Assembly: GCA_902500775.1 (NCBI GenBank)
Contig: CABVRZ010000001.1
Coordinates: 153,182-217,181, forward strand
DNA length: 64,000 nt
Direction of reading: 5' to 3'
DNA from: an uncultured Nitrospira sp.
GTDB taxonomy: Bacteria; Nitrospirota; Nitrospiria; Nitrospirales; Nitrospiraceae
In this document: positions 1 through 64,000 of the stretch, piece after piece
Layout of the letters: every line of letters begins with the position of its first letter
Position numbering within the stretch: the first letter of the stretch is position 1
The notes under the pieces: generated by a model
The model's database searches: none
Seen by the model: only the letters and a program-made list of their open reading frames with translations
Told to the model about the DNA's origin: nothing
Program-made: the position numbers and the translations under genes

Positions 1-35
1 AAAAGCAGCAACAGACGTAACTACATCAACGATAT

Positions 36-482
36 TTAGAGATACAGCGGCTTGATGGGCGAGAGGACCGCCTCCGGGTTATTTTTCCATACAGACTCGT
101 CCGCATCCACATAGAGTTCCACTTCATTCCCATCGGGATCTCTGAGATAGAGGCTCTGGCTGACGGTGTGATCACTCATGCCATCGATCGGGATCCCTGC
201 GCGCTCCAATTCACCCTTGGCTTGGCGCAACTCATCAAGGCTGTCTCCCACCTTAATCCCGACATGATACAACCCTCGGCGACGCCCTGTCGGCGGCCCA
301 GGCACGTCGCCCACTTGAATCAACAATAATTCGTGGTGCGTCCGTCCGGAAGTCAGCGCAGCAGCGGCCCCGTTGAAGGCCGCACCCACTTCCTTGAACC
401 CCAAGAGGTCTCGGTAAAATGCGAGCGACCGTGCTAGATCTTTCACATAGAACACCACGTGTCCGAGATAATGTGCGTTCAT
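36..482 (-). CDS. VOC (glyoxalase/bleomycin-resistance) family protein
   Basis: A 148-residue vicinal-oxygen-chelate protein. The two beta-alpha-beta-beta-beta modules are visible. The first starts at LGHVVFYVKD with a metal-ligand-type His and the second at LYHVGIKV. Near the end, DPDGNEVELYV carries the usual metal-binding Glu. Family members are small cytosolic metal enzymes (glyoxalases, extradiol dioxygenases, thiol transferases); the substrate cannot be read from sequence. The ATG at 482 is preceded by AGAGGAGT at good spacing. It is a single gene at the head of a run of minus-strand detoxification genes. The family call is secure and the reaction unknown. Confidence 0.88.
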   Translation of the reverse strand: MNAHYLGHVVFYVKDLARSLAFYRDLLGFKEVGAAFNGAAAALTSGRTHHELLLIQVGDVPGPPTGRRRGLYHVGIKVGDSLDELRQAKGELERAGIPIDGMSDHTVSQSLYLRDPDGNEVELYVDADESVWKNNPEAVLSPIKPLYL

Positions 483-576
483 ATCGACTCCTCTTCGGTC
501 ATCTAAACGTCCGCTCGGCCATCATGCGCACAGAACGGTATCGAATCCGGCTCTGCACGAATCAGGTGCGTAATTC

Positions 577-1461
577 TCACAGCCCAAGGCCGGAAAGGTT
601 GAGACGCGCTTCATGGACAGGAGGGCACCAGTAATAGCTGCCCGTCAATGGTGTGGAGAAGGTAAAGAGCGCATCGACAATGCCGTCATCCAATCCGACC
701 ATCCGGCGCAACACCCGTTCAAATCGATCGAGCGACTCCACGTACGCGATGAACTCTAAACCCTGTCGATGAGCGGCCGCCCAAGGCATAGAACGACGCA
801 CCATAAAAGCCGGCGGATCGTAACTTTCCTGCGCGCTCCGCTTCACATGTGCGGACGCCGGTGCATCGTCGATCTCGGCATTCGTATCGGCGCGCCGGCC
901 CATGACAGCGTCGCGCCGATTCGGCGCGAGCGAACGAAAGCGAGTCAGATCATGTTCCCATCGTTGAACGGCGACAAAGCTCGATCCCATCAACGGACGT
1001 CCGGCAGGGACGAGAGCCGCCTCCTGTGCAGCATCACCTTGAGGATTCTCCGTGCCGTCTTCATACCCAGTGAGGTCTCTACCACCACCGTAGACAAACG
1101 TATCCAATGCGTCATCGAGCATGAACGCTCCATCGAGCATAATTCTGATCCGTTCGGTGCGGTCAAACAGCGCACCACGATCTTGTCCTCGCAGGAAACA
1201 CCAGAGCCCCTGTTGAGTAGAAGGAATACTGCACGAGGCACCGGCAAGGCTCGGAAACACCCGCAGACCTTCCACGCTTTTCCCCAGCGCACGGACTACC
1301 GGCTCGCCGATGCCGATGACGCCCCAATCGAGCATAAACCCGTCTCGCAATCGTTTCAGCGCGGGACGAAGGTCGGCATCCGGCACCACCCGAAACGTCA
1401 CCGATCGGCCGACCGGCATTGGAACGGCAAGAATACCGGGTTGAGAAGAGTCGCTCGTCAT
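577..1461 (-). CDS. Dyp-type heme peroxidase
   Basis: A 294-residue dye-decolorizing peroxidase. The family signature GxxDG is present as GYEDGTENP, which holds the distal catalytic Asp. A downstream SAHVKRS segment supplies the proximal heme His, and MVRRSMP contains the conserved distal Arg. There is no Tat or Sec signal peptide, so the protein is probably cytosolic, or loaded as cargo into an encapsulin shell in other systems; no encapsulin gene is nearby. It would oxidise organic substrates with hydrogen peroxide, which fits the neighbouring VOC, OsmC and pirin-type stress genes. The ATG at 1461 has AAAGGGA about ten bases upstream. Confidence 0.92.
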   Translation of the reverse strand: MTSDSSQPGILAVPMPVGRSVTFRVVPDADLRPALKRLRDGFMLDWGVIGIGEPVVRALGKSVEGLRVFPSLAGASCSIPSTQQGLWCFLRGQDRGALFDRTERIRIMLDGAFMLDDALDTFVYGGGRDLTGYEDGTENPQGDAAQEAALVPAGRPLMGSSFVAVQRWEHDLTRFRSLAPNRRDAVMGRRADTNAEIDDAPASAHVKRSAQESYDPPAFMVRRSMPWAAAHRQGLEFIAYVESLDRFERVLRRMVGLDDGIVDALFTFSTPLTGSYYWCPPVHEARLNLSGLGL

Positions 1462-1560
1462 ATATGAGTCCCTTTCAGAAGTGTGATGGGAGCGTGTTTG
1501 GACTTACGCCGATTCACGGCATACGCATGAAGTCCGTTCGATACCGTGCTTCCCAACGAC

Positions 1561-2253
1561 TCAGGCAACAGAATCGGCTGCTTCTACAATCAAGGACGAG
1601 ACCTCGCGCGGACGCGAAGCCAACGACGCGTGACCGGCTTCCAACGTCACCGTCTTTTTCGGCTTGATACGCTCGGCCATCCAGGCTTGGGTTTCCGGAG
1701 GAATCATGCGATCATGCTTGGAGACTTGATACCAGCTTGGCTTACTCTTCCACGCCGATGCGCCTGATCTATCCTCGAAGCAACGCCCTGCAATCGGTTT
1801 TTGCGAGACCGCCATCACCAGCGCCTCCTGCGCATCGAGGTCCTGCCCGAAGCTTTCCCGAAAGGAGTCTTGAGCGATCCACAAGAAGCCGTCTTTGTCG
1901 GGGTGAATGCTGCTCGCGCCGGACGGCGGTTCGCGCCTGGCAAACAGACTTCCCAAGCTGTCCCCTTCATCGGGTGCAAACGCAGCGATGTACACGAGCC
2001 CGACCACATTCGGCACGTGACCGGCGCCCGTAATCACTGCACCGCCATAAGAATGCCCCACCAACAAAGTGGGACCGTCTTGCGCCGCCGCAAGCTTGCT
2101 CGTGCGGTCGATATCATCGGCCAACGAGGTCAGGGGATTCTGAACCGCAACCACATGAAATCCCCGATCATGCAACGGTGGAATAATATGTCGCCAATGT
2201 GACCCGTCACCCCATGCCCCATGCACCAACACAATATTCAGTTTCGTCTCCAT
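1561..2253 (-). CDS. Alpha/beta hydrolase
   Basis: A 230-residue alpha/beta hydrolase of the small salicylate-esterase/EstC-like type. The oxyanion region LVHGAWGDG follows the first strand, the nucleophile elbow is GHSYGG, the acid is in SKHDRMIP and the catalytic His in EAGHASL, so the triad is complete. The reading frame opens further upstream at 2289, but the ATG at 2253 is preferred because GAGGAAGG lies seven bases upstream and the protein then begins right before strand one. There is no signal peptide. The substrate is unknown, probably a small ester or amide. Confidence 0.88.
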   Translation of the reverse strand: METKLNIVLVHGAWGDGSHWRHIIPPLHDRGFHVVAVQNPLTSLADDIDRTSKLAAAQDGPTLLVGHSYGGAVITGAGHVPNVVGLVYIAAFAPDEGDSLGSLFARREPPSGASSIHPDKDGFLWIAQDSFRESFGQDLDAQEALVMAVSQKPIAGRCFEDRSGASAWKSKPSWYQVSKHDRMIPPETQAWMAERIKPKKTVTLEAGHASLASRPREVSSLIVEAADSVA

Positions 2254-2316
2254 CGCATGTCCTTCCTCGCTTGCATCGATAGTAACCAAAGCATTTCGAT
2301 CGCTGGAAGATGGCGA

Positions 2317-2778
2317 TCACAATCGTTTCTCTTCAAGATCGTACACGTCAAACCACACGTAGACCGGGCGGTGACTCGGCACGAACTTCGGAATATAGTC
2401 CTCAAGATACTGCTGTGCCTGGATGTTCATGTCGCTGAGTCTCATATCGCGCAGCCGGTTATTCCATTTCAACACGTCGTCCGCATCCTTTACTTTGGAG
2501 TGTTCGGTAATCCATCGCGCGAGATCCTCGTCCGTCGCGCCGGTCGCAACGGCGTCTTTGAATTGCTCCGGTGTAATGCCTGAAAATCCAAACCATTGGG
2601 CCGCTAACGAACAAGGCCAGTAACTGTACTCTCCGTTCATGCCCAACAAGGCTGCGCGGCACTTGTCGACACATCGCGCCGCGATGACATAGCCGCCCAA
2701 CTTTTCCCGAGGACTACGGGGATACCCCATCCGGAGATCCTTAGCGAACTTTTTGACCTTCTCGATATCGACACTCAT
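2317..2778 (-). CDS. DUF5069 family protein
   Basis: A 153-residue protein with the DUF5069 hallmark near its start (MGYPRSPREKLGGYV) followed by a conserved ARCVDKCRA helix. It has no signal peptide or membrane segment. The family is common in Nitrospirota, Verrucomicrobia and relatives, and its biochemical role is not established. The upstream gene ends at 2775, so the two genes overlap by four bases (ATGA) and are probably translationally coupled. Confidence 0.85.
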   Translation of the reverse strand: MSVDIEKVKKFAKDLRMGYPRSPREKLGGYVIAARCVDKCRAALLGMNGEYSYWPCSLAAQWFGFSGITPEQFKDAVATGATDEDLARWITEHSKVKDADDVLKWNNRLRDMRLSDMNIQAQQYLEDYIPKFVPSHRPVYVWFDVYDLEEKRL

Positions 2779-3179
2779 GATGGTCCTCCCTGCGGTGTAG
2801 ATCGTGATCCGAGTACTCTCTTGACCTGAGCATGCGCCAATCCCACATCAGGCGCCTGTTGCAACGCATCATAGTAGTGCCTGCTGAATCCTTCGCCCGT
2901 CTCAGATGGAGTCAACAAACTCCGAACCGAGGCAAGCACGGACGCGATCTCGTCGGCCGAAGTCGCCGTGTCCGTCTCGGCAAGTTCATCGAGCTTGGCC
3001 ATGGAGTTCGACAGCGGCCTCAACCAGGCAAACCAGGAATCGCCTAAAACCAATTGCAGAAAGGCGCCATTGGACTCGATGCGGCCATGGACACGCTCAT
3101 ACGACAACCGTTCGGCGTCCAGCAGAGCTTTATGCAACCGGAGCAGCGCGTGAGACAACTCATTGAGCTGTGTGTTCAT
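2775..3179 (-). CDS. Conserved hypothetical protein, helical
   Basis: A 134-residue, largely helical protein that I do not recognise by family. Features are an aromatic-rich centre (LGDSWFAWLRPLS), acidic linkers and no signal peptide or TM segment. Its stop overlaps the start of the DUF5069 gene by four bases, so both belong to one transcript. The frame is convincing because it is the only long frame here and because of this coupling. The function is not predictable. Confidence 0.7.
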   Translation of the reverse strand: MNTQLNELSHALLRLHKALLDAERLSYERVHGRIESNGAFLQLVLGDSWFAWLRPLSNSMAKLDELAETDTATSADEIASVLASVRSLLTPSETGEGFSRHYYDALQQAPDVGLAHAQVKRVLGSRSTPQGGPS

Positions 3180-3243
3180 ATGCTTTTCCCCGTTCAGGGT
3201 CCGTCAGGTCCGCACGAATCAGCGGAGCGGAGGCACGACATCC

Positions 3244-5079
3244 TTACGTTTTCGAATCCAGGGTTCGATCAAGATTGAAGGCTGCACTGATCAGCGCCAA
3301 ATGAGTGAACGCCTGAGGGAAGTTCCCGAGCGCTTCCCCGCCGCTCCCAATCTCTTCGGCATAAAGCCCCACGTGATTGGCATAGCCCAACATCCGCTCG
3401 AACAACAGACGCGCCTCTTCCAGCTTCGCTCGATCGACACGCCCGGTTCTCGCCAAGGCTTCCACCAGCCAAAATGTGCACATATTGAACGTGCCCTCTT
3501 TTCCGTGCAGTCCGTCTTCCCCCGTCTCGCTGTCATACCGATAGACCAAGCCGTCGGACACCAGTCCGCCGTGTTTCGGCGAGCGATTAATGGCCGCCAA
3601 CGTATCGAGCATCCTCGGATCATTGGGCGAAAGAAAGAAGACAAGGGGCATGATCAAATTCGACGCATCCAGCGCATCACTGTCGTAATGCTGCACGAAC
3701 GCCCGACGCTCGGCATTCCATCCGTGCTGCATGATCTCTTCATAGATCTGATCGCGGACACGCAACCACCGCGCGCGGTCGGCGGGGAACGAACGTTTCT
3801 CGGCCAAGCGAAGACCTCGATCCATCGCCACCCAACACATCAATTTGGAGTAGACAAATTGCCGACGTCCGCCCCTGGTTTCCCAAATTCCTTCATCCGG
3901 CTGCTGCCAATTATCACAGAGCCAGTCGAGCCGGCGTCTGATTCTCATCCAGGTGTCATGACCGATCGGCATCACATGTTTATTGTAGAGATAGACGGCG
4001 TCCAGGAGTTCGCCATAGATGTCCAGCTGCAGCTGGTTGTAGGCGCCGTTGCCGATCCGCACAGGCTTCGCCCCGCAGTAGCCGTCCAGATGATCGAGCG
4101 TCTGTTCCGTCAAATCGTGACGACCGTCGACTCCGTACACAATCTGAAGCGAGCCGTCCGCCTCAACTTCGTTGGCGCGCGCCGCCAGCCATTTCAGAAA
4201 ACGGTCCGCTTCCTCGGTAAACCCGATTTTCAGAAACGCGTAGACGGTAAAGGCCGCATCGCGCATCCAGGTGTATCGATAGTCCCAGTTGCGGACGCCG
4301 CCCGGGGTTTCGGGCAAACTACAGGTTGGCGCGGCGACGATGGCACCGGTCGGCTCGAACGTCAGGAGCTTCAAGCACAGGGCAGAACGATGGACCATTT
4401 CCCGCCATCGGCCGGTATAGGTGCAACGCGAGAGCCACCGACGCCAATACTTCACCGTGTGCTCGAACAACTCGTTCACTTCACTCAATGAGGGCTGAGG
4501 ACCGCACCCCTCGTCAGACTCGATCGGACGCAGAACGAAGGCAACCGTCTGTTCTTCCTCCAGCGTGAACACCGCTGAAACCCCGCGGTCGTCCATCGTC
4601 AGCGGAATGTCGGCTGCCAAACCAAGGCTCAACTCTGTGGAGTAAAAACTGGCGCCTTGCTCGGTCACAACGGTCCGATGCGGCGTTCGAGCATAGTTGA
4701 AGGCCGGATGGCAACGGACTCGAAACTCCATGCTCCCCTGTGTGACCCGAATGCGTCGGATCAACTGATGCTGCCAAGGTGACTCCTCTGGCAACCCGAC
4801 CGGCATAAAGTCTTGAATTTCCGCCACGCCGCTCGTTGCATAGAACCGTGTCACCAGGACGTTGGTGTCCGGCCAGTAGAGTTGTTTCGACGAACTGTTC
4901 GGATCACTGGCACTGATGTCGAACCGGCCTCCCTTCTCATCGTCGAGAATGGCGGCAAAGATGCTTGGAGAATCGAAATGCGGGAGGCAGAGCCAGTCGA
5001 TAGAACCATGCATACCCACCAGCGCCGCGGTACGCATGTTACCGATGAGTCCGTAGTTTTGAATAGGTTGATAGGCCAT
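3244..5079 (-). CDS. Glycoside hydrolase family 15 (glucoamylase/trehalase-like)
   Basis: A 611-residue GH15 protein. The N-terminal domain starts [10 protein letters not shown] and contains the typical [15 protein letters not shown] signature. The (alpha/alpha)6 catalytic domain follows, with [14 protein letters not shown] and the late [19 protein letters not shown] region that carries the catalytic-base Glu. Bacterial members of this length hydrolyse trehalose or alpha-glucans. No signal peptide is seen, so it is cytosolic. The ATG at 5079 (AGGA nine bases upstream) is preferred over the one at 5118, which would add a non-conserved tail. With the ROK glucokinase at 7.6-8.4 kb it could feed glucose into glycolysis. 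Confidence 0.92.
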
Positions 5080-5315
5080 TGTGTTGAGTCCTGTTCGTTC
5101 AGCGCGACACGAGACCAACTGGTCGTCGGTCCGAACACACGCTCGATGTGGCGAGTTCTAGTCTGGCGTAGCGGCAAAACCGCTTCTGTTCACGATCATA
5201 GACATATTCAGATTCAGCTTCAACCGCCCTCGCCCAGGTTGAGAAAACGCCGACACTGGGCTACTCCTTCTTCGACATTGAGAAAGTTGGCAACGTTTCC
5301 CATACGAGCCTATCT

Positions 5316-6920
5316 TCACCAGGGAATACGCCGTTCTCCCAAGCCCAAGCGAAGCGCCTCAATATCCAGTTCCTGCTCTAAACGGTGGAGCACTTCATCG
5401 CTGATCGTGCCTTCATCACGGAGTCGAATCAAGGCAGACCGTTCGGCGACCAACGCCGCTTCTTTGAGTCGAAGCAACGCTTCGTTGGTCTCTTGAATCG
5501 TCTCAGGGGAAACCGCCCCGTTCGACGAAATGTCATCCAGCCGCTTGCCATAATGACCCTGCAGCTGATCGACATGGTCCGGCTTCGGCCACGCTTCCTC
5601 TTTGAGTTCATTGAGTCGCGACAAGGCTGCTCCGGCTGCATGCCGACGTGCCTGGATCTCTTCTTCTTCCCAAGCGGATCCCTCCGCCACTCCGAGTCTT
5701 CGGATGAGCGGCGTCAAGGTCAACCCTTGTATCACCAGGGTAGACAGGATCACGGAAAAACTGAGGAGGATGATCTCGGTGCGAAAGGGAAAGGGCGCTC
5801 CCGAATTGATCGTCATCGGCAAGGCCATCGCGCCCGCAAGCGTGACGATTCCCCGCATGCCGATCCATGACACCAGGAAGATATGGGGCCAGGGCGGCAT
5901 CGGATCTCGCTTCCGGATAGAGGCGCTGAGGACACGGGGAAGCATCGCCGCCAGCGGCACCCACCCCAGCCGCACCAGAATAACCGTCACGCTGATCAAT
6001 GCGCCGCCGAGCATGACCGACCCCAATCGCTCGGTGGAAATATCTGCTCGTAATGCGGCCAGCTGGAGGCCGATCAAAATAAAAATGACTCCGTTGAGCA
6101 GAAAGATGAGCAAATCCCAGACAGCCCGCCCCTGAATTCTCGTCGCCGGAGACACGATCCGGCTGACATGTTGCCGAAGATAGAGGCCCCAAACCACGCA
6201 GGCCAACACCGAGGACGCATGGATGGATTCCCCGATCACCCACGCGACATAGGGCCCCAACAGCGTCACGGCAACCTCGGTGAAGCTGTCTTCGACAAGG
6301 TAGAGCACCCATCGCGTCACGATTCCGACTAAAAACCCGACGGCAATGCCGGCCACGGCGGCATACAGAAATTGTAGAAGCGTTTCCCCCCACAGGAAGG
6401 CCCCGCTGACGGTCGCCGCCACGGCCGTCCGATAGAGCACCAACGCCGTCGCATCATTCACCAAACTTTCTCCTTCCAGGATGGTCACGACGCGATGCGG
6501 CATATTCAGCCGCTTCCCGATGGCTGTGGCAGACACGGCATCCGGTGGGGACACGATGGCGCCGAGCGCGACGGCTTCGGCCCATCCGAACCCCAGCAGC
6601 ACATGAGCTGCCACGGCTACCGCCGCAGTGGTCGCCAAGACCAGTCCCACGGCCAGAAGTGAAATCGGGCGGATATTGGCGCGAAACTCTCGAAGGGACG
6701 TGAAGTAGGCGGCCGCCGCCAGAATCGGCGGTAAAAACACCAGAAAGACCAAATCCGGGTTCAGCGTGACTGTCGGAACGCCGGGCACGACCGCCAAGAC
6801 AAGCCCGCCGATGACAAGCAAGATCGGATAGGGCAGGAAAATCAACCGCGCAAGCGTCGTCAAGGCCAGCACGACGGCGAGCAGGAGGATGATAATTTCA
6901 AGTTGATGGAGATTTTCCAT
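5316..6920 (-). CDS. Na+/H+ antiporter, CPA1 family
   Basis: A protein of about 534 residues with some 12 hydrophobic segments in the first 400 residues. The CPA1 signature region is ALGAIVSPPDAVSATAI, with the conserved Asp pair region LEGESLVNDATALV that binds and exchanges cations. A hydrophilic, charged C-terminal tail of about 130 residues follows and is probably cytosolic and regulatory. It exchanges Na+ (or K+/Li+) for H+ across the inner membrane. The ATG at 6920 is used because the first TM segment follows directly; a GTG at 6980 in the same frame would add 20 residues, and neither has a strong ribosome site. Confidence 0.9.
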   Translation of the reverse strand: MENLHQLEIIILLLAVVLALTTLARLIFLPYPILLVIGGLVLAVVPGVPTVTLNPDLVFLVFLPPILAAAAYFTSLREFRANIRPISLLAVGLVLATTAAVAVAAHVLLGFGWAEAVALGAIVSPPDAVSATAIGKRLNMPHRVVTILEGESLVNDATALVLYRTAVAATVSGAFLWGETLLQFLYAAVAGIAVGFLVGIVTRWVLYLVEDSFTEVAVTLLGPYVAWVIGESIHASSVLACVVWGLYLRQHVSRIVSPATRIQGRAVWDLLIFLLNGVIFILIGLQLAALRADISTERLGSVMLGGALISVTVILVRLGWVPLAAMLPRVLSASIRKRDPMPPWPHIFLVSWIGMRGIVTLAGAMALPMTINSGAPFPFRTEIILLSFSVILSTLVIQGLTLTPLIRRLGVAEGSAWEEEEIQARRHAAGAALSRLNELKEEAWPKPDHVDQLQGHYGKRLDDISSNGAVSPETIQETNEALLRLKEAALVAERSALIRLRDEGTISDEVLHRLEQELDIEALRLGLGERRIPW

Positions 6921-7013
6921 CTCTATGGCCGCCCACGACTGTATCGGTCTCTCAGATACAACCTCTGTCCCGGAAATCACTCCGACTATCCGCCGTCACA
7001 AGATCGGCTCAGA

Positions 7014-7565
7014 CTATTCAGTCAATCCGATCTGCTTCATAAACGCGGCGTTGTCCCAGAACAACCATTCCTCAGCCATGGTGGGGCCGACCCATCGTCC
7101 GATCGTGACCATGCTCAATTTGAACGCTTTCCCGGTCGGCGCAATCGTCTTCCCATCGCCGATCGGCATCGGCTCGCTAAACGTTCCTTCCATTACTCCC
7201 ATCACCGAGGTCCACTCTCCTGACGCAATCTTGATCGGATGCTCTTTGATGCGCGTATCGGGTGCGAACACGAACATCGCCTTGAGATCGTCGATGTGTG
7301 CATCGATTCCCTTCGTCGTTCGCCCATCCGGCCAATGGACGATGATGTCGTCGGCATGGCTGCGCCCCAGCTGATCCCATTTCTGGCCGCTGTAGACATT
7401 GAAATCCAGATCATCGAAGTTATCGAGATGCGCCTGCTCCATCGCGTGGCGAGCGAAATCGCTTCCGGTCATTCCCTGGTTCCCGACACACCCGATTCCC
7501 ATTCCCGCAATGATGAGCACACAGAGTCCTGACAGGATGTTTGTCTTCACGGCACTATCCTCCAC
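7014..7565 (-). CDS. SnoaL-like lipoprotein
   Basis: A 183-residue protein starting with a lipoprotein signal: a hydrophobic stretch ending in a lipobox-like GMGIGC, with Cys about residue 26. The mature part is a SnoaL/NTF2-like alpha+beta cone, with DFARHAMEQAHLDNFDD and the ADDIIVHWPDGRTTKG core typical of ester-cyclase-like proteins. It is predicted to be anchored to a membrane from the periplasmic side. Its ligand or reaction is unknown. The GTG at codon 6 is an alternative start that would leave a standard signal peptide beginning at KTNIL. Confidence 0.78.
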   Translation of the reverse strand: MEDSAVKTNILSGLCVLIIAGMGIGCVGNQGMTGSDFARHAMEQAHLDNFDDLDFNVYSGQKWDQLGRSHADDIIVHWPDGRTTKGIDAHIDDLKAMFVFAPDTRIKEHPIKIASGEWTSVMGVMEGTFSEPMPIGDGKTIAPTGKAFKLSMVTIGRWVGPTMAEEWLFWDNAAFMKQIGLTE

Positions 7566-7607
7566 ATATCATTCATCACATCATGCACCGACCGACTGGC
7601 TTCCCAT

Positions 7608-8366
7608 TTACCCTCTTGAGCCGGCGCGGCCCCGTTGTACGACACATGCCGCACGCTCGTCCTGCCACGTTTCGTCCCAGAGTCGGAACCCGCCGATGAA
7701 TGCGTGACCGTTATCCCCAAACCTGGCCCATTTCGGCAGCCTGTTAAGTTTTTTGGCATTTCCCCCGCCGAGTACCACATCGTTTACTTGCAGTGCGTCC
7801 CGAAGCGTCGTGATCACATCAAGGACATACCGACGCCACTTTTTTTTGCCGTATCGCTTGAGCCCTCGCAGACCGACATAGTCCTCGTAGGTGCGGCCTT
7901 TTCGATAACGGAGATGGGCCAATTCCATCGGAACCAACACACCGTCGGTAATCAGCGCGGAGCCGAGACCTGTGCCAAGGCCTAAAAACAGCATCCGACC
8001 GCCTTCGTAGCCGCCGAGCGCCTGCATCGCCGCGTCGTTGATCATCTTGACCGGCGCGTGGAAGGCCTTGCGTAGATCGATTTTGACCCATCCTTTCCCG
8101 AGGTTCTTCGGCTCCGCAAGTGGGCGTCCCTTCCGCACCGGTCCAGGGTACCCGATCGATATGCCGTCGTAGCGTCGTCGGCCGACGGCACGCATGACTT
8201 CACGAACCATGCGTTGTGCCGTCATCGTCGGACCGGACGGAATTTTCACAGGTTCCGACTCACCGGTTCCCAACAGCTTGACGTTGGTCCCGCCGACATC
8301 GATGACGAGCACGTTGTGTGAGTGCTTCGGTCTCTTTTCACGACTCTTCGTACGCTTCGTCGTCAT
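7608..8366 (-). CDS. ppgK: ROK-family kinase, polyphosphate glucokinase-like
   Basis: A 252-residue ROK kinase. The phosphate-binding loop is DVGGTNVKLLG near the start, the catalytic segment includes KMINDAAMQALG, and the second glycine-rich loop is LGLGTGLGSAL. The length and the compact C-terminus resemble strictly polyphosphate-dependent or ATP/polyphosphate glucokinases. It would phosphorylate glucose to glucose-6-phosphate in the cytosol. The ATG at 8366 has GAGGTGG six bases upstream; an upstream in-frame start at 8408 would run into the preceding osmC-like gene. Phosphoryl-donor specificity is inferred from family resemblance. Confidence 0.85.
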   Translation of the reverse strand: MTTKRTKSREKRPKHSHNVLVIDVGGTNVKLLGTGESEPVKIPSGPTMTAQRMVREVMRAVGRRRYDGISIGYPGPVRKGRPLAEPKNLGKGWVKIDLRKAFHAPVKMINDAAMQALGGYEGGRMLFLGLGTGLGSALITDGVLVPMELAHLRYRKGRTYEDYVGLRGLKRYGKKKWRRYVLDVITTLRDALQVNDVVLGGGNAKKLNRLPKWARFGDNGHAFIGGFRLWDETWQDERAACVVQRGRAGSRG

Positions 8367-8388
8367 ATCATCCACCTCGCTTTCGTCG

Positions 8389-8814
8389 TTATGATTCAAG
8401 CTTGGCACTCATCGTGATTGTCGTGTTCAGTAATCGTGAGATCGGGCAACCGGCCTTGGCATCGTTCGCGGCCTTTTCCCATATCGCTGCATCAGCCTTG
8501 GGAACCGTGCCTGTGACAGCCAGATGAATCTGCGTCACCGTCCAGCCTGCTTCCAGCTTCTCGAAGCTCAGGGTTGCCGTTGTTTCAAGCTTGTCGGCCA
8601 CCAATCCGGCGGTCCCCAACTGCGCCGAGAGCGCCATGGTAAAGCAGCCGGCGTGTGCCGCCGCAATCAACTCTTCGGGGTTCGTACCGACCCCGTTTTC
8701 AAACCTCGTTCCAAACGAATACTGCGTGTCCGAGAGCACACCGCTCTCGCTGGAGACCGTTCCCTTCCCGGTTTTCAGGTCTCCCTTCCACAAAGCCGAT
8801 GCAGATCGTTTCAT
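8389..8814 (-). CDS. OsmC-family peroxiredoxin
   Basis: A 141-residue OsmC/Ohr protein. The N-terminal TNPEELIAAAHAGCFTMAL segment carries the peroxidatic Cys and KAGCPISRLLN the resolving Cys, the two-cysteine arrangement used to reduce organic hydroperoxides. It is closer to the OsmC than to the Ohr subgroup by the AAAHAGCF motif. The ATG at 8814 has AGGAG upstream. Its last bases lie 23 nt upstream of the ROK kinase start, so the two are probably co-transcribed. Confidence 0.93.
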   Translation of the reverse strand: MKRSASALWKGDLKTGKGTVSSESGVLSDTQYSFGTRFENGVGTNPEELIAAAHAGCFTMALSAQLGTAGLVADKLETTATLSFEKLEAGWTVTQIHLAVTGTVPKADAAIWEKAANDAKAGCPISRLLNTTITMSAKLES

Positions 8815-8945
8815 TGCGCACTCCTGTAAGACGTGAAATGGTTACTGCAGAAAGGTCGGCTGCTCCTATGGTCATGAAAAGCGGCCACGATGGTGTGTGC
8901 TCTCACCTCGGCGCGTCTTTCTGAATCCAACGCTTGACCACATCG

Positions 8946-9536
8946 TCAGTGCGGCACCTCGCGATTCTTCCCACCCCCCACGGTACGAATCACACGGGCC
9001 GGGTTACCGGCCACGACAGACCCGGAAGGAACATCGTGCACGACGACGCTGCCCGCGCCGATCACACACTCGTCCCCGACATTCACTCCCGCAAGAACAA
9101 TGGCACCTCCTCCGATCCACACATCCCGACCGATACGGATCGGACGAGCAGATTCCAACCCGGCTCTCCGTGTTTCCGCATCGAGCGGATGCTCGGCGGT
9201 GTAGAGTTGCACGGCCGGTCCGATCTGCGCATCATCACCGATTTCAATCGGCGCACAATCAAGAAAGACACACTGGTAGTTGATAAACGTGTTGCGTCCG
9301 AGTCGAATGTTGTACCCATAATCACACGCAAAGATCGGCCTGATTACCGTATTGTCGCCGCACGAGCCCAGAAGGGTGCGCAAGAGCGTGACTCGCTCGC
9401 CAGCTTCTTCCTCGGCAGTCGCGTTATATCTGGCCAACACCCCCTGTGCTCGACGAATCTCAGCAACCAGTTCCGCATCGGCTGATCGATACAGCTCACC
9501 CGTCAGCATTTTCATTTTTTCAGTCTTGGTGCCCAT
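8946..9536 (-). CDS. Sugar O-acetyltransferase (maltose/galactoside acetyltransferase family)
   Basis: A 196-residue left-handed beta-helix acetyltransferase. The N-terminus (TEKMKMLTGELYRSADAEL) is the Mac domain of maltose/galactoside acetyltransferases. Hexapeptide repeats follow, including IRLGRNTFINY, IEIGDDAQIGPAV and IGGGAIVLAGVNVG. The catalytic-type His lies in LYTAEHPLDAE. It transfers acetyl from acetyl-CoA to a sugar hydroxyl in the cytosol. The ATG at 9536 is chosen because GGGGGTAGG lies directly upstream; the frame itself opens at 9590. Confidence 0.9.
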   Translation of the reverse strand: MGTKTEKMKMLTGELYRSADAELVAEIRRAQGVLARYNATAEEEAGERVTLLRTLLGSCGDNTVIRPIFACDYGYNIRLGRNTFINYQCVFLDCAPIEIGDDAQIGPAVQLYTAEHPLDAETRRAGLESARPIRIGRDVWIGGGAIVLAGVNVGDECVIGAGSVVVHDVPSGSVVAGNPARVIRTVGGGKNREVPH

Positions 9537-9596
9537 CCTACCCCCTTTGCATCGACCGCTTGCGCCTATCATCCGCCAGGCTTCCGCCACATGCGG

Positions 9597-11636
9597 TTAA
9601 ATCGGCAAAGGCTCGCTCGACAAGTCCTTGGCGATTATCTGTCGGAGCATTCTCTCGGATCGAACGATGCCGATAAGCCGACGCGTTTCTTTTGCGTCCA
9701 CCACCGGCAGCCAATCGAGATCGTATTTGTTCATGAGATCGCCGGCCGTCAGCCCCGTATCGATCGGGGTCACCATGATCGGATCGCTCCGCATGAAGTC
9801 ATGAACCTTCGTGAGCGGGTTCTTTCCTTGCGCAAACGCCTCAAACAACTCGTTTCTACCGATAATCCCGTCCAACCGCTCGTTGTCCTCCACGACACAC
9901 AGAAACGACAGGGCATGCTCGTCAAATCGACGGATGGCCGACTCAAATGTGTCGTCGGAAGACAGACGCTGTGCGGGAACCGCCTCCATGAACTGAGAGA
10001 GCGGTCGTCGATCAAGCAGGGCCCATTGATGAGCCAATCGTGGATTCAGCCGGAGTCGTCGCCAGCGCAATGCTTGAGCGAGGAAAGTGCGAAACGGCGT
10101 AAACGTTCTGGACATGTTCGAAAAAATCTCTTTCCCCGTAACCACCACCTCAACTGCCGTGCGGGCTCGAACACTTCCAAGGCGCGCGGTCCCATCAAGC
10201 AGAGAAATCTCCCCGAAAAAGTCTCCGGGTCCGAGCTCCCCTACCACTGCCGGTTGACCCGACGCATCGCGCTGGAGAATTTCGACTTCTCCCTGTTCGA
10301 TGACGTAAAAATTCGTCGCCGGTTCGCCTTGGTGAAAGATATAGTCGCCAGGACGATAATGCGCCCTGGCAATTCGTTCGGTTTGATCGATTCGGGGATA
10401 GGCCAAATCGCGCGGGAATAGAAGTTCCCAAGTCCAATCGGATGCCACCTGAAGCCGTCGTGACCAGGACGGAGATTTCAATAGATACACAGTCCGCCAA
10501 ATCCACCAGGCGAGAAACCCCGAGAGCTGGAATCCCAAAATTTCCGCCACGGCATTCCGCTCGCCGATGCTGCAAAGCTGGCCCAACGGTCGGAAGGAGA
10601 ACGGTTTCGTCGGTTGGTCGCGCAACACCCGTACGATATTCTCAGCAACCTGCCGCCCCTGTCGCTCGGCAAACTGCCCGGTCGGCGGAGACGGCTGGTT
10701 GTCGTAGGCATTGATGACACGGGCACAGTCGCCGATGGCCCACACATTCTGCGTTTCGCACAATCGCATATCGGAATCAGTGCACAATCGACCCGCTTTT
10801 TTCGGTCTGTTCATCTGCTGCACCAACTCCGGCATCGTCGTCCCGATCGTACACACCACGGTGGCGCCCTTGAGCATGTCGCCCTCCTGAAAGCCGACAC
10901 CTTCGGGCGTGACCGTCACCACCTTCCGATTCAACATCATCCGAATGCCGGCCTGCTCCATCTTCACCCGAGCGAATTCCCGCAACGACGAAGCGACCTC
11001 CGGCAAAATCTGTTGGCGAGAATGCACCAGCGTCACCGTGACATTATCGGGTGTAAAATTGGTGTAGAACCGTTGACTGGCACGGACAAGGTCATTGATC
11101 TCTCCGGCCATCTCGACGCCGCTGAACCCACCGCCGACCACGACAAAGGACAACAACCATCGTCGACGCTCCGGATCGGAACAGACTTCCGCCTTTTCCA
11201 GTTGCGCCATGACATGGAATCGGATCGCGACGGCATCGCCGACCGATTTCAAGGGAAAGGCATGATCGGCCATGCCGGGGATCATTGTGAGATTAACGGC
11301 CGCTCCACAGGCCAGCACCGCATGGTCGAATGCCATCCGACACAGCCGCCCGTCGTAGCCTTCATACTCCACCTCGGATGCCGCCACATCGATGTGGTGG
11401 ACTTCCTCCGTTCGACAGCGCACCTCGGGCAACATCTGACGTAACGGTGCGGTGACCGTCATGGGACTGATCGACGCCCCGGCCACTTCCGCCAATAGCG
11501 GATAAAACACCATGTTGTTTTCCCGGCTGAACAACACGATCTCGGCGCTGCCTGAGATCAAGCGCTTGCGCAATGTTCTCGCGCACTGGACTCCCGCAAA
11601 CCCTCCGCCGATGATGATGATCCGCCTGGACGGCAT
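9597..11636 (-). CDS. Type II NADH dehydrogenase fused to cNMP-binding and CBS domains
   Basis: A 679-residue fusion. Residues 1 to about 390 form an NDH-2-like FAD oxidoreductase, with the FAD Rossmann motif GGGFAGVQ near residue 10, the second dinucleotide motif VVVGGGFSGVEMAGE and the VWAIGDCARV flavin motif. A hydrophobic linker with WWIWRTVYLLKSPSW could bind the membrane. The next 120 residues are a cyclic-nucleotide-binding fold (YRPGDYIFHQGEPATNFYVIE, GDFFGEISLLDG). The last 130 residues form two CBS motifs. It would pass electrons from NADH to quinone, with the C-terminal domains as ligand sensors. The ATG at 11636 precedes the FAD motif; the frame extends to 11813 into the next gene, which argues against a longer product. 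Confidence 0.88.
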   Translation of the reverse strand: MPSRRIIIIGGGFAGVQCARTLRKRLISGSAEIVLFSRENNMVFYPLLAEVAGASISPMTVTAPLRQMLPEVRCRTEEVHHIDVAASEVEYEGYDGRLCRMAFDHAVLACGAAVNLTMIPGMADHAFPLKSVGDAVAIRFHVMAQLEKAEVCSDPERRRWLLSFVVVGGGFSGVEMAGEINDLVRASQRFYTNFTPDNVTVTLVHSRQQILPEVASSLREFARVKMEQAGIRMMLNRKVVTVTPEGVGFQEGDMLKGATVVCTIGTTMPELVQQMNRPKKAGRLCTDSDMRLCETQNVWAIGDCARVINAYDNQPSPPTGQFAERQGRQVAENIVRVLRDQPTKPFSFRPLGQLCSIGERNAVAEILGFQLSGFLAWWIWRTVYLLKSPSWSRRLQVASDWTWELLFPRDLAYPRIDQTERIARAHYRPGDYIFHQGEPATNFYVIEQGEVEILQRDASGQPAVVGELGPGDFFGEISLLDGTARLGSVRARTAVEVVVTGKEIFSNMSRTFTPFRTFLAQALRWRRLRLNPRLAHQWALLDRRPLSQFMEAVPAQRLSSDDTFESAIRRFDEHALSFLCVVEDNERLDGIIGRNELFEAFAQGKNPLTKVHDFMRSDPIMVTPIDTGLTAGDLMNKYDLDWLPVVDAKETRRLIGIVRSERMLRQIIAKDLSSEPLPI

Positions 11637-11757
11637 ACGACTCAATTCCCTTTTCTCTATCTGGGAGTTGCAACGACGAGCCACCTGGCTCAAAAACCGC
11701 GATCGTCCGATGCGATTAGGACCGCCGACGTGCTTGAGGTGGAATAGGATCGGACTC

Positions 11758-12360
11758 TCAGGAATTGTCCTGGCGAACGAGATGCCGACGGTGATTCCAC
11801 AGCGTGATGACACGCTGGTCGCGTTCGTACCCGAGCACGCTGAGCGAAGCGGTGCCGAGCGTAAGGAGCCGACCGGCTGCGGGTGGAAGCCCCAGCCAGC
11901 AGGCCGTGAGCACCCTCAAGATATGGGCATGCGCAAACAGTACGACATCGCCACCCGCTGCCTGCGCCTGCCGAATCACCTGTTCGGCACGGTCCCCGAC
12001 CTGCTCGATGGACTCTCCTTGAGGGACGGGGTACGTCCAAATAATCCAATTGGGGATCTCGTTTCGAATGTCGTTCGTGGTTCGACCTTCATAGATGCCG
12101 TAATTCCATTCGAGCAATCCATCCGTCACGGTCGCCGCCTCGGCATATCCGGCTAGTCGACAGGTTTCACGTGCGCGTTGGAGCGGACTGCAGAGCACCA
12201 GCGAAAACGGACGGCCAGCCAAATGGTGCCTCAGTGCCGATGCTTGCTGTCGACCGGTCTCGGTCAACGGGAGATCCGTGCGCCCTGTATGACGCCCCGC
12301 CAGGCTCCATTCGGTCTCTCCGTGTCGGATCAACCACAGTTCTGGCCGTCGTTCACTCAT
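11758..12360 (-). CDS. Histidine phosphatase family protein
   Basis: A 200-residue histidine phosphatase of the phosphoglycerate-mutase-like branch. The catalytic motif is LIRHGETEWS, in which the His becomes phosphorylated. SPLQRARETC follows, with an acidic WNYGIYEGRT segment and a late second His in LFAHAHIL. Possible substrates range from sugar phosphates to cobalamin phosphates. The ATG at 12360 is chosen; the frame runs on upstream but would overlap the transketolase stop at 12416. The gene lies between NDH-2 and transketolase on the same strand. A fragment of a close paralogue is present at 31306-31372. Confidence 0.88.
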   Translation of the reverse strand: MSERRPELWLIRHGETEWSLAGRHTGRTDLPLTETGRQQASALRHHLAGRPFSLVLCSPLQRARETCRLAGYAEAATVTDGLLEWNYGIYEGRTTNDIRNEIPNWIIWTYPVPQGESIEQVGDRAEQVIRQAQAAGGDVVLFAHAHILRVLTACWLGLPPAAGRLLTLGTASLSVLGYERDQRVITLWNHRRHLVRQDNS

Positions 12361-12415
12361 GAACCATCGATAGCTCCCCCCTCTTTCGTGAAGGATGCGG
12401 GCTCCTCTGTGCTCC

Positions 12416-14494
12416 CTATTGCCCGATGCCTCCGGGAAGATTCTTGACGCGGGCAACCTGCCCCTTCGCAGCTGCCGCAACTTGCTCGGCAGTAAACCCG
12501 AACTTCCGCTGTAGTTCTTTGAGCGGGGCCGAGGCGCCGAAGCTCTTCATGCCAAGCACGACTCCTCCACGACCGGTATACTGCGCCCACCCGAATGTCG
12601 AGGCCTGTTCCACGGCGACGCGCGCAAAGACCTCCGGCGGAATCACGCTGTCACGATACTCCTGGCTCTGTCGCTCAAAAAGTTCCCAGGACGGCATGCT
12701 CACCACGCGAGCCTTGATGCCTGTCTGTTTCAAGTGTTCCGCCGCGTCCAGACACAGCGAGACTTCGCTCCCGCTGGACAACAGCAGCACATCCGGCGTA
12801 CCGCCGGAATCGGCCAGAACGTAGGCTCCCTTGGCGAGACCGGACGCCGAGGCATACTTGGTACGATCGACCGTCGGCAAGGCCTGCCTCGACAATACCA
12901 GCAGCGAGGGTTCGTGCTGCAACTCCATGATAAGGCGCCAGGCCTCGGCAACCTCATTCGCATCCATGGGCCGGATCGTGATCAATCCAGGAATCGCACG
13001 CAACGACGCCAACTGTTCGATAGGCTGGTGCGTGGGGCCGTCTTCTCCGACGCCGATCGAGTCGTGGGTAAAGACATACACGACCGGAAGTTCCATGAGC
13101 GCGCTTAATCGGATCGCGGGACGGCAGTAATCGCTGAAGATCAGAAAGCTGGCCCCATACGGCCGCACCTTCGACAGCGAGAGCCCGTTCAGGACGGCGC
13201 CCATCGCATGTTCACGAATACCGAAATGGAAATTCCGACCGCCGTACGATCCGGCGCGAAAGTCTCCTGCTCCGTCGAACGTGAGTCTGGTTTTCGTCGA
13301 GGGAGCGAGATCCGCCGAACCGCCGATCAGCCACGGCACACGCGTGGCAATCGCATTCAGGACCTTGCCCGAGGAATCGCGGGAGGCAATTCCCTTGGCG
13401 TCCGTGGGGAACACGGGCACATCCTTGTCCCATCCGTCCGGCAAGCGCCGGTGTTGCATGCGATAGAGGTGATCGGCAAGGTCTGCATATTGCTTTCGAT
13501 ACTCCTCGAACTGCTTCATCCACGCTTCTCGCGCTTGGTGCCCTCGCTGTCCCATCAGCGCCTGGAAATGCTCACTCACCCCGTCAGGCACCAAAAACTT
13601 GGCGTCTTCCTTCCACCCGTAATTACGCTTGGTCAGTTTGATTTCTTCTTCGCCCAACGGCTCGCCGTGAGCTGCATGCGTGTCCTGCTTATTCGGCGAC
13701 CCATAGGCGATATGACTATCGACGATCATCAGCGTCGGCCGGTCGGTCGTCCGTTTGAACGTGTGAAACGCCCGTTCGAGCATCTCCAGATCATTCGCGT
13801 CGCCGACCCGTATGACGTTCCACCCGTACCCGACAAAACGCGTCGCAACATCCTCGCTGAACGCCAAATCGGTATGCCCCTCGATCGTGATTTTATTGTT
13901 GTCGTATATCCAGCAGAGATTCGCCAACCTCAAATGCCCGGCCAGGGACGCCGCTTCCCCTGAAATCCCTTCCATCAAGCACCCGTCGCCGCACAGTGCG
14001 TACACATCGTGATCGAACATCGTGAAATTCGGACGATTGAAATACTCACCCATCCACCGACTGGCAATCGCCATGCCGACGCTGGTCGCGACACCTTGGC
14101 CCAGCGGACCGGTCGTCGTCTCCACACCGGACGTCCATCGATACTCCGGATGACCGGGGCATTTGCTGTCGAGCTGGCGGAAATGTTTGATGTCGTCGAG
14201 GGTAACGGCCAATTGGCCGAGCGTTTCATACTCAGGATTGACCGCTTTCACTCCGGCAAGATGCAACAGGGCATAGAGCAGCATCGAGGCATGACCGTTC
14301 GAGAGCACAAACCGGTCTCGGTTCGGCCAGATCGGATCGGCGGGGTCAAATCGCAAAAAACGCTGCCAGAGACAGTAGGCCACCGGCGCGAGCGCCATCG
14401 GCGTACCCGGATGACCGGAATTGGCGGCTTGAACAGCATCCATCGAGAGGGTGCGAATGGTATCGATACACAACTGATCAATCTTGACTTTCAC
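12416..14494 (-). CDS. tkt: Transketolase
   Basis: A 692-residue, full-length transketolase. The N-terminal thiamine-diphosphate domain has NSGHPGTPMALAP, LSNGHASMLLY and the TPP motif GDGCLMEG...NN. The pyrimidine-binding domain has FGIREHAMGAVLNG with the catalytic Glu and ESIGVGEDGPTHQPIEQ-type spacing. The C-terminal domain starts near VLLLSSGSEVSLC. It moves two-carbon units between sugar phosphates in the pentose-phosphate or Calvin pathways. The GTG at 14494 has GGGGGGAA five bases upstream and is preferred to the ATG at 14527, which has no ribosome site. It lies upstream of the histidine phosphatase on the same strand. Confidence 0.96.
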   Translation of the reverse strand: MKVKIDQLCIDTIRTLSMDAVQAANSGHPGTPMALAPVAYCLWQRFLRFDPADPIWPNRDRFVLSNGHASMLLYALLHLAGVKAVNPEYETLGQLAVTLDDIKHFRQLDSKCPGHPEYRWTSGVETTTGPLGQGVATSVGMAIASRWMGEYFNRPNFTMFDHDVYALCGDGCLMEGISGEAASLAGHLRLANLCWIYDNNKITIEGHTDLAFSEDVATRFVGYGWNVIRVGDANDLEMLERAFHTFKRTTDRPTLMIVDSHIAYGSPNKQDTHAAHGEPLGEEEIKLTKRNYGWKEDAKFLVPDGVSEHFQALMGQRGHQAREAWMKQFEEYRKQYADLADHLYRMQHRRLPDGWDKDVPVFPTDAKGIASRDSSGKVLNAIATRVPWLIGGSADLAPSTKTRLTFDGAGDFRAGSYGGRNFHFGIREHAMGAVLNGLSLSKVRPYGASFLIFSDYCRPAIRLSALMELPVVYVFTHDSIGVGEDGPTHQPIEQLASLRAIPGLITIRPMDANEVAEAWRLIMELQHEPSLLVLSRQALPTVDRTKYASASGLAKGAYVLADSGGTPDVLLLSSGSEVSLCLDAAEHLKQTGIKARVVSMPSWELFERQSQEYRDSVIPPEVFARVAVEQASTFGWAQYTGRGGVVLGMKSFGASAPLKELQRKFGFTAEQVAAAAKGQVARVKNLPGGIGQ

Positions 14495-14614
14495 CGTATT
14501 CCCCCCGTTCCCCTGTGACAACACCATGCTGATATCGAGTGGCCCGTTTGCGCTGATTGCATGTCATGACGACAATGCTTCCGACGAGTGAACGCTTCTA
14601 CAACTACGTTCGGA

Positions 14615-14836
14615 CTATCTCTCCCGAAGTTCTCGTTCTGCCTGTAGCCAATCTCTTTCGGCCTGCTCCTCTGGCCCTCCTCGAGACAGATAGATGTCAT
14701 AGGCGCGCTTGGCGATTTCCTCCTGTGTCGGCTGAGCGAGAATCTTGGTACGACGCTTGGTCGTTGCTTTCGGCTGAGTAGCCACATCCGACTTAGGCTT
14801 GGCTGGCTTGCCTTTTTCTGTTCTTGCTCCCTTCAT
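14615..14836 (-). CDS. DUF2934 small protein
   Basis: A 73-residue protein. The first 35 residues are Lys/Thr/Pro-rich and probably disordered. The second half is a DUF2934 helix pair with EEIAKRAYDIYLSRGGPEEQAERDW, of which the conserved core is RAYDIYLSRG and DW. DUF2934 has no known activity and is common in plant-associated and soil bacteria. It is a stand-alone gene between transketolase and the SDR gene. Confidence 0.82.
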   Translation of the reverse strand: MKGARTEKGKPAKPKSDVATQPKATTKRRTKILAQPTQEEIAKRAYDIYLSRGGPEEQAERDWLQAERELRER

Positions 14837-14870
14837 GGCATCCTTCCTCCCTCAGACTGTTCGTCCTGGC

Positions 14871-15551
14871 TCATGAGCCGATCGGAATGACGGCTCCGTT
14901 GATCTGGTCGGCTTCGTCGGACGCAAGCAAGAGCAAGGTCTGCGCAACTGATTCCGGTTTGGTCCAAGTCGACGGATCTGATTCAGGCATACTTTTTCTG
15001 TTCGCGGGAGTATCCATCGTACCAGGCAAGACCCCGGTCACGGTAATGCCGGACCCTGTCAGCTCCATGGCGAGGGTACGAACCATCGCGACGAGTCCGG
15101 ATTTCGATACGATATAGGCGAACGCGCCAGGAAACGGTTCCACCACCGAGCGGGCGGCAACATGAACAATGCGCCCCGACCGTCGCGCCATCATTCCCGG
15201 TATCACCGCTTTGGACAGCAGAAAAGCCGCCGTGAGATTGAGCGTCAACATCCGCTGCCACAACGTGCTCTCCGTTTCGAGCGCGCGACCGGATGCAAAC
15301 CCGCCGACTAGATTGATCAAGACATCGACTCGTCCTTCCTTCCGAACCACCTCGTCGACAAGTCGCTGAACGTCTTGCTCATCGGTCACATCGGCTTCCA
15401 TCGACACCCAGCCCTGTGCGGGGCTCGTGGATGACCCACGACCGACCGACACCACTCGCGCCCCAGCCTGCACAAACGCCGGAACGACGGCGTGCCCTAG
15501 CCCTCCGTTTCCTCCCGGTATGAGGACAACTTTTTTGTCGAGTTTCACCAT
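14871..15551 (-). CDS. Short-chain dehydrogenase/reductase
   Basis: A protein of about 226 residues with the SDR Rossmann motif GGNGGLG near residue 13 and NLVGG in place of the usual NNAG. The catalytic segment is AYIVSKSG, with Tyr and Lys spaced YxxxK, and AARSV precedes it in the position of the catalytic Ser. It is NAD(P)-dependent and cytosolic, with unknown substrate. The ATG at 15551 (or a GTG at 15554) is the start. The gene lies 58 bases downstream of the RND operon and may be read through from it. Confidence 0.87.
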   Translation of the reverse strand: MVKLDKKVVLIPGGNGGLGHAVVPAFVQAGARVVSVGRGSSTSPAQGWVSMEADVTDEQDVQRLVDEVVRKEGRVDVLINLVGGFASGRALETESTLWQRMLTLNLTAAFLLSKAVIPGMMARRSGRIVHVAARSVVEPFPGAFAYIVSKSGLVAMVRTLAMELTGSGITVTGVLPGTMDTPANRKSMPESDPSTWTKPESVAQTLLLLASDEADQINGAVIPIGS

Positions 15552-15611
15552 CACCTATGTCTCATAGTTGAAATTCGTGCGTCGTGCGTCTGCATCCCCA
15601 CCTGCGCCGAA

Positions 15612-17045
15612 TCAGCGATGACTCGCTCCAGATGCCGCAGCAACCGGTTGTGCATGACCGGATTCGTCGGGTGACCACCCACCGCCCAGCGCTTTATAGA
15701 GTTGGACGACCGACGTCAGATGCAGACGGCGAGTTGTCGCGAGCGCTAATTCCACATCAAATAAATTTCGCTGTGCGATCAGGACGTCCAGGTAATTGGC
15801 AAGACCTCCTTTATACCGGAGATTCGCGAGACGTAAGGCCTTCTTCAGGGCAATGACCTGTCGATCCTGGGCTGCCGCTTGTTCACGAGTCATACGGACT
15901 CCCGCAAGCGCATCCTCCACTTCTCGGAACGCGGTCAGGATCGTCTGCCGGTATTGCGCAGCCGCTTGCCTTGCCTGCGCTTCCGCCGCATCTTGCTGGA
16001 AGCCGAGGCTATGCGCATTCAAAATAGGACCGGTCAAGCTTGGACCAAGGGCGCCGAAAAATCCTTCGGACCTGAGGAGCCTGGTGAAACTGGGATTAGC
16101 AAGACCGATGATCCCCGTCAGAGAGACTTTGGGAAAGCGATCGGCCTTCGCGGCGCCGATTCTGGCCGTTGCCGCGGCAAGTTGGTGTTCGGCTTGGATG
16201 ATATCAGGACGACGCTGCAACAGCTCAGCGGGAAGACCGGCAGGAATGACCGGCGGCATCACCTGATCGGTCAGCGATTGCCCTCTGGGAATCTGATCAG
16301 GAGGCCGACCCAAGAGCAAGCTCAATTCATTTTCTTTCTGAATGATTTGTCGCGTCAGGTCGGCAATCCGCGCCGCGGCGCTCTCTCGTTCGGCTTGAAA
16401 TTGCGCCACATCCAGTCCATGAACCATCCCCTGGCGATGCCGCGCCTCACTGATCCGCACCGACTCATCCCACGCCCCTAAAGTCCGTTCGGCGATTTCC
16501 AATTGCAGGTCGAATTGTCGAAGCTCAAAATAGGCTTGAGCCACGCCTCCGACCAACTGCAAAATAATCGCGCGTCGATTCTCCTCCCGAGCCAGCAGAT
16601 CTCCACGAGCCGCCTCGTTCGAGCGACGGATCCGCCCCCACACATCGAATTCCCAGGCAAGATTGCCCTGCAGATAGTAGCTGAACGGGCTGGGAAATCC
16701 TGAAAATCGGACACCGCCGGACCGCGCGCTCGGGAAATTCCCCGTGGCCGTCAGCTGCGGGATAAAGTCGGTTCTTGCAATGAAGAGATTCGCGGCGAAT
16801 TCATCGACCGTTGCGACGACCCGTTCAAGATCCTTGTTCTCATCCAGCGCGACACGGATGAGCTTTTGGAGTTCCTGATCTTGATAGAGTTCCCACCAGG
16901 GCAGATTGGCAAGAGCCGGCAAATCAGGTTTCTGCTCATCCATGCGGAACGCATGCATCGTCGGGACATCGGGTCGTGAATAATCGGGGCCGACCGCACA
17001 GGCTGCTAGTAACCCTGCAACCCCCATCAGGGCCAGGATCCGCAT
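15612..17045 (-). CDS. RND efflux outer-membrane lipoprotein (OprM/NodT family)
   Basis: A 477-residue outer-membrane factor. The N-terminus is a lipoprotein signal, MRILALMGVAG followed by the lipobox LLAAC (Cys about 16), then AVGPDYSRPD, the standard beginning of NodT-family channels. Two outer-membrane-efflux repeats follow, with GLPAELLQRRPDI in the usual middle position. It forms the trimeric exit duct of the pump encoded by the two genes upstream. The ATG at 17045 has AGGAGGG before it and lies just past the permease stop, so translation is coupled. The frame opens upstream at 17138 inside the permease gene. Confidence 0.94.
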   Translation of the reverse strand: MRILALMGVAGLLAACAVGPDYSRPDVPTMHAFRMDEQKPDLPALANLPWWELYQDQELQKLIRVALDENKDLERVVATVDEFAANLFIARTDFIPQLTATGNFPSARSGGVRFSGFPSPFSYYLQGNLAWEFDVWGRIRRSNEAARGDLLAREENRRAIILQLVGGVAQAYFELRQFDLQLEIAERTLGAWDESVRISEARHRQGMVHGLDVAQFQAERESAAARIADLTRQIIQKENELSLLLGRPPDQIPRGQSLTDQVMPPVIPAGLPAELLQRRPDIIQAEHQLAAATARIGAAKADRFPKVSLTGIIGLANPSFTRLLRSEGFFGALGPSLTGPILNAHSLGFQQDAAEAQARQAAAQYRQTILTAFREVEDALAGVRMTREQAAAQDRQVIALKKALRLANLRYKGGLANYLDVLIAQRNLFDVELALATTRRLHLTSVVQLYKALGGGWSPDESGHAQPVAAASGASHR

Positions 17046-17046
17046 C

Positions 17047-20000
17047 TCAATGCCCTCCTGGTACAACATGCGCCGCTGCTCCGTCCCTACCCTCACTGCC
17101 TCCACCGGCGCCGGTCGCCGCAGCGGGAGGTTTCCCAATCATGCGGATAAGTACAAAAAATAAGGGGACAAACAGGACGGCAAAGATTGTGGCAGCGATC
17201 ATTCCCCCGAGCACCCCTGTTCCGATCGAACGTCGGCTGGCTGCTCCGGCTCCGCTCGCAATGGCCAACGGCACCACGCCAAGGATGAACGCCAGCGAAG
17301 TCATGAGAATGGGACGGAATCGGAGCCGCGCCGCATCGAGCGCCGCATCTTTCAACGACAGGCCGTGCGTGTACCGCTGATTCGCAAATTCCACGATGAG
17401 GATGGCGTTCTTGGCGGCAAGCCCGATCAGCGTCACGAGGCCGATTTGGAAATAAATGTCGTTGGTCATCCCTAAGAGCCACACCGACGACAAGGCGCCG
17501 AACACACCGAACGGCACGGCCAAGATTACGGCAAAGGGGACGCTCCAACTCTCGTACTGCGCGGCCAGCACCAGAAACACCATGAGCAGGCCGAAGCCGA
17601 ATGCGAGGATCGATTGCGTACCCGCCTTACGCTCTTGGTATGAAATGCCGCTCCAATCGATGTCGAACCCCTGCGGCACCAATACCTCTTGTGCGGCCCG
17701 CTCCAATGCGTCGAGCGCCTCCCCTGAACTGTAGCCCGGTGCCGCGGAACCAAGGACCATGGCCGTATTAAATCCATTGAAGTGCGTGACAGGGTCAGGC
17801 CCGCTGGAGTAGGTCGTGGTCACGACCGTATCGAGCGGGATCATCTTCTGTCCTTGCCCGTTCACCGCACGGACGTAGATTTTGTTGATATCGGCCGGAC
17901 TGGACCGATACTGCGGCTCTGCCTCGGTCTGGACTCGATAGACCCGGCCGAACTTGACGAAATCGTTCACATAGAGATTGCCGAAATAGGCTTGCAGCGT
18001 GTCGAAGACTTCGGAGATCGGCACGCCGAGCGCTTTGGCCCGCTCTCGATTAATCTTGGCATGCACGCGCGGAGCGCTCACTCGAAAACTGGTGCTGACC
18101 GTCCCGATCGCCGGATTTTCCCTTGCCTTGGCGACAAACTGCTGAGCCGCCGCACCGAACCGCTTAAAGTCTCCGCCGCTCGGATCTTGCAGCTGGACCG
18201 AGAAGCCGCCCGTGGCTCCCAACCCGCGAATCGAGGGCGCATTGAACGCGAGAATCAACGCGCCGGGAATCTCCGCAAACGCACGGTACGCGCCGCCGAT
18301 CAGGGCTTTCACATGATCTTGCGGGCCCTTCCGTTCCTCCCAATTTTTGAGCGGCGCAAACAAGGTAGCCGTGTTGGTTCCCCGTGTATTAAAGACGAAA
18401 TTCTGACCTTGCAACGCTTGCGTGCCGTAGACGCCCGGCAGCGTATGGTAATATTCCTCGATCCGGTCGATCACCGCGTCCGTCCGCTTCTTCGCGGCAC
18501 CATCCGGCAACTGGACAATCGTGATGAAGTACCCCTGGTCTTCTTCAGGCAAAAAGGACAGGGGAATGACCTTGAACAAACTCGCCGTAACCCCGACGAC
18601 GATGCCGCACAGCACCAATGAGAGCGCCATGTGCTTCAACGAGAGCGCCACACTGGTGGTATAGCGGGCTTGCACCCACTCGAACCCTCGGTTGAACAAC
18701 CCAAAAAACCCTCTGCGAGGTCCGTGACTCGGCTTCAGCACCAAGGCACAGAGGGCCGGACTCAGCGTCAAGGCGACGAATCCCGAGATCGACACCGAGA
18801 CCGCGATCGTAATCGCGAACTGCTTGTAGAGCTGTCCGGTAATGCCCCCGAGAAATCCCACGGGCACGAAGACGGCGCACAGCACCAACACGATGGCGAT
18901 CACCGGACCGGCCACCTCACCCATGGCTTTTTTCGCGGCGTCCTTCGGAAGCAGTCCATTCTCCATGTGGCGTTCCACGTTTTCCACGACCACGATTGCA
19001 TCGTCTACCACGATGCCGATGGCGAGCACCAACCCGAACAGCGTCAGGGTATTGATCGAAAACCCGAGGGCCGCCATGCCAGCAAAGGTGCCGATCAATG
19101 AAACCGGCACGGCCAGGACAGGAATCAAGGTGGCGCGCCAGCTTTGGAGAAAGAGATACACCACGAGCACCACGAGCACCATCGCTTCGACCAAGGTCTT
19201 CACGACTTCCTTGATGGACACATCGACAAATCGTGTGGTGTCGTAGGGAATATCGTAGGTGACGCCATGGGGGAAAATCTTGCTCAGCTTCTCCATTTCC
19301 GCACGAACCCCTCTGACCGTATCGAGCGCGTTGGCGCCGGGCGAAAGGAACGTGATCAGTAGGGCGGTGGGTTTGCGGTTATACCGGCCCTCAAGGCCAT
19401 AGGATTGCGCTCCAAGCTCAACCCGCGCGACATCCTTGAGTCGGACGATCGATCCGTTCGGCATGGCTCGAACGATCAGGTCCTCGAATTCTTGCACGTC
19501 GGACAGTCGCCCATCGGTGATGAGCGGAAGCGTCAGTTCCGTCGCAATCGGCATCGGCTCTCGCCCGACGGTCCCCGCCGGAAAATCACGGTTCTGCTCA
19601 CGCACGACATTGGCGATATCGGTCGGGGTCAGACTCAGCTGCGCCATGCGCACCGGGTCAAGCACCAAGCGCATGCTGTAGTTTTGCTGCCCGAAGACCA
19701 TCGCGTCGCCGATGCCGGGAAGCCGCTTGATGTTATCGATGACGCGCAGAATCGCGAAATTGGAGAGGAAGAGCGCATCCTGCTGCGGATCATCGGACTG
19801 CAAGACCATGACGGTCAGCAGGTCTGGCGACATCTTCTTGACGGTGACCCCTTGGCGAACGACTTCAGGAGGGAGCTGCGGCTCCGCGAGCTTCTGACGA
19901 TTCTGAGTCTGGACTTGCGCGATGTCTACGTTCGTCCCGATTTCGAACGTAATTCTGATGGTCATGTGACCATCGTTCGAACTGGTGGAGTCAAAATACA

Positions 20001-20229
20001 GCAAGTGATCGATGCCGGGGAGCTGCAGCTCAATAGGACGCGCCACCGATTCCGCCACCACTTCCGCGCTGGCACCTGGATAGTCCGCTTCGATTTGGAC
20101 CATCGGAGGCGTGATTTCCGGAAATTGAGCGATGGGTAAGTTCACCATCGCCACGACGCCCACGACGACGACAACGATGGAAAGAACCGATGCAAAGATC
20201 GGACGATCGATGAAAAAGCTGAGATTCAT
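17047..20229 (-). CDS. RND multidrug efflux permease (HAE1/AcrB family)
   Basis: A 1060-residue, full-length RND transporter, starting NLSFFIDRPIFASVLSIVVV. The periplasmic porter domains are in two repeats, and the TM4 proton-relay motif GIVVDDAIVVVENVERHM contains the paired Asp residues. It takes up amphipathic drugs or metabolites from the inner membrane or periplasm using the proton gradient. It sits in the centre of a three-gene operon with the adaptor upstream (4-base overlap, 20226-20229) and the outer-membrane factor downstream. No TetR- or MarR-type regulator is adjacent. Confidence 0.96.
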   Translation of the reverse strand: MNLSFFIDRPIFASVLSIVVVVVGVVAMVNLPIAQFPEITPPMVQIEADYPGASAEVVAESVARPIELQLPGIDHLLYFDSTSSNDGHMTIRITFEIGTNVDIAQVQTQNRQKLAEPQLPPEVVRQGVTVKKMSPDLLTVMVLQSDDPQQDALFLSNFAILRVIDNIKRLPGIGDAMVFGQQNYSMRLVLDPVRMAQLSLTPTDIANVVREQNRDFPAGTVGREPMPIATELTLPLITDGRLSDVQEFEDLIVRAMPNGSIVRLKDVARVELGAQSYGLEGRYNRKPTALLITFLSPGANALDTVRGVRAEMEKLSKIFPHGVTYDIPYDTTRFVDVSIKEVVKTLVEAMVLVVLVVYLFLQSWRATLIPVLAVPVSLIGTFAGMAALGFSINTLTLFGLVLAIGIVVDDAIVVVENVERHMENGLLPKDAAKKAMGEVAGPVIAIVLVLCAVFVPVGFLGGITGQLYKQFAITIAVSVSISGFVALTLSPALCALVLKPSHGPRRGFFGLFNRGFEWVQARYTTSVALSLKHMALSLVLCGIVVGVTASLFKVIPLSFLPEEDQGYFITIVQLPDGAAKKRTDAVIDRIEEYYHTLPGVYGTQALQGQNFVFNTRGTNTATLFAPLKNWEERKGPQDHVKALIGGAYRAFAEIPGALILAFNAPSIRGLGATGGFSVQLQDPSGGDFKRFGAAAQQFVAKARENPAIGTVSTSFRVSAPRVHAKINRERAKALGVPISEVFDTLQAYFGNLYVNDFVKFGRVYRVQTEAEPQYRSSPADINKIYVRAVNGQGQKMIPLDTVVTTTYSSGPDPVTHFNGFNTAMVLGSAAPGYSSGEALDALERAAQEVLVPQGFDIDWSGISYQERKAGTQSILAFGFGLLMVFLVLAAQYESWSVPFAVILAVPFGVFGALSSVWLLGMTNDIYFQIGLVTLIGLAAKNAILIVEFANQRYTHGLSLKDAALDAARLRFRPILMTSLAFILGVVPLAIASGAGAASRRSIGTGVLGGMIAATIFAVLFVPLFFVLIRMIGKPPAAATGAGGGSEGRDGAAAHVVPGGH

Positions 20230-21404
20230 TTCGTCGTGTCCTCGCCGCCGGCGCCTGATGGTGAAGGAGGCGTCTCACGCGGCGCAGAAGCCACCATGGT
20301 GGGCTTGACCTGAGCGCCGGGGATGACCCGCTGAAATCCATCCACAACCACACGCTCCCCCGCGCGGAGCCCGTCTTCGATGAGCCACTGGTCTCCATGC
20401 CAATCCGTCGCCTTCACGTCCCGAACCTCCACGTGATCGCTCGGATTGACGACGAACACGACCGCGCCTTTCGGTCCCTGTTGCACCGCGCGCTGTGGAA
20501 CGAGGATGGCATTCGGTTTCGACACACCGTGAAACCGCACGGTCACGAATTGCCCGGGCAACAACACCCGATCGGGGTTCGGAAACACGACTCGCGCTTG
20601 CCGGGATCCCGTTTCCGTCCGCAACCCGATATCCGCAAAATCCAAGACGCCCTCATGAGGATAGGAGCTCTTGTCCACGAAAATAGCCGTGCCCGTCAGC
20701 CTATAAATTCCGGGATGCTGAATCCGTTTGGAGAGGGTATCCCGCCGACGCTTCAGAAGAAAACTCTCCGGCGCGCTGACGATGACGTACATGGGATCGA
20801 CTTGATGAATGACCGTCAAGAGGTCTGTTTGTGCGGTCACGAGTCGACCCTGATAATATCGCGTTCGCTCGATCAACCCATCGACCGGCGCGACGATCAT
20901 GGTGTTATCGAGATCAAACTTAGCTTTGACCAAATCTCCTTTTGCGGTTTCCAACGCGGCCTTGGCGGCAAGATCTTCCGCGACGGCATCATCCACATCT
21001 TTTTGACTGACGGCGTCTTCGACGAGCAACGGCCTCACACGCGCCAGATTTTGCTTGGCTTGGACGAGCCGTGCTTCGGCTTGTGCCGCTCGCCCCTTGG
21101 CGCTTTCATACGCGGCCTTGAAGGGAACGGGATCGATCTCGTACAGGCGATCACCTTGTTTGACATCGCGCCCTTCAGAGAAGAATCGATGCTTAATGAT
21201 GCCCGTCACCTGCGGACGAATCTCAACAATGCTCGACGCCTCGGCTTCCCCGATAAATTCCGGTTCATCGGGAATGGTCTGAGTAATCACTTCAGCCACC
21301 TGCACCTCAGGAATCGGAGGAGGAGCGGACGGTCCGACCTCGCCTTTACAACCGACCAAGCCGAATAGGCCACTCACGAGAAGCATGATGGTGACGAATC
21401 TCAT
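20226..21404 (-). CDS. RND efflux periplasmic adaptor lipoprotein
   Basis: A 392-residue membrane-fusion protein. The lipoprotein signal MRFVTIMLLVSG ends in LFGLVGC (Cys about 19). The mature chain has the lipoyl half-motif EIRPQVTGIIKHRFF, an alpha-helical hairpin (RAAQAEARLVQAKQNLARV), the return strand APVDGLIERTRY and the beta-barrel region GQFVTVRFHG. It bridges permease and outer-membrane channel. It is the first gene of the operon, and the ATG at 21404 has GAGGAAC upstream. The stop overlaps the permease start by four bases. Confidence 0.94.
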   Translation of the reverse strand: MRFVTIMLLVSGLFGLVGCKGEVGPSAPPPIPEVQVAEVITQTIPDEPEFIGEAEASSIVEIRPQVTGIIKHRFFSEGRDVKQGDRLYEIDPVPFKAAYESAKGRAAQAEARLVQAKQNLARVRPLLVEDAVSQKDVDDAVAEDLAAKAALETAKGDLVKAKFDLDNTMIVAPVDGLIERTRYYQGRLVTAQTDLLTVIHQVDPMYVIVSAPESFLLKRRRDTLSKRIQHPGIYRLTGTAIFVDKSSYPHEGVLDFADIGLRTETGSRQARVVFPNPDRVLLPGQFVTVRFHGVSKPNAILVPQRAVQQGPKGAVVFVVNPSDHVEVRDVKATDWHGDQWLIEDGLRAGERVVVDGFQRVIPGAQVKPTMVASAPRETPPSPSGAGGEDTTK

Positions 21405-21533
21405 CGGATGTTCCTCAAGTCGACAGGTGGATCTCAAACCGCGAAGGAATCTTAGTCATCGTCACCGTACCGCGTCAAGCAAGGAACATCGCCGTCGACC
21501 TGCTCCATCTCGCTTTTCTGGTTCCGTGTTACG

Positions 21534-21566
21534 TTGAGCCCGTTCGGAACAAGCGCGTCGGCTCAA
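21534..21566. terminator. Inverted repeat between NmrA gene and RND operon
   Basis: TTGAGCC and GGCTCAA form 7-bp arms around a 19-base loop just beyond the stop of the NmrA-like gene (21579, minus strand) and upstream of the efflux operon. It could end NmrA transcription, but there is no clear U-tract, so the call is tentative. Confidence 0.3.
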
Positions 21567-21578
21567 TACGCAGGACGT

Positions 21579-22325
21579 CTACGGCTGACTGTTCAGCCAA
21601 TCTTCAAAACGTGTCGCACCCGCGTGATGCTCGCCGATAGGCACCAAGGATTGCTCATTCAGTCTTCCGCCAAAATAGGGTGCCTCGGAATCCATGACCA
21701 TGCGGCAAGACCTCTGCGTGATCGTGAAAAGACGTTGTGCCACGTCGGGTAGACGAAATACTTCTGGTCCGGCCAAATTGACAATGCCATTGGCGGGCAT
21801 GCTCACCACTATGTCAGCCAAAGCTGCGATAACGTCGTCGACCGCAATCGGCTGAAACAGAACCGGGGCAAGCCGAACGGTCTGGTTGATCGTGCTGACG
21901 TCGATGATGGTGTTGATGAACTCAAAAAACTGGGTGGCGCGAAGGATCGTGTACGGCACTCGTCCGGCTTGGATGAGTTGCTCTTGAGCCACCTTTGCAC
22001 GCATGTAGCCGTTGTCCGTCATGCGATCGGCACCGACGACCGACAACATAATGTGATGGTGGATCCCCGCCTCCAGTTCGGCCGAAAGGAGATTTCGCGT
22101 CGTGGTTTCAAAAAAGTTTATGGCGGTTGCAGCCTCGAAGGACGGTGGATTGGTCACGTCGACGACCACGTGCGCATCCGTCAACACGGCTGCCACTCCT
22201 TCTCCGGTGAACGCATCCATACCGGTCGCCCGCGATGCCGAGATGGCGTGATGTCCCTGCTCGTTGAGCTTCGGAACAAGTTTGGTCCCGACGACTCCAC
22301 GACCACCGACCACGACTATATTCAT
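21579..22325 (-). CDS. NmrA-like NAD(P)-binding protein
   Basis: A 248-residue atypical SDR. MNIVVVGGRGVVGTKLVPKL is the Rossmann dinucleotide loop (GGRGVVG), and the family core HHIMLSVVGADR and YTILRATQFFEF are typical of NmrA/ycf39-type proteins that lack the canonical YxxxK. They sense or use NADP(H). The ATG at 22325 starts directly at strand one. It is adjacent to the cupin gene, within the first of two stress clusters; the paralogue of the second cluster is at 33868-34725. Confidence 0.85.
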   Translation of the reverse strand: MNIVVVGGRGVVGTKLVPKLNEQGHHAISASRATGMDAFTGEGVAAVLTDAHVVVDVTNPPSFEAATAINFFETTTRNLLSAELEAGIHHHIMLSVVGADRMTDNGYMRAKVAQEQLIQAGRVPYTILRATQFFEFINTIIDVSTINQTVRLAPVLFQPIAVDDVIAALADIVVSMPANGIVNLAGPEVFRLPDVAQRLFTITQRSCRMVMDSEAPYFGGRLNEQSLVPIGEHHAGATRFEDWLNSQP

Positions 22326-22374
22326 GGACGCTCTTCGCTCCTGATCGTACAAGAACTCGATTCGTCGCGCATCG

Positions 22375-22767
22375 CTATTGCTCCGGCACCAAGAGCGGCG
22401 CATCCTTCTGCTTCACGAAGAACACCAAAAACTTCGCAGGCTTGGTCTTGCTCGCGTTCCGTCCCCCCACATGCACATCGTTCGGACCTTCATAGAAGGT
22501 CTGTCCCGCCTTCAACGTGACCGGCGGACGGCCGTCCACCTGCATGATGATCGACCCCTCCAGCACGTAGATAAAGACCTCCGCATTATGGCGGTGCGCC
22601 GGGTCACTGGCTCCCGGAGGATACTCGACCGTAATCATCACGGCTTCCTTGCCTGGTATGCCGGTAAGATCTTGTGCTGTCAGCGGCGTCACCTTCGTTT
22701 GTTGGGCAAACAGCGGCGTGCACAGAAGAAACCAAAGACTCACGGACAACAAAAATGTTTTCATCAT
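22375..22767 (-). CDS. Secreted cupin-domain protein
   Basis: A protein of about 130 residues with a Sec signal peptide (TFLLSVSLWFLLCTPLFAQQ, cleaved after AQ). The single cupin barrel includes the metal-binding block PAHRHNAEVFIYVLEGSI (two His and a Glu) and a second block PNDVHVGGRNAS. It is expected in the periplasm. The ATG at 22767 has AAGGATGGGA upstream; a further ATG at 22773 in frame adds two residues. It may bind or oxidise a small molecule, and no substrate can be named. Confidence 0.85.
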   Translation of the reverse strand: MMKTFLLSVSLWFLLCTPLFAQQTKVTPLTAQDLTGIPGKEAVMITVEYPPGASDPAHRHNAEVFIYVLEGSIIMQVDGRPPVTLKAGQTFYEGPNDVHVGGRNASKTKPAKFLVFFVKQKDAPLLVPEQ

Positions 22768-22779
22768 TCCCATCCTTAT

Positions 22780-23094
22780 CTACGCGTAACATGATTCGAA
22801 CAGCCTGAGATCGCCCCCATGCATCTTCGCTTCCCGCATGATCAACCACTGCCCTTCGAAAGGCCGAGCGCAATATTTCAGGCGGTTGCGCGCTCCGGAA
22901 ACGGCATACGTCCCATCCACGAGGAAGTGGGGCACGGATCGAATCCCCATCTGATGGCCGACCACTTCTTCCGCCTTCAACTCGACATCCCTTGTTGCGG
23001 TCGCCATGTTCGTATACTTGCCTGGGCGCATGCTCCCTGTGATGACCACAATACACATCGCATTCGTCATCTGCGCTGCGCCCGTTTGATTCAT
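22780..23094 (-). pseudogene. Chimeric remnant: FMN-reductase start joined to DsbA/FrnE end
   Basis: An open frame of 104 codons that matches two unrelated families. Residues 14-33 (IVVITGSMRPGKYTNMATA) are the start of an NADPH-dependent FMN reductase with its phosphate-binding GSxRPGxYT loop. From about residue 37 (VELKAEEVVGHQMGIRSVP) the sequence follows the C-terminal third of a DsbA/FrnE-type oxidoreductase, closely resembling the intact gene at 32218-32868 (VEVKAEEAVGRKLGIRGVP). The catalytic CxxC part of DsbA and most of the reductase are absent. It is best read as the scar of a deletion joining two neighbouring genes; a functional fusion is unlikely. Confidence 0.6.
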
Positions 23095-23114
23095 GACGCG
23101 ACATCCGATCTTTC

Positions 23115-23732
23115 TTATGGAGCGCTGGTTTTAGCCCGGACACACTCGACATCAAGCAGAATCGTCACCTCATCACCGACGATCATTCCACCGTTATCCA
23201 AGGTTTTGTTGAATTGGATGCCGAATTCCTGGCGATTGATTCGACCGCTTGCCGTGAACCCCGCTCGACTATTCCCTCCTGGATCCTTGGTCACGCCGAT
23301 GAACCGTCCGATCAGTGTGACTTCCTTCGTCACCCCATGGAGGGTGAAATCACCCATCGCGGTAAAGGTATCACCCGTTTTGCGATAACTCTTCAGCTTG
23401 TAAGTCATCGTCGGATATTTCTCCACATCGAGAAAATCCGGGCTGCGCAAATGACTATCGCGTTTCTCATGCAGGGTATTGATCGTGGCGGCTTTGATCG
23501 TCGCTTCGACGGTCTTCACATGTTTGCTGTCAGGATCCAGCTCGACGAATCCCGACACATCAGTGAATTGGCCGCGGACATTCGAGACCGTCATATGAGG
23601 AATGCTGAACCCGATGGCCGAATGTTCCGCGTCGATCTCGTACCGTTTCATCTCGGCCCCCGCAACTCCGGAGGTCAAGACGAACGCACAGACCACCCCC
23701 AAAACCCATAGATGCAGCTTACGAATGATCAT
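23115..23732 (-). CDS. YceI-family periplasmic protein
   Basis: A 205-residue protein with a signal peptide (LWVLGVVCAFVLTSGVAGAE) followed by the YceI lipocalin-like barrel: YEIDAEHSAIGFSIPHM at its start, and HLRSPDFLDVEKYPTM and FTLHGVTKEVTL as conserved core blocks. YceI proteins bind isoprenoid or other long hydrophobic ligands in the periplasm and respond to base or osmotic stress. The ATG at 23732 has AGAGGAG upstream. It sits between the DsbA remnant and pirin. Confidence 0.92.
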   Translation of the reverse strand: MIIRKLHLWVLGVVCAFVLTSGVAGAEMKRYEIDAEHSAIGFSIPHMTVSNVRGQFTDVSGFVELDPDSKHVKTVEATIKAATINTLHEKRDSHLRSPDFLDVEKYPTMTYKLKSYRKTGDTFTAMGDFTLHGVTKEVTLIGRFIGVTKDPGGNSRAGFTASGRINRQEFGIQFNKTLDNGGMIVGDEVTILLDVECVRAKTSAP

Positions 23733-23851
23733 CGATCGTTCTCCTCTCGTGAAGCTCGTCCCACGAGCCCCATGTCACGTGATAGTCAGCTAACCGCTGT
23801 CTGTCTCTTCTGCGATGGCGTCGTCACTGAATCACTTGCCGGACGATTAAT

Positions 23852-24721
23852 TCAGTGGAGGCGTCCCATTCGACCAGCGCGGTAATCGGCCTCAGCCTGT
23901 GAGAGTTCCTCTTCGGTATTCATCACAAAAGGACCGGCCCAGGCCGTCGGCTCATTGATCGGCTTGCCGCTCAGAACCAGAAGCGCGGCATCCTCTTTGA
24001 CATCAATACTGATGTGCTCTCCGGTCATCCCGTACAGCGCGAACCCCGCTTCACCAACGAGCTGAGACTGGTTCAAGATCACTGATCCTCTCCGGACAAA
24101 AAGCCCGGTGTGGTAATCGAGCGGCAAACGGATCTCCACATGATGATTCGCCCGTAGCTCTAGATCATACAGATGGATGGGCGTGAAGGTCTTTGCCGGT
24201 CCTTTAACGCCATGAAACTCCCCGGCGATGATCCGTACAGAACCGGCTCCATCGGCGAGATACGCCACTGGAATGTGCGCATGTAATAACGTTTGATAGC
24301 GAGGAGACGCCATTTTCGACGCGGCTGGAAGATTCACCCACAATTGAATCATTTCCAGCAAGCCTCCCTGCCGTGCAAACTCGGGATCATGCTTCTCTTC
24401 GTGCACGACTCCTGAAGCCGCCGTCATCCATTGAACGTCACCAGGACCGATCTGCCCGTGGTTGCCCGCTGAATCCCTATGGACCAACCGGCCTCGATAC
24501 ACGATGGTCACGGTCTCAAACCCCCGATGCGGATGTTCCCCAACTCCTGGCTGTCGGTCGGACGGCGGGAACTCCATGGGACCGGCATAATCCATCAAGA
24601 GAAACGGATCGAGACGATTGCCCATGTTGTCGTCTGAAAAGATGGTCCGCACTGGGAAGCCGTCGCCGACCCAGTGACGCTGCTCGGATTGATGAACGCT
24701 GAGAAGGTTCTTTAATGCCAT
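23852..24721 (-). CDS. Pirin family protein
   Basis: A 289-residue bicupin. The N-terminal cupin has DPFLLMDYAGP and the metal-ligand block GEHPHRGFETVTIVY, with further ligands at VHRDSAGNHG and VVHEEKHDPEF. The C-terminal cupin contains VEIRLPLDYHTGLFV. Pirins are iron proteins acting as quercetinases or redox sensors. The ATG at 24721 gives the standard pirin beginning; five more residues are possible from 24736. It has a close paralogue at 32903-33784 in the second stress cluster. Confidence 0.92.
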   Translation of the reverse strand: MALKNLLSVHQSEQRHWVGDGFPVRTIFSDDNMGNRLDPFLLMDYAGPMEFPPSDRQPGVGEHPHRGFETVTIVYRGRLVHRDSAGNHGQIGPGDVQWMTAASGVVHEEKHDPEFARQGGLLEMIQLWVNLPAASKMASPRYQTLLHAHIPVAYLADGAGSVRIIAGEFHGVKGPAKTFTPIHLYDLELRANHHVEIRLPLDYHTGLFVRRGSVILNQSQLVGEAGFALYGMTGEHISIDVKEDAALLVLSGKPINEPTAWAGPFVMNTEEELSQAEADYRAGRMGRLH

Positions 24722-24793
24722 AGCCCTGCTCTTCACATCGAGGATTGATGACGCGCTCCATGCCGTTCGCTGCGATCAGCACGATGTGCTTGT

Positions 24794-24834
24794 TTCGGAT
24801 CCTGTGCGTGCCCCTGCAACACACAGGATCCGAA
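24794..24834. terminator. Perfect 13-bp hairpin after isochorismatase-like gene
   Basis: TTCGGATCCTGTG and CACAGGATCCGAA are exact inverted repeats with a 15-base loop. They lie seven bases beyond the stop of the isochorismatase-like gene (24841, minus strand) and upstream of pirin. The stem is strong but no U-run follows on the minus strand. It is a likely terminator or mRNA-stabilising hairpin. Confidence 0.6.
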
Positions 24835-24840
24835 GAAGAA

Positions 24841-25545
24841 CTACTTGGCGCGCGCTTTCTGAATGGATTCCTTCGTCACACCGATGACGCCGCCTTCATC
24901 GCTGTCGCTTTCACGATCGTACGAGAACTGAATGCCGGCGGTACCGCCGGTCTGAATAAAGAGATCCATGAAGGCCGGCACGGTCTCCTTACGCTGCCAG
25001 TCCCGTTGTAATTCGCACAACAACTGCACCCAGGTGATCGGCTTGGCACCCGCCTGTTCCATCCGCCGCAACGCCGCCTCGTGCGCAGACACCGAGGTGC
25101 CACCCACGGCATCCACCACGAGATAGACGTCGTAGCCCTCATGCAACGCGTCTAATGCAGGGAAGGTCAGGCAGGCTTCGGTCCACAATGCGGTCATGAT
25201 CAGTTTCTTACGGCCGGTTGCTTTGACCGCTTTGACAAACTCGACATCCTCCCAAGAATTGATCGACGTACGATCATAGGTCGGGAGATCCTTGAGCACC
25301 TTGCGAAGCTGAGGAATGGGAGGCTTGTTCAGGCCGGTCTTCACATTCACCGTTGAATGGATGACCGGCAAGCCATAGGCCAGACCGATCTTCGCGACTC
25401 CAACGATGTTATTAATCATCAACTGCCGGTCCATGGACGCAATGGAATTGACCTGCACCGGCTGATAATCGATGATAATGAGCGCCGAATTTTTCGGCGT
25501 CAGCAACTGGTCTCCGACTTGATCACGAATCGGTTCACTCGCCAT
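24841..25545 (-). CDS. Isochorismatase-like hydrolase (YcaC-type)
   Basis: A 234-residue isochorismatase-fold protein. The catalytic Asp is in ALIIIDYQPVQ, the Lys lies in the middle region, and the nucleophilic Cys is in MTALWTEACLTF, with the cis-peptide-type sequence before it. The C-terminal extension is Asp/Glu-rich and unlike other members. These are cysteine hydrolases acting on amides such as nicotinamide or carbamoyl compounds. The ATG at 25545 has AAGGAG upstream. It is tandem to a second, diverged paralogue. Confidence 0.88.
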   Translation of the reverse strand: MASEPIRDQVGDQLLTPKNSALIIIDYQPVQVNSIASMDRQLMINNIVGVAKIGLAYGLPVIHSTVNVKTGLNKPPIPQLRKVLKDLPTYDRTSINSWEDVEFVKAVKATGRKKLIMTALWTEACLTFPALDALHEGYDVYLVVDAVGGTSVSAHEAALRRMEQAGAKPITWVQLLCELQRDWQRKETVPAFMDLFIQTGGTAGIQFSYDRESDSDEGGVIGVTKESIQKARAK

Positions 25546-25608
25546 GGTATATGCTCCTTCTGAATGAGTTAATGAGTTGATAGGTGCAGGAAATAGATCT
25601 CCTTACAC

Positions 25609-26283
25609 TTACCGTTTTGAATCCAAGACTTCGTGGTTGATGGCAACTTCTTGTGCCTTCCCATAGCTCTCGATCAACAGCTGATAGGGTGGGAAAACTG
25701 CGCTGTAGGCTTCTGCCCAGGCAGACGCATCGGGACGACTCCAGGTTTTCTGTAGTTCGGAGCACACGGCTGCGGTATCGACGGGCACCACACCGGCCTG
25801 GACGATGCGGGCTAACGTGATTTCCTGCGCCATCTTGGAATAGGTCCCGCTGGCGTCGACGACGGCAAAAACCTTGTAGCCGGCATGGACGGCACAGATG
25901 CTGGGAAACGCCAGGCACACGCTGGTAATCGTGCCGGCGATGATCAAGGTCTTGCGACCGGTCGCTTCAACGGCCGCGACGAAATCAGGGTTATCCCAGG
26001 CATTGATCTGCCCGCGTCTGGCTATGTATTGCGCATGTGGCGCGAACTTATGAATCTCGGGAATCAGCGGTCCGTTCGGTCCTTGCGGCACTGACGCAGT
26101 CGTGATCACAGGGATTTTGGCCAACGTCGCAACCTTGGCCAGCGTGACGACGTTCGCACGGAGATCGGGCACCTGAAGATCTTTGACCGTTTGAAAGAGC
26201 CCGCTCTGATGATCGATCAGCAACATGGCCGCATCGTTCGGATCAATCATTCCTGGAATCTGTGGAGCTTTTGCTTGACTCAT
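25609..26283 (-). CDS. Isochorismatase-like hydrolase, second copy
   Basis: A 224-residue isochorismatase-fold protein. The Asp is in [13 protein letters not shown], the Cys in [14 protein letters not shown], and the YcaC-type [13 protein letters not shown] segment follows. The ATG at 26283 has the strong site AGGAGG, so the longer frame opening at 26427 is not used. Together with the next gene it forms a tandem pair of related but clearly diverged enzymes, probably co-transcribed. The substrates are unknown. Confidence 0.88.
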
Positions 26284-26659
26284 GGCTAGACCTCCTAGAC
26301 CTTTAACCGTTAAATATGTGATGCCAGGATCAATGGTCCTGACACGCTGACTAATCATGATAAGTTGGTATAGCAATTTGATTGCCAGCCACTCACACGG
26401 AACTGATTGCATCTCTCCATCGCTCAACTAACTACGTGATAAGAAAGCACAATGTGACTGAGACAAGTGCGAAAGGAGAGGACTTCTTGGAAGAATCACT
26501 CACACCTCGCGAGTGGTCGACGCCATATACGGCGCCGATATGCGGTCTCGTGCCGATTCTTCATCGGCACAACATTCGTGGGTTTGTGAAAAACAATCCG
26601 GTCGAGCGAGAGCGCAGGATGTTCACCGCATGAGCATCCTGTCAGGACATCGCGCACAG
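26284..26659. other. Intergenic stretch, no gene seen
   Basis: About 376 bases upstream of the tandem isochorismatase genes. It should contain their promoter, but no convincing -35/-10 pair or operator could be picked out. The short frames here lack ribosome sites and recognisable content. Confidence 0.5.
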
Positions 26660-26804
26660 GTTCTAGCAGTCTACTGAAAAACTCAAGATGTGTGCTTCGA
26701 CAAGCTCAGCACGAACGGAACACCTCAATAATTTCAATGGCTGCCCCGTTCGTCCTGAGGCTCTCGAAGGATGAACGAAGGGGTTTTCAGCTGACTGCTA
26801 GAAC
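26660..26804. repeat. Repeat family A, copy 1 (inverted-repeat element)
   Basis: An element of about 145 bases with near-perfect terminal inverted repeats: GTTCTAGCAGTCTACTGAAAA at one end and its complement, with two differences, at the other. An inner imperfect dyad is built on TTCGACAAGCTCAGCACGAACGG-like arms. The right end contains the stop codon of the porin gene (26798). A second copy in opposite orientation lies at 30394-30530. It has no coding capacity and resembles a MITE or a large bidirectional hairpin. Confidence 0.8.
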
Positions 26805-28456
26805 ATGTACGTCATCCAGGTGGTGAAGTAATCGACATCCTTGTCCGGGGGTGTCTCCTGAAAGAAGGTCCCGGAAAAGAAATGAACGTAGCCCGCCAGG
26901 AGTGTCAGGTGGCTGGTGGCTCTCCATGTGACGGTCACGGCCGGTGAATTACCCACGTAGAGACTCTGGCTCTGCTGCCCGGATCGAAACGGGGCGCCTG
27001 AAATACGATAGACGGCGTCATCCGGGCTCTGCCGCCACCAGAATCCCCAATCCGCTGTGGCGGTCAAGCTTTCGGTGAGATGCACATCCAAGAATGGATG
27101 CAGATGCATGACGTTCTGAGGGCCAGCAGGATCCTGAAGATTAAAGAAGGCTCCCGTGGGAAACAGCGGATTGTAGGTCTGCAAGTTGGCCGACTTCGGA
27201 TCACGATCGCCGCTGGTGATATCAGCCGCCAAGCCGAGACGAGGGCGAAGCGGCAATCTGTCGAAATTATAGTACGTAGCTGTTGCCACGGCCCACGCCT
27301 GAATGGTGCCTGATCCGAACGAACCGAATTGCCAAAGAAACTCAAAGTTGTACTCCCAGGGCAGCGGCTGTCCCCACAGACGCGTCCCAAGCGTATGCCG
27401 AAGCTCGTAGGCGGTGCCCTGGTCGAAGCGACCTTCTTGATCCTCGAATCCGAGATAGTACAGATCGACATGCCCATCAGGTAAGAATGCCAGTGGATGG
27501 ACGGCATAGAGGCCCCAGAGGGTGCGATTCGAGTCGGATGAATTATCGAACACATTCGGTTGATTGCGGACCGGCTTGGAGAAGAATCCATCCACCGACC
27601 ACTCACCGACTCGCAGCAAGAATCGCGCGGCGTCGAACGAGCGGCGTAACGTCTGAGCCCCCCGCACATCGATCAGCCTTCGACCGCCGTAGGTCATCTC
27701 CTGCCGTCCCACCCGCCATGTCAGCGTATCGGTATTCCCGAGCGGCAACACGATATCTACAAAGGCTTGATGGACATCAAACGAATCCTTATCGATGTCC
27801 GGGCGCGGCCCGCCGATGCGCCCACTTTCGATTCCGCTCCACATCTCTCCGAAAAAACGGACCCTCGACCCCACATGCAGATCCGCATGCAACATATAGC
27901 GCTGAAGCGCATAGTCATTCTTCCCATCGTGATTGGCGGGTGCGCTGCCTAAACTCTCGTTCCGAAAAAACTCATATCGGATCCGCGCCTCGCCTCCGAT
28001 AGAAAGGTACACATCGTCCCGACCACCGAACGGAATATATTTAATGGGGTCCCAAAAATCAGTCCGACGCGTAGGATCTTTCAGATAACTCCAATCTTCG
28101 TCGTAGCGAAGCGGTTTGTACGGAGTCGGTCCCATGGTCCCGCCCCCCAAGATACCGAAGCCGATATCAACGACCCGGTTCGTAGCGCTCATGGTCGTCT
28201 CACGAGGAGAACCTTCGGACCGTGTAGGTTGCGATCTCCCAGGTTCCTGCGGCGACGGCATGATGGACTCGGCTGAATCAGCCGTGTCTTCCTGTTGTGG
28301 TTTCTGAGTCGTCAGTGGTACCGACGACGGTGTTTGCGCCCACAAAAGATCAATCGGTGCCGCCAGCAGAGCACCCACGACCAAGCAGGCTGGGAGAAAT
28401 AACAACGAACCGCTTGTTCTACACATCTGAGTCAGACGACCCATCCGAAAAACCAT
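26798..28456 (-). CDS. Outer-membrane porin, alginate-export (AlgE-like) family
   Basis: A protein of about 552 residues. The signal-like segment (LLFLPACLVVGALLAAPIDLLWAQ) is followed by a Pro/Ser/Thr-rich linker. The family blocks then follow: KPLRYDEDWSYLKD, RTDFWDPIKYIP and VYLSIGGEARIRYEF. The rest alternates aromatic beta-strands up to a C-terminal strand ending in aromatic TYMF, as expected of a beta-barrel. It would let a polysaccharide or small solute cross the outer membrane. The start is uncertain (ATG at 28456 or 28444; the frame opens at 28591) because no ribosome site is clear. It is co-oriented with the sigma-54 regulator upstream. Confidence 0.8.
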   Translation of the reverse strand: MVFRMGRLTQMCRTSGSLLFLPACLVVGALLAAPIDLLWAQTPSSVPLTTQKPQQEDTADSAESIMPSPQEPGRSQPTRSEGSPRETTMSATNRVVDIGFGILGGGTMGPTPYKPLRYDEDWSYLKDPTRRTDFWDPIKYIPFGGRDDVYLSIGGEARIRYEFFRNESLGSAPANHDGKNDYALQRYMLHADLHVGSRVRFFGEMWSGIESGRIGGPRPDIDKDSFDVHQAFVDIVLPLGNTDTLTWRVGRQEMTYGGRRLIDVRGAQTLRRSFDAARFLLRVGEWSVDGFFSKPVRNQPNVFDNSSDSNRTLWGLYAVHPLAFLPDGHVDLYYLGFEDQEGRFDQGTAYELRHTLGTRLWGQPLPWEYNFEFLWQFGSFGSGTIQAWAVATATYYNFDRLPLRPRLGLAADITSGDRDPKSANLQTYNPLFPTGAFFNLQDPAGPQNVMHLHPFLDVHLTESLTATADWGFWWRQSPDDAVYRISGAPFRSGQQSQSLYVGNSPAVTVTWRATSHLTLLAGYVHFFSGTFFQETPPDKDVDYFTTWMTYMF

Positions 28457-28621
28457 TTCACCGTTTGCGGCAACCAGAGCATTCCCCGCATGATCGTCGC
28501 TGCGCAATACTTCCCACACGCATGTCTTGTAGGTTGTGAATCGACTGCCTTGACGGAGCCGGAGCGTCTCGGCTAAAGCGGCGCACAACACGATGCCGTC
28601 GGCACGCCGATGAGCAGTCGG

Positions 28622-30310
28622 CTATTTGAGGCCAAGCTTCTTCATGCGATGGCGCAACGTCGAGGGTGGTAGATTGAGAATGTCCGCCGCGCCTCCTTTT
28701 CCTGTGATCAGGCCATTGGTATGTCGAAGAACTTTCTCAAAGTGCAGGCGCTCTGCCTCCGCGAGCGTCTTCAACGGACCTCCCTCCGAATGATTGAAAT
28801 GATCCGGAAGTGATGACGGTTTGTGCTGCCCATTGAACGTCGGCACATCGATCGTCAACACCTCGCTCTCACTCAGCAAGACCGCTCGTTCGATCATATG
28901 CTGCAACTCGCGCACATTACCAGGCCAGTGGTACTGCTGGAGCCGTTCAATGGATCGTTGGTCGATGGACGAGATGGATTTCTTCAGTTTGGTACGATAT
29001 CGATTCGTGAAGTAATGCGCGAACAAGAGGATATCCTCAGGTCGTTCCCGTAAGGGAGGGACAGAAAGAGGGAACACATTCAGGCGATAAAACAGATCTT
29101 CGCGGAATTTCCCTTCGGCTATCAATCGCGCGAGCGGCTGATTGGTTGCCGCAAGAATACGCACATCCACTTTGATCGTCCGGGCGCCGCCGACTCGTTC
29201 CAGTTCGCCTTCTTGCAAGACACGAAGGAATTTTACCTGGGCATCCAAGGACAATTCTCCGACTTCATCCAGAAAAATCGTGCCGCCGTTCGCAATTTCG
29301 AACCGTCCCAGCTTTTGCTTGAATGCGCCGGTAAAGGCGCCTCGTTCATGCCCGAACAACTCGCTCTCGACAAGGCCGGCGGATAACGCGGCGCAGTTGA
29401 CGATGACCAGTGAGTGTTCGCTGCGTCCGCTCCTCGCATGAATGGCGCGGGCGACCATATCCTTGCCGGTTCCGGTTTCGCCACAAATCAACACCGCGAC
29501 ATCCGAGGGAGCGACCTGTTCGACGTCTTGGATCACTTTGCGAAACACCGTGCTGGTTCCGACCAACTCCTCAGCCCCTGAATACGTGCGAAGCGTTTCC
29601 CGCAGGGACAGGATGGTGGATTCCAATGAGCTGACCGTCGCCTGTTCCCGTTGAAGATCGTTCTGATAACGGTTGAGGGTGTCGCGCAGACCTCTCAGAT
29701 CAACGTGCCCACTCTCATCCTCGTTCGTCACCTCGAGTGCGCCTGCCGACTGCTCGCTGCCATCAACCGCGCGCGCCATGACCAAACAGTGCGGATCGCC
29801 TTTCCCGATACAGTGCGTTTCAGAACAGCGCACCTCCCGACCGAAGACCGCCGATGCATAACCGCTGGCATAGCCGACGAGCGTCCAACAGACCGGAGCA
29901 TCCGCCATGCCGAGATGCACCCGATGTTGTTCCGCTTCGTACGAGTTCCGCCATTCTGCGTCAATCTCAAAGATGCCGTTGTTTTTGTCGACGTGGAGAT
30001 GTTGAAGATGGACTCCCACAATGCCCTCAAGAGTGTGGAGCTTGGGGCCGAACGACAACCACTCAGTGAGGTCATCGGTGTCGTGCCAGCCTTTCGTGGT
30101 GAGCGCGTCGCGGTATCCGCAGGCATAGCCGAACCGCAGCAGAATACGTCGTGCCTGATGGAGCCCAACCGCCTCAATCAACTCCTTGCGGAGCAAACCC
30201 ATGGCATCGGCATCCAAGAGCAACATGCGCCGATGTTCAAAATGGAGGGTACCGGCAGCAGCATCGACCTTCAGTAGGTCGGAGAGACTGACGTTGCTGT
30301 GTCGTATCAT
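28622..30310 (-). CDS. Sigma-54-dependent regulator with XylR_N/V4R sensory domain
   Basis: A 562-residue enhancer-binding protein. Residues 1 to about 200 form the XylR-type N-terminal plus V4R ligand-binding region (RRMLLLDADAMGLLRKEL, CSETHCIGKGDPHC). A short coiled linker leads to the AAA+ domain, with Walker A GETGTGKD, the sigma-54 contact loop GAFTGA and the Walker B-type IFLDEVGEL. The last 40 residues are a Fis-type helix-turn-helix. Relatives activate aromatic catabolism when an effector binds the V4R domain. The likely target is the porin gene 30 bases downstream or genes elsewhere. The two genes are bracketed by repeat family A. Confidence 0.92.
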   Translation of the reverse strand: MIRHSNVSLSDLLKVDAAAGTLHFEHRRMLLLDADAMGLLRKELIEAVGLHQARRILLRFGYACGYRDALTTKGWHDTDDLTEWLSFGPKLHTLEGIVGVHLQHLHVDKNNGIFEIDAEWRNSYEAEQHRVHLGMADAPVCWTLVGYASGYASAVFGREVRCSETHCIGKGDPHCLVMARAVDGSEQSAGALEVTNEDESGHVDLRGLRDTLNRYQNDLQREQATVSSLESTILSLRETLRTYSGAEELVGTSTVFRKVIQDVEQVAPSDVAVLICGETGTGKDMVARAIHARSGRSEHSLVIVNCAALSAGLVESELFGHERGAFTGAFKQKLGRFEIANGGTIFLDEVGELSLDAQVKFLRVLQEGELERVGGARTIKVDVRILAATNQPLARLIAEGKFREDLFYRLNVFPLSVPPLRERPEDILLFAHYFTNRYRTKLKKSISSIDQRSIERLQQYHWPGNVRELQHMIERAVLLSESEVLTIDVPTFNGQHKPSSLPDHFNHSEGGPLKTLAEAERLHFEKVLRHTNGLITGKGGAADILNLPPSTLRHRMKKLGLK

Positions 30311-30393
30311 GTGATGGTCCTCTTCGGATCTCTAAGCGATCCGTTTGTCCATAAATGGATGACGGAGACGTTCGTTTCGCTGCTCTCACTGCG

Positions 30394-30530
30394 AGCAGTC
30401 TGCTGACAACCCCTTCGTTCATCCTTCGAGAGCCTCAGGACGAACGGGGCAGCCCTTGAAACTATTGAGGTGTTCCGTTCGTGCTGAGCTTGTCGAAGCA
30501 CACATCTTGAGTTTTTCAGCAGACGGCTAG
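30394..30530. repeat. Repeat family A, copy 2 (inverted orientation)
   Basis: The reverse complement of the element at 26660-26804 with small differences. It starts AGCAGTCTGCTGA and ends TCAGCAGACGGCT, with the same inner CCGTTCGTGCTGAGCTTGTC arm. It lies upstream of the sigma-54 regulator. With copy 1 it encloses exactly the regulator and porin genes. Confidence 0.8.
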
Positions 30531-30783
30531 GTGCCGACTCCATTGGCTTGCAAACTGCGCAACCGTTTCATCGCTCTACGCGGCAGGTCATTCATGGCAC
30601 AACCGCCAACCGGGGGAACATACAATCCTGACTACCATGTCAGCGACTAGACAAATCCCTAGGAGTGATGACAACAACTACTAGTGGAGGGCGTCACGAC
30701 TAGCCGTGTGTTGACACACCCTGTGACGACCTCGGAAAGGGCGTCGTGCCTGAGAACACGGAGGCCATCAGCGTGCCCCACAA
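30531..30783. other. Intergenic stretch, nothing recognised
   Basis: About 250 bases between repeat A copy 2 and repeat B copy 1. No open frame with a ribosome site, RNA gene or terminator was recognised. Confidence 0.45.
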
Positions 30784-30938
30784 GCTGTTCTGAAAGGCCG
30801 CAGCGAGCGAAGAGGCGAATCGTAGGCTTTTTTCACCCGCCCACCCATCGCCTGTGTGAACAGGCGGTTACCCAGGTCGCACGGTGAGCCTCTGAGCGAG
30901 GCGGATATGCCGCCGGCGGACGTTGTACAACAGCCTGC
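30784..30938. repeat. Repeat family B, copy 1, with internal insertion
   Basis: It begins GCTGTTCTGAAAGGCCGCAG and ends TACAACAGCCTGC. It shares blocks GCAGCGAGCGAAGAGGCGA and GAGCCTCTGAGCGAGG with a second copy at 61948-62062. The central part carries about 60 extra bases, including a perfect small hairpin CGCCTGT-GTGA-ACAGGCG. The inverted ends suggest a hairpin element or MITE. Confidence 0.7.
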
Positions 30939-30994
30939 TAGGAGAACGTCGAAGGTGAGGCGAGCTAAAGTCAAATGTTGTGTATGGATAATCA

Positions 30995-31270
30995 GGCGGC
31001 GATTCTCTGCCCCTTCACTTTGCCCCCGCCTTTGAACTGCAGGCCGGTGAGGATGTCAGCGAGCCGCTCGGCCCCGTTGAGCCGACGCCACCCCTGCGCG
31101 GCACTGGTGGCCAGTGTAAAGACCATGGCCAGCATACTGTCCCGTGCCCCCCACGTGTGTTGGCCGTTCCCAGCCGAACCGTGGCGCACGTTGACTCCAT
31201 CGGAGTTGGTCGTACGGATAGGCACTCAGTGCACGGCAGGGAACTCCTACCATACCGGTACCGTTTCCCG
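30995..31270 (-). pseudogene. IS256-family transposase C-terminal remnant
   Basis: The minus strand encodes, in three successive frames, the end of an IS256-type transposase. An RTTN segment near 31210 is followed after a frameshift by MESTCATVRLGTANT, and after another shift by SMLAMVFTLATSAAQGWRRLNG to the natural C-terminus KGQRIAA. IS256 transposases have exactly this order (RTTNPIESTFATVR...LAMVFKL...RWRxLNG). No catalytic DDE part or terminal inverted repeats are left. It is an old insertion broken by at least two frameshifts. Confidence 0.75.
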
Positions 31271-31305
31271 ATCCTTTGCCGGACACGTGGCCGCTTACAT
31301 TACAA

Positions 31306-31372
31306 AACTCCATTCCGTCTCACCGTGCCGGATCAGCCACAGTTCCTGTCGTGGTTCACCCGTCTGTCTATT
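31306..31372 (-). pseudogene. Fragment of a second histidine phosphatase gene
   Basis: On the minus strand one frame reads EPRQELWLIRHGETEWS and then diverges. This is the N-terminal catalytic motif of a histidine phosphatase and nearly matches the start of the intact gene at 11758-12360 (RRPELWLIRHGETEWS). The rest is missing, and the fragment lies against the decayed IS256 transposase. An insertion that disrupted a duplicated phosphatase gene is the likely cause. Confidence 0.65.
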
Positions 31373-31395
31373 CAAAGCCTCACGCCATTACCCTG

Positions 31396-31764
31396 TTATT
31401 TCTTTCCCGTATCATAATAGAACCTCTCATGGATGATCTTGCCGTTCTTCCACTTGGCCACTGACACTTGCTTGCGGTGAACTGGCTGGCCGTTGGTGGC
31501 GATGAAATCCATGGTGCATTCGTAGAACGTAACGTCGTTGCCGATAGCCGAGGCCGTCACATCAAACCCCTTCCACTCTTTGACCCCGCTGAGAATCTGC
31601 TTCTCGCGCTCGATGTTCGCGACTTGCCCCACAGTCGGAGGATTGACATTTTCCTGCATCGCTGCGTCCTTATCGTAGAATTCTTGGATCGCCTCAACAA
31701 TCTTTCCCTGGCGAACATACCCAAACAAATCGTTTAATCGCTGTTCTAAATTTGTGGTGCTCAT
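31396..31764 (-). CDS. SnoaL/NTF2-like protein
   Basis: A 122-residue NTF2-like cone-fold protein. LEQRLNDLFGYVRQGKIVEAIQEFYDKDA is the usual opening helix pair, followed by the strands VTFYECTMDFIATNG and QVSVAKWKNGKIIHERFYY. It has no signal peptide. Such proteins are small-ligand binders or isomerases; the activity here is unknown. The ATG at 31764 has AAGGGG upstream and overlaps the stop of the VOC gene by four bases. Confidence 0.85.
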   Translation of the reverse strand: MSTTNLEQRLNDLFGYVRQGKIVEAIQEFYDKDAAMQENVNPPTVGQVANIEREKQILSGVKEWKGFDVTASAIGNDVTFYECTMDFIATNGQPVHRKQVSVAKWKNGKIIHERFYYDTGKK

Positions 31765-32195
31765 CGCGAACCCCTTTCTCTTGTCTTAGCTGTGAACGTA
31801 ATCCCGGCTTTCTGCACTTCCTGATACGGGAGCAGCCACACCAACGACTCATCGCTCAGATCACCGACCTGGATACGATTGCCCCAGGGGTCGCGAAAGT
31901 CACAGCGAAAGTCAGGATGCAGCTTCAACTTGTATTTCTTCGTCAACTTCTTGCGGACTTCTTGAATCTGCTTCATATCGCGGACCATGAGCCCGAAATG
32001 CTTGCTCCGATCCGGCTGCAATGTCTCGACTTCAAAAATCGCCATGAACTGGTGCTCGCCAAGCTTGCAAAAGGCCGCGCCTTCGCCACCCCGTTGCATC
32101 GTCAGTCCAAACACGTCCTCGTAAAACTTGACGGCCTTCTTCGCATTCGTCACTTCAATCACAACGTGGTTGCATCCATAGACTTGGACTGCCAT
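31761..32195 (-). CDS. VOC (glyoxalase-like) family protein
   Basis: A 144-residue vicinal-oxygen-chelate protein. It starts VYGCNHVVIEVTNAKKAVKFYEDVFGL, with a metal-type His, and has KHFGLMVRDM in the second module and WGNRIQVGDL near the end. The final Glu ligand is replaced by Gln in this last motif, so classic glyoxalase chemistry is uncertain. AGGAGGTG precedes the ATG at 32195. It overlaps the SnoaL-like gene by four bases and lies downstream of the DsbA-like gene. Confidence 0.87.
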   Translation of the reverse strand: MAVQVYGCNHVVIEVTNAKKAVKFYEDVFGLTMQRGGEGAAFCKLGEHQFMAIFEVETLQPDRSKHFGLMVRDMKQIQEVRKKLTKKYKLKLHPDFRCDFRDPWGNRIQVGDLSDESLVWLLPYQEVQKAGITFTAKTRERGSR

Positions 32196-32217
32196 GACTC
32201 ACCTCCTGCCCGTCGAT

Positions 32218-32868
32218 TCACACCTGTCGCTGAGACCGAGTTTTCTCGATGGTCGCGATCAACACGTCGACCGGTTGCGCGCCGGAGATTCCATAGGCCT
32301 CATCAAACACAAAGTAGGGCACGCCTCGAATACCGAGCTTGCGCCCCACAGCTTCTTCAGCCTTCACCTCAACGAGGCCTTCCCCACTTTCAAGAAATGC
32401 GGCTGCGTTCAACCCTGCTCGCTCCGCCAATTCGATGAGCACCGAAGACGAACCAATATCGAGACCTTCTTCGAAATAGCCTTTGAACAATTGCTCAACC
32501 ACCGTATCCTGATGGCCTTGGACCGCGGCGTACCAAATCACCCGATGGGCTAGTAGGGTATTGGGCGTCCGAGCGATCTTGTCGAAGGCAAAGGCGATCT
32601 GCTCTTCTCTTCCCGCCTCAAGGAGACGTTGCTCCATCTCATTGAAGACCGTCAGACTGCCGAACTTCGTCTCCAGATAGACCTTGCGATCCATCCCCTG
32701 TGTCGGCATGGTCGGATTCAACTGAAACGGCCGCCACCGCACATTGCCCCTCACCGCATCACCCGCCTGGCGCAGTGCCCGTTCGAGCCGCCGCTTCCCG
32801 ACATAACACCACGGGCAAACGACGTCGGAGTAAATGTCGATAAGGATTGCCGCACCCTGGTCACTCAT
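32218..32868 (-). CDS. DsbA-family oxidoreductase (FrnE-like)
   Basis: A 216-residue thioredoxin-fold protein. IDIYSDVVCPWCYVGKRRLE carries the CPWC redox centre, and the C-terminal KLGIRGVPYFVFD holds the cis-Pro loop. It has no signal peptide, so it is a cytosolic FrnE/2-hydroxychromene-isomerase type rather than periplasmic DsbA. The ATG at 32868 or a GTG at 32877 starts it; neither has a strong ribosome site. A remnant of a paralogue is at 22780-23094. Confidence 0.9.
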   Translation of the reverse strand: MSDQGAAILIDIYSDVVCPWCYVGKRRLERALRQAGDAVRGNVRWRPFQLNPTMPTQGMDRKVYLETKFGSLTVFNEMEQRLLEAGREEQIAFAFDKIARTPNTLLAHRVIWYAAVQGHQDTVVEQLFKGYFEEGLDIGSSSVLIELAERAGLNAAAFLESGEGLVEVKAEEAVGRKLGIRGVPYFVFDEAYGISGAQPVDVLIATIEKTRSQRQV

Positions 32869-32902
32869 ACGCTTCACGTTTCACGAGTTACGAACGACGC
32901 AC

Positions 32903-33784
32903 TCACGAGAGGTGCCCCATCTTGCCTTTCTGATAGTCCTCGACAGCCTGCACCAGTTCCGTTTTGGTATTCATGACAAATGGCCCATAGCGAGCGATCG
33001 GTTCATCGATCGGTTTCCCATTCATGATCAGCAGCCGACTCTCCGCCTGCGACTCAATCGTGAGCCGTGTTCCTTCACGTGCACAGACGATCAGCTCAGC
33101 TTCGCTGGCAGCGCGCGATCCGTTCACTGACACATCGCCCTGCAACAGGAACACAGCCGTGCCATATCCATCCGGAACATTGAGTTCAATCCGCCGACCA
33201 GCATGGGCTTGGAGATCGTATAACTCGATCGGCGTAAAGGTGCGTGCCGGCCCCTTGACGCCCCGACATGCACCGGCAATCACTCGGACGATTCCCGCAC
33301 CGTCGAGGTCGAGGGCCGGAATGGCCGCATTGAGAATTGTTTGATACCCAGGGGCGGTCATCTTGACCGCACGCGGCAAATTGACCCAGAGTTGAATCGC
33401 CTGCAACGTCCCACCCTGCCTGGCCCAATTCTTCTCATGCAGCTCCTCGTGCACAACTCCGGACGCCGCGGTCATCCATTGAACGTCGCCAGGCCCGATC
33501 ACACCGGCATGGCCGGCTGAATCCCGATGGGCGACCAATCCTTGATACACAATCGTCACGGTTTCAAAGCCCCGATGCGGATGCTCCCCGACACCCCGAG
33601 GCGCATCAGTCGGTCCGAAGTCGTGTGGCCCCGCATAGTCCAGCAGTAGAAATGGGTCAACCTGCTGCGCCAGCTCGTTGCTGGGGAACAGATTGCGCAC
33701 CGGGAATCCGTCCCCAACCATATGGGTCGAACCCGGCCGATAGACGCCCACTACCTTTTTGGCAGCCACCGTGCTTGGTGCCAT
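32903..33784 (-). CDS. Pirin family protein, second copy
   Basis: A 293-residue bicupin, with HMVGDGFPVRNLFPS, the metal-site block GEHPHRGFETVTIVY and VHEELHEKNWARQGG. It is the paralogue of the pirin at 23852-24721, aligning over its full length. The ATG at 33784 has a strong AAGGAGG upstream. Pirins bind iron and act as dioxygenases or redox sensors. In this second cluster it lies between the DsbA-like and NmrA-like genes. Confidence 0.93.
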   Translation of the reverse strand: MAPSTVAAKKVVGVYRPGSTHMVGDGFPVRNLFPSNELAQQVDPFLLLDYAGPHDFGPTDAPRGVGEHPHRGFETVTIVYQGLVAHRDSAGHAGVIGPGDVQWMTAASGVVHEELHEKNWARQGGTLQAIQLWVNLPRAVKMTAPGYQTILNAAIPALDLDGAGIVRVIAGACRGVKGPARTFTPIELYDLQAHAGRRIELNVPDGYGTAVFLLQGDVSVNGSRAASEAELIVCAREGTRLTIESQAESRLLIMNGKPIDEPIARYGPFVMNTKTELVQAVEDYQKGKMGHLS

Positions 33785-33867
33785 GATGACCTCCTTGCCC
33801 GCACCACCCATGAACGACTCTATCGTACCTGTTGTGACGCCACGTGAATCGTCATGAATACGATGGC

Positions 33868-34725
33868 CTACACCATTCCCCGTAAGGATTCGTGCAACGT
33901 GACCGTTCCCCGCACGAGCTTCTCGGGATGCTCGTACCCAATCGCACCTTTCGAGAAAGCGGCGTACATTTCCTCGAACAACTTCGCCGCTTCATCAGAA
34001 AACCCAAACGACTTGAACGTGGGAACCACCGCACTCAGGGGCGCATGCTGCGCCGTCACAGTTTTCCCCAGGAGCTGACCAAGCACGGTTGCCACCTGCT
34101 CGGGGCTATACTCTTCAGGCCCTGCCATCTCCACGATTTGCTTGCCCTGTCCACCGGCCATCAATCGCTCGGCTCCGATCCGGCCGATATCCTTGGTCGA
34201 GTTCATGGGGATCTCCACCTGCGGCGCAATGAACGTGGGAAGAACCCCCTGCGCCTTTGCCGCACCGATGACCGGCCCCCAGTTGTCCATAAAATAGGAC
34301 GGCCGTAGGATCGTGATCTGCTTGGCGGATGAACCCAGTGCGCGCTCCCCGTAGCCGGCGGCGCGAATCGGACCGGTTCCTCCAAGAAGATGCCCACCGG
34401 CCGACGACAGAAACACCACATGTTCAATTCCGCTCTTCTTCACCGCATCCGCTGCGCGATCCATTCGCGCTCGCTGGTCGGCCAACCAGGCTTCTGCGCC
34501 GTAATTCGGCGGCACCAGCAGATAGACCCCCTTCGCTCCTTTGAACGCCTGAGCCAGGGCAGAGACATCATCAAGGGATGCCACGGCCACATCCGCACCC
34601 TTGGCCTTCCATCCAGCGCCTTTATCAGCCGAGCGAACGACGACCCGTACCGGTTGTTTGTGAGCGAGCAGCGTCTCCACGACCGAAGAGCCTGTATTTC
34701 CTGTCGCACCGACCACAACAAACAT
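33868..34725 (-). CDS. NmrA-like NAD(P)-binding protein, second copy
   Basis: A 285-residue atypical SDR. MFVVVGATGNTGSSVVETLL holds the dinucleotide loop GATGNTG, GIEHVVFLSSAGGH is the middle strand, and ITILRPSYFMDNW is the substrate-side signature shared with NmrA/azoreductase-like QOR2 proteins. It may use NADPH to reduce quinones or may only sense redox state. The ATG at 34725 has AAGGAGGG upstream. It is the first gene of the second stress cluster. Confidence 0.88.
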   Translation of the reverse strand: MFVVVGATGNTGSSVVETLLAHKQPVRVVVRSADKGAGWKAKGADVAVASLDDVSALAQAFKGAKGVYLLVPPNYGAEAWLADQRARMDRAADAVKKSGIEHVVFLSSAGGHLLGGTGPIRAAGYGERALGSSAKQITILRPSYFMDNWGPVIGAAKAQGVLPTFIAPQVEIPMNSTKDIGRIGAERLMAGGQGKQIVEMAGPEEYSPEQVATVLGQLLGKTVTAQHAPLSAVVPTFKSFGFSDEAAKLFEEMYAAFSKGAIGYEHPEKLVRGTVTLHESLRGMV

Positions 34726-35055
34726 GATGAACCCTCCTTGTGTCCTTTTGAGCACGACTCAGTCTGTATCGATTCCCTTCGTCATCATGAACTCACCCTC
34801 TCCGAGCTATTAACGCGTTCGCACCTCCACCCTCCCTCGCAATGCGATTACGTTCAATATCAGCTAGGCAACATGTGTTCCAGATAGCCACGAGACGGAG
34901 CGGCAGTTCGATCTCGTTGTTACTCGTAAAGAATTGGATGGTGATGACTCAGCGCTGAGACAGGAGGAAGAGAGATGACGCGCCGAAACCACGGCACAGT
35001 GACGAACCACCGGCGCCTGTGGTTTCCCCATGCTATCTTTAGCAAGAGGTGTTTC
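34726..35055. other. Divergent intergenic region
   Basis: About 330 bases between the minus-strand NmrA-like gene and the plus-strand secreted protein. Promoters in both directions are expected, but no clear -35/-10 or operator was recognised. Confidence 0.4.
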
Positions 35056-35544
35056 ATGATGCGACACATGCCTATTTGCCTGCTGATGGCCCTAACCATG
35101 AGCGCCGAATTGGCTGTTCTTTCATCCGCTGCCACAGCAGATGACCTCCGGCAATCGTCTCGTGTCGGAGCCTTGAGGCTCTCTCTCAGCACGTACGAAC
35201 AGATTCCGATCGGCACCCTGTTGACCCATCCGGATCGCTATCACATGAGAGAGATCCGAATCACCGGAACCGTCATGGCGACTCAAACGGAGACCATCAC
35301 GAATCGGATGATCTGCGGTCGTGCCCATGAACGAACGACGCTGACCGTGGAAGATGATAGTGGCAAAATCGAGGTGCTCGATCGAGGAGCGTGCGGATGG
35401 AATGTCGGGACATTGAAGGCGCCGATGCTGAAGGCAGGCCAGCAGATCGATCTCTTGGTGCAGATCATGATCTCCGTCAGCGCCGGCACTCCCGGTCCAT
35501 CAGTAGAGGCCACCATCCGCTACATAGAACCGGTGCGAGAGTAA
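35056..35544 (+). CDS. Secreted OB-fold-like hypothetical protein
   Basis: A 162-residue protein with a signal peptide (PICLLMALTMSAELAVLSSAATA, cleaved near ATA-DD). The mature part has a strand pattern like an OB-fold: MREIRITGTVMATQTE, then TTLTVEDDSGKIEVLDRGACGWN, similar to periplasmic nucleic-acid-binding-like or DUF4920-type domains. It has two Cys in the mature chain. AAGAGGT lies before the ATG at 35056; the frame continues upstream to 34975 without conserved content. The function is unknown. Confidence 0.7.
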   Translation: MMRHMPICLLMALTMSAELAVLSSAATADDLRQSSRVGALRLSLSTYEQIPIGTLLTHPDRYHMREIRITGTVMATQTETITNRMICGRAHERTTLTVEDDSGKIEVLDRGACGWNVGTLKAPMLKAGQQIDLLVQIMISVSAGTPGPSVEATIRYIEPVRE

Positions 35545-35659
35545 GAGTCATTTCAATCCCTCCGTTCGTTTAGTCCGATGAATTCAGGGCAAACTTATCG
35601 CGGACCAGGCAGGGCTTTGCATGGCAAAGACGTGACTTCTCAGACTGAATGGCATAAGC

Positions 35660-36217
35660 TTGACCCCCGTCGTGAGCGATGAACTCGACATACTCAAATC
35701 GGTGGCCACACGGTTGGAGACCGCCGGCATTCCCTATATGGTGACCGGCTCGATGGCGGCCAACTTCTATGCCACACCCAGAATGACGCGCGACATCGAT
35801 CTGGTTGTCGAGTTACGAGACGCGGATGTTGGGCGCATGGTCGCTCTATTTCAGGACGAGTATTACATCGATCACGATATGGTCGAGCAGGCGGTCAAAA
35901 GTCGGTCCATGTTCAACATGATCAACAATGCACTCGTGGTCAAAGTCGATTGCGTCGTGAGAAAAGATAGTGCCTATCGCCAAGAGGAGTTTTCCCGGCG
36001 ACGCTATGTGATCATTGATGGTCGGTTAGTCGCCATCGTCGCCCCGGAAGATCTCATCCTCTCAAAACTGGAGTGGGCTAAGGAAAGTCGCAGTCAGATG
36101 CAACTCGATGATGTACGGAATCTCTTACGCTCTGTGAAACATCTTGACCGTGCCTACCTCACCCGATGGGCCGATCAGCTCGGATTGGCGGCACTGTATC
36201 GCGAGGTTCACTCATGA
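35660..36217 (+). CDS. Nucleotidyltransferase-like protein (AbiEii/DUF6036-type)
   Basis: A 185-residue protein with the nucleotidyltransferase signature GSMAANFYATPRMTRDIDLVVEL: GS, then a DxD-like DID pair about 17 residues on, and a third acidic residue in VVKVDCVV. The C-terminal part (APEDLILSKLEWAKESRS) is typical of AbiEii-like or DUF6036 proteins. Members modify tRNA or proteins in toxin-antitoxin or abortive-infection systems, although many are uncharacterised. The start is TTG at 35660 or GTG at 35672. The stop overlaps the next gene by four bases. Confidence 0.8.
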   Translation: MTPVVSDELDILKSVATRLETAGIPYMVTGSMAANFYATPRMTRDIDLVVELRDADVGRMVALFQDEYYIDHDMVEQAVKSRSMFNMINNALVVKVDCVVRKDSAYRQEEFSRRRYVIIDGRLVAIVAPEDLILSKLEWAKESRSQMQLDDVRNLLRSVKHLDRAYLTRWADQLGLAALYREVHS

Positions 36218-36480
36218 CCGATACCCCACCTGCAATCGACGAGCGATATCGTGCCATGCTCATGCAACGAACCGGGGAAGCACGCCTGAAAATGGGATGC
36301 GCCATGCGTGACACAGCTCGTGCGTTTGCGGAAGCGTCCATCCGAGAACAAGCCCCCCAGGCGAGCATGGCGACAATTCGCAAAGGCCTCTTCCTTCGTT
36401 TCTATGGCCATGAGTTCGATGCCTCGACACGCGACAAAATTCTCGCCTCGATCGAGCGAGCGGCGCAACCTGGCTCTTGA
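36214..36480 (+). CDS. Small partner of the nucleotidyltransferase
   Basis: An 88-residue helical protein I do not recognise by name. DERYRAMLMQRTGEARLKMGCAMRDTAR suggests a long helix, and LFLRFYGHEFDASTRDKI lies near the end. The ATG at 36214 overlaps the stop of the nucleotidyltransferase gene (ATGA), so translation is coupled. Two-gene units of a small helical protein and a nucleotidyltransferase are common as toxin-antitoxin modules. Which member would be toxic cannot be read from sequence. Confidence 0.7.
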   Translation: MTDTPPAIDERYRAMLMQRTGEARLKMGCAMRDTARAFAEASIREQAPQASMATIRKGLFLRFYGHEFDASTRDKILASIERAAQPGS

Positions 36481-36793
36481 AACCAGCCATGCGATCACTG
36501 GTCATGTCAGACCCCAATTGACTCCTCCAACTTTCCGTTCGTGCTGAGCATGTCGAAGCACTCTGCTTCCTCTCCTGCGCTTCACGCTTCGCGAGAGACG
36601 CTTCACATGCCTCAATTTGCCCCCGGTACCCAATCGGGGACGCCGAAGCGGAGTCGCTCTTGATCGGTCAAATTTCGGCCGATCGTGTCCTGCACCACCT
36701 TATCATTGACAGTTTTATCGATTCAGCAGTACCTTCCCGCACAGAGTCAATACGTAAGTCCTGCATGGATTCTCTCCAAGAGAGTGACTGATT
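36481..36793. other. Intergenic stretch with partial repeat
   Basis: About 313 bases before the ROCO gene. A partial arm of repeat family A (CCGTTCGTGCTGAGCATGTC) occurs at about 36536-36557. No promoter was convincingly identified. Confidence 0.45.
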
Positions 36794-39700
36794 ATGGACG
36801 GATTGCAGATTGCGCGACGGCTGATCGCCGAGGAACGTGAGAAGAAGACAGGATTTCTCGACCTCGGCAACCTTCAACTCACAGAGGTTCCGGTTGAGCT
36901 GTTCGAACTCACCCATTTGCGTGGATTGAACCTTGGAACATGGTATGTGGACGAGCACGGGAGGGATCAGAAATCCCGCAATAGCAATGAGAACGGCATC
37001 AACGAGCTGCGAACATTGCCGAGTGCGTTCAGCACTTTAGGCAACCTGACAACGCTGTCTCTACATGGTAATCCTATCGGCGACCTCAGTCCGCTCGCCC
37101 CCCTCACCGCCTTGCAGCAGCTCAACTGCTCGGACACTCAAGTCAGCGATCTCTCGCCCCTCCACACCCTCACCGCCTTGCAACACCTGGACTGCTTAGG
37201 CACCCCTATCAGCGATCTCTCGCCACTCAGCCCCCTCACCGCCTTGCAACAGCTGCACTGCTGGAACACCCAAGTCAGCGATCTCAGCCCGCTCCACTCC
37301 CTCACCGCCTTACAGCAGCTCAACTACTCGAACACCCAAGTCAGCGATCTCTCGCCCCTCCACACCCTCACCGCCTTACAGCAGCTCAACTACTCGAACA
37401 CTCAAGTCAGCGATCTCTCGCCCCTCCACACCCTCACCGCCTTGCAGCAGCTCAACTGCTCGGACACCCAAGTCAGCGATCTCTCGCCGTTGATTGGCCT
37501 ATTGAATTTGGGCAAACTCGCAGCGAACAACCTTAGGCTTGAAGACTTCCCGCGACAGTTGTTATTCCAAAAAATCCTTCAAGAACTTACTCTCTACGGA
37601 ACTACCATTCCTGGAATACCAGCTGAGATCTTGTCAGATTACTACAGCACAAACTGTCTCGACAATTTATGCAATCACTTGCTGGATGTGGAGCATGGCT
37701 CTGAAAAAGTGTGTGAGGCCAAGCTCGTCGTGCTGGGTAACGGTCGAGTCGGCAAGACCCAGATCTGTCGGCGCCTGCGTGGACTTCCCTACGACGAGGC
37801 CGTGCCCTCCACCCACGGCATCACCGTCACGGCAGAACCGTGGGCCGGTTCGACGAGCGGGGAGGTGCTGAACATCTGGGACTTCGGTGGGCAGGACATC
37901 TATCACGGAGCCCATACGCTCTTTATGAAGACCAGTGCCGTCTTCTTGATCGCCTGGCATCCGGACTTTGAGGCCACGGGGGAACAGCCGATCGACGGTC
38001 AGTGGTTCCGCAATTATCCGCTCTCCTACTGGCTGGACTATGTGCGGACGCTTGGACGGAAAGATTGTCCCATTCTCGTCGTGCAGACTCGCTGCGATCG
38101 GCCCGAGCAAGAAGTCCGCCGTCTGCCCGTGGACGATGCTTTCCTCACATTCCCCTCGCTGAAGCCCTGCTGGTATAGCGCCAAAACCCCACGAGGCCAA
38201 GGTGCATTGAATGATGCACTCCATGACGCCATCCGCTATCTCCGCGAGCGAGATGGGATCGTGGCGATCGGGATTGGAGGGGCAGCGGTCATCCGGCAGC
38301 TTGAAACCTGGCGAAACGAGGACCAGGCACTTCCGACAGAACAACGGCTTCATCGGACCCTGTCACAAGAAGAATTCAGAAATCTCTGCGCGCACACAGG
38401 AGGAGTCCGCTCACCGGAAAGCTTGCTCGCGTATTTACATAATGTCGGCGTCGTTTTCTATCAACCTCACCTGTTCGACAATCGGATCATCCTTGACCAA
38501 TCATGGGCCTTGGACGCGGTGTACGCTGTCTTTGACCGTCAGGAGACCTATCCATACATTCGGAGTCTACGTGGTCGATTCACACAGTCGCTCCTCGCCT
38601 TATCGATCTGGCGTGATTACTCGGACGCGGAACAACAGCTCTTCTTGAGCCTGATGGAATCCTGTGGAATCGCGTTTATTCATCGTGAAGCCGAACCGAA
38701 GCTGGGACTCCCCGTGGAATACCTCGCGCCGGATCTGCTTCCCGATAAAGATGCCGTGGCTGATCAACTCACCGGCAGGTGGAACGACCAGGAGGAAAGC
38801 CGGCAGCTTATCTACGATTATCCATTTCTCCATACGGGACTGATGCGTGCGCTGCTGTGCGACATTGGGAGCCGATCCAAAGAAGCGGGTGTCTATTGGA
38901 AATATGGGGCGTGGCTCTATGAAACCTCGACAGGCTGTCGCGCCTTGATCGAACAGCAGATGCAGGATGATCGCCGCGGTCGCATCGTCCTCACTGTGCA
39001 GGGCCTCCGACACCAAGAGCTCGTTCGTTGGCTGCGTGAGCGGATCGAGCAGCGCAATCGGCTATTCGGCCACCCTGAGCTACCACCTACGGTGGATGAC
39101 TTGAGCAAGGACCTGCCGCTTCCAGTGCATCCGGATGCACGACGACTCGTTGAATCGCAATCAGACGAGCTTGCGTCAACGTCGACAGCTGCGCGTATGG
39201 CTCAAGAACCGATCTTCGGGAAGCCCCCAGAATCGTTCTTCCCGTCTCATGAGCCTTTGGTGTTCATTTCTTACGCGTGGGGCGATGACACACCTGCCGG
39301 TCAACAACGAGCCAAGGTCGTGGATGATCTTTGCGCCGCGCTCGGTCAGCACGGTATCACGGTCCGCCGTGACCAAGCTGAGATGCGGCCCGGCGATCTG
39401 ATCAGCGAGTTCATGGATCGCCTGACGGAAGGCGACTGTATTCTTGTCGTCATCAGCGACAAGTATCTGCGATCGGAATACTGCATGTATGAACTCTTCC
39501 GAATCTTTCGGAACTGCGCTGATAAGCCGGAACGCTTTCTCCGTAAGGTGATTCCATTGCTTCTTCCCGATTCGAAAATTGACGAGCTAGACGACCGGCT
39601 GGAACGGGCGGTTCATTGGACCACCCTAGAGGAGAAACTAGAATCACGCGTGAAGGACAATGTCGTTGCAGTCGGAACTGAGTTCTTTCGGAAGTTCAAG

Positions 39701-39835
39701 TTGATCGGCGAGTTCGCCCGCAACACGTCAGACATGCTGGAGCATCTAGTCGACAAACTCCAGCCACGCGACTTCGACCGCCAGGCCCAGGAAGGATTCA
39801 AGGAGATATTGGACCAAATTACGAGAAGACGTTGA
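36794..39835 (+). CDS. LRR-Roc-COR-TIR (ROCO) protein
   Basis: A 1013-residue multidomain protein. Residues 1-95 are an N-terminal LRR cap. About 99-245 are six to seven 22-residue SDS22-type leucine-rich repeats (core SPLHTLTALQQLN). About 308-480 are a Roc GTPase, with P-loop GNGRVGKT (315-322), G3 DFGGQD (363-368) and a TRCD G4 motif. About 500-800 are a COR domain. About 817-960 are a TIR domain with FISYAW and YCMYELF, in which E900 is the NADase-type catalytic Glu. The layout resembles NLR-like immune switches: sensor, GTPase, effector. The TIR would be expected to cleave NAD+ or to signal. The ATG at 36794 lacks a strong ribosome site. It sits in an accessory island with toxin-antitoxin-type genes. 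Confidence 0.93.
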   Translation: MDGLQIARRLIAEEREKKTGFLDLGNLQLTEVPVELFELTHLRGLNLGTWYVDEHGRDQKSRNSNENGINELRTLPSAFSTLGNLTTLSLHGNPIGDLSPLAPLTALQQLNCSDTQVSDLSPLHTLTALQHLDCLGTPISDLSPLSPLTALQQLHCWNTQVSDLSPLHSLTALQQLNYSNTQVSDLSPLHTLTALQQLNYSNTQVSDLSPLHTLTALQQLNCSDTQVSDLSPLIGLLNLGKLAANNLRLEDFPRQLLFQKILQELTLYGTTIPGIPAEILSDYYSTNCLDNLCNHLLDVEHGSEKVCEAKLVVLGNGRVGKTQICRRLRGLPYDEAVPSTHGITVTAEPWAGSTSGEVLNIWDFGGQDIYHGAHTLFMKTSAVFLIAWHPDFEATGEQPIDGQWFRNYPLSYWLDYVRTLGRKDCPILVVQTRCDRPEQEVRRLPVDDAFLTFPSLKPCWYSAKTPRGQGALNDALHDAIRYLRERDGIVAIGIGGAAVIRQLETWRNEDQALPTEQRLHRTLSQEEFRNLCAHTGGVRSPESLLAYLHNVGVVFYQPHLFDNRIILDQSWALDAVYAVFDRQETYPYIRSLRGRFTQSLLALSIWRDYSDAEQQLFLSLMESCGIAFIHREAEPKLGLPVEYLAPDLLPDKDAVADQLTGRWNDQEESRQLIYDYPFLHTGLMRALLCDIGSRSKEAGVYWKYGAWLYETSTGCRALIEQQMQDDRRGRIVLTVQGLRHQELVRWLRERIEQRNRLFGHPELPPTVDDLSKDLPLPVHPDARRLVESQSDELASTSTAARMAQEPIFGKPPESFFPSHEPLVFISYAWGDDTPAGQQRAKVVDDLCAALGQHGITVRRDQAEMRPGDLISEFMDRLTEGDCILVVISDKYLRSEYCMYELFRIFRNCADKPERFLRKVIPLLLPDSKIDELDDRLERAVHWTTLEEKLESRVKDNVVAVGTEFFRKFKLIGEFARNTSDMLEHLVDKLQPRDFDRQAQEGFKEILDQITRRR
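37088..37489 (+). repeat. Tandem 66-bp repeats inside the ROCO gene
   Basis: Six in-frame 66-bp units start at 37088, 37154, 37220, 37286, 37352 and 37418, and a partial seventh starts at 37484. The last three full units are almost identical in DNA as well as protein, while the second and third are more diverged. Recent unequal crossover is likely, and copy number may vary between strains. Confidence 0.9.
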
Positions 39836-39868
39836 AGGGCTGAAGGCCGACCGGAAATTGTGTCGCCA

Positions 39869-40030
39869 CTAGACAAACCTAGCCACTTGAACACTCCGAA
39901 CCAGGAGGTTCATTAGAGCCGCAACCGTACCATGCGTAGTTATCCGATGCAAAGCGGTTGATTTGCCCACCAGGTGATTCAGCTGAAGTGCGTTCTTCCT
40001 GGAGATTGTACGTGGAGTTGCGTTACGCAG
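39869..40030 (-). pseudogene. Probable decayed hicA toxin gene
   Basis: Directly after the hicB stop, the minus strand reads (from a CTG in place of ATG at 40030) RNATPRTISRKNALQLNHL and then TALHRITTHGT...VAALMNLL. HicA-type mRNA interferases start with PRxxSGKEL, have a central GSHxRLTTH block and a GTLAAIL end; the fragments fit this order but the catalytic GSH motif is damaged. There is no ATG start. It is best read as an inactivated toxin beside a surviving antitoxin. Confidence 0.4.
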
Positions 40031-40235
40031 AGGCTTCGACGTATTCGACTTGGCTATTTGGCGGAGGAATGGGCAGGCTGTCTGCACGGAGGCCTTCAAG
40101 ATGAAACTCGATAGCCTCACGGATCATTACTTCAGTTTCCTCAATCGTCGCCCCGGTTGCCACACACCCAGGCAAGTCAGGCACATAGGCGGCATAGTTT
40201 GAACTAGCTTTTTCGATCACGATCGCATAGCGCAT
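40023..40235 (-). CDS. hicB: HicB-family antitoxin
   Basis: A 70-residue HicB-like protein with a YAIVIEKASSNYAAYVPDLPGC partial RNase-H-fold core, ATGATIEETEVMIREAIEFHLEGL, and a short tail. HicB antitoxins bind and block HicA. The usual C-terminal DNA-binding domain is missing, as in the shorter subgroup. The expected hicA partner is only a probable remnant just downstream (39869-40030). Confidence 0.85.
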   Translation of the reverse strand: MRYAIVIEKASSNYAAYVPDLPGCVATGATIEETEVMIREAIEFHLEGLRADSLPIPPPNSQVEYVEASA

Positions 40236-40280
40236 AATGGTCTCTCTACTTCTTCCAAACCAACGGCATGAGGCGAACCC

Positions 40281-40670
40281 TCAGTTGGCCTCAGAAATGA
40301 GCTGACACACCGACCCATACGGCTTCAACCCTGAGTCAGCCGTGAGCAACCGCAGATGTTCGACGTGGGCTTGTGCCAACAAGATACGGTCAAAGAGATC
40401 TCGATGATGAAGTGGCAACCGTTCAAGCGCCAGGGTGTGAGCCACTGACACCGGTAATTCCTGAAAACCGCTGTCCGCAATCTTGGCGGCAAGCTCGGCA
40501 GGGTCAGCGGAAAGCTTTTTGAGTTGGATCTTGATGACCATCTCCCAGAGTGAGGCGGCACTGACATAGACCACCGAGGTGGTTTCAATCCGATGATAGA
40601 TGCTTTTTGAGAGCCGTGGCGCCTGAATCATAAACCACAAGAAGACGTGGGTATCTAACAGAAGATTCAC
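40281..40670 (-). CDS. vapC: PIN-domain toxin, VapC family
   Basis: A 129-residue PIN-domain RNase. The acidic residues are at LLLDTHVFLWF, in the SLWEMVIKIQ helix, in DLFDRILLAQA and in LLTADSGL, giving the four-acidic site that binds Mg2+. It would cut RNA when freed from its antitoxin. The preceding gene overlaps by four bases (40667-40670), as is usual for these modules. The target RNA is unknown. Confidence 0.92.
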   Translation of the reverse strand: MNLLLDTHVFLWFMIQAPRLSKSIYHRIETTSVVYVSAASLWEMVIKIQLKKLSADPAELAAKIADSGFQELPVSVAHTLALERLPLHHRDLFDRILLAQAHVEHLRLLTADSGLKPYGSVCQLISEAN

Positions 40671-40918
40671 TCCACGCCCTCGAACGATGCCAGTGTGTCC
40701 GATGGGAGCGGTGCATCAAAATCGTCTGCGATGGTCACACGCCCATTCAAGAGCCCTGGACGTCGGACAGGAACGGGTGTGTCGAGCGGCCCCAGCTGGG
40801 CCACTGCGATCCCGCCTTTGCAAATCGTGATGCGCTGCCCTTTTGCAACGGCGGCCAGGAGCTTGGAACGATGTATCTTGGCTTCGCGGACATTCACTCT
40901 TTTTGTGTTCACTTTCAT
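40667..40918 (-). CDS. Phd/YefM-type antitoxin
   Basis: An 83-residue protein with a Phd-like N-terminus (VNVREAKIHRSKLLAAVAKGQRITICKGGIAVAQL), which forms the DNA-binding and dimerisation fold. A Pro-rich, acidic C-terminal tail (DDFDAPLPSDTLASFEG) is of the kind that wraps around the VapC active site. It is the first gene of the pair and probably represses the operon. The ATG at 40918 is used; the frame opens at 40942. Confidence 0.88.
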   Translation of the reverse strand: MKVNTKRVNVREAKIHRSKLLAAVAKGQRITICKGGIAVAQLGPLDTPVPVRRPGLLNGRVTIADDFDAPLPSDTLASFEGVE

Positions 40919-41084
40919 GAGACGCTTCACGTGACTGGCCAAAGGGTACCACGCTGATGAGTGGACATGCAGCCCGATAAAAGATCTGCTTCTGTGAGTT
41001 CCGTTCGTGCAGATTGACCTGGCAAGAGCCTATCTGAGAGGGGAAAGTACAGCAAACTATGGGTCAGCAACCAAACCTCTATCT

Positions 41085-41519
41085 CTACTCCCACCCACTC
41101 ACTTCGTAGCCCTTCTCTTTCAAACACTTCGTGACGGCATCGGCATAGGGAGGATCCGGTTCCAGAGGCTTAAACGTTCCCCCAAGTAAGCCAAGCGTAA
41201 ATCCAATGGCACTGCCCGCAGCTGCGCCGATGGTCACTCCGGGCAATCCACCAACAATCCCGGCCGAAGCACCGACCGCGCCACCCAAGGTGAGGCCCAG
41301 CACCGCCCCTGTTGCCGCATTGGTGCTTTGATTGGTCCCATGCTGCAATCCAGACTTTTCTGCTCGTCGCTGGCAGGAGTCGATCTCCTGCTGAGCCACT
41401 TGCTTGCCGTACAGATGGAGTTGCTTATTGGATCGTAAGGTAGGTTGCGGTCCTGTACAGGCCGAAACTGCGAGGAGAAGCATCAGGGCGATCAGTCGCT
41501 GCAAGCATCGATGGTCCAC
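41085..41519 (-). CDS. Glycine-zipper lipoprotein 1
   Basis: A 144-residue lipoprotein. The signal LIALMLLLAVSAC has its lipobox Cys at about residue 21. A charged region (QVAQQEIDSCQRRAE) precedes a long glycine-zipper stretch (TGAVLGLTLGGAVGASAG, and further GxxxG repeats), which could oligomerise in a membrane. The C-terminus CLKEKGYEVSGWE matches the paralogue at 41832-42269 (CLQEKGYEVTGWQ). A GTG start at 41519 has AAGGG upstream. The function is unknown. Confidence 0.82.
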   Translation of the reverse strand: MDHRCLQRLIALMLLLAVSACTGPQPTLRSNKQLHLYGKQVAQQEIDSCQRRAEKSGLQHGTNQSTNAATGAVLGLTLGGAVGASAGIVGGLPGVTIGAAAGSAIGFTLGLLGGTFKPLEPDPPYADAVTKCLKEKGYEVSGWE

Positions 41520-41831
41520 GACAATCCCTTCGGGGGTTCAGATTCCTTGTCCTCACTTCTCACCCTTTCCGAGAAATGTCGAGCATATTCAGATAGTGCA
41601 CAGCCTTAATAGCACACCCTTCGACCAGCTCATGGCGAACGGATCTATTGGTAATGGGCATTTCCGGTGACTTCCACCACCTGCTCGCATTGTCGAAATA
41701 CATTCATCATTCCTCTCGTTCCCTCTTGGATTGGGCACTGAAGTTGTTTCCATTGCGCGCATCCAACGAGGACCTTCTAAGGCCGCGCGTTGGGCGAGCA
41801 CCGAAACGACTTCGGTGCCTAATTCCTCCTC
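41520..41831. other. Intergenic stretch between lipoproteins
   Basis: About 312 bases. A degenerate match to the repeat A arm (CTTCGACCAGCTCATGGCGA) is seen at about 41618-41637. No gene is supported. Confidence 0.4.
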
Positions 41832-42269
41832 TTACTGCCAGCCCGTCACCTCATAGCCCTTTTCCTGCAAACAGCGGTTGACGTACCCCGTGTAGGCCTG
41901 GCTGGGCTGACTGGACGGCCCAACAATGGCCGAGAATAGTCCCGTCAGAAGGCCCCAGACCGCGCCACTTGCCGCCCCGATCATGGCGCCTAACCCTGCG
42001 GACGCTCCAGAAATGATGCCGCCGATCGCGCCACTTGCCGCACCGGCCCCGGCGCCGACGGCTGTCCCCGTGGCAACACGCCCGGCCTTGCCGCTCCCTT
42101 CCGAAGCACCAGCTGATTCTGCAGCCTCCTTACACGCCTCAATATCTTGCTCGGCGGTGTCCGTTCCCACCGATTGCATATGCGCATTCGGATACAGTAC
42201 CGGACGCGCCCCGGAGCAAGCCGACAGCGTCAGCACGACGAAGATGGCAATCAGCTTCATCCCCTTCAT
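41832..42269 (-). CDS. Glycine-zipper lipoprotein 2
   Basis: A 145-residue lipoprotein. The signal LIAIFVVLTLSAC has Cys at about residue 18. TDTAEQDIEACKEAAESAG follows, then alternating Gly/Ala repeats (GTAVGAGAGAASGAIGG and on), and CLQEKGYEVTGWQ at the end. It is clearly related to the lipoprotein at 41085-41519 in both its order and its end. The ATG at 42269 overlaps the stop of the DUF167 gene by four bases and has GGAGGG upstream, so it is preferred over the in-frame start at 42407. Confidence 0.85.
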   Translation of the reverse strand: MKGMKLIAIFVVLTLSACSGARPVLYPNAHMQSVGTDTAEQDIEACKEAAESAGASEGSGKAGRVATGTAVGAGAGAASGAIGGIISGASAGLGAMIGAASGAVWGLLTGLFSAIVGPSSQPSQAYTGYVNRCLQEKGYEVTGWQ

Positions 42270-42589
42270 CTCTCCACCCTCCCTTTCGAGTCCTGTGGCA
42301 GCAAGCGGGCCACCAGCGACTCTGCTGTAATCCCTTGAACACACAGTCGCTTCCGTCGCGTCTCCGTTCCCCCTTGGATCTGAACCTGTGTCCGAGCAAT
42401 CGAACACCGGTCGGCGATAAAGCGGATCAGCTCTTCATTGGCGGCACCCTGAATCGGGCGAGCCGCGACACGGATCTTGATTGCGTCTCCGTGTACTCCG
42501 ACACAGTCCGTTCGTGATGCGTTGGGTTGGACATGCACGGTCAGGAGTACGCCGCGCTCACTGTCTCGTGCCAGGCAGGACATCCCCAT
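42266..42589 (-). CDS. DUF167 (YggU) family protein
   Basis: A 107-residue DUF167 protein with the core LTVHVQPNASRTDCVGVHGDAIKIRVAARPIQGAANEELI and the GGTETRRKRLCVQG end. It is cytosolic, with a small alpha/beta fold of unknown function. It is coupled to the glycine-zipper lipoprotein gene by a 4-base overlap and lies 12 bases downstream of the CbbQ-type ATPase gene. Confidence 0.88.
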   Translation of the reverse strand: MGMSCLARDSERGVLLTVHVQPNASRTDCVGVHGDAIKIRVAARPIQGAANEELIRFIADRCSIARTQVQIQGGTETRRKRLCVQGITAESLVARLLPQDSKGRVER

Positions 42590-42601
42590 GACGTGACAAC
42601 T

Positions 42602-43417
42602 TCAGAAGATGGCCTTGACCAGTTCGAGGATCGCCCGTTGCATATCCGTATCATCCGTGATCGGACGGGCCACGGCCACGTCACAGGCTCGTGCCGGTGG
42701 AACCCCTTGCTTGATCAAGGTGCCGGCATAGATCAAGAGTCTGGTACTGACGCCTTCCTCGAGACCGTGATTTCTCAGGTTGCGGACTTTTTGCCCGAGC
42801 TTGACGAGATTGCCGGCTATCGCTGCCTCCACGTCTGCTTCACGTTGAATCACCCGTGATTCGATGTCCGGAGCCGGATAGTCGAATTCGATCGCCATGA
42901 ATCGCTGCTTCGTACTTTGCTTCAAATCCTTTAAGACACTTTGATAGCCCGGGTTGTAGGAAATCACCAGCATAAACTCGTCGGCCGCCTCCACGATCTG
43001 CCCCTTCTTCTCGATCGGGAGCACTCGGCGGTCATCACTGAGGGGATGGATGATCACGGTCGTATCCTTCCTGGCTTCGACCACCTCATCGAGATACACG
43101 ATGGCTCCCTGTTTCACTCCGACCGTCAACGGCCCGTCCATCCAGACCGTCTCCTGTCCCTTGAGGAGATACCGACCAACTAAGTCTGAGGCCGTCAGAT
43201 CTTCATGACAGGCAACCGTGATCAGCGGTCGACCGAGCGTATAGGCCATGTACTGCACAAACCGGGTCTTCCCGCAGCCGGTCGGCCCCTTGAGCATCAC
43301 CGGCAGTTTCCGCTCTGCTGCGATGGTAAACAGGCCGACCTCTCCAGAGACCTCGGCATAGAACGGCTCTTGCGTGACCCGATACTGCGCCACATCGATT
43401 TCGCGTACCTGTTGCAT
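42602..43417 (-). CDS. cbbQ: MoxR-type AAA+ ATPase, CbbQ/NirQ/NorQ family
   Basis: A 271-residue AAA+ ATPase of the length usual for CbbQ. Walker A is [10 protein letters not shown] at about residue 46, Walker B is [12 protein letters not shown], and the family signatures [16 protein letters not shown] and [13 protein letters not shown] are present. These ATPases, with a VWA partner (CbbO/NorD), remodel RubisCO or nitric-oxide reductase. No VWA gene is adjacent, so the client is unknown. The ATG at 43417 is used; the frame opens at 43519. Confidence 0.88.
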
Positions 43418-43620
43418 CACTCCACGGCCCCTTAGATTGAATCGTGACCGAAAACCGACCGGTGACGGCCGGTTCACCACCCGCCACCTTAAACGGAACA
43501 AAGTGTCAAGATCAAGCAAAGGGGAATGGTATCGTGTGAATGTGCGAGCACGAAGGCAGAAGCTGGCAAAGTCTGTTCCGCCGCCCTCCTCCCATTTTCC
43601 GATATGGAGGTAACCAAATC
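43418..43620. other. Intergenic stretch
   Basis: No gene or repeat was identified here. On the plus strand it ends with the ribosome site ATGGAGGTAACC at about 43603-43614, which serves a short open frame beginning at 43621. Confidence 0.4.
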
Positions 43621-43860
43621 ATGACACGCAAGGAGCGCTTTCCCCCATCGTCTGGAGAGCACTGCTCCAGAGAACCCACTTGCACGCTCTCCGGCCAATC
43701 TGGCAGCCGTCCAACCGACACCTGGTCAGAACGCCGGTTGGTCCTTCAACTCGCGATCGGAGCACCTATAGACGTGCTCCGTGATCGCACGTATTCCATA
43801 TTGATCACTTGTCTTCAAAGTGCAGATCAAGCGACATCGTCTCGTTTGGCTTCACAGTAA
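43621..43860 (+). CDS. Possible small protein, unrecognised
   Basis: An open frame of 79 residues whose ATG is preceded by a near-perfect ribosome site (GGAGGTAACCAAATC). The product is hydrophilic with no recognised motif, and its last 34 bases overlap the end of the decayed secreted-protein gene on the other strand. It is supported only by the ribosome site. Confidence 0.3.
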   Translation: MTRKERFPPSSGEHCSREPTCTLSGQSGSRPTDTWSERRLVLQLAIGAPIDVLRDRTYSILITCLQSADQATSSRLASQ

Positions 43861-44405
43861 TCTTCTGCACCTGCATACCCAAGATTCGGATGCCATGCTT
43901 TGATACGGTACCTACCAGCAGGGAGCTCAGTGAGCGCAAATGAACCGTTAATGTCCGTCACGGCATCGTAGGGATTGTCGATCGCATAGCCCTCAATGTC
44001 GTGGGCCACGGGACCTCGATTGACCACGATGACTCGTCGGTTGTCACTCACGACCGTGCCGAATGGCAGGAACTGGCACATTGTCGCTTCTACATCAGCA
44101 TCGGTGAACGTAAATAGTTTGCCTTTCAGAATGCCATCCACCACGGATCGCTGACTTCCTTTAGGAGGCGGTGCCCATCTCTATCCGACTGCTCTCCCCA
44201 AAATGCACGGACTGGGTAGCGGTGCAGTTTGAATTCTTTTGGTTCCGGCACGGTGCCCTTGAGCGTGACCTTGCCCTGTACGATTGCGCCATCTGTCACG
44301 GATCCCGACTCATAGGCCTCGGCCTGTTCGCGCAGTCCGAGACTCAGCATCGCTGAAGCAAGGACCGTGACCAGCAATCCCCCTCCGAATCACTTTACGC
44401 ATGAC
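43827..44405 (-). pseudogene. Frameshifted carboxypeptidase-regulatory-like secreted protein
   Basis: The minus strand holds pieces of one protein in successive frames. A start ATGCGTAAAGTGATTCGG (about 44402) shifts frame into LLVTVLASAMLSLGL...YESGSVTDGAIVQGKVTLKGTVPEPKEF. Near 44144 the frame shifts again to VVDGILKGKLFTFTDADVEATMCQFLPFGTVVSDNRRV and GPVAHDIEGYAIDNPYDAVTD...PAGRYRIKAWHP. This is a secreted beta-sandwich protein of the kind common in Nitrospira, but the copper/His-rich middle usually found before DNPY is missing. Two shifts plus an internal deletion make it a pseudogene. Confidence 0.65.
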
Positions 44406-44855
44406 CCTTCCGATCATAAACTGACTTTTCTATCCCCAACCATTGCTCTGCACAGGCAACCAACTCAACCCTTATCACAAGACACCCCCAGCCAACTCAA
44501 CTGGATTCGCTAGAGGCGGTTCAGTGCAGGAAGAATCTTCGAAGCTTCGTCGATTACGAAAACCGATTAGCAATCGTAACTTGCGTGCCCTGTGAGCCGC
44601 AGATGGCATCTCCTTGATTTGTTTAGAAACGTCATCCTGAACTGCGACTGAGGTTTCGCCAGTCCTACAGCACGGTTGCAGGGCAATATGCAAACTTTGC
44701 ACGGTTATCCTAAGTACGACTCGACCGTCTCCTGAATTTTTAGATCATGACCGCGGGGCTTGGTGAGTGGACGTCCTCGCGAGTCGTGACCTCCGATATA
44801 CTCAAACCCTTGTGCGTGGTAGCATACGACCCCATCGCTTCAATGTGACTCGACG
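44406..44855. other. Intergenic region upstream of the histidine kinase
   Basis: About 450 bases with no supported gene. It contains the dyad site at 44689-44701, described separately. No sigma-54 -24/-12 element with correct spacing was found between that site and 44856, on either strand. Confidence 0.5.
44689..44701. promoter_or_regulatory. Dyad site TGCAA-ACT-TTGCA
   Basis: A perfect 5-bp inverted repeat with a 3-base centre, 155 bases upstream of the histidine-kinase gene. The same dyad with the same spacing (TGCAA-TTC-TTGCA) occurs at 47752-47764 next to a sigma-54 promoter. It is probably a binding site of the NtrC-type regulator encoded at 46247, used for autoregulation. Confidence 0.5.
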
Positions 44856-46250
44856 ATGTTCAGACCCATTCCAAAAACGACATTCCTCCGAAGAGTTTCC
44901 TCTCGGCTGATCGCATCCGGCCTCCTGATCCTTACCTTGGTGCTCTCCGTCATACTGGTGTTGAGCCTGGAACGAGAAAAACTCTTGCTCCGAAGTTCCG
45001 TCGAAGGTGCGAGGGCTCCGACGGAACTATTCCACGCCCTCTGGGGATCGCGCGGCGATCTAATTGTCGAAACTCTCCTTGTCTTCCTAGTCAGCGTGAT
45101 CGGGATCGCGGCCGTCATGACGTTTCTTCACTATGACGCCACGCGACGGACCCTGGAAGAAGTCAAGGGACTCGCCCGGAACATTCTCGAGAGCATCCCC
45201 ACAGGTGTCCTTACAGTTAATCAGGAAGGACTCGTCAGTGCGATGAATCCCGCAGCCGAGGACGTGTTGAATCACTCTTCATCAGAGCTGCTGGGGAAAG
45301 GCTATGACGCAGTGTTTCCTGAAACCGATCCGATTCGACAGGCGCTCAACGAGGCATTGCGAGCGCACCGGCATGTGGGCCAAGAAGACGTCCGCTACGA
45401 AAGCAGGGATCTGCCCCCACGGACCATTCGCGTGAGTACGGCGGAACTGACTGGGGACGATAACAAGACCGCGGGCGTGATTCTACAGGTGCAGGATGTC
45501 ACCGAATGGCTCGGCCTTGAACAGCGAGTGCGTGCTGCAGAAAAGTTAGCGGCGTTGCATACGCTGTCCGCAGGGGTAGCGCATGAACTGCGGAATCCGT
45601 TAAGCGCCATGGATCTGAATTTGCACCTATTGGAAGAAGAACTCAAGGAGAACGGAACGCCAGGGAAACGGGGTTGGCAATACCTCCATGTCTTGAACGC
45701 GGAATGCCGCCGTTTGTCCGGGATCCTGGATAACTTCATGAAATTTGCACGCCCAGGTGTGGTGGACCTACACGACATTAACGCCCAGACGCTGGTTGAG
45801 CATATTATCGCCTTGATGCAGTTCGAGGCTGAGGAACGTCACATTCGCCTTGAACATACAGTGGGAAAAGATTTGCCCTTGGTGCTGGGAGACGAGACCC
45901 AAATCAGCCAAGTCTTGGTCAACATCATCGTGAATGCCTTCCACGCCATGCCGGATGGTGGACGCTGCCGAATTTCAGTGATGCAACGGGAGATTGACAA
46001 GAGGCTATGGGTGGAGATCGCCGTGGAAGACAGCGGTGTGGGAATTCCTAAGGAGGAGCTTTCCCGCTTGTTTGAGCCCTTCTACACGACCAAGCCGACC
46101 GGTACCGGACTTGGTCTCGCCATCGCGTATCGGATCATGCAGGATCACGGCGGAACCATTCGGGTGTCGAGTGCCCCAGGGAGCGGAACGACGGTAGTGA
46201 CCCAATTTCCCGTCGCGATCAATCAACTTCAAGCCATCGTGGGATCATGA
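44856..46250 (+). CDS. Membrane histidine kinase with PAS domain
   Basis: A 464-residue sensor kinase. TM1 is at about 15-37 and TM2 at about 70-92, separated by a short periplasmic loop of some 30 residues that is too small for a large sensor. A PAS domain (about 105-220) follows, then HisKA with the phospho-acceptor H243 in SAGVAHELRNPLSA, and HATPase_c with DSGVGIPKEEL and GTGLGLAIAY. It would sense an intracellular or membrane signal (redox or quinone state is plausible for a PAS) and phosphorylate the regulator whose gene overlaps by four bases (ATGA at 46247). Confidence 0.93.
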   Translation: MFRPIPKTTFLRRVSSRLIASGLLILTLVLSVILVLSLEREKLLLRSSVEGARAPTELFHALWGSRGDLIVETLLVFLVSVIGIAAVMTFLHYDATRRTLEEVKGLARNILESIPTGVLTVNQEGLVSAMNPAAEDVLNHSSSELLGKGYDAVFPETDPIRQALNEALRAHRHVGQEDVRYESRDLPPRTIRVSTAELTGDDNKTAGVILQVQDVTEWLGLEQRVRAAEKLAALHTLSAGVAHELRNPLSAMDLNLHLLEEELKENGTPGKRGWQYLHVLNAECRRLSGILDNFMKFARPGVVDLHDINAQTLVEHIIALMQFEAEERHIRLEHTVGKDLPLVLGDETQISQVLVNIIVNAFHAMPDGGRCRISVMQREIDKRLWVEIAVEDSGVGIPKEELSRLFEPFYTTKPTGTGLGLAIAYRIMQDHGGTIRVSSAPGSGTTVVTQFPVAINQLQAIVGS

Positions 46251-47605
46251 CGCAGACTGTTCATATTCTCGTCGTCGATGATGAGGTGAATATCCGCAAC
46301 GCCTTGGTAATCCTCTTGGAGAAAAAGGGTTACCAAGTTTCCGGGATAGGTACAGGGGAGGAAGCCCTGCGGTTGCTCGAAGACGCCCAGACTGATCTCG
46401 TGATCACCGACCTGAGGATGCCTGGGATGAGCGGAATGGAGTTCCTCCGTCACGTAAAGGACCGATGGCCTGACACGGAAGTTGTGGTGATGACGGCGTT
46501 TGGTTCGATCGACACGGCGGTGGAAGCGATGCGTCTGGGTGCCTACGACTACCTGACAAAGCCGATCGACCGAGAGCGGTTTCCGGTCGTCGTACTGAAA
46601 GCGCTCGAACGCCGTGCCTTAGCCTGTGAAAATAGGCACCTACGGGACCGCCTTACCACCAGAACACGTTTTGAGCAGATGGTCGGCGAAAGTGAAGCCA
46701 TGCAACGTGTCTATAATCTGGTGGAGATGGTGGCGGACAGCGACGTGACCGTTTTGCTCACGGGTGAAAGTGGAACGGGGAAAGAACTGGTCGCACGTGC
46801 GATCCACCACAAGAGCCTGAGGGCCGATGGGCCGTTCATCACCGTCAATTGTGGAGCCTTACCCGAGAATCTCTTCGAGAGCGAGTTGTTCGGGTATGAG
46901 AAGGGCGCCTTCACCGGCGCGATGTCAACCAAGGTGGGGCGGTTCGAACTAGCCGACGGCGGTACCCTGCTGCTGGATGAAGTGGGCGAAATGTCTCTCA
47001 AGTCTCAAGTGGATTTTCTACGGGTTTTGGAAACCAAGGAGTTCAGGCGGTTAGGAGGCACGAAACTGATCACAGTGGATACCAGAATCATTGCTGCCAC
47101 CAACCGAAATCTGAGGGAAACGGTCACACAGGGAGGGTTTCGAGAAGATCTCTACTATCGGCTGAATGTCGTGCCCCTCCATCTTCCGCCGCTCCGCGAA
47201 CGAGGCGATGATATCCCGCTCCTTGTCACACGGTTTCTGGGAGCATGCTGTGCTCAACACCAGCGGAAGTCCAAAGAAGTTTCACGGGACGCCATGCGAC
47301 TACTTCGGTTGTATGCCTGGCCCGGCAACATTCGTCAACTGAGAAACCTGATGGAGCGGTTGGTGGTCACCGTGCCGGATACAACGATCCAACCGATGCA
47401 CCTTCCGGAAGAAATCCAGGTCAGTAAGGAAGAGCACCGCACCATGATGGTGACACTTGGAACGTCGATTGAGCAGATAGAGCGAGAAGTGATCAGTCGA
47501 ACCTTGAAGGAAGTCACCAATCATCGGGAACAGGCCGCCAAACTGTTAGGGATTAGTTTGAGAACCCTCCAATATAAGATCAAAGAATACGGCATTCGCG
47601 ATTAA
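46247..47605 (+). CDS. NtrC-family response regulator (sigma-54 activator)
   Basis: A 452-residue regulator. The receiver domain has the acidic pair VVDDE, the phospho-acceptor D55 in LVITDLRMPG and the Lys in YLTKPID. The AAA+ domain has Walker A GESGTGKE, sigma-54 contact loop GAFTGA and IAATNRN. The Fis-type helix-turn-helix ends the protein (HREQAAKLLGISLRTLQYKI). It activates sigma-54 RNA polymerase when phosphorylated by the overlapping kinase. A sigma-54 promoter lies 267 bases downstream of its stop, ahead of the Hyf-like genes, making that operon the probable target. Confidence 0.95.
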   Translation: MTQTVHILVVDDEVNIRNALVILLEKKGYQVSGIGTGEEALRLLEDAQTDLVITDLRMPGMSGMEFLRHVKDRWPDTEVVVMTAFGSIDTAVEAMRLGAYDYLTKPIDRERFPVVVLKALERRALACENRHLRDRLTTRTRFEQMVGESEAMQRVYNLVEMVADSDVTVLLTGESGTGKELVARAIHHKSLRADGPFITVNCGALPENLFESELFGYEKGAFTGAMSTKVGRFELADGGTLLLDEVGEMSLKSQVDFLRVLETKEFRRLGGTKLITVDTRIIAATNRNLRETVTQGGFREDLYYRLNVVPLHLPPLRERGDDIPLLVTRFLGACCAQHQRKSKEVSRDAMRLLRLYAWPGNIRQLRNLMERLVVTVPDTTIQPMHLPEEIQVSKEEHRTMMVTLGTSIEQIEREVISRTLKEVTNHREQAAKLLGISLRTLQYKIKEYGIRD

Positions 47606-47709
47606 GCGCTCTCACTCGTAGGTTCTCCTTACCGAGTACCAATTCCCCATCTGAGCGGCGCTTCGTGCGTCCTTCATCGATGTACAGGCATCAGGATTCA
47701 GATCATAGG

Positions 47710-47764
47710 CGCAAGAACTGCACCCCTAATCACCATAGAATATTGCAATCATGCAATTCTTGCA
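47710..47764. promoter_or_regulatory. Putative enhancer sites for the NtrC-type regulator
   Basis: A perfect dyad TGCAA-TTC-TTGCA lies at 47752-47764, overlapped by a further TTGCA half-site at 47743. A degenerate dyad CGCAA-GAA-CTGCA lies at 47710-47722. The centres are 42 bases apart, or four helical turns, and the perfect site is about 110-120 bases upstream of the sigma-54 promoter at 47872, the usual distance for enhancers. The same perfect dyad occurs upstream of the kinase gene (44689). Confidence 0.6.
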
Positions 47765-47871
47765 CGAGTCTACGCTTCGGCCAGCGGCCTTAGTTTCCAA
47801 CCTCTCTCACAACCGCTATAAACCCGCGATAGAATTCATTTTAAACTAGCATCCTTACACCTGCTCAGTGA

Positions 47872-47887
47872 TGGCACTTTCCCTGCA
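47872..47887 (+). promoter_or_regulatory. Sigma-54 (-24/-12) promoter
   Basis: TGGCACTTTCCCTGCA matches the consensus TGGCACRNNNNTTGCW at all but two positions, with the exact 12-base offset between GG and GC. Transcription would start near 47897, ahead of the small genes and the Hyf-like operon. It lies downstream of a gene for a sigma-54 activator and of dyad sites spaced as enhancers. Confidence 0.75.
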
Positions 47888-47911
47888 CTGGCTTATGCTG
47901 GAGATAAGGAA

Positions 47912-47971
47912 ATGATGGACTGTTACACAGCCAACCCTCACACAAAATATAGATGCCCTAACGGTAACTGA
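47912..47971 (+). CDS. Possible 19-residue leader peptide
   Basis: An ATG with a GGAGATAAGGA ribosome site starts a 19-codon frame (MMDCYTANPHTK and on), ending eight bases before the next start. It lies within the 5' end of the sigma-54 transcript. It could be a leader, but nothing besides the ribosome site supports translation. Confidence 0.25.
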   Translation: MMDCYTANPHTKYRCPNGN

Positions 47972-47978
47972 TGAGGAC

Positions 47979-48269
47979 ATGACCATCAAGAATAGAGATG
48001 CGCCTGACAGCAGGTCTTGCACGAACCATCCAGCAATCCAAGATTGGGTGGCACGACTCCGACAATTGACCGACAGGCTTGTGCACTGTCCGGCGGATGT
48101 TACTACGCGATGCGAACTGGCGATATTGCTTGAAGACCTCGGGGAGTATGAAGAAGCGTTGGTCAACTGGAAAGCTGTTCTCAGTTCCGAACCAAACAAT
48201 CTAGTCGCGCGTGAGGGGTCGGTCCGCTGTCGACAATGGCTGGGTCGGTCGCTTCAATTTCCCTCCTAG
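47979..48269 (+). CDS. TPR-like small protein
   Basis: A 96-residue protein. Its C-terminal half is a tetratricopeptide-like helix pair (TTRCELAILLEDLGEYEEALVNWKAVLSSEPNN, with the canonical A-L-G-Y-A-P positions). The N-terminal 40 residues are unlike any family I recognise. The ATG at 47979 follows GAGGAC. It is the first complete gene after the sigma-54 promoter at 47872 and may be an assembly factor for the downstream complex, which is inference. Confidence 0.6.
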   Translation: MTIKNRDAPDSRSCTNHPAIQDWVARLRQLTDRLVHCPADVTTRCELAILLEDLGEYEEALVNWKAVLSSEPNNLVAREGSVRCRQWLGRSLQFPS

Positions 48270-48386
48270 GGTGTTTGAATAAATGACGTCCAGGGATCAG
48301 GCGCCATCTCGAAACCAGTTTCAGGAAGAAGGTGAGATGTGTTGCACAAGCTTACGGAACATCGAGGTCAAGAGGAGCATGACATC

Positions 48387-48665
48387 ATGGTAAATCAGGC
48401 GGACATCGTCGTGGTGCACCATCCGAGAGGAGCGGTGGCACTGGTCTGGGTTGACCTCTCCGCAGGAGCCGTCGTGACAACTCATGCCGGATTGCGAGAC
48501 ACCTTGCGTTGTGGACTTCTAGACTGGGCCGGACAGATTGTGCGGACACGAGATGGACACATCTTTCTCTCAGCGGTGTACGATCATTTTCCCCTGAAGG
48601 GATATCCTGTCCATTGGTTCAGTGCTCCAGGGGTGATCGGCACACACCCCTCTTATCGTGTGTAG
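48387..48665 (+). CDS. Small hypothetical protein
   Basis: A 92-residue product, unrecognised. It is rich in beta-type segments (IVVVHHPRGAVALVWVDLSAGAVVTTH) with a Trp/His-containing end. GAGGAG lies nine bases before the ATG at 48387; a TTG at 48339 would extend it by 16 residues. Its position between the TPR-like and the 35-residue genes suggests it is part of the same sigma-54 transcript. Confidence 0.5.
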   Translation: MVNQADIVVVHHPRGAVALVWVDLSAGAVVTTHAGLRDTLRCGLLDWAGQIVRTRDGHIFLSAVYDHFPLKGYPVHWFSAPGVIGTHPSYRV

Positions 48666-48797
48666 CGCACGCACGAGCTTGGGGCAAGGTGCCACAACAA
48701 ACATTCTAATACCGGCAGAAGATTCGAGCGACAGCTGCTCAGGGCTACCAATCTTTACCACTACGTTCGTGTTAACTGAAATTACAGGAGGCTCATC

Positions 48798-48905
48798 GTG
48801 GGAGATAATGAAACGCGGGCATGGCAGGCTTGGAAAATGACGTGCGGTACAGTCTTGGTCATTGCGCTGTTATTAACCGTCATACATCTCGTAGTGGGGG
48901 GATGA
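48798..48905 (+). CDS. 35-residue single-TM membrane peptide
   Basis: A GTG at 48798 with a strong ACAGGAGG ribosome site starts a 35-codon gene. The hydrophilic head (GDNETRAWQAWKM) is followed by about 20 hydrophobic residues (VLVIALLLTVIHLVV) and a Gly end. It is a classic small bitopic peptide located 147 bases before hyfB. It could be an accessory subunit of the membrane complex. Confidence 0.55.
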   Translation: MGDNETRAWQAWKMTCGTVLVIALLLTVIHLVVGG

Positions 48906-49052
48906 GGTACGGGATTGTGACCCTGTGACTGCTGGAATGCTCAAGCAGAGGGAGGGATCATCGCAGGGTGTTACCAAATTGTAGAGTTTAACTGCATCCT
49001 CCCCATAGACCCTGCGAAAATGTGACGCGAACCCGGGGCCTCAAGCGATCAT

Positions 49053-51080
49053 ATGCTGAATCTGGTTTGGCTTCTTCTGGGCGGATATGTAGCCGGGATA
49101 GTGCTGCCTTTCTGTCTACCGGGGCGACCCGAGTCCCGACGTCTCACGTCCAGTGTTGCCGCCATCGTGGCAACCAGTGCAGGTATCGTTCTCGGGATTC
49201 TTGGCCTCACGTCTTCAGAACCGGTCACAGGCACTCTGGCTTCCACAATCCCTTTGCTCACCTTATCAATTCGCGTCGATCCACTCGCGGCGTTCTTCGT
49301 TTTCACGATCTCCGTTGTGGCTCTTGCTGCGTCGGTTTATGCCATTGGATACCTGCAGCATTTCGAGGGGTACGCATCGACCGCCAAGCTCGGAGCGCTT
49401 TTTAACGCCTATCTCCTCTGTATGACGCTCGTCATCCTCGCGGACAACGCGTTCTTCTTCTTGCTCGCGTGGGAGCTCATGTCGCTCCTATCTTATTTTC
49501 TCGTAGTCACTGAGCATGAGAAGGCGGAGGTGCGATACGCTGGATTGTTTTACTTGATCATGACGCATGTCGGAACTGCGTTCATTGTCATGGCGTTCTT
49601 GATCTTCTTCCAGACTGCCGGGTCGTTCTCCTTTGAAGCTTTTCGACATCCGGAGCAGCCCCTGCCGGAGGGCATGAGAACCCTCGTCTTTCTCATGATC
49701 TTACTGGGGTTCGGCACGAAGGCAGGCATCGTGCCGCTCCATGTGTGGTTGCCCTATGCGCATCCGGTGGCACCGTCGCACGTCTCTGCCGTGATGTCTG
49801 GTGTCATGATTAAAACCGCGATCTATGGTCTGATCCGCGTCTATTTCGATTTCTTCGGTGGGCAGTTCCCGTGGTGGTGGGGCTTCACCGTGCTGTTCCT
49901 GGGAGCCACCTCGTCGTTACTCGGGGTGATGTACGCCTTGATGGAGCATGACCTCAAAAGGCTCCTGGCGTTTCACAGTGTAGAAAACATCGGGATCATC
50001 TTATTGGGCATCGGAGCGGGCATGATCTTTCAGTCCTACGGGTTGAAGGAACTTGCCGCGTTGGGACTGCTGGCCGCACTCTATCATACGATCAACCATG
50101 CCTTGTTTAAAGCCCTCCTGTTCTTAGGGGCCGGCTCACTTCTCTATGCGACGCAGACGCGCAATTTGGAGGAGTACGGCGGGTTGCTTCGACGCATGCC
50201 TTGGACGGGGTCCTTTTTTTTGATCGGAGCCGTGTCGATTTCTGCGCTGCCTCCCACGAATGGATTCGTGAGCGAGTGGCTGTTGTTCCAAAGTCTCTTT
50301 CTCAGTTTTCAGATTCCGACGGTGTTTCTCAAGCTGATGCTGCCAATTGCCGCAGCGATCTTGGCCCTCACTAGCGTGCTGGCCTTGGCCTGCTTCGCAA
50401 AAGCCTTCGGGATCGCGTTTCTTGCACGGCCACGAAGTATGCATGCCCGTCGTGCTGAGGAGGTTCCGGCTCCGATGCGGATCGGAATGGGGATCTTGGC
50501 TACTCTTTGTGTGGCGCTGGGCATTGTCCCGATGGTGGTAGTGCCGCTATTGGATCGAGTTGTCGCTCCTCTGGCAGAGATATCGATCACCAGCAAGGTC
50601 ATGGCAATCGATGGATGGGCGCTAGCCCCGGTGAATGTCGAATTCTCAAGCCTATCCACGCCTGCCCTTGCGTTGTCGCTTGTCGCGCTGGCGATGTTGG
50701 GGTTGGGGCTCGCCGTGGCGCTCGGTGGTCGACTCACAACACGTCATTCCAAAACCTGGGGCTGTGGGATCAATCTCACGGCTCACATGCAATACACCGC
50801 GACTGGTTTCGTTCAACCGATTAAACGAGTCTTCAGTACGATTTACCAACCAACGGTCAAACTCGAGACGGAGTTTCTCCACGAATCCAGATATTTTGCC
50901 AAACGGAGACACTTTGAGTTTCACATTGAACCGATCTTTGAGAAGTATCTCTACGATCCCTTGTTAGCGTTCTTTGCAACGCTGGCCGACCGCCTGAAGA
51001 TCATTCAGGCCGGCAGTCTGCACCTCTATCTAACCTATATGTTCGTCGCACTGATTGTGTTGCTGTTGCTTGCGGTGTAA
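49053..51080 (+). CDS. hyfB: Hydrogenase-4-type membrane subunit HyfB (antiporter-like)
   Basis: A 675-residue polytopic protein related to HyfB/NuoL and Mrp antiporters. It has about 14-16 TM segments. Family segments are VDPLAAFFVFTISV near residue 75, FLLAWELMSLLSYFLV with the conserved Glu, GFGTKAGIVPLHVWLPYAHPVAPSHVSAVMSG with the channel Lys and His, and HTINHALFKALLFLGAGS. It forms an ion (H+ or Na+) half-channel. It starts the six-gene Hyf-like operon and is followed by hyfC after three bases. No ribosome site is clear before the ATG at 49053. Confidence 0.93.
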   Translation: MLNLVWLLLGGYVAGIVLPFCLPGRPESRRLTSSVAAIVATSAGIVLGILGLTSSEPVTGTLASTIPLLTLSIRVDPLAAFFVFTISVVALAASVYAIGYLQHFEGYASTAKLGALFNAYLLCMTLVILADNAFFFLLAWELMSLLSYFLVVTEHEKAEVRYAGLFYLIMTHVGTAFIVMAFLIFFQTAGSFSFEAFRHPEQPLPEGMRTLVFLMILLGFGTKAGIVPLHVWLPYAHPVAPSHVSAVMSGVMIKTAIYGLIRVYFDFFGGQFPWWWGFTVLFLGATSSLLGVMYALMEHDLKRLLAFHSVENIGIILLGIGAGMIFQSYGLKELAALGLLAALYHTINHALFKALLFLGAGSLLYATQTRNLEEYGGLLRRMPWTGSFFLIGAVSISALPPTNGFVSEWLLFQSLFLSFQIPTVFLKLMLPIAAAILALTSVLALACFAKAFGIAFLARPRSMHARRAEEVPAPMRIGMGILATLCVALGIVPMVVVPLLDRVVAPLAEISITSKVMAIDGWALAPVNVEFSSLSTPALALSLVALAMLGLGLAVALGGRLTTRHSKTWGCGINLTAHMQYTATGFVQPIKRVFSTIYQPTVKLETEFLHESRYFAKRRHFEFHIEPIFEKYLYDPLLAFFATLADRLKIIQAGSLHLYLTYMFVALIVLLLLAV

Positions 51081-51083
51081 CCA

Positions 51084-52034
51084 ATGTTCCTGGCGATCAT
51101 GCTCATCGTGGCTCAGACAGCGGTCTTACTCGCCATCTCGCCGTTTCTCGTGGGGCTCATTCGGAAGGTCAAAGCACGTCTGCAGTTGCGGCGGGGCGCA
51201 AGCGTCCTCCAGCCATACGCCGACTTAGCGAAACTCTTCCAGAAGCAGCCGCTCCTCTCGACGACCACTTCTTGGATCTTCACGGCGACGCCTTATATCG
51301 TGTTTGGCTCTACGTTGACGGCGGGCTTACTGGTCCCCACGTTCACTTCGCAGACGCCCATGAACTTTGCGGGAAACATTATTGCGCTGGTCTATCTTTT
51401 GGCGTTGGGTACGTTTTTCTTGATTCTCGCAGGACTCGATACTGGATCGGTCTTTGGCGGGATGGGCAGCAGCCGAGAAGCGATCGTGGCGTCACTGGCT
51501 GAGCCGGCCATGATTCTCGCGATTTTTGCAATTGCCCTGACCAATGGATCGACGAATGTGAGTACCATTGTTCATAAGACCGCGCTGCTCGAAGGTATTG
51601 TCACGGACCCCTCACCACATCTGATGGCGCTGGCAGCCCTCTTCATCGTGGCGCTCGCCGAGACCGGGCGGGTGCCGGTCGATAATCCGGCGACACACTT
51701 AGAACTCACCATGATCCATGAGGCGATGCTCCTTGAATACTCAGGACGCTATCTAGCCCTACTCGAATGGGCAGCCGGTCTAAAACTCGCGGTATTTCTT
51801 TCTTTAATCGCCAACGTCTTCGCACCATGGGGCATCGCGACAACAGTAACTCCTTCCGCGATGGGAATCGGACTTCTGGCGTACATAGTGAAGACCGCAG
51901 CACTCGCGATATTCATCGGAGTCATCGAATGTATGTTCGCCAAACTGCGGTTGTTTAGGGTCACGGATCTGCTGGGCGTGGCGTTCATCCTTGCCCTGCT
52001 CGGATTGCTGTTCTTCTATATTCTTCGGAGCTGA
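51084..52034 (+). CDS. hyfC: Hyf-like membrane anchor subunit HyfC (NuoH-like)
   Basis: A 316-residue subunit of the NuoH/HyfC/HycD family. It has about eight TM segments, with the quinone- or peripheral-arm-contact loop VKARLQLRRGASVLQPYADLAKLFQKQ, and AETGRVPVDNPATHLELTMIHEAMLLEY, the NuoH-type acidic loop. It links the peripheral FeS subunits to the antiporter-like subunits and may bind quinone. It is tightly packed between hyfB and hyfE. Confidence 0.94.
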   Translation: MFLAIMLIVAQTAVLLAISPFLVGLIRKVKARLQLRRGASVLQPYADLAKLFQKQPLLSTTTSWIFTATPYIVFGSTLTAGLLVPTFTSQTPMNFAGNIIALVYLLALGTFFLILAGLDTGSVFGGMGSSREAIVASLAEPAMILAIFAIALTNGSTNVSTIVHKTALLEGIVTDPSPHLMALAALFIVALAETGRVPVDNPATHLELTMIHEAMLLEYSGRYLALLEWAAGLKLAVFLSLIANVFAPWGIATTVTPSAMGIGLLAYIVKTAALAIFIGVIECMFAKLRLFRVTDLLGVAFILALLGLLFFYILRS

Positions 52035-52038
52035 ACGG

Positions 52039-52704
52039 ATGCAGGGACTTTCGTCCCTTGGCTCACAACTGGTCGACTTATGCTCAGCCTTGCTCTTGCT
52101 GACCTGTTTCGCAATTGTCGCGCAACGGCGGCTCTCGGCCTGCGTTGACTTGTTCGCACTGCAGTCAGCCTTTCTCGTCGTCACCGCGGCGCTGGTCGCC
52201 TATCTGACTGGCAACCATCACATCTATCTCGCAGCTGGGCTGACCGGTGTCATCAAAGTAATCATTATTCCTCGGGTCCTCAAGAAAGTCATTGATCGCC
52301 TCAACGTCAAGCGGGAACTAGTGATGCACGTGAACGTGCCGACCGGATTATTAATTTGCGGTGGACTGGTGATGTTGGCATTTTTCATCGCGCAGCCGAT
52401 CATTCCGCTGGGGTCTCTCCTCACGCGAGATTCGTTGGCCATCGCCCTCGCGATCGTACTCATTGGATTGTTTACGATGATCGCAAGACACCAAGCGGTC
52501 TCCCAACTGGTGGGCTTTCTTGTCCTGGAAAACGGACTATTTTTGGGTGCCACCGCCGCCACCTATGGCATGCCGTTGGTCGTTGAATTGGGCGTCTTCT
52601 TCGATGTGCTCATTGCGACATTGATCGCAGGAATCTACACGAATCGCTTGCAAGACGCATTCGACAGCGTGGATACGGACCGACTCACCGTGCTGAAAGA
52701 ATAG
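52039..52704 (+). CDS. hyfE: Hyf-like membrane subunit HyfE (NuoK-like)
   Basis: A 221-residue protein with about seven hydrophobic segments. The C-terminal half is NuoK/MnhC-like (LLICGGLVMLAFFIAQPI, then VGFLVLENGLFLGATAATYGMP with a buried Glu on the ion path). The first third adds extra helices, as in HyfE. The ATG at 52039 is four bases beyond hyfC. It forms part of the ion-translocating core. Confidence 0.9.
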   Translation: MQGLSSLGSQLVDLCSALLLLTCFAIVAQRRLSACVDLFALQSAFLVVTAALVAYLTGNHHIYLAAGLTGVIKVIIIPRVLKKVIDRLNVKRELVMHVNVPTGLLICGGLVMLAFFIAQPIIPLGSLLTRDSLAIALAIVLIGLFTMIARHQAVSQLVGFLVLENGLFLGATAATYGMPLVVELGVFFDVLIATLIAGIYTNRLQDAFDSVDTDRLTVLKE

Positions 52705-52715
52705 CCGAGGCCTCC

Positions 52716-54254
52716 GTGATGATCGCAGTCCTAGTCTTGTTGATCGCCCCACTTCTCGCGGGAGGGCTGAGCCTGGTCGTCCACCGCTCTGGATGGCTGC
52801 ATGGAATCAATCTCGCGAGCATGGGCGCGCTTGTCACGGCAGAAGTGGTGATCACCCACACCGTGCTGAGAAGCGGTCCCGTGACGGCATTGGACCAGTT
52901 AGTCTATCTCGACGCCTTGTCGACCTTCATCCTCTTCATTATCGGAACGGTCGGACTGGCCTGTTCGTTCTATATGCGTTCGTATATGGATGAACAAGTC
53001 GCGAGAGGCGTGATCGCGCCGTCACAACTCAACCAGTTCTTTTTTCTGTTCCACATGTTCGTGTTGGCCATGGTGATTGCGACCATGGCGAACAGTGTTG
53101 GGGTCCAGTGGGTGGCCATCGAAGCGACGACGCTCGCGACCACCTTTCTGATTGCGTTTTGGAGGCGACGCGAGTCGCTGGAGGCCGGGTGGAAATACCT
53201 CATCTTGTGCTCGGTCGGCATTTCACTTGCCTTGTTTGGTGTCGTGCTGCTGTATTACTCCTCACTCCATGTGCTGAGCGACGCCAGTCAGGGATTGAAC
53301 GTGACGCACCTACTACCCGTGGCTGATCGGTTGAACCCCCAGGTGCTGAAGTTAGCGTTTATCTTTATCCTGGTGGGATATGGCACCAAGGTGGGCCTCG
53401 TCCCGATGCATAGTTGGCTGCCGGATGCCTACACCGAGGCGCCGGCGCCGGTAGTGGCCATGCTCGCCGGTGTCCTCGAAGTGGTTGCAGCCTATGCAAT
53501 CCTGAGGGTGAGGGTCATTGTTGACCATGCCGTTCCGTTTGCCTTTGCTGGTGGACTACTCGCGTTGCTTGGCTTTGCGTCATTCCTGACCGCGGCGTTC
53601 TTTATCACCATTCAGCACAACTATAAGCGGCTGTTCGCCTATTCCAGCATCGAGCATATGGGGATCGCCATGATCGGACTTGGGGTCGGGGGTCCCCTCG
53701 GAACCTTCGGAGGTCTGTTTCACCTCTTGAATCATGCGCTAGCGAAATCGATGGCCTTTTTTGCTGCAGGCAACATTCACCGTCGCTTTCACACGGTGGA
53801 GATCGGTCAGGTCCAGGGGGTAGCCATGGCGCAACCTTGGACGGCCATGGCGCTGATGATCTCAGGATTGACCTTATCGGCGCTTCCTCCATTCGCAGCG
53901 TTTTCCAGCGAGGTCCAGGTTGTCGCGGCCTTGGCATCGCAGGGGGTTCCGGAAATGGAGCTTGCCGGTACCGTAGGCCTGGTGACGGTGACATTGTCGG
54001 ACCAATTCAGCAGAGTCGCATTAGTGTCGGTATTTCTGGTCGGTGCGGTGCTTTCGTTCGGCGGACTGCTGTATCGCATCACCGGCATGGTGTGGGGAAC
54101 ACCGCCTGAAGGTATGGTCCGAGAGGAAATCTGGACGCTCGGTCATCTACCGATTATTCTGCTGACCATGGCATTGATGGGGTTCACCTTTTTTCTTCCA
54201 CCGCCGATCCAACAACTCTTGGAACGGGCGACAAGCATAATTTTAATTCATTAG
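52716..54254 (+). CDS. hyfF: Hyf-like membrane subunit HyfF (antiporter-like)
   Basis: A 512-residue antiporter-like subunit related to HyfF/NuoN, with about 14 TM segments. The channel Lys is in VGYGTKVGLVPMHSWLPDAYTEAPAPVVAMLAG, and FAYSSIEHMGIAMIGLGVGG and HLLNHALAKSMAFFAAGN follow in the standard order. It starts at GTG 52716 or ATG 52719. It forms a second ion half-channel of the complex. No hyfD-type third antiporter subunit is present in the operon. Confidence 0.93.
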   Translation: MMIAVLVLLIAPLLAGGLSLVVHRSGWLHGINLASMGALVTAEVVITHTVLRSGPVTALDQLVYLDALSTFILFIIGTVGLACSFYMRSYMDEQVARGVIAPSQLNQFFFLFHMFVLAMVIATMANSVGVQWVAIEATTLATTFLIAFWRRRESLEAGWKYLILCSVGISLALFGVVLLYYSSLHVLSDASQGLNVTHLLPVADRLNPQVLKLAFIFILVGYGTKVGLVPMHSWLPDAYTEAPAPVVAMLAGVLEVVAAYAILRVRVIVDHAVPFAFAGGLLALLGFASFLTAAFFITIQHNYKRLFAYSSIEHMGIAMIGLGVGGPLGTFGGLFHLLNHALAKSMAFFAAGNIHRRFHTVEIGQVQGVAMAQPWTAMALMISGLTLSALPPFAAFSSEVQVVAALASQGVPEMELAGTVGLVTVTLSDQFSRVALVSVFLVGAVLSFGGLLYRITGMVWGTPPEGMVREEIWTLGHLPIILLTMALMGFTFFLPPPIQQLLERATSIILIH

Positions 54255-54268
54255 GAGGGAGAATCGTC

Positions 54269-55864
54269 ATGCCAGAGACGAGGTCGTATGACAATGCGCT
54301 CAAGATGGCCTTTCCATCCATCGTACAGGTTGGTGGCACACCGCATAGGGCATACTCCCGGTTCCTGGTCCCCAAAGATCTGCTCTCGACTATTACTCGT
54401 TATCTTCATACCCAACCAGATTTACGCGGTCGACTGACGCTGTTATGGGCCAGTGATCATCGTCCTACTCGTGAGGCATACGAGATCCACTACCTCTTTA
54501 CGTTAGAGGCGTCTCACCATTGGGTGGTGTTGTCCATTGAACTCGCCGACACCGATCGGCTGTTTCCGTCTATTACCTCTCATATTCATGCGGCTCAGTG
54601 GTATGAGCGCGAGATTCGGGACATGTTCGGCTTGATTCCTGAAGGGCATCCGGACTTACGACGACTGGTCCGACACGAACACTGGCCACAGGGGACACAT
54701 CCGCTCAAAAAAGATTTTCACTGGAACCACGTCTTGGAACGCCAACAAGGGGAGTATCGATTCCGCCACATTGAAGGAGAAGGGGTATTTGAAGTGCCAG
54801 TGGGCCCCATTCATGCGGGAATCATCGAGCCCGGTCACTTTCGATTTTTTGTAGCTGGTGAACCCATCATGCAACTTGAGCTCCGCCACTTTTGGAAACA
54901 TCGTGGTGTGGAAAAGCTGTTCGAGCAACTCACGCTCATCGACGCAGTGCTGCTGGCAGAACGCGTGTCCGGAGATACAACGGTCGGACACGCACTTGCC
55001 TATTGCCAAGCGGTGGAAACACTTTTGGACATCCAGGTGCCACGACGCGCCAAGTATCTTCGTTCGCTCTTTCTCGAGCTGGAACGACTGTACAATCATC
55101 TCGGCGATATCGGAGCCATGTGCAATGACACCGCCTATTCGCTGGCCCATGCCCATTGCGGGCGGATGAAGGAGCGAGTCATGCAACTCAATGACCGGCT
55201 GGTTGGCTCGCGCTTCCTGCGAGGCGTCATGCAGGTCGGAGGAGTCAGCTGGGACGTGGATCGCAAGGAACTCAGCAACATCGCTCAAGAGCTCACCGAC
55301 ATTCAGAAGGACTTCTCCGAAGTGGGTGCCATTATCTTTGCCAATGCCTCCCTCACGGATCGGCTGGAGACCACAGGGGTCCTGACTGAACAGATTGCCT
55401 GGGATCACGCGGTCATGGGAGTCGTAGGGCGAGCCTCAGGCAGAGATTGTGATCTGCGGCGTGATCGCCCCTTCGCCGCATATGACGAACTACCCGTCAA
55501 TGTGGCTCTTTACCGTTATGGAGACGTGAGGGCCAGGTTACGTGTTCGCGGTGATGAGATCCACGAATCTATCCGGCTGATTCGCGAAATTTGCAGCAGG
55601 ATTCCTGACGGTCCACTTGCCAGTGAACCAAGCAAGTTGGGAACTCCCGGCGACTGGACATTGGCAGCAGTTGAAGGGTGGCGCGGCGAGATTTTGTATA
55701 TGGTGATGGCGGGGGAAGACGGACGGATTCAGCGATGCAAGGTCCGTGACCCATCATTCGTGAATTGGCCAGCCATTCAATGGGCAGTACTGGGCAATAT
55801 TATCCCGGACTTTCCACTCATCAACAAGAGCTTCAACCTCTCATACGCGGGGAATGATCTGTAG
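54269..55864 (+). CDS. hyfG: HyfG-like large subunit, NiFe-binding cysteines absent
   Basis: A 531-residue fusion of a NuoC-like domain (about 20-165, with WYEREIRDMFGLIPEGHPDLRRL) and a NuoD/hydrogenase-large-subunit domain (about 175-531). The motifs that hold nickel are altered. The first, CxxC after ERV in hydrogenases, reads ERVSGDTTVGHALAY (S234 and T237). The C-terminal DPCxxC reads DPSFVN (S496, N499). All four Ni ligands are lost, so it cannot carry a NiFe centre. This matches the Ehr class of respiratory complexes. AGGAGGGAG precedes the ATG. Confidence 0.92.
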   Translation: MPETRSYDNALKMAFPSIVQVGGTPHRAYSRFLVPKDLLSTITRYLHTQPDLRGRLTLLWASDHRPTREAYEIHYLFTLEASHHWVVLSIELADTDRLFPSITSHIHAAQWYEREIRDMFGLIPEGHPDLRRLVRHEHWPQGTHPLKKDFHWNHVLERQQGEYRFRHIEGEGVFEVPVGPIHAGIIEPGHFRFFVAGEPIMQLELRHFWKHRGVEKLFEQLTLIDAVLLAERVSGDTTVGHALAYCQAVETLLDIQVPRRAKYLRSLFLELERLYNHLGDIGAMCNDTAYSLAHAHCGRMKERVMQLNDRLVGSRFLRGVMQVGGVSWDVDRKELSNIAQELTDIQKDFSEVGAIIFANASLTDRLETTGVLTEQIAWDHAVMGVVGRASGRDCDLRRDRPFAAYDELPVNVALYRYGDVRARLRVRGDEIHESIRLIREICSRIPDGPLASEPSKLGTPGDWTLAAVEGWRGEILYMVMAGEDGRIQRCKVRDPSFVNWPAIQWAVLGNIIPDFPLINKSFNLSYAGNDL

Positions 55865-55875
55865 GGAGGCCCAAC

Positions 55876-56397
55876 ATGTTCCGCATCATCAAGAAAAGTC
55901 TCAAGATCGGGGTCGTGACAGGTCGCTATCAAAGAGCGGAAAGGCCTACGATACCAGTTACGCCCGAAGCTACTGAAAGATCCAGGCTCTTCAAACGGTC
56001 GCTGGCGATCCGTGAAGTGGATACCGGCTCGTGCAACGCCTGTGAGATGGAAATGAACGCACTCCTGAACCCCGTGTACGATGCCGAGCGGTTCGGTATT
56101 CACATTGCGGCTTCGCCACGTCATGCTGATGCGTTGGTCGTGACGGGGCCAGTGACCATCAATATGGAAGGAGCATTGAAAGATGTGTACAAACAAACAC
56201 CTGATCCGAAGATCGTCATTGCCCTCGGCGATTGTGCGATCAACTGCGGCTTATTCAAAGGGAGCTACGCGGTCACGGGTCCAGTCGATCGTCATGTTCC
56301 TGTCGATATGAGCATCTCTGGTTGCCCTCCGCGTCCAGCTGAAATTCTTGCGGCGCTGTCGGAATTACGAGAGGATGACGCTACGGCAGAGCGGTGA
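55876..56397 (+). CDS. hyfI: HyfI-like FeS small subunit (NuoB-like)
   Basis: A 173-residue small subunit of the NuoB/HyfI family. It keeps the ligands of the proximal 4Fe-4S cluster: C53 and C56 in GSCNACEME, C120 in ALGDCAINCG and C150 in SGCPPRP. It would pass electrons to or from the large subunit or quinone near HyfC. AGGGAGG precedes the ATG, 11 bases after hyfG. It ends the operon; no ferredoxin-like hyfA or hyfH gene follows, so the electron entry module is encoded elsewhere. Confidence 0.94.
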   Translation: MFRIIKKSLKIGVVTGRYQRAERPTIPVTPEATERSRLFKRSLAIREVDTGSCNACEMEMNALLNPVYDAERFGIHIAASPRHADALVVTGPVTINMEGALKDVYKQTPDPKIVIALGDCAINCGLFKGSYAVTGPVDRHVPVDMSISGCPPRPAEILAALSELREDDATAER

Positions 56398-56491
56398 GAA
56401 GCCTGGCATGGGTCTGAGAAGCCATGGTTGGTGAAGGACCTATGGCGGGGTGAAGAGTCAAGGAGAACACAAATATTCTATCTACAGCCCA

Positions 56492-58804
56492 CTACGTGAC
56501 CTTCTTCCCGTCGAGTACTTCCCGGACCTTTTGGGTGAGGACATTCGGGGTAAACGGTTTATGAAGAAACGCGGTCTCTCGCTTGACCCCACCCTGTTCA
56601 AACACCGGATGGTCGGGGTATCCCGACATGTACAACACCTTGAGTTCAGGCCGTACCACCGTCAACTTCTCCGCCACCTCCGGCCCGCTCATCTGGGGCA
56701 TCGCCACATCGGTCAAGAGGAGATGAATCTGCCCCAGATGTTTGGCGCCCGTCAGGAGCGCCTCAATCCCGTGACGCGCAACCAGAACCTCGTACCCACT
56801 GAGACGGAGGGTCTCTTGTACCAGACCGCGAACCGACGGATCGTCCTCGACGACCAGAATCGTCTCCCGCCCGATCGCTCGTCTGATCGATCCCTCGACG
56901 ACCGCGGCCGTCTGAACAGACTCGCTCACTTTCGGGAAAAAGATCTTACAGACGGTGCCCTGTCCCATCTTGCTCTCGATGGCGATCGTCCCGCCGCTTT
57001 GCTTGACGATCCCATACACCGTTGATAAACCGAGCCCTGTCCCCTTCCCCTTTTCTTTCGTGGTAAAAAACGGCTCAAACAAATGCGCTTGCGTTTCTTC
57101 ACTCATGCCATATCCGGTATCCCGCATCTCGAGCAACACGTAGGCGCCTGGCTCGAGCATCACTGTCTGACGTCGCGTGCCCTTCCCGATGGTGACGTTC
57201 CGAGTTTGGATGGTCAGCTTCCCGCCCGTCGGCATGGCATCCCGGGCATTCACGGCGAGATTCATGATCACCTGTTCGATCTGTCCAGGATCCGCCTTGA
57301 TAGCCCAGAGCTTCTGATCGAGATCCGCGGAGAGCTCCACAACATCTTCGCCTAAGAGCCGTCGCAACATCCCGTCCATATTCAGAACGAGGGCATTCAA
57401 GTCCAGGACCTTCGCCGCAACAAATTGCCGCCGACTGAAGGCCAACAGCTGGCTCGTCAGGCCTGCCGCCCGATCGGCGGCCTTCTTCACTTCGTCCATC
57501 TCCCGGCGTGCAGGGTCCCCTGGTCCCAGCCGACTCAAAATCAACTCGCTGTATCCGCGAATGACCGTCAGCAGATTGTTAAAATCATGGGCCACCCCAC
57601 CGGCAAGCCGCCCGACGGCCTCCATTTTTTGTGATTGCCGCAGTTGCGCTTCGGTCTGGCGTAAGGCTTCCTCAGCTCTGGTCCGTTCACCGAATTGCCC
57701 GACCTTCAACGCCACGTCGGCGATCATGCTGATTAACTCATTATCCGACTCACGTACTTGGTGACTGAAAAACTCAATCACCCCCTCAATCTCCCCACCG
57801 ATCCGGATTGGGAACCCGAAGGCGCTCCGAACTCCCGCCTTGGCAGCCAGATCGGCCCGGCTAAAGGTGGGATCCATCGCCACGTCGCTGATCCAGGCCG
57901 GACTGCCGCTCTCTAAAATCCTGCCGGGCAATCCCACTCCCGGCTTAAAGACTTCGGACTGCATCTCCGTGATGAAGGCATCGGTTGCACCCGTCGCCAC
58001 TCGCCAATGGTCAAGGCAGCGCAATGTGCCCGACTGCTTGTCCAGTCTCCAAAATATTCCGAGGTCCCATTCCAGGCTCTCGCCGACCGCCTGAATGATC
58101 TTGGGAACCGCCTGCTCCAGCGTGATCGATTCGGAAAGCACCCGTGTCACCGCATATTGGGAAGCGAGGCGCCGCTCGGCTCGACGACGATCCGTGATAT
58201 CGCGCACGAACGCGCTGAAGATGTAGGTCTCCCCAATCCGCGCCGGTGAAACCGCGAGCTCGACCGGAAACTCATGACCATCCCGATGTCGTGCCACGAT
58301 CTCAATCCGCCGATTCAACACCGGGCCCACTCCGGTCTTGAGATACTCTCGAATCCCACTGGCATGGGCCTCCCGGTCACGTTCCGGAATAATGGTCTCC
58401 GAGAGCAGTTTCCCCATCGCCTCTTCCCGCGACCACCCAAAGATGGCGGTAGCCTGTGCATTCCACTCTGTCACGATGCCGGCCGCATCGATCGTAATCA
58501 CCCCATCAAGGGCCGTATCGACGATCGCCCGATTCCGTTCCTGACTCTGCAGCAACGCCGCCTCAGCCGCACGCGCCCAGGCGCTTTCTTGCTGGGCTTG
58601 TCGATATTCCGCCCGTAATCGACTGGTCGACCAGAGCAACAACAGCAAGAGGGGAAGCCAGACCGCAGCGACGATGCTCCGTTCCACACGGGCCAGCATG
58701 AACGTCCCCACGCCAAGCGTGGCCAACGTGAGGAGGACCATCACAAAGGTGATCCACTCGTACCGCCGAACCGATGAGGTTGGTCGCTCTTCTGGATGCG
58801 TCAT
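56492..58804 (-). CDS. Hybrid histidine kinase (TM-PAS-GAF-HisKA-HATPase-REC)
   Basis: A 770-residue protein. Two TM segments at about 18-60 have no large periplasmic loop. A PAS domain follows (ALDGVITIDAAGIVTEWNAQATAIFGW), then a GAF domain (ASQYAVTRVLSESITLEQAVP on), HisKA with GGVAHDFNNLLTVI (phospho-acceptor His), HATPase (RDTGYGMSEETQAHLF, KGTGLGLSTVYGIV) and a C-terminal receiver with LLLTDVAMPQMSG. It carries no separate output domain and must signal to an unlinked regulator. Its stop lies 95 bases from the convergent hyfI stop. The ATG at 58804 overlaps the stop of the upstream CxxCxxCC gene. Confidence 0.93.
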   Translation of the reverse strand: MTHPEERPTSSVRRYEWITFVMVLLTLATLGVGTFMLARVERSIVAAVWLPLLLLLLWSTSRLRAEYRQAQQESAWARAAEAALLQSQERNRAIVDTALDGVITIDAAGIVTEWNAQATAIFGWSREEAMGKLLSETIIPERDREAHASGIREYLKTGVGPVLNRRIEIVARHRDGHEFPVELAVSPARIGETYIFSAFVRDITDRRRAERRLASQYAVTRVLSESITLEQAVPKIIQAVGESLEWDLGIFWRLDKQSGTLRCLDHWRVATGATDAFITEMQSEVFKPGVGLPGRILESGSPAWISDVAMDPTFSRADLAAKAGVRSAFGFPIRIGGEIEGVIEFFSHQVRESDNELISMIADVALKVGQFGERTRAEEALRQTEAQLRQSQKMEAVGRLAGGVAHDFNNLLTVIRGYSELILSRLGPGDPARREMDEVKKAADRAAGLTSQLLAFSRRQFVAAKVLDLNALVLNMDGMLRRLLGEDVVELSADLDQKLWAIKADPGQIEQVIMNLAVNARDAMPTGGKLTIQTRNVTIGKGTRRQTVMLEPGAYVLLEMRDTGYGMSEETQAHLFEPFFTTKEKGKGTGLGLSTVYGIVKQSGGTIAIESKMGQGTVCKIFFPKVSESVQTAAVVEGSIRRAIGRETILVVEDDPSVRGLVQETLRLSGYEVLVARHGIEALLTGAKHLGQIHLLLTDVAMPQMSGPEVAEKLTVVRPELKVLYMSGYPDHPVFEQGGVKRETAFLHKPFTPNVLTQKVREVLDGKKVT

Positions 58805-60291
58805 GGGGTTGTCCTTGTTGCGATCCAGGTCGTCACAACCGCAGTCGGGTGATAGGCCACCTTCGCCGCACGCAGCCCTGGAAGCCCGGCATCATCCATG
58901 GCATTGATAGAGGCTGCCCCTCGGGCCATGGCTGAACGGCAGGTTTCTCGGAAGAGCCACTGAGCCAGTCCCGGAATGGCCCGATCCGCCACCTCAAAAA
59001 GAATGCACCAGGTGTGGGGAGTCAACCAGTAGCCGAACGTATACGCCGCAATGGCATGATTGACCTTCACCACAGTCCCCAATAGGCCGATCTGTTCATA
59101 GTCTCGAAAGACACGAATGTGAGCGGATTCCGAATCCTCCAGCAGGAACGTTCCCATCTCATCGAGCTGTCCCCGACGCTTCTGATCTGCCCATCGTCGA
59201 TGCAAGGACCGGCAGGCGTCTCGATATTCACTCCGGTACGGCTCCAGCGTGATCGACTGTTCCCGTTCTGCTCGATTGCAGAGCGCTCGTTGAGATTTAT
59301 AAGAATCACCCATCAGAGTGGCCAGCGCCGATGCAGAATAGAGGTAGTCTCCGTCCTTCTTCCGAAATTGAACTCCCTCGTTATTCAACAGCTGGCGTTG
59401 CGCATCTGTCACATGTTCGATCCGACTCACTGGGGACGGTCCGTTCCACTGGTGCATCAGCCTAAACGCATCATCAACGGCTCGATCCAGCGCCCCAGAC
59501 CCAAGCGGCGGCAACGGCATAAACCATCCATCCGGAGACTGAGCGAAGAGGAACAACGTATCCTCTCGGTCCAACCACCAACAAGGCAGCAACGAGGTCC
59601 AGATGTAATGATAGGGAAAGGCAAAGGCAGCCGGCGCATCATCATGGAGCATCTCTGCTCGTGCGAGCGCGTGTGCCATACGCGGCGCATCCGACAACGT
59701 CAATGGTCGCAGACACGGATCGACTCGTGCCACACGAAGGTGCGCCGTCAGTTGCGGCAGAGGCTTCAGCACCACGACGTCGTCCTGGAAACGGCCGATC
59801 AAACGAGGATTGGCGACGAGCTTGTCCAACCCTACCTCGGTACTCAACAAGGTGGTAACTGCTGCCGCATGTTTGCGAATCGAATCGGGAATCGCCTCAC
59901 GCATGAACGGACACTTCGTATCCCAGCCGAGGAGAACCTCCTGACCTGATGCATCCCACATCAGGGCCAGCGGGTATAGTTGACAGTCCAAGGGCCGGAT
60001 ATTATAGATCCCGCAGTGTCCGGATTCGGCATTAAAGGCTGGGCAGAGATAGCCTTCGCCACCTGAGTTTTGAACGAGATTTATCTGAGAACCAGTCTGG
60101 TCCGGGAAGAACGAGTCGGGTATTCCCTGCGCCACCGCTTCGGTAATTTCGTCGCGCGTAAAGTAGGGACGAAGAAAGCTGTCTCCTTCGGGGAAACGGC
60201 AACAGACATCGCAGCGGAAACACGCCGAGCCGGATACGAATTGCGGCAAAACTCTCGTCGTTTGTTCGGACTCCGCTGCATTGGAACCCAT
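58801..60291 (-). CDS. CxxCxxCC-protein fused to DUF2156-like acyltransferase domain
   Basis: A 496-residue fusion. Residues 20-160 are a YkgJ-type Cys cluster domain (CFRCDVCCRFPEGD, then LCPAFNAESGHCGIY and PLDCQLYPL) that binds zinc or FeS. The rest (residues ~200-490) resembles the DUF2156/LPG-synthetase C-terminal GNAT-like fold (YRSEYRDACRSLHRRW, ILFEVADRAIPGLAQWLFRE, INAMDDAGLPGLRAAK). It might transfer an acyl or aminoacyl group. The start at 60291 is preferred, but the frame is open to 60486. It overlaps the hybrid kinase gene by four bases, implying coupled expression. Confidence 0.8.
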   Translation of the reverse strand: MGSNAAESEQTTRVLPQFVSGSACFRCDVCCRFPEGDSFLRPYFTRDEITEAVAQGIPDSFFPDQTGSQINLVQNSGGEGYLCPAFNAESGHCGIYNIRPLDCQLYPLALMWDASGQEVLLGWDTKCPFMREAIPDSIRKHAAAVTTLLSTEVGLDKLVANPRLIGRFQDDVVVLKPLPQLTAHLRVARVDPCLRPLTLSDAPRMAHALARAEMLHDDAPAAFAFPYHYIWTSLLPCWWLDREDTLFLFAQSPDGWFMPLPPLGSGALDRAVDDAFRLMHQWNGPSPVSRIEHVTDAQRQLLNNEGVQFRKKDGDYLYSASALATLMGDSYKSQRALCNRAEREQSITLEPYRSEYRDACRSLHRRWADQKRRGQLDEMGTFLLEDSESAHIRVFRDYEQIGLLGTVVKVNHAIAAYTFGYWLTPHTWCILFEVADRAIPGLAQWLFRETCRSAMARGAASINAMDDAGLPGLRAAKVAYHPTAVVTTWIATRTTP

Positions 60292-60477
60292 CGGGTCCCA
60301 ATCATACGACGCATGTCCAAAGGTAGCAAGGACGAGGTACTTCCGAACCAATGGACGCCGTATCGCTACTGCTGCCCAAGGAGCCTCTTGTCGAGCATGG
60401 CACTGCATGTTAGCATTTGGCTCTTGCTGTCTGACACCCTGTGTCTGTATTTCGGACAAGCATAAAGGATCTTTCCA

Positions 60478-61926
60478 TTGGCACAAGCTGAGTCCGTTTG
60501 CCCTGGACTTTCAACTGAAACAGCACTCGACCGCTGCGTGGCCATTCGGACGCAACTCCAGCGTGCCAACCTATTTGACGAGACTCCGTCATGGCGAGTC
60601 AGCCCCTGTCCGCTGTACCTGTCCGCAGATCAGGTAAAATTCTTCACCGACCTGGGACCGCACCTCCTCTCATTCTATCGTGGACTGAATCGGCTGTATC
60701 AAGAGAGTGTGAAAGGGATTCAGCCGAAGTGGGTGGCCGGGTATTTGGATCAAGGTAAGCCGGACACGTTGATCCAGTACAGCCGGATGAAACGGTTTCG
60801 TGATGCGTTGCCCGCCGTCATCAGACCGGATATCATTCCGACGCAGGATGGCATGGTGATCACTGAACTCGATTCGGTGCCCGGCGGCATCGGACTGACG
60901 GCTTGTCTGTCACACATCTATCACGATATCGACAACGGTCGTGCTCAACTCGTCGGTGGTCGGGACAGGATGGTGCGTGGGTTCGCTGCCATGCTGCAAT
61001 CCGCCCAAGAACAGCGTCCCGGCGCGATCGCGATCCTTGTCTCTGAAGAGGCTAAAGATTATCGTCCGGAAATGTCCTGGCTAGCCGCACGGCTCCGGCA
61101 GGAAGGGCTTGCAGCATGGTGCGTCGAACCTCGTGAGATTCGATTTACAGAAGAGGGACTGCGGCTGCACACAGATCAGGGCGAACAGGCCATCGGCCTG
61201 GTGTACCGTTTCTATGAGCTGTTCGACTTGCTGAACATTCCGAAAGCCGAATTGGTTCAATACGCGGTGAAGAAGGGGTGGGTTGGCGTCACACCGCCCT
61301 ACAAGCCGGCGCTCGAAGAAAAATCCGCCTTCGCGCTCCTCCACCATCCAGTGCTGCGCCCGTTCTGGGACAAGGCACTCGGAGCCGAGAACCTACTCCA
61401 GCTCAACACGATCATGCCCAGAACATGGTTGCTTGACTCCACACCCGTTCCACCAACGGCCACGATTCCAGCCCTCCAGATGAGTGGACGTGCGGTCGCC
61501 AATTGGTCCGACCTTGAGGCTGCCACCCAGAAGGAGCGGCATTTCGTCATCAAGCCATCCGGATTCTCCGAGCTGGCGTGGGGTAGTCGTGGCGTCTCGA
61601 TCGGACACGATCTCCCGCAGACCGAATGGATCGACGCCCTCCGGAACGCGTTGACCTCGTTCCCGACCACCCCCTACATCCTGCAAGAATTCCATAAGGG
61701 TCGGTTGTTCGAGATGGACTATTTTGATGAAGGCTCACAGGCACTTGTACGCATGTCGGGCCGAGCCAGATTGTCTCCCTATTATTTCGTTGCAGAGGGA
61801 GCGGTCGAACTCGCCGGGATTCTGGCCACCGTCTGCCCAGCCGACAAGAAGATTCTTCACGGAATGAAGGACGCCATCATGGTTCCCTGCGCCGTACGAT
61901 CCGCCGGAGCTTCTCAAGAGCACTAA
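60478..61926 (+). CDS. ATP-grasp protein, glutathionylspermidine-synthase-like
   Basis: A 482-residue protein with the fold order of glutathionylspermidine-synthase-like enzymes: an N-terminal region, a pre-ATP-grasp core (ITELDSVPGGIGLTACL) and a C-terminal ATP-grasp region with HFVIKPSGFSELAWGSRGVS and YILQEFHKGRLFEMDYFD. The glycine-rich loop and acidic metal ligands expected of ATP-grasp are visible. It would form an amide bond using ATP; the substrates are unknown. A TTG start at 60478 has AAAGGATC seven bases upstream. It is divergent from the CxxCxxCC gene (60291), so they share a control region. Confidence 0.72.
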   Translation: MAQAESVCPGLSTETALDRCVAIRTQLQRANLFDETPSWRVSPCPLYLSADQVKFFTDLGPHLLSFYRGLNRLYQESVKGIQPKWVAGYLDQGKPDTLIQYSRMKRFRDALPAVIRPDIIPTQDGMVITELDSVPGGIGLTACLSHIYHDIDNGRAQLVGGRDRMVRGFAAMLQSAQEQRPGAIAILVSEEAKDYRPEMSWLAARLRQEGLAAWCVEPREIRFTEEGLRLHTDQGEQAIGLVYRFYELFDLLNIPKAELVQYAVKKGWVGVTPPYKPALEEKSAFALLHHPVLRPFWDKALGAENLLQLNTIMPRTWLLDSTPVPPTATIPALQMSGRAVANWSDLEAATQKERHFVIKPSGFSELAWGSRGVSIGHDLPQTEWIDALRNALTSFPTTPYILQEFHKGRLFEMDYFDEGSQALVRMSGRARLSPYYFVAEGAVELAGILATVCPADKKILHGMKDAIMVPCAVRSAGASQEH

Positions 61927-61947
61927 TATGCCACAATTGAATTGCCC

Positions 61948-62062
61948 GCAGGGTGTTCAAAAAGGCCTTCCAGCAAGGTCGCAGCAAACGAAGAGGCGAG
62001 GTTCGTACGTTGAGCTCTGAGGCGAACGAGAACGAAGCTGGAGGGCTTTTTCAACAGGCTGC
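61948..62062. repeat. Repeat family B, copy 2
   Basis: An element of about 115 bases with 26-base imperfect terminal inverted repeats (GCAGGGTGTTCAAAAAGGCC and the complement of AGGGCTTTTTCAACAGGCTG). The core GGTCGCAGCAAACGAAGAGG is shared with the copy at 30784-30938. It sits between the ATP-grasp and thioredoxin-fold genes and could act as a terminator through its TTTTT-containing stem. Confidence 0.75.
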
Positions 62063-62105
62063 CAAATTGGGCGTTTCACTTTCTTACTTTTCCTGGTAGC
62101 CTTAT

Positions 62106-62450
62106 ATGACGATGGCCATGACGCTCTTTCATGTTGACTGGTGTCCGGACTGTCTTGTGGTTCGCCGCAAGCTGACCGACTTAGGATTAACCTATGATGC
62201 CGTCATCGTGCCCGATAGCAGACGCATGCGCACGCAGGTGTACGATGTCTCCGGCCAATACTATGTCCCCGTCCTCAGGGACGGCGATCTGGTCTTGACT
62301 GAGACCGCCGATATTCTGGCCTATCTAGACGAGCGCGCCAAAGCGGGTAACGCGGGAGCTTCGGCATCCACCCAGTTTCAATCTCAAGCTCGCACCACAC
62401 CAGACACACCAAGCCCGGACGACGAGCATCCTTCTTGCCGGATCACCTGA
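62106..62450 (+). CDS. Glutaredoxin/GST N-terminal-like thioredoxin-fold protein
   Basis: A 114-residue thioredoxin-fold protein with the active site VDWCPDCLVVRRKL, the cis-Pro loop YYVPVLRDGD and TETADILAYLDE, as in GST N-terminal and glutaredoxin folds. The last 30 residues are low-complexity (Ser/Thr/Pro) and unconserved. It has no signal peptide. It may reduce mixed disulfides. It lies 18 bases before kamA and is probably co-transcribed with it. Confidence 0.85.
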   Translation: MTMAMTLFHVDWCPDCLVVRRKLTDLGLTYDAVIVPDSRRMRTQVYDVSGQYYVPVLRDGDLVLTETADILAYLDERAKAGNAGASASTQFQSQARTTPDTPSPDDEHPSCRIT

Positions 62451-62468
62451 TCACCGAAGGACCTTTCA

Positions 62469-63662
62469 ATGGAAGATTGGCGACAAATCCTCGCAAAAAG
62501 TATCGTAAAGCCCAAGGACCTGGCTGACCGATTTGGCCTTGATGAGAAAGAGATTGAGGCGATCGTTGGCCCCTATCCCATGCGGATTACCCCAACGGTG
62601 CTTGAGACAATCAAATCGAAGGATGATCCGATCTGGAAACAAGTCGTTCCTGATATCACGGAATTGGACGACATTGCCGCCGACGACGACCCTCTCGAAG
62701 AAGACCTCATGAGCCCGGTGCCTCACCTCGTGCACCGATATCCTGACCGTGTGTTGCTCATGGTCACCAACCAATGTCCGATCTACTGTCGATTCTGCAC
62801 CAGAAAACGGTTGGTGGGCAAACCGGGTTTTCTGAAACAGGGCGAGTTAGACCGTGCGATCCAGTACCTTCGCGACCATACGGAAGTTCGTGATGTCATC
62901 CTTTCCGGAGGCGATCCGCTGTTACTGCCGGACCATCTCCTCGACCGTATCTTGAAAGCACTTCGAACGATCCCGCATCTGGAACTGATTCGCCTTGGCT
63001 CCCGGGTCCCAGGGAGCCTGCCTCAGCGCATTACGCCACAGCTCTGTGAAATCGTCAGAAAGTACCACCCTATCTATATGAATCTGCATTTCAACCACCC
63101 TGACGAGCTGACACCCGAGGTCAAAGCCGCTTGTGGCATGCTCGCGGACGCCGGAGTCCCATTGGGCGCCCAAACCGTGCTTCTCAGAGGCGTGAACGAC
63201 GATCCAGAGATTATGAAACGGCTCGTCCATCAGCTTCTCCTTGCGCGAGTGAAACCCTATTACCTGTATCAAGCCGACTTGACCAAAGGCACGAACCATT
63301 TCAGAACGACCGTCGAAACCGGGCTGAAGATCATCAAGGCGCTCCAAGGCCATACCAGCGGCATGGCTGTCCCCCATTTCGTGATTGACGCGCCCGGTGG
63401 AGGCGGCAAGATCCCGTTGCTTCCCGACAATTATCTGGTCCATCTTGATGAAGACGGGGCCGTGCTCCGTAACTATGAGAATAAGACCTTCCACTATCCC
63501 CAGCCGAAGCCGAACGGCCGGCGGGAACTCCCGATGGTCGGGGTGCACTCTTCCGTCGATGAGACAGAAGAGGCCTATGCGACTTGCGGTGACAGCTACC
63601 CTGATCGTGACGGCTACGCGACGTGGGGGAACAGCTGCGGCGGAGATGCGGACGAGCTGTGA
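62469..63662 (+). CDS. kamA: KamA-family radical SAM aminomutase (lysine 2,3-aminomutase-like)
   Basis: A 397-residue protein. The radical SAM cluster ligands are C103, C107 and C110 in CPIYCRFC. SGGDPLLL is the SAM-binding GGD region, and DAPGGGGKIPLLP contains the PLP Lys (K314). Asp residues near 270 (QADLTKG) and 307 correspond to the lysine-contacting aspartates of lysine 2,3-aminomutase. It would convert L-lysine to beta-lysine. No AblB-type acetyltransferase is adjacent, so an osmolyte role is unproven. It overlaps the deaminase gene by four bases. Confidence 0.92.
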   Translation: MEDWRQILAKSIVKPKDLADRFGLDEKEIEAIVGPYPMRITPTVLETIKSKDDPIWKQVVPDITELDDIAADDDPLEEDLMSPVPHLVHRYPDRVLLMVTNQCPIYCRFCTRKRLVGKPGFLKQGELDRAIQYLRDHTEVRDVILSGGDPLLLPDHLLDRILKALRTIPHLELIRLGSRVPGSLPQRITPQLCEIVRKYHPIYMNLHFNHPDELTPEVKAACGMLADAGVPLGAQTVLLRGVNDDPEIMKRLVHQLLLARVKPYYLYQADLTKGTNHFRTTVETGLKIIKALQGHTSGMAVPHFVIDAPGGGGKIPLLPDNYLVHLDEDGAVLRNYENKTFHYPQPKPNGRRELPMVGVHSSVDETEEAYATCGDSYPDRDGYATWGNSCGGDADEL

Positions 63663-64000
63663 CGACTCATTCGCCTCGGACCGGGATTTTCCCCTATCAA
63701 GACATCAAACGGTTGATCATCGGCGGGGCCATCAGTGCCGATCCGGCGATTGAGGACCGACAGATCCAACCAGCCAGTCTCGACCTGCGTCTTGGCCGCA
63801 AAGCCTACCGATTGATCAGCAGCTTCTTGCCGGAACTGTCGGCGATCTCCTCCCGTCTCACTGTCATGGATTTCTATCAGTCGGACCTCGTGATGTACGA
63901 AATGGATCTGAGCGCTGGCGCCATTCTCGAAAAGGGCCACGTCTACCTGGTCCCATTGTTGGAAGAATTGGCGCTCCCTAAAACGGTCCGTGCACGAGCG
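63659..64000 (+). CDS. dcd: 2'-deoxycytidine 5'-triphosphate deaminase, partial
   Basis: A GTG at 63659 overlaps the kamA stop (GTGA). The frame reads TTHSPRTGIFPYQDIKRLIIGGAIS, then IQPASLDLRLGRKAYRLISSFLP, which are the first blocks of the DCD/dUTPase-fold deaminase domain of the larger (PF06559-type) family. It is cut by the window end after about 114 residues, so the catalytic Glu and the rest are not visible. It deaminates dCTP to dUTP in pyrimidine synthesis. Confidence 0.88.
   Translation, partial: MTTHSPRTGIFPYQDIKRLIIGGAISADPAIEDRQIQPASLDLRLGRKAYRLISSFLPELSAISSRLTVMDFYQSDLVMYEMDLSAGAILEKGHVYLVPLLEELALPKTVRARA

Follow-up and report, generated by a model that had tools for sequence, protein, structure and literature searches.

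An Ehr complex of Nitrospira without nickel ligands and its relatives in an apparent series of cofactor losses

The closest described counterpart of the complex analysed here is the Ehr complex of the Nitrospirales, which about half of the genomes encode and in which the Ni-Fe sites are absent (PMC12342949); a second description has also been published (PMC10284858). These complexes, encoded by ehrABCDLS, have six subunits, no Ni-Fe ligands and no ferredoxin subunit gene, all of which also holds for our locus. The hyfBCEFGI operon of Nitrospira had earlier been read as a putative hydrogenase (PMC5596200). The closest solved structure is that of Escherichia coli formate hydrogenlyase/hydrogenase-4 (HycBCDEFG, HyfA-J; 7z0s). 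Other related systems are complex I (Nuo), which has a common fold of the shared subunits, and the MBS sulfane reductase (6u8y), a complex I relative that has likewise lost the Ni-Fe site and lacks the quinone His and Tyr. MBS retains two large-subunit cysteines, lacks the proton-path glutamate and has a three-cysteine cluster (PMC7684303).

The stretch of DNA analysed (the window) comprises 64,000 nucleotides from an uncultured Nitrospira sp., the host genome being 4.53 Mb, Nitrospira-like and equipped with further NuoC/NuoD loci of its own. Six co-directional genes in the order B-C-E-F-G-I occupy positions 49053-56397 and provide a complete set of Ehr subunits: two NuoL/M/N-like subunits, a NuoH-like and a HyfE-like subunit, the large subunit and the small subunit.

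49053..51080, + strand: HyfB/EhrA, NuoL-like antiporter-type subunit, 675 aa (NCBIfam hydrogenase 4 subunit B above cut-off; HycC 7z0s_C, E 4.4e-82)
51084..52034, + strand: HyfC/EhrB, NuoH-like subunit, 316 aa (Pfam NADHdh; HycD 7z0s_D, E 6.5e-48)
52039..52704, + strand: HyfE/EhrC, membrane subunit (NCBIfam hydrogenase 4 membrane subunit, E 2.7e-29, under cut-off; 221-aa orthologues)
52716..54254, + strand: HyfF/EhrD, second antiporter-type subunit, 512 aa (Pfam Proton_antipo_M; channel residues)
54269..55864, + strand: HyfG/EhrL, 30-kDa domain fused to the large subunit, Ni ligands absent, 531 aa
55876..56397, + strand: HyfI/EhrS, NuoB-like small subunit, 173 aa (MbhJ 6cfw_J, E 7e-37; four proximal [4Fe-4S] cysteines retained)

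The start of HyfE/EhrC was taken from relatives, an in-frame TTG being present further upstream at 51991. Judged by its genes the locus is a six-subunit Ehr complex, and nothing essential sets it apart from the described Nitrospirales set, of which it is a member. That it is an Ehr complex and that its Ni site is lost are together almost certain.

The large subunit gene (54269-55864) is open over 531 codons, and over its full length the product is a homologue of HycE, a subunit of E. coli formate hydrogenlyase (7z0s_E, E 2.9e-82). An AlphaFold model of the protein gave the HycE chain as the best fold match (Z 47.2, rmsd 2.2, 519 residues). The model has low confidence at residues 164-210, the cavity loop, and therefore no geometry was taken from it. 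Like formate hydrogenlyase, the window complex has a fused 30-kDa/large subunit and a CxxC-type small subunit, but it lacks the four Ni ligands and the HycF/HycB-type ferredoxin subunits. Upon alignment HycE 'DRVCGICG' falls on 'ERVSGDTT' and HycE 'SLDPCYSC' on 'SFNLSYAG' (521-528), such that the first cysteine pair becomes S234 and T237 and the second S525 and G528.

54968..54979, + strand: S234-G-D-T237, standing where the first CxxC pair of Ni ligands would be (aligned to HycE, the host's NuoDs and relatives)
55745..55765, + strand: RDPSFVN (493-499), ordinary NuoD-type sequence (alignment)
55841..55852, + strand: S525-Y-A-G528, the true DPCxxC site, in the place of the second CxxC pair of Ni ligands (alignment)

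None of the four cysteine ligands of a group 4 [NiFe] hydrogenase is present in the window protein. A sequence-only reading of this DNA had claimed the loss of all four, which stands, but had placed the C-terminal motif at DPSFVN, which does not. RDPSFVN matches HycE 'RAATYAN' and 'RAPSFIH' and 'RTPSFAH' of the host's own NuoDs and is the NuoD 'RxPSF' stretch; the alignment thus rules it out as the Ni motif, the true site being 521-528. Among the findings that would undo it, the same reading had named a sequencing error. The same replacements recur in each close relative that was read, about 50 loci of which some share a genome, and the gene is carried by 88 of 175 Nitrospira-family genomes, hence neither chance nor error accounts for them. 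With the motifs conserved across many independent genomes a pseudogene can also be dismissed.

The maturation genes provide a test that is independent of the ligand motif. HypD was absent from 33 of the 48 carriers whose stated completeness is at least 99%, seven of the 33 being single-contig genomes, and it was no commoner in carriers than in non-carriers (odds ratio 1.08, p 0.88). By these counts the Hyp maturation that belongs to a group 4 [NiFe] hydrogenase is not a consistent feature of the carriers, and in those that lack the HypD maturase a Ni-Fe centre could therefore not be built. The genome of the window does have HypD, so the argument comes from its relatives. Among relatives having all four cysteines HypD was found in six of eight; the two others, planctomycete MAG loci (L106 and L118), have the four Ni-ligand cysteines in genomes where HypD was not found, possibly owing to incompleteness. 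A working hydrogenase-4 or formate hydrogenlyase, the earlier annotation in Nitrospira, has the overall homology and that reading in its favor (PMC5596200). However, all close relatives read have zero of four Ni ligands, many carriers lack HypD, and expression in Nitrospira moscoviensis was not raised by H2 (PMC12342949), which leaves this function with hardly any probability; we consider it ruled out by the absent ligands together with the carriers devoid of HypD. Assignment to the Ehr class rather than to the hydrogenases, as the sequence-only reading had proposed, is thus backed by the ligand loss, by the many carriers without HypD and by the published Nitrospirales Ehr (PMC12342949, PMC10284858). 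Loss of the Ni site in Nitrospira Ehr is a correct rediscovery of what was already known, having been described in 2023 and 2025.

The small subunit has kept its ligands. C53, C56, C120 and C150 are all present, as had been claimed, in a CxxC arrangement (C53xxC56) and spaced as in MbhJ and HycG. Outside the CPR-type group the proximal-cluster cysteines are kept in 89 of the 90 small subunits checked (in the exception residue 53 is Pro), an argument for the cluster being in use. An N-terminal 2[4Fe-4S] ferredoxin domain is found on 13 of the 101 small subunits gathered, among them relatives from a collection scan that supplied the best 80 loci of a longer list. The 13 comprise all eight four-cysteine members, the intermediate L142 and four Ni-less members. 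Three loci (L098, L113 and L119) have small subunits in which the fused ferredoxin domain is present and most of its cluster cysteines are lost. The window protein begins with a leader that is followed directly by the small subunit proper, with no ferredoxin domain in between.

55876..55932, + strand: leader MFRIIKKSLKIGVVTGRYQ of the small subunit, resembling the leader ahead of the ferredoxin domain in fused relatives

No HyfA/HyfH-like or HycF-like ferredoxin gene was found in or adjoining the window operon. The claim that the donor module is missing from the operon is accordingly borne out, and a likely cause can be named: relatives encode the module as a fusion with the small subunit, the window has the leader alone, and most likely the module was deleted from a fused ancestor. 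A search for a donor gene by conserved neighborhood gave none across the window and 40 loci of the phylum, nor across 80 named loci.

The cavity left by the Ni-Fe site is conserved, the motifs HAGIIEPGHF and NKSF..SY being near invariant, and by sequence comparison it fits no characterized type.

54827..54829, + strand: E187, aligned to the Glu of HycE 'DEPGHF', 97% conserved

We take the glutamate of HycE 'DEPGHF', from knowledge of the family, to be the proton-transfer glutamate of hydrogenases, and E187 is likely to be the proton-path glutamate of the window protein. Unlike MBS, the window complex lacks the large-subunit cysteines and has both the aligned glutamate and four cluster cysteines. 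It also differs from complex I: the operon has neither an NADH module nor NuoI, the small-subunit motif is CxxC where complex I has adjacent cysteines (CC), and the quinone-headgroup His and Tyr are absent from the large subunit whereas the NuoDs of the same genome have both (THG, DY). The quinone dependence that the sequence-only reading had suggested examining thus finds no residue support, although absence of these residues is still compatible with a quinone. A complex I-like quinone reductase that holds its quinone by other than the usual residues would account for the shared fold and for the resemblance of HyfC to NuoH of the quinone channel. Such an enzyme seems quite improbable given that the headgroup residues are missing here and kept in the host's own NuoDs, and that complete complex I-type loci, judged by their NuoC/NuoD genes, lie elsewhere in the genome.

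In the membrane arm the main channel residues are kept. HyfB, the NuoL-like subunit, has E141, K223, K254 and K353 and the second antiporter HyfF has E136, K225 and K344; these positions are 96-100% conserved (57 and 68 aligned sequences, respectively), with E141, K223 and K353 of HyfB and all three HyfF residues conserved in 100% of the loci aligned. In helix 8 of the second antiporter the usual Lys is replaced by E255 in the window and mostly by Leu elsewhere. Ion pumping by the window complex would fit these intact residues. Four loci (L051, L052, L063 and L066) have an extra HyfF-like antiporter gene between the HyfE-like gene and the large subunit; hence the number of pump subunits varies within the class.

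Upstream of the operon lie a two-component system, a putative promoter and a small conserved gene.

44856..46250, + strand: PAS histidine kinase adjoining the operon (Pfam; recurs beside the operon in relatives)
46247..47605, + strand: sigma-54-dependent response regulator (Pfam; recurs beside the operon across the class)
47872..47887, + strand: sigma-54-like promoter TGGCACTTTCCCTGCA, past the regulator and ahead of the operon (1 mismatch)
48339..48665, + strand: small conserved gene, about 92 aa (in other genera belongs to an OFOR-like cassette that precedes hyfB)

Sigma-54-like sites number no more than expected by chance over the window as a whole and only the recurring position is of interest: a site was found about 200-270 bases past the regulator gene in six loci. 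The two-component system probably controls the complex. In other genera an OFOR-like cassette precedes hyfB, made up of the ~92-aa protein together with one PFOR_II, one PF02552 and one cupredoxin-like protein, of which the window retains only the ~92-aa gene. One locus (L066) has a ~92-aa-like stretch fused to PF02552, and 35 of 42 carriers of the ~92-aa gene also have the complex, a count that ignores kinship. These OFOR-like neighbors give a weak pointer to ferredoxin. A CO dehydrogenase beside the complex was reported for 'Ca. N. nitrosa' (PMC5596200). For the loci read here a true CO dehydrogenase is rejected in that the PF02552 neighbors look like OFOR subunits; they were read as such because the host genome itself has PF02552 with OFOR alpha, beta and gamma genes. 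Two further genes of the window are recorded as observations. A cupredoxin/carboxypeptidase-regulatory-like gene at 43827-44377 (- strand) consists of two overlapping fragments, and relatives have intact copies near the Ehr operon. At 36794-39835 (+ strand) the translation gives a large LRR protein whose repeats are nearly identical and which also has a Roc-like GTPase part and, at its C terminus, a TIR-like domain.

The neighborhood also bears on formate as the electron source. A formate dehydrogenase feeding Ehr has been proposed for Riflemargulisbacteria (PMC6349859) and suggested for Geobacter, where the G. sulfurreducens Ehr subunits were more abundant on formate (PMC7894505), and Nitrospira is known to oxidize formate (PMC5596200). 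Against this, no formate dehydrogenase lies near the window operon or recurs among the loci clustered, and comammox genomes were reported to have the operon and to lack formate oxidation genes (PMC5596200). We regard a formate-linked complex as improbable.

In the tree of the family the four-cysteine members are mostly basal, on weakly supported branches and with a single long outgroup, and the Ni-less members form a large derived group. N. moscoviensis (L093) and a Geobacteraceae MAG (L159) fall into one group with the window in this tree, which has no characterized EhrL reference. A single common loss of the Ni site for all Ni-less members except L142 was not rejected (p-AU 0.574). We therefore set aside several independent losses, only the partial loss in L142 being clearly separate. 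That locus (L142:4391-5824, a Desulfosporosinus MAG) reads S..C and S..C, with Ser first and the second Cys kept in each pair, and by this pattern is a case in which two ligands were lost separately. An Omnitrophota locus (L152) reads C..A and S..A. Taken together, the sequences suggest a stepwise series of losses, of the Ni-Fe site, of the clusters in the ferredoxin, of the ferredoxin domain itself and, among CPR bacteria, of the last [4Fe-4S] ligands too, through which the key channel residues stayed almost invariant.

The CPR forms go furthest. The missing large-subunit cysteines of CPR Ehr were reported in 2020 (PMC7304191); the literature searched does not mention the small subunit, which is no proof of novelty. 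In these small subunits SCNxCE becomes SDNACE, STNACE or S(S/T)NAEE, GDC becomes GDD or GDG and PGCPP becomes PGDPP, the cluster ligands being replaced by D, T, S, E or G and the predicted fold remaining of the NuoB/MbhJ type. The loss was seen in 13 of 13 CPR genomes checked, many CPR genomes being metagenome-assembled. In eight of these 13 no other PF01058 protein was found, and some of the others have a different kind of cysteine-rich small subunit. When 379 genomes of the CPR phylum were drawn separately, the loss was found in 12 of 14 matches (four seen before, one partial), the other two belonging to a different, four-cysteine family. The loci that have lost both the Ni and the small-subunit Fe-S ligands (L099, L100, L101, L103, L108, L109, L111, L135, L137, L147 and L156; L172-L184; L189-L199) retain the channel residues despite these losses, and in five of them (L100, L103, L135, L137 and L147) ATP synthase beta/epsilon genes lie directly upstream of the complex.

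These observations feed the main rival explanation, in which the complex would be a redox-independent translocator akin to an Mrp-type antiporter, its hydrophilic arm a structural or regulatory remnant and its last [4Fe-4S] cluster a sensor or a structural element. The stepwise loss of cofactors in relatives, down to the last ligands in CPR and with channel residues 100% conserved, argues for such a translocator, as do the ATP synthase genes of the five CPR loci. However, the Nitrospira members retain the four cluster cysteines and a conserved cavity with E187, and the CPR form is a distant relative that says nothing direct about the window. For the Nitrospira complex we thus consider redox-independent translocation unlikely.

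On balance we favor, somewhat cautiously, a redox-driven ion pump whose electrons pass through the only [4Fe-4S] cluster left in the complex. The small subunit would be the direct docking site of a soluble one-electron carrier, most likely ferredoxin, which would exchange electrons by way of this cluster with a small molecule occupying the former Ni-Fe cavity, the exchange being coupled to ion movement by the membrane arm. In an autotroph the complex may also run in reverse and use the ion gradient to reduce ferredoxin. A redox-driven pump agrees with subunits that are homologous to those of formate hydrogenlyase and MBH, the disappearance of every Ni ligand throughout the family with carriers devoid of HypD, the retained cluster cysteines, the near invariant cavity motifs and the conserved channel Glu, Lys and His. 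Ferredoxin is hinted at by the OFOR-like genes that several genera have next to the operon and by the ~92-aa neighbor, and the promoter and regulator adjoin the operon. On the other side no donor gene is conserved beside the operon, neither the complex I quinone residues nor the features of MBS are present, the CPR relatives keep the whole complex without even the last cluster, and the OFOR link is weak.

About half of the Nitrospira-family genomes thus encode a complete ion-pump-like complex that was earlier misread as formate hydrogenlyase. What is added here, and deserves the attention of specialists, is the cofactor-loss series together with the end state reached in CPR. The CPR forms, having no Fe-S ligand at all, provide a natural control. 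The end state would be a complex I relative without a redox centre, in which ion translocation would run without electron transfer; that this occurs in the family, and that the Nitrospira complex may already work in this way, is a tentative proposal to which we give less than even credence. If the CPR forms still move ions, then complex I-type pumping need not depend on electron transfer, which, if true, would bear on how the two are coupled in complex I.
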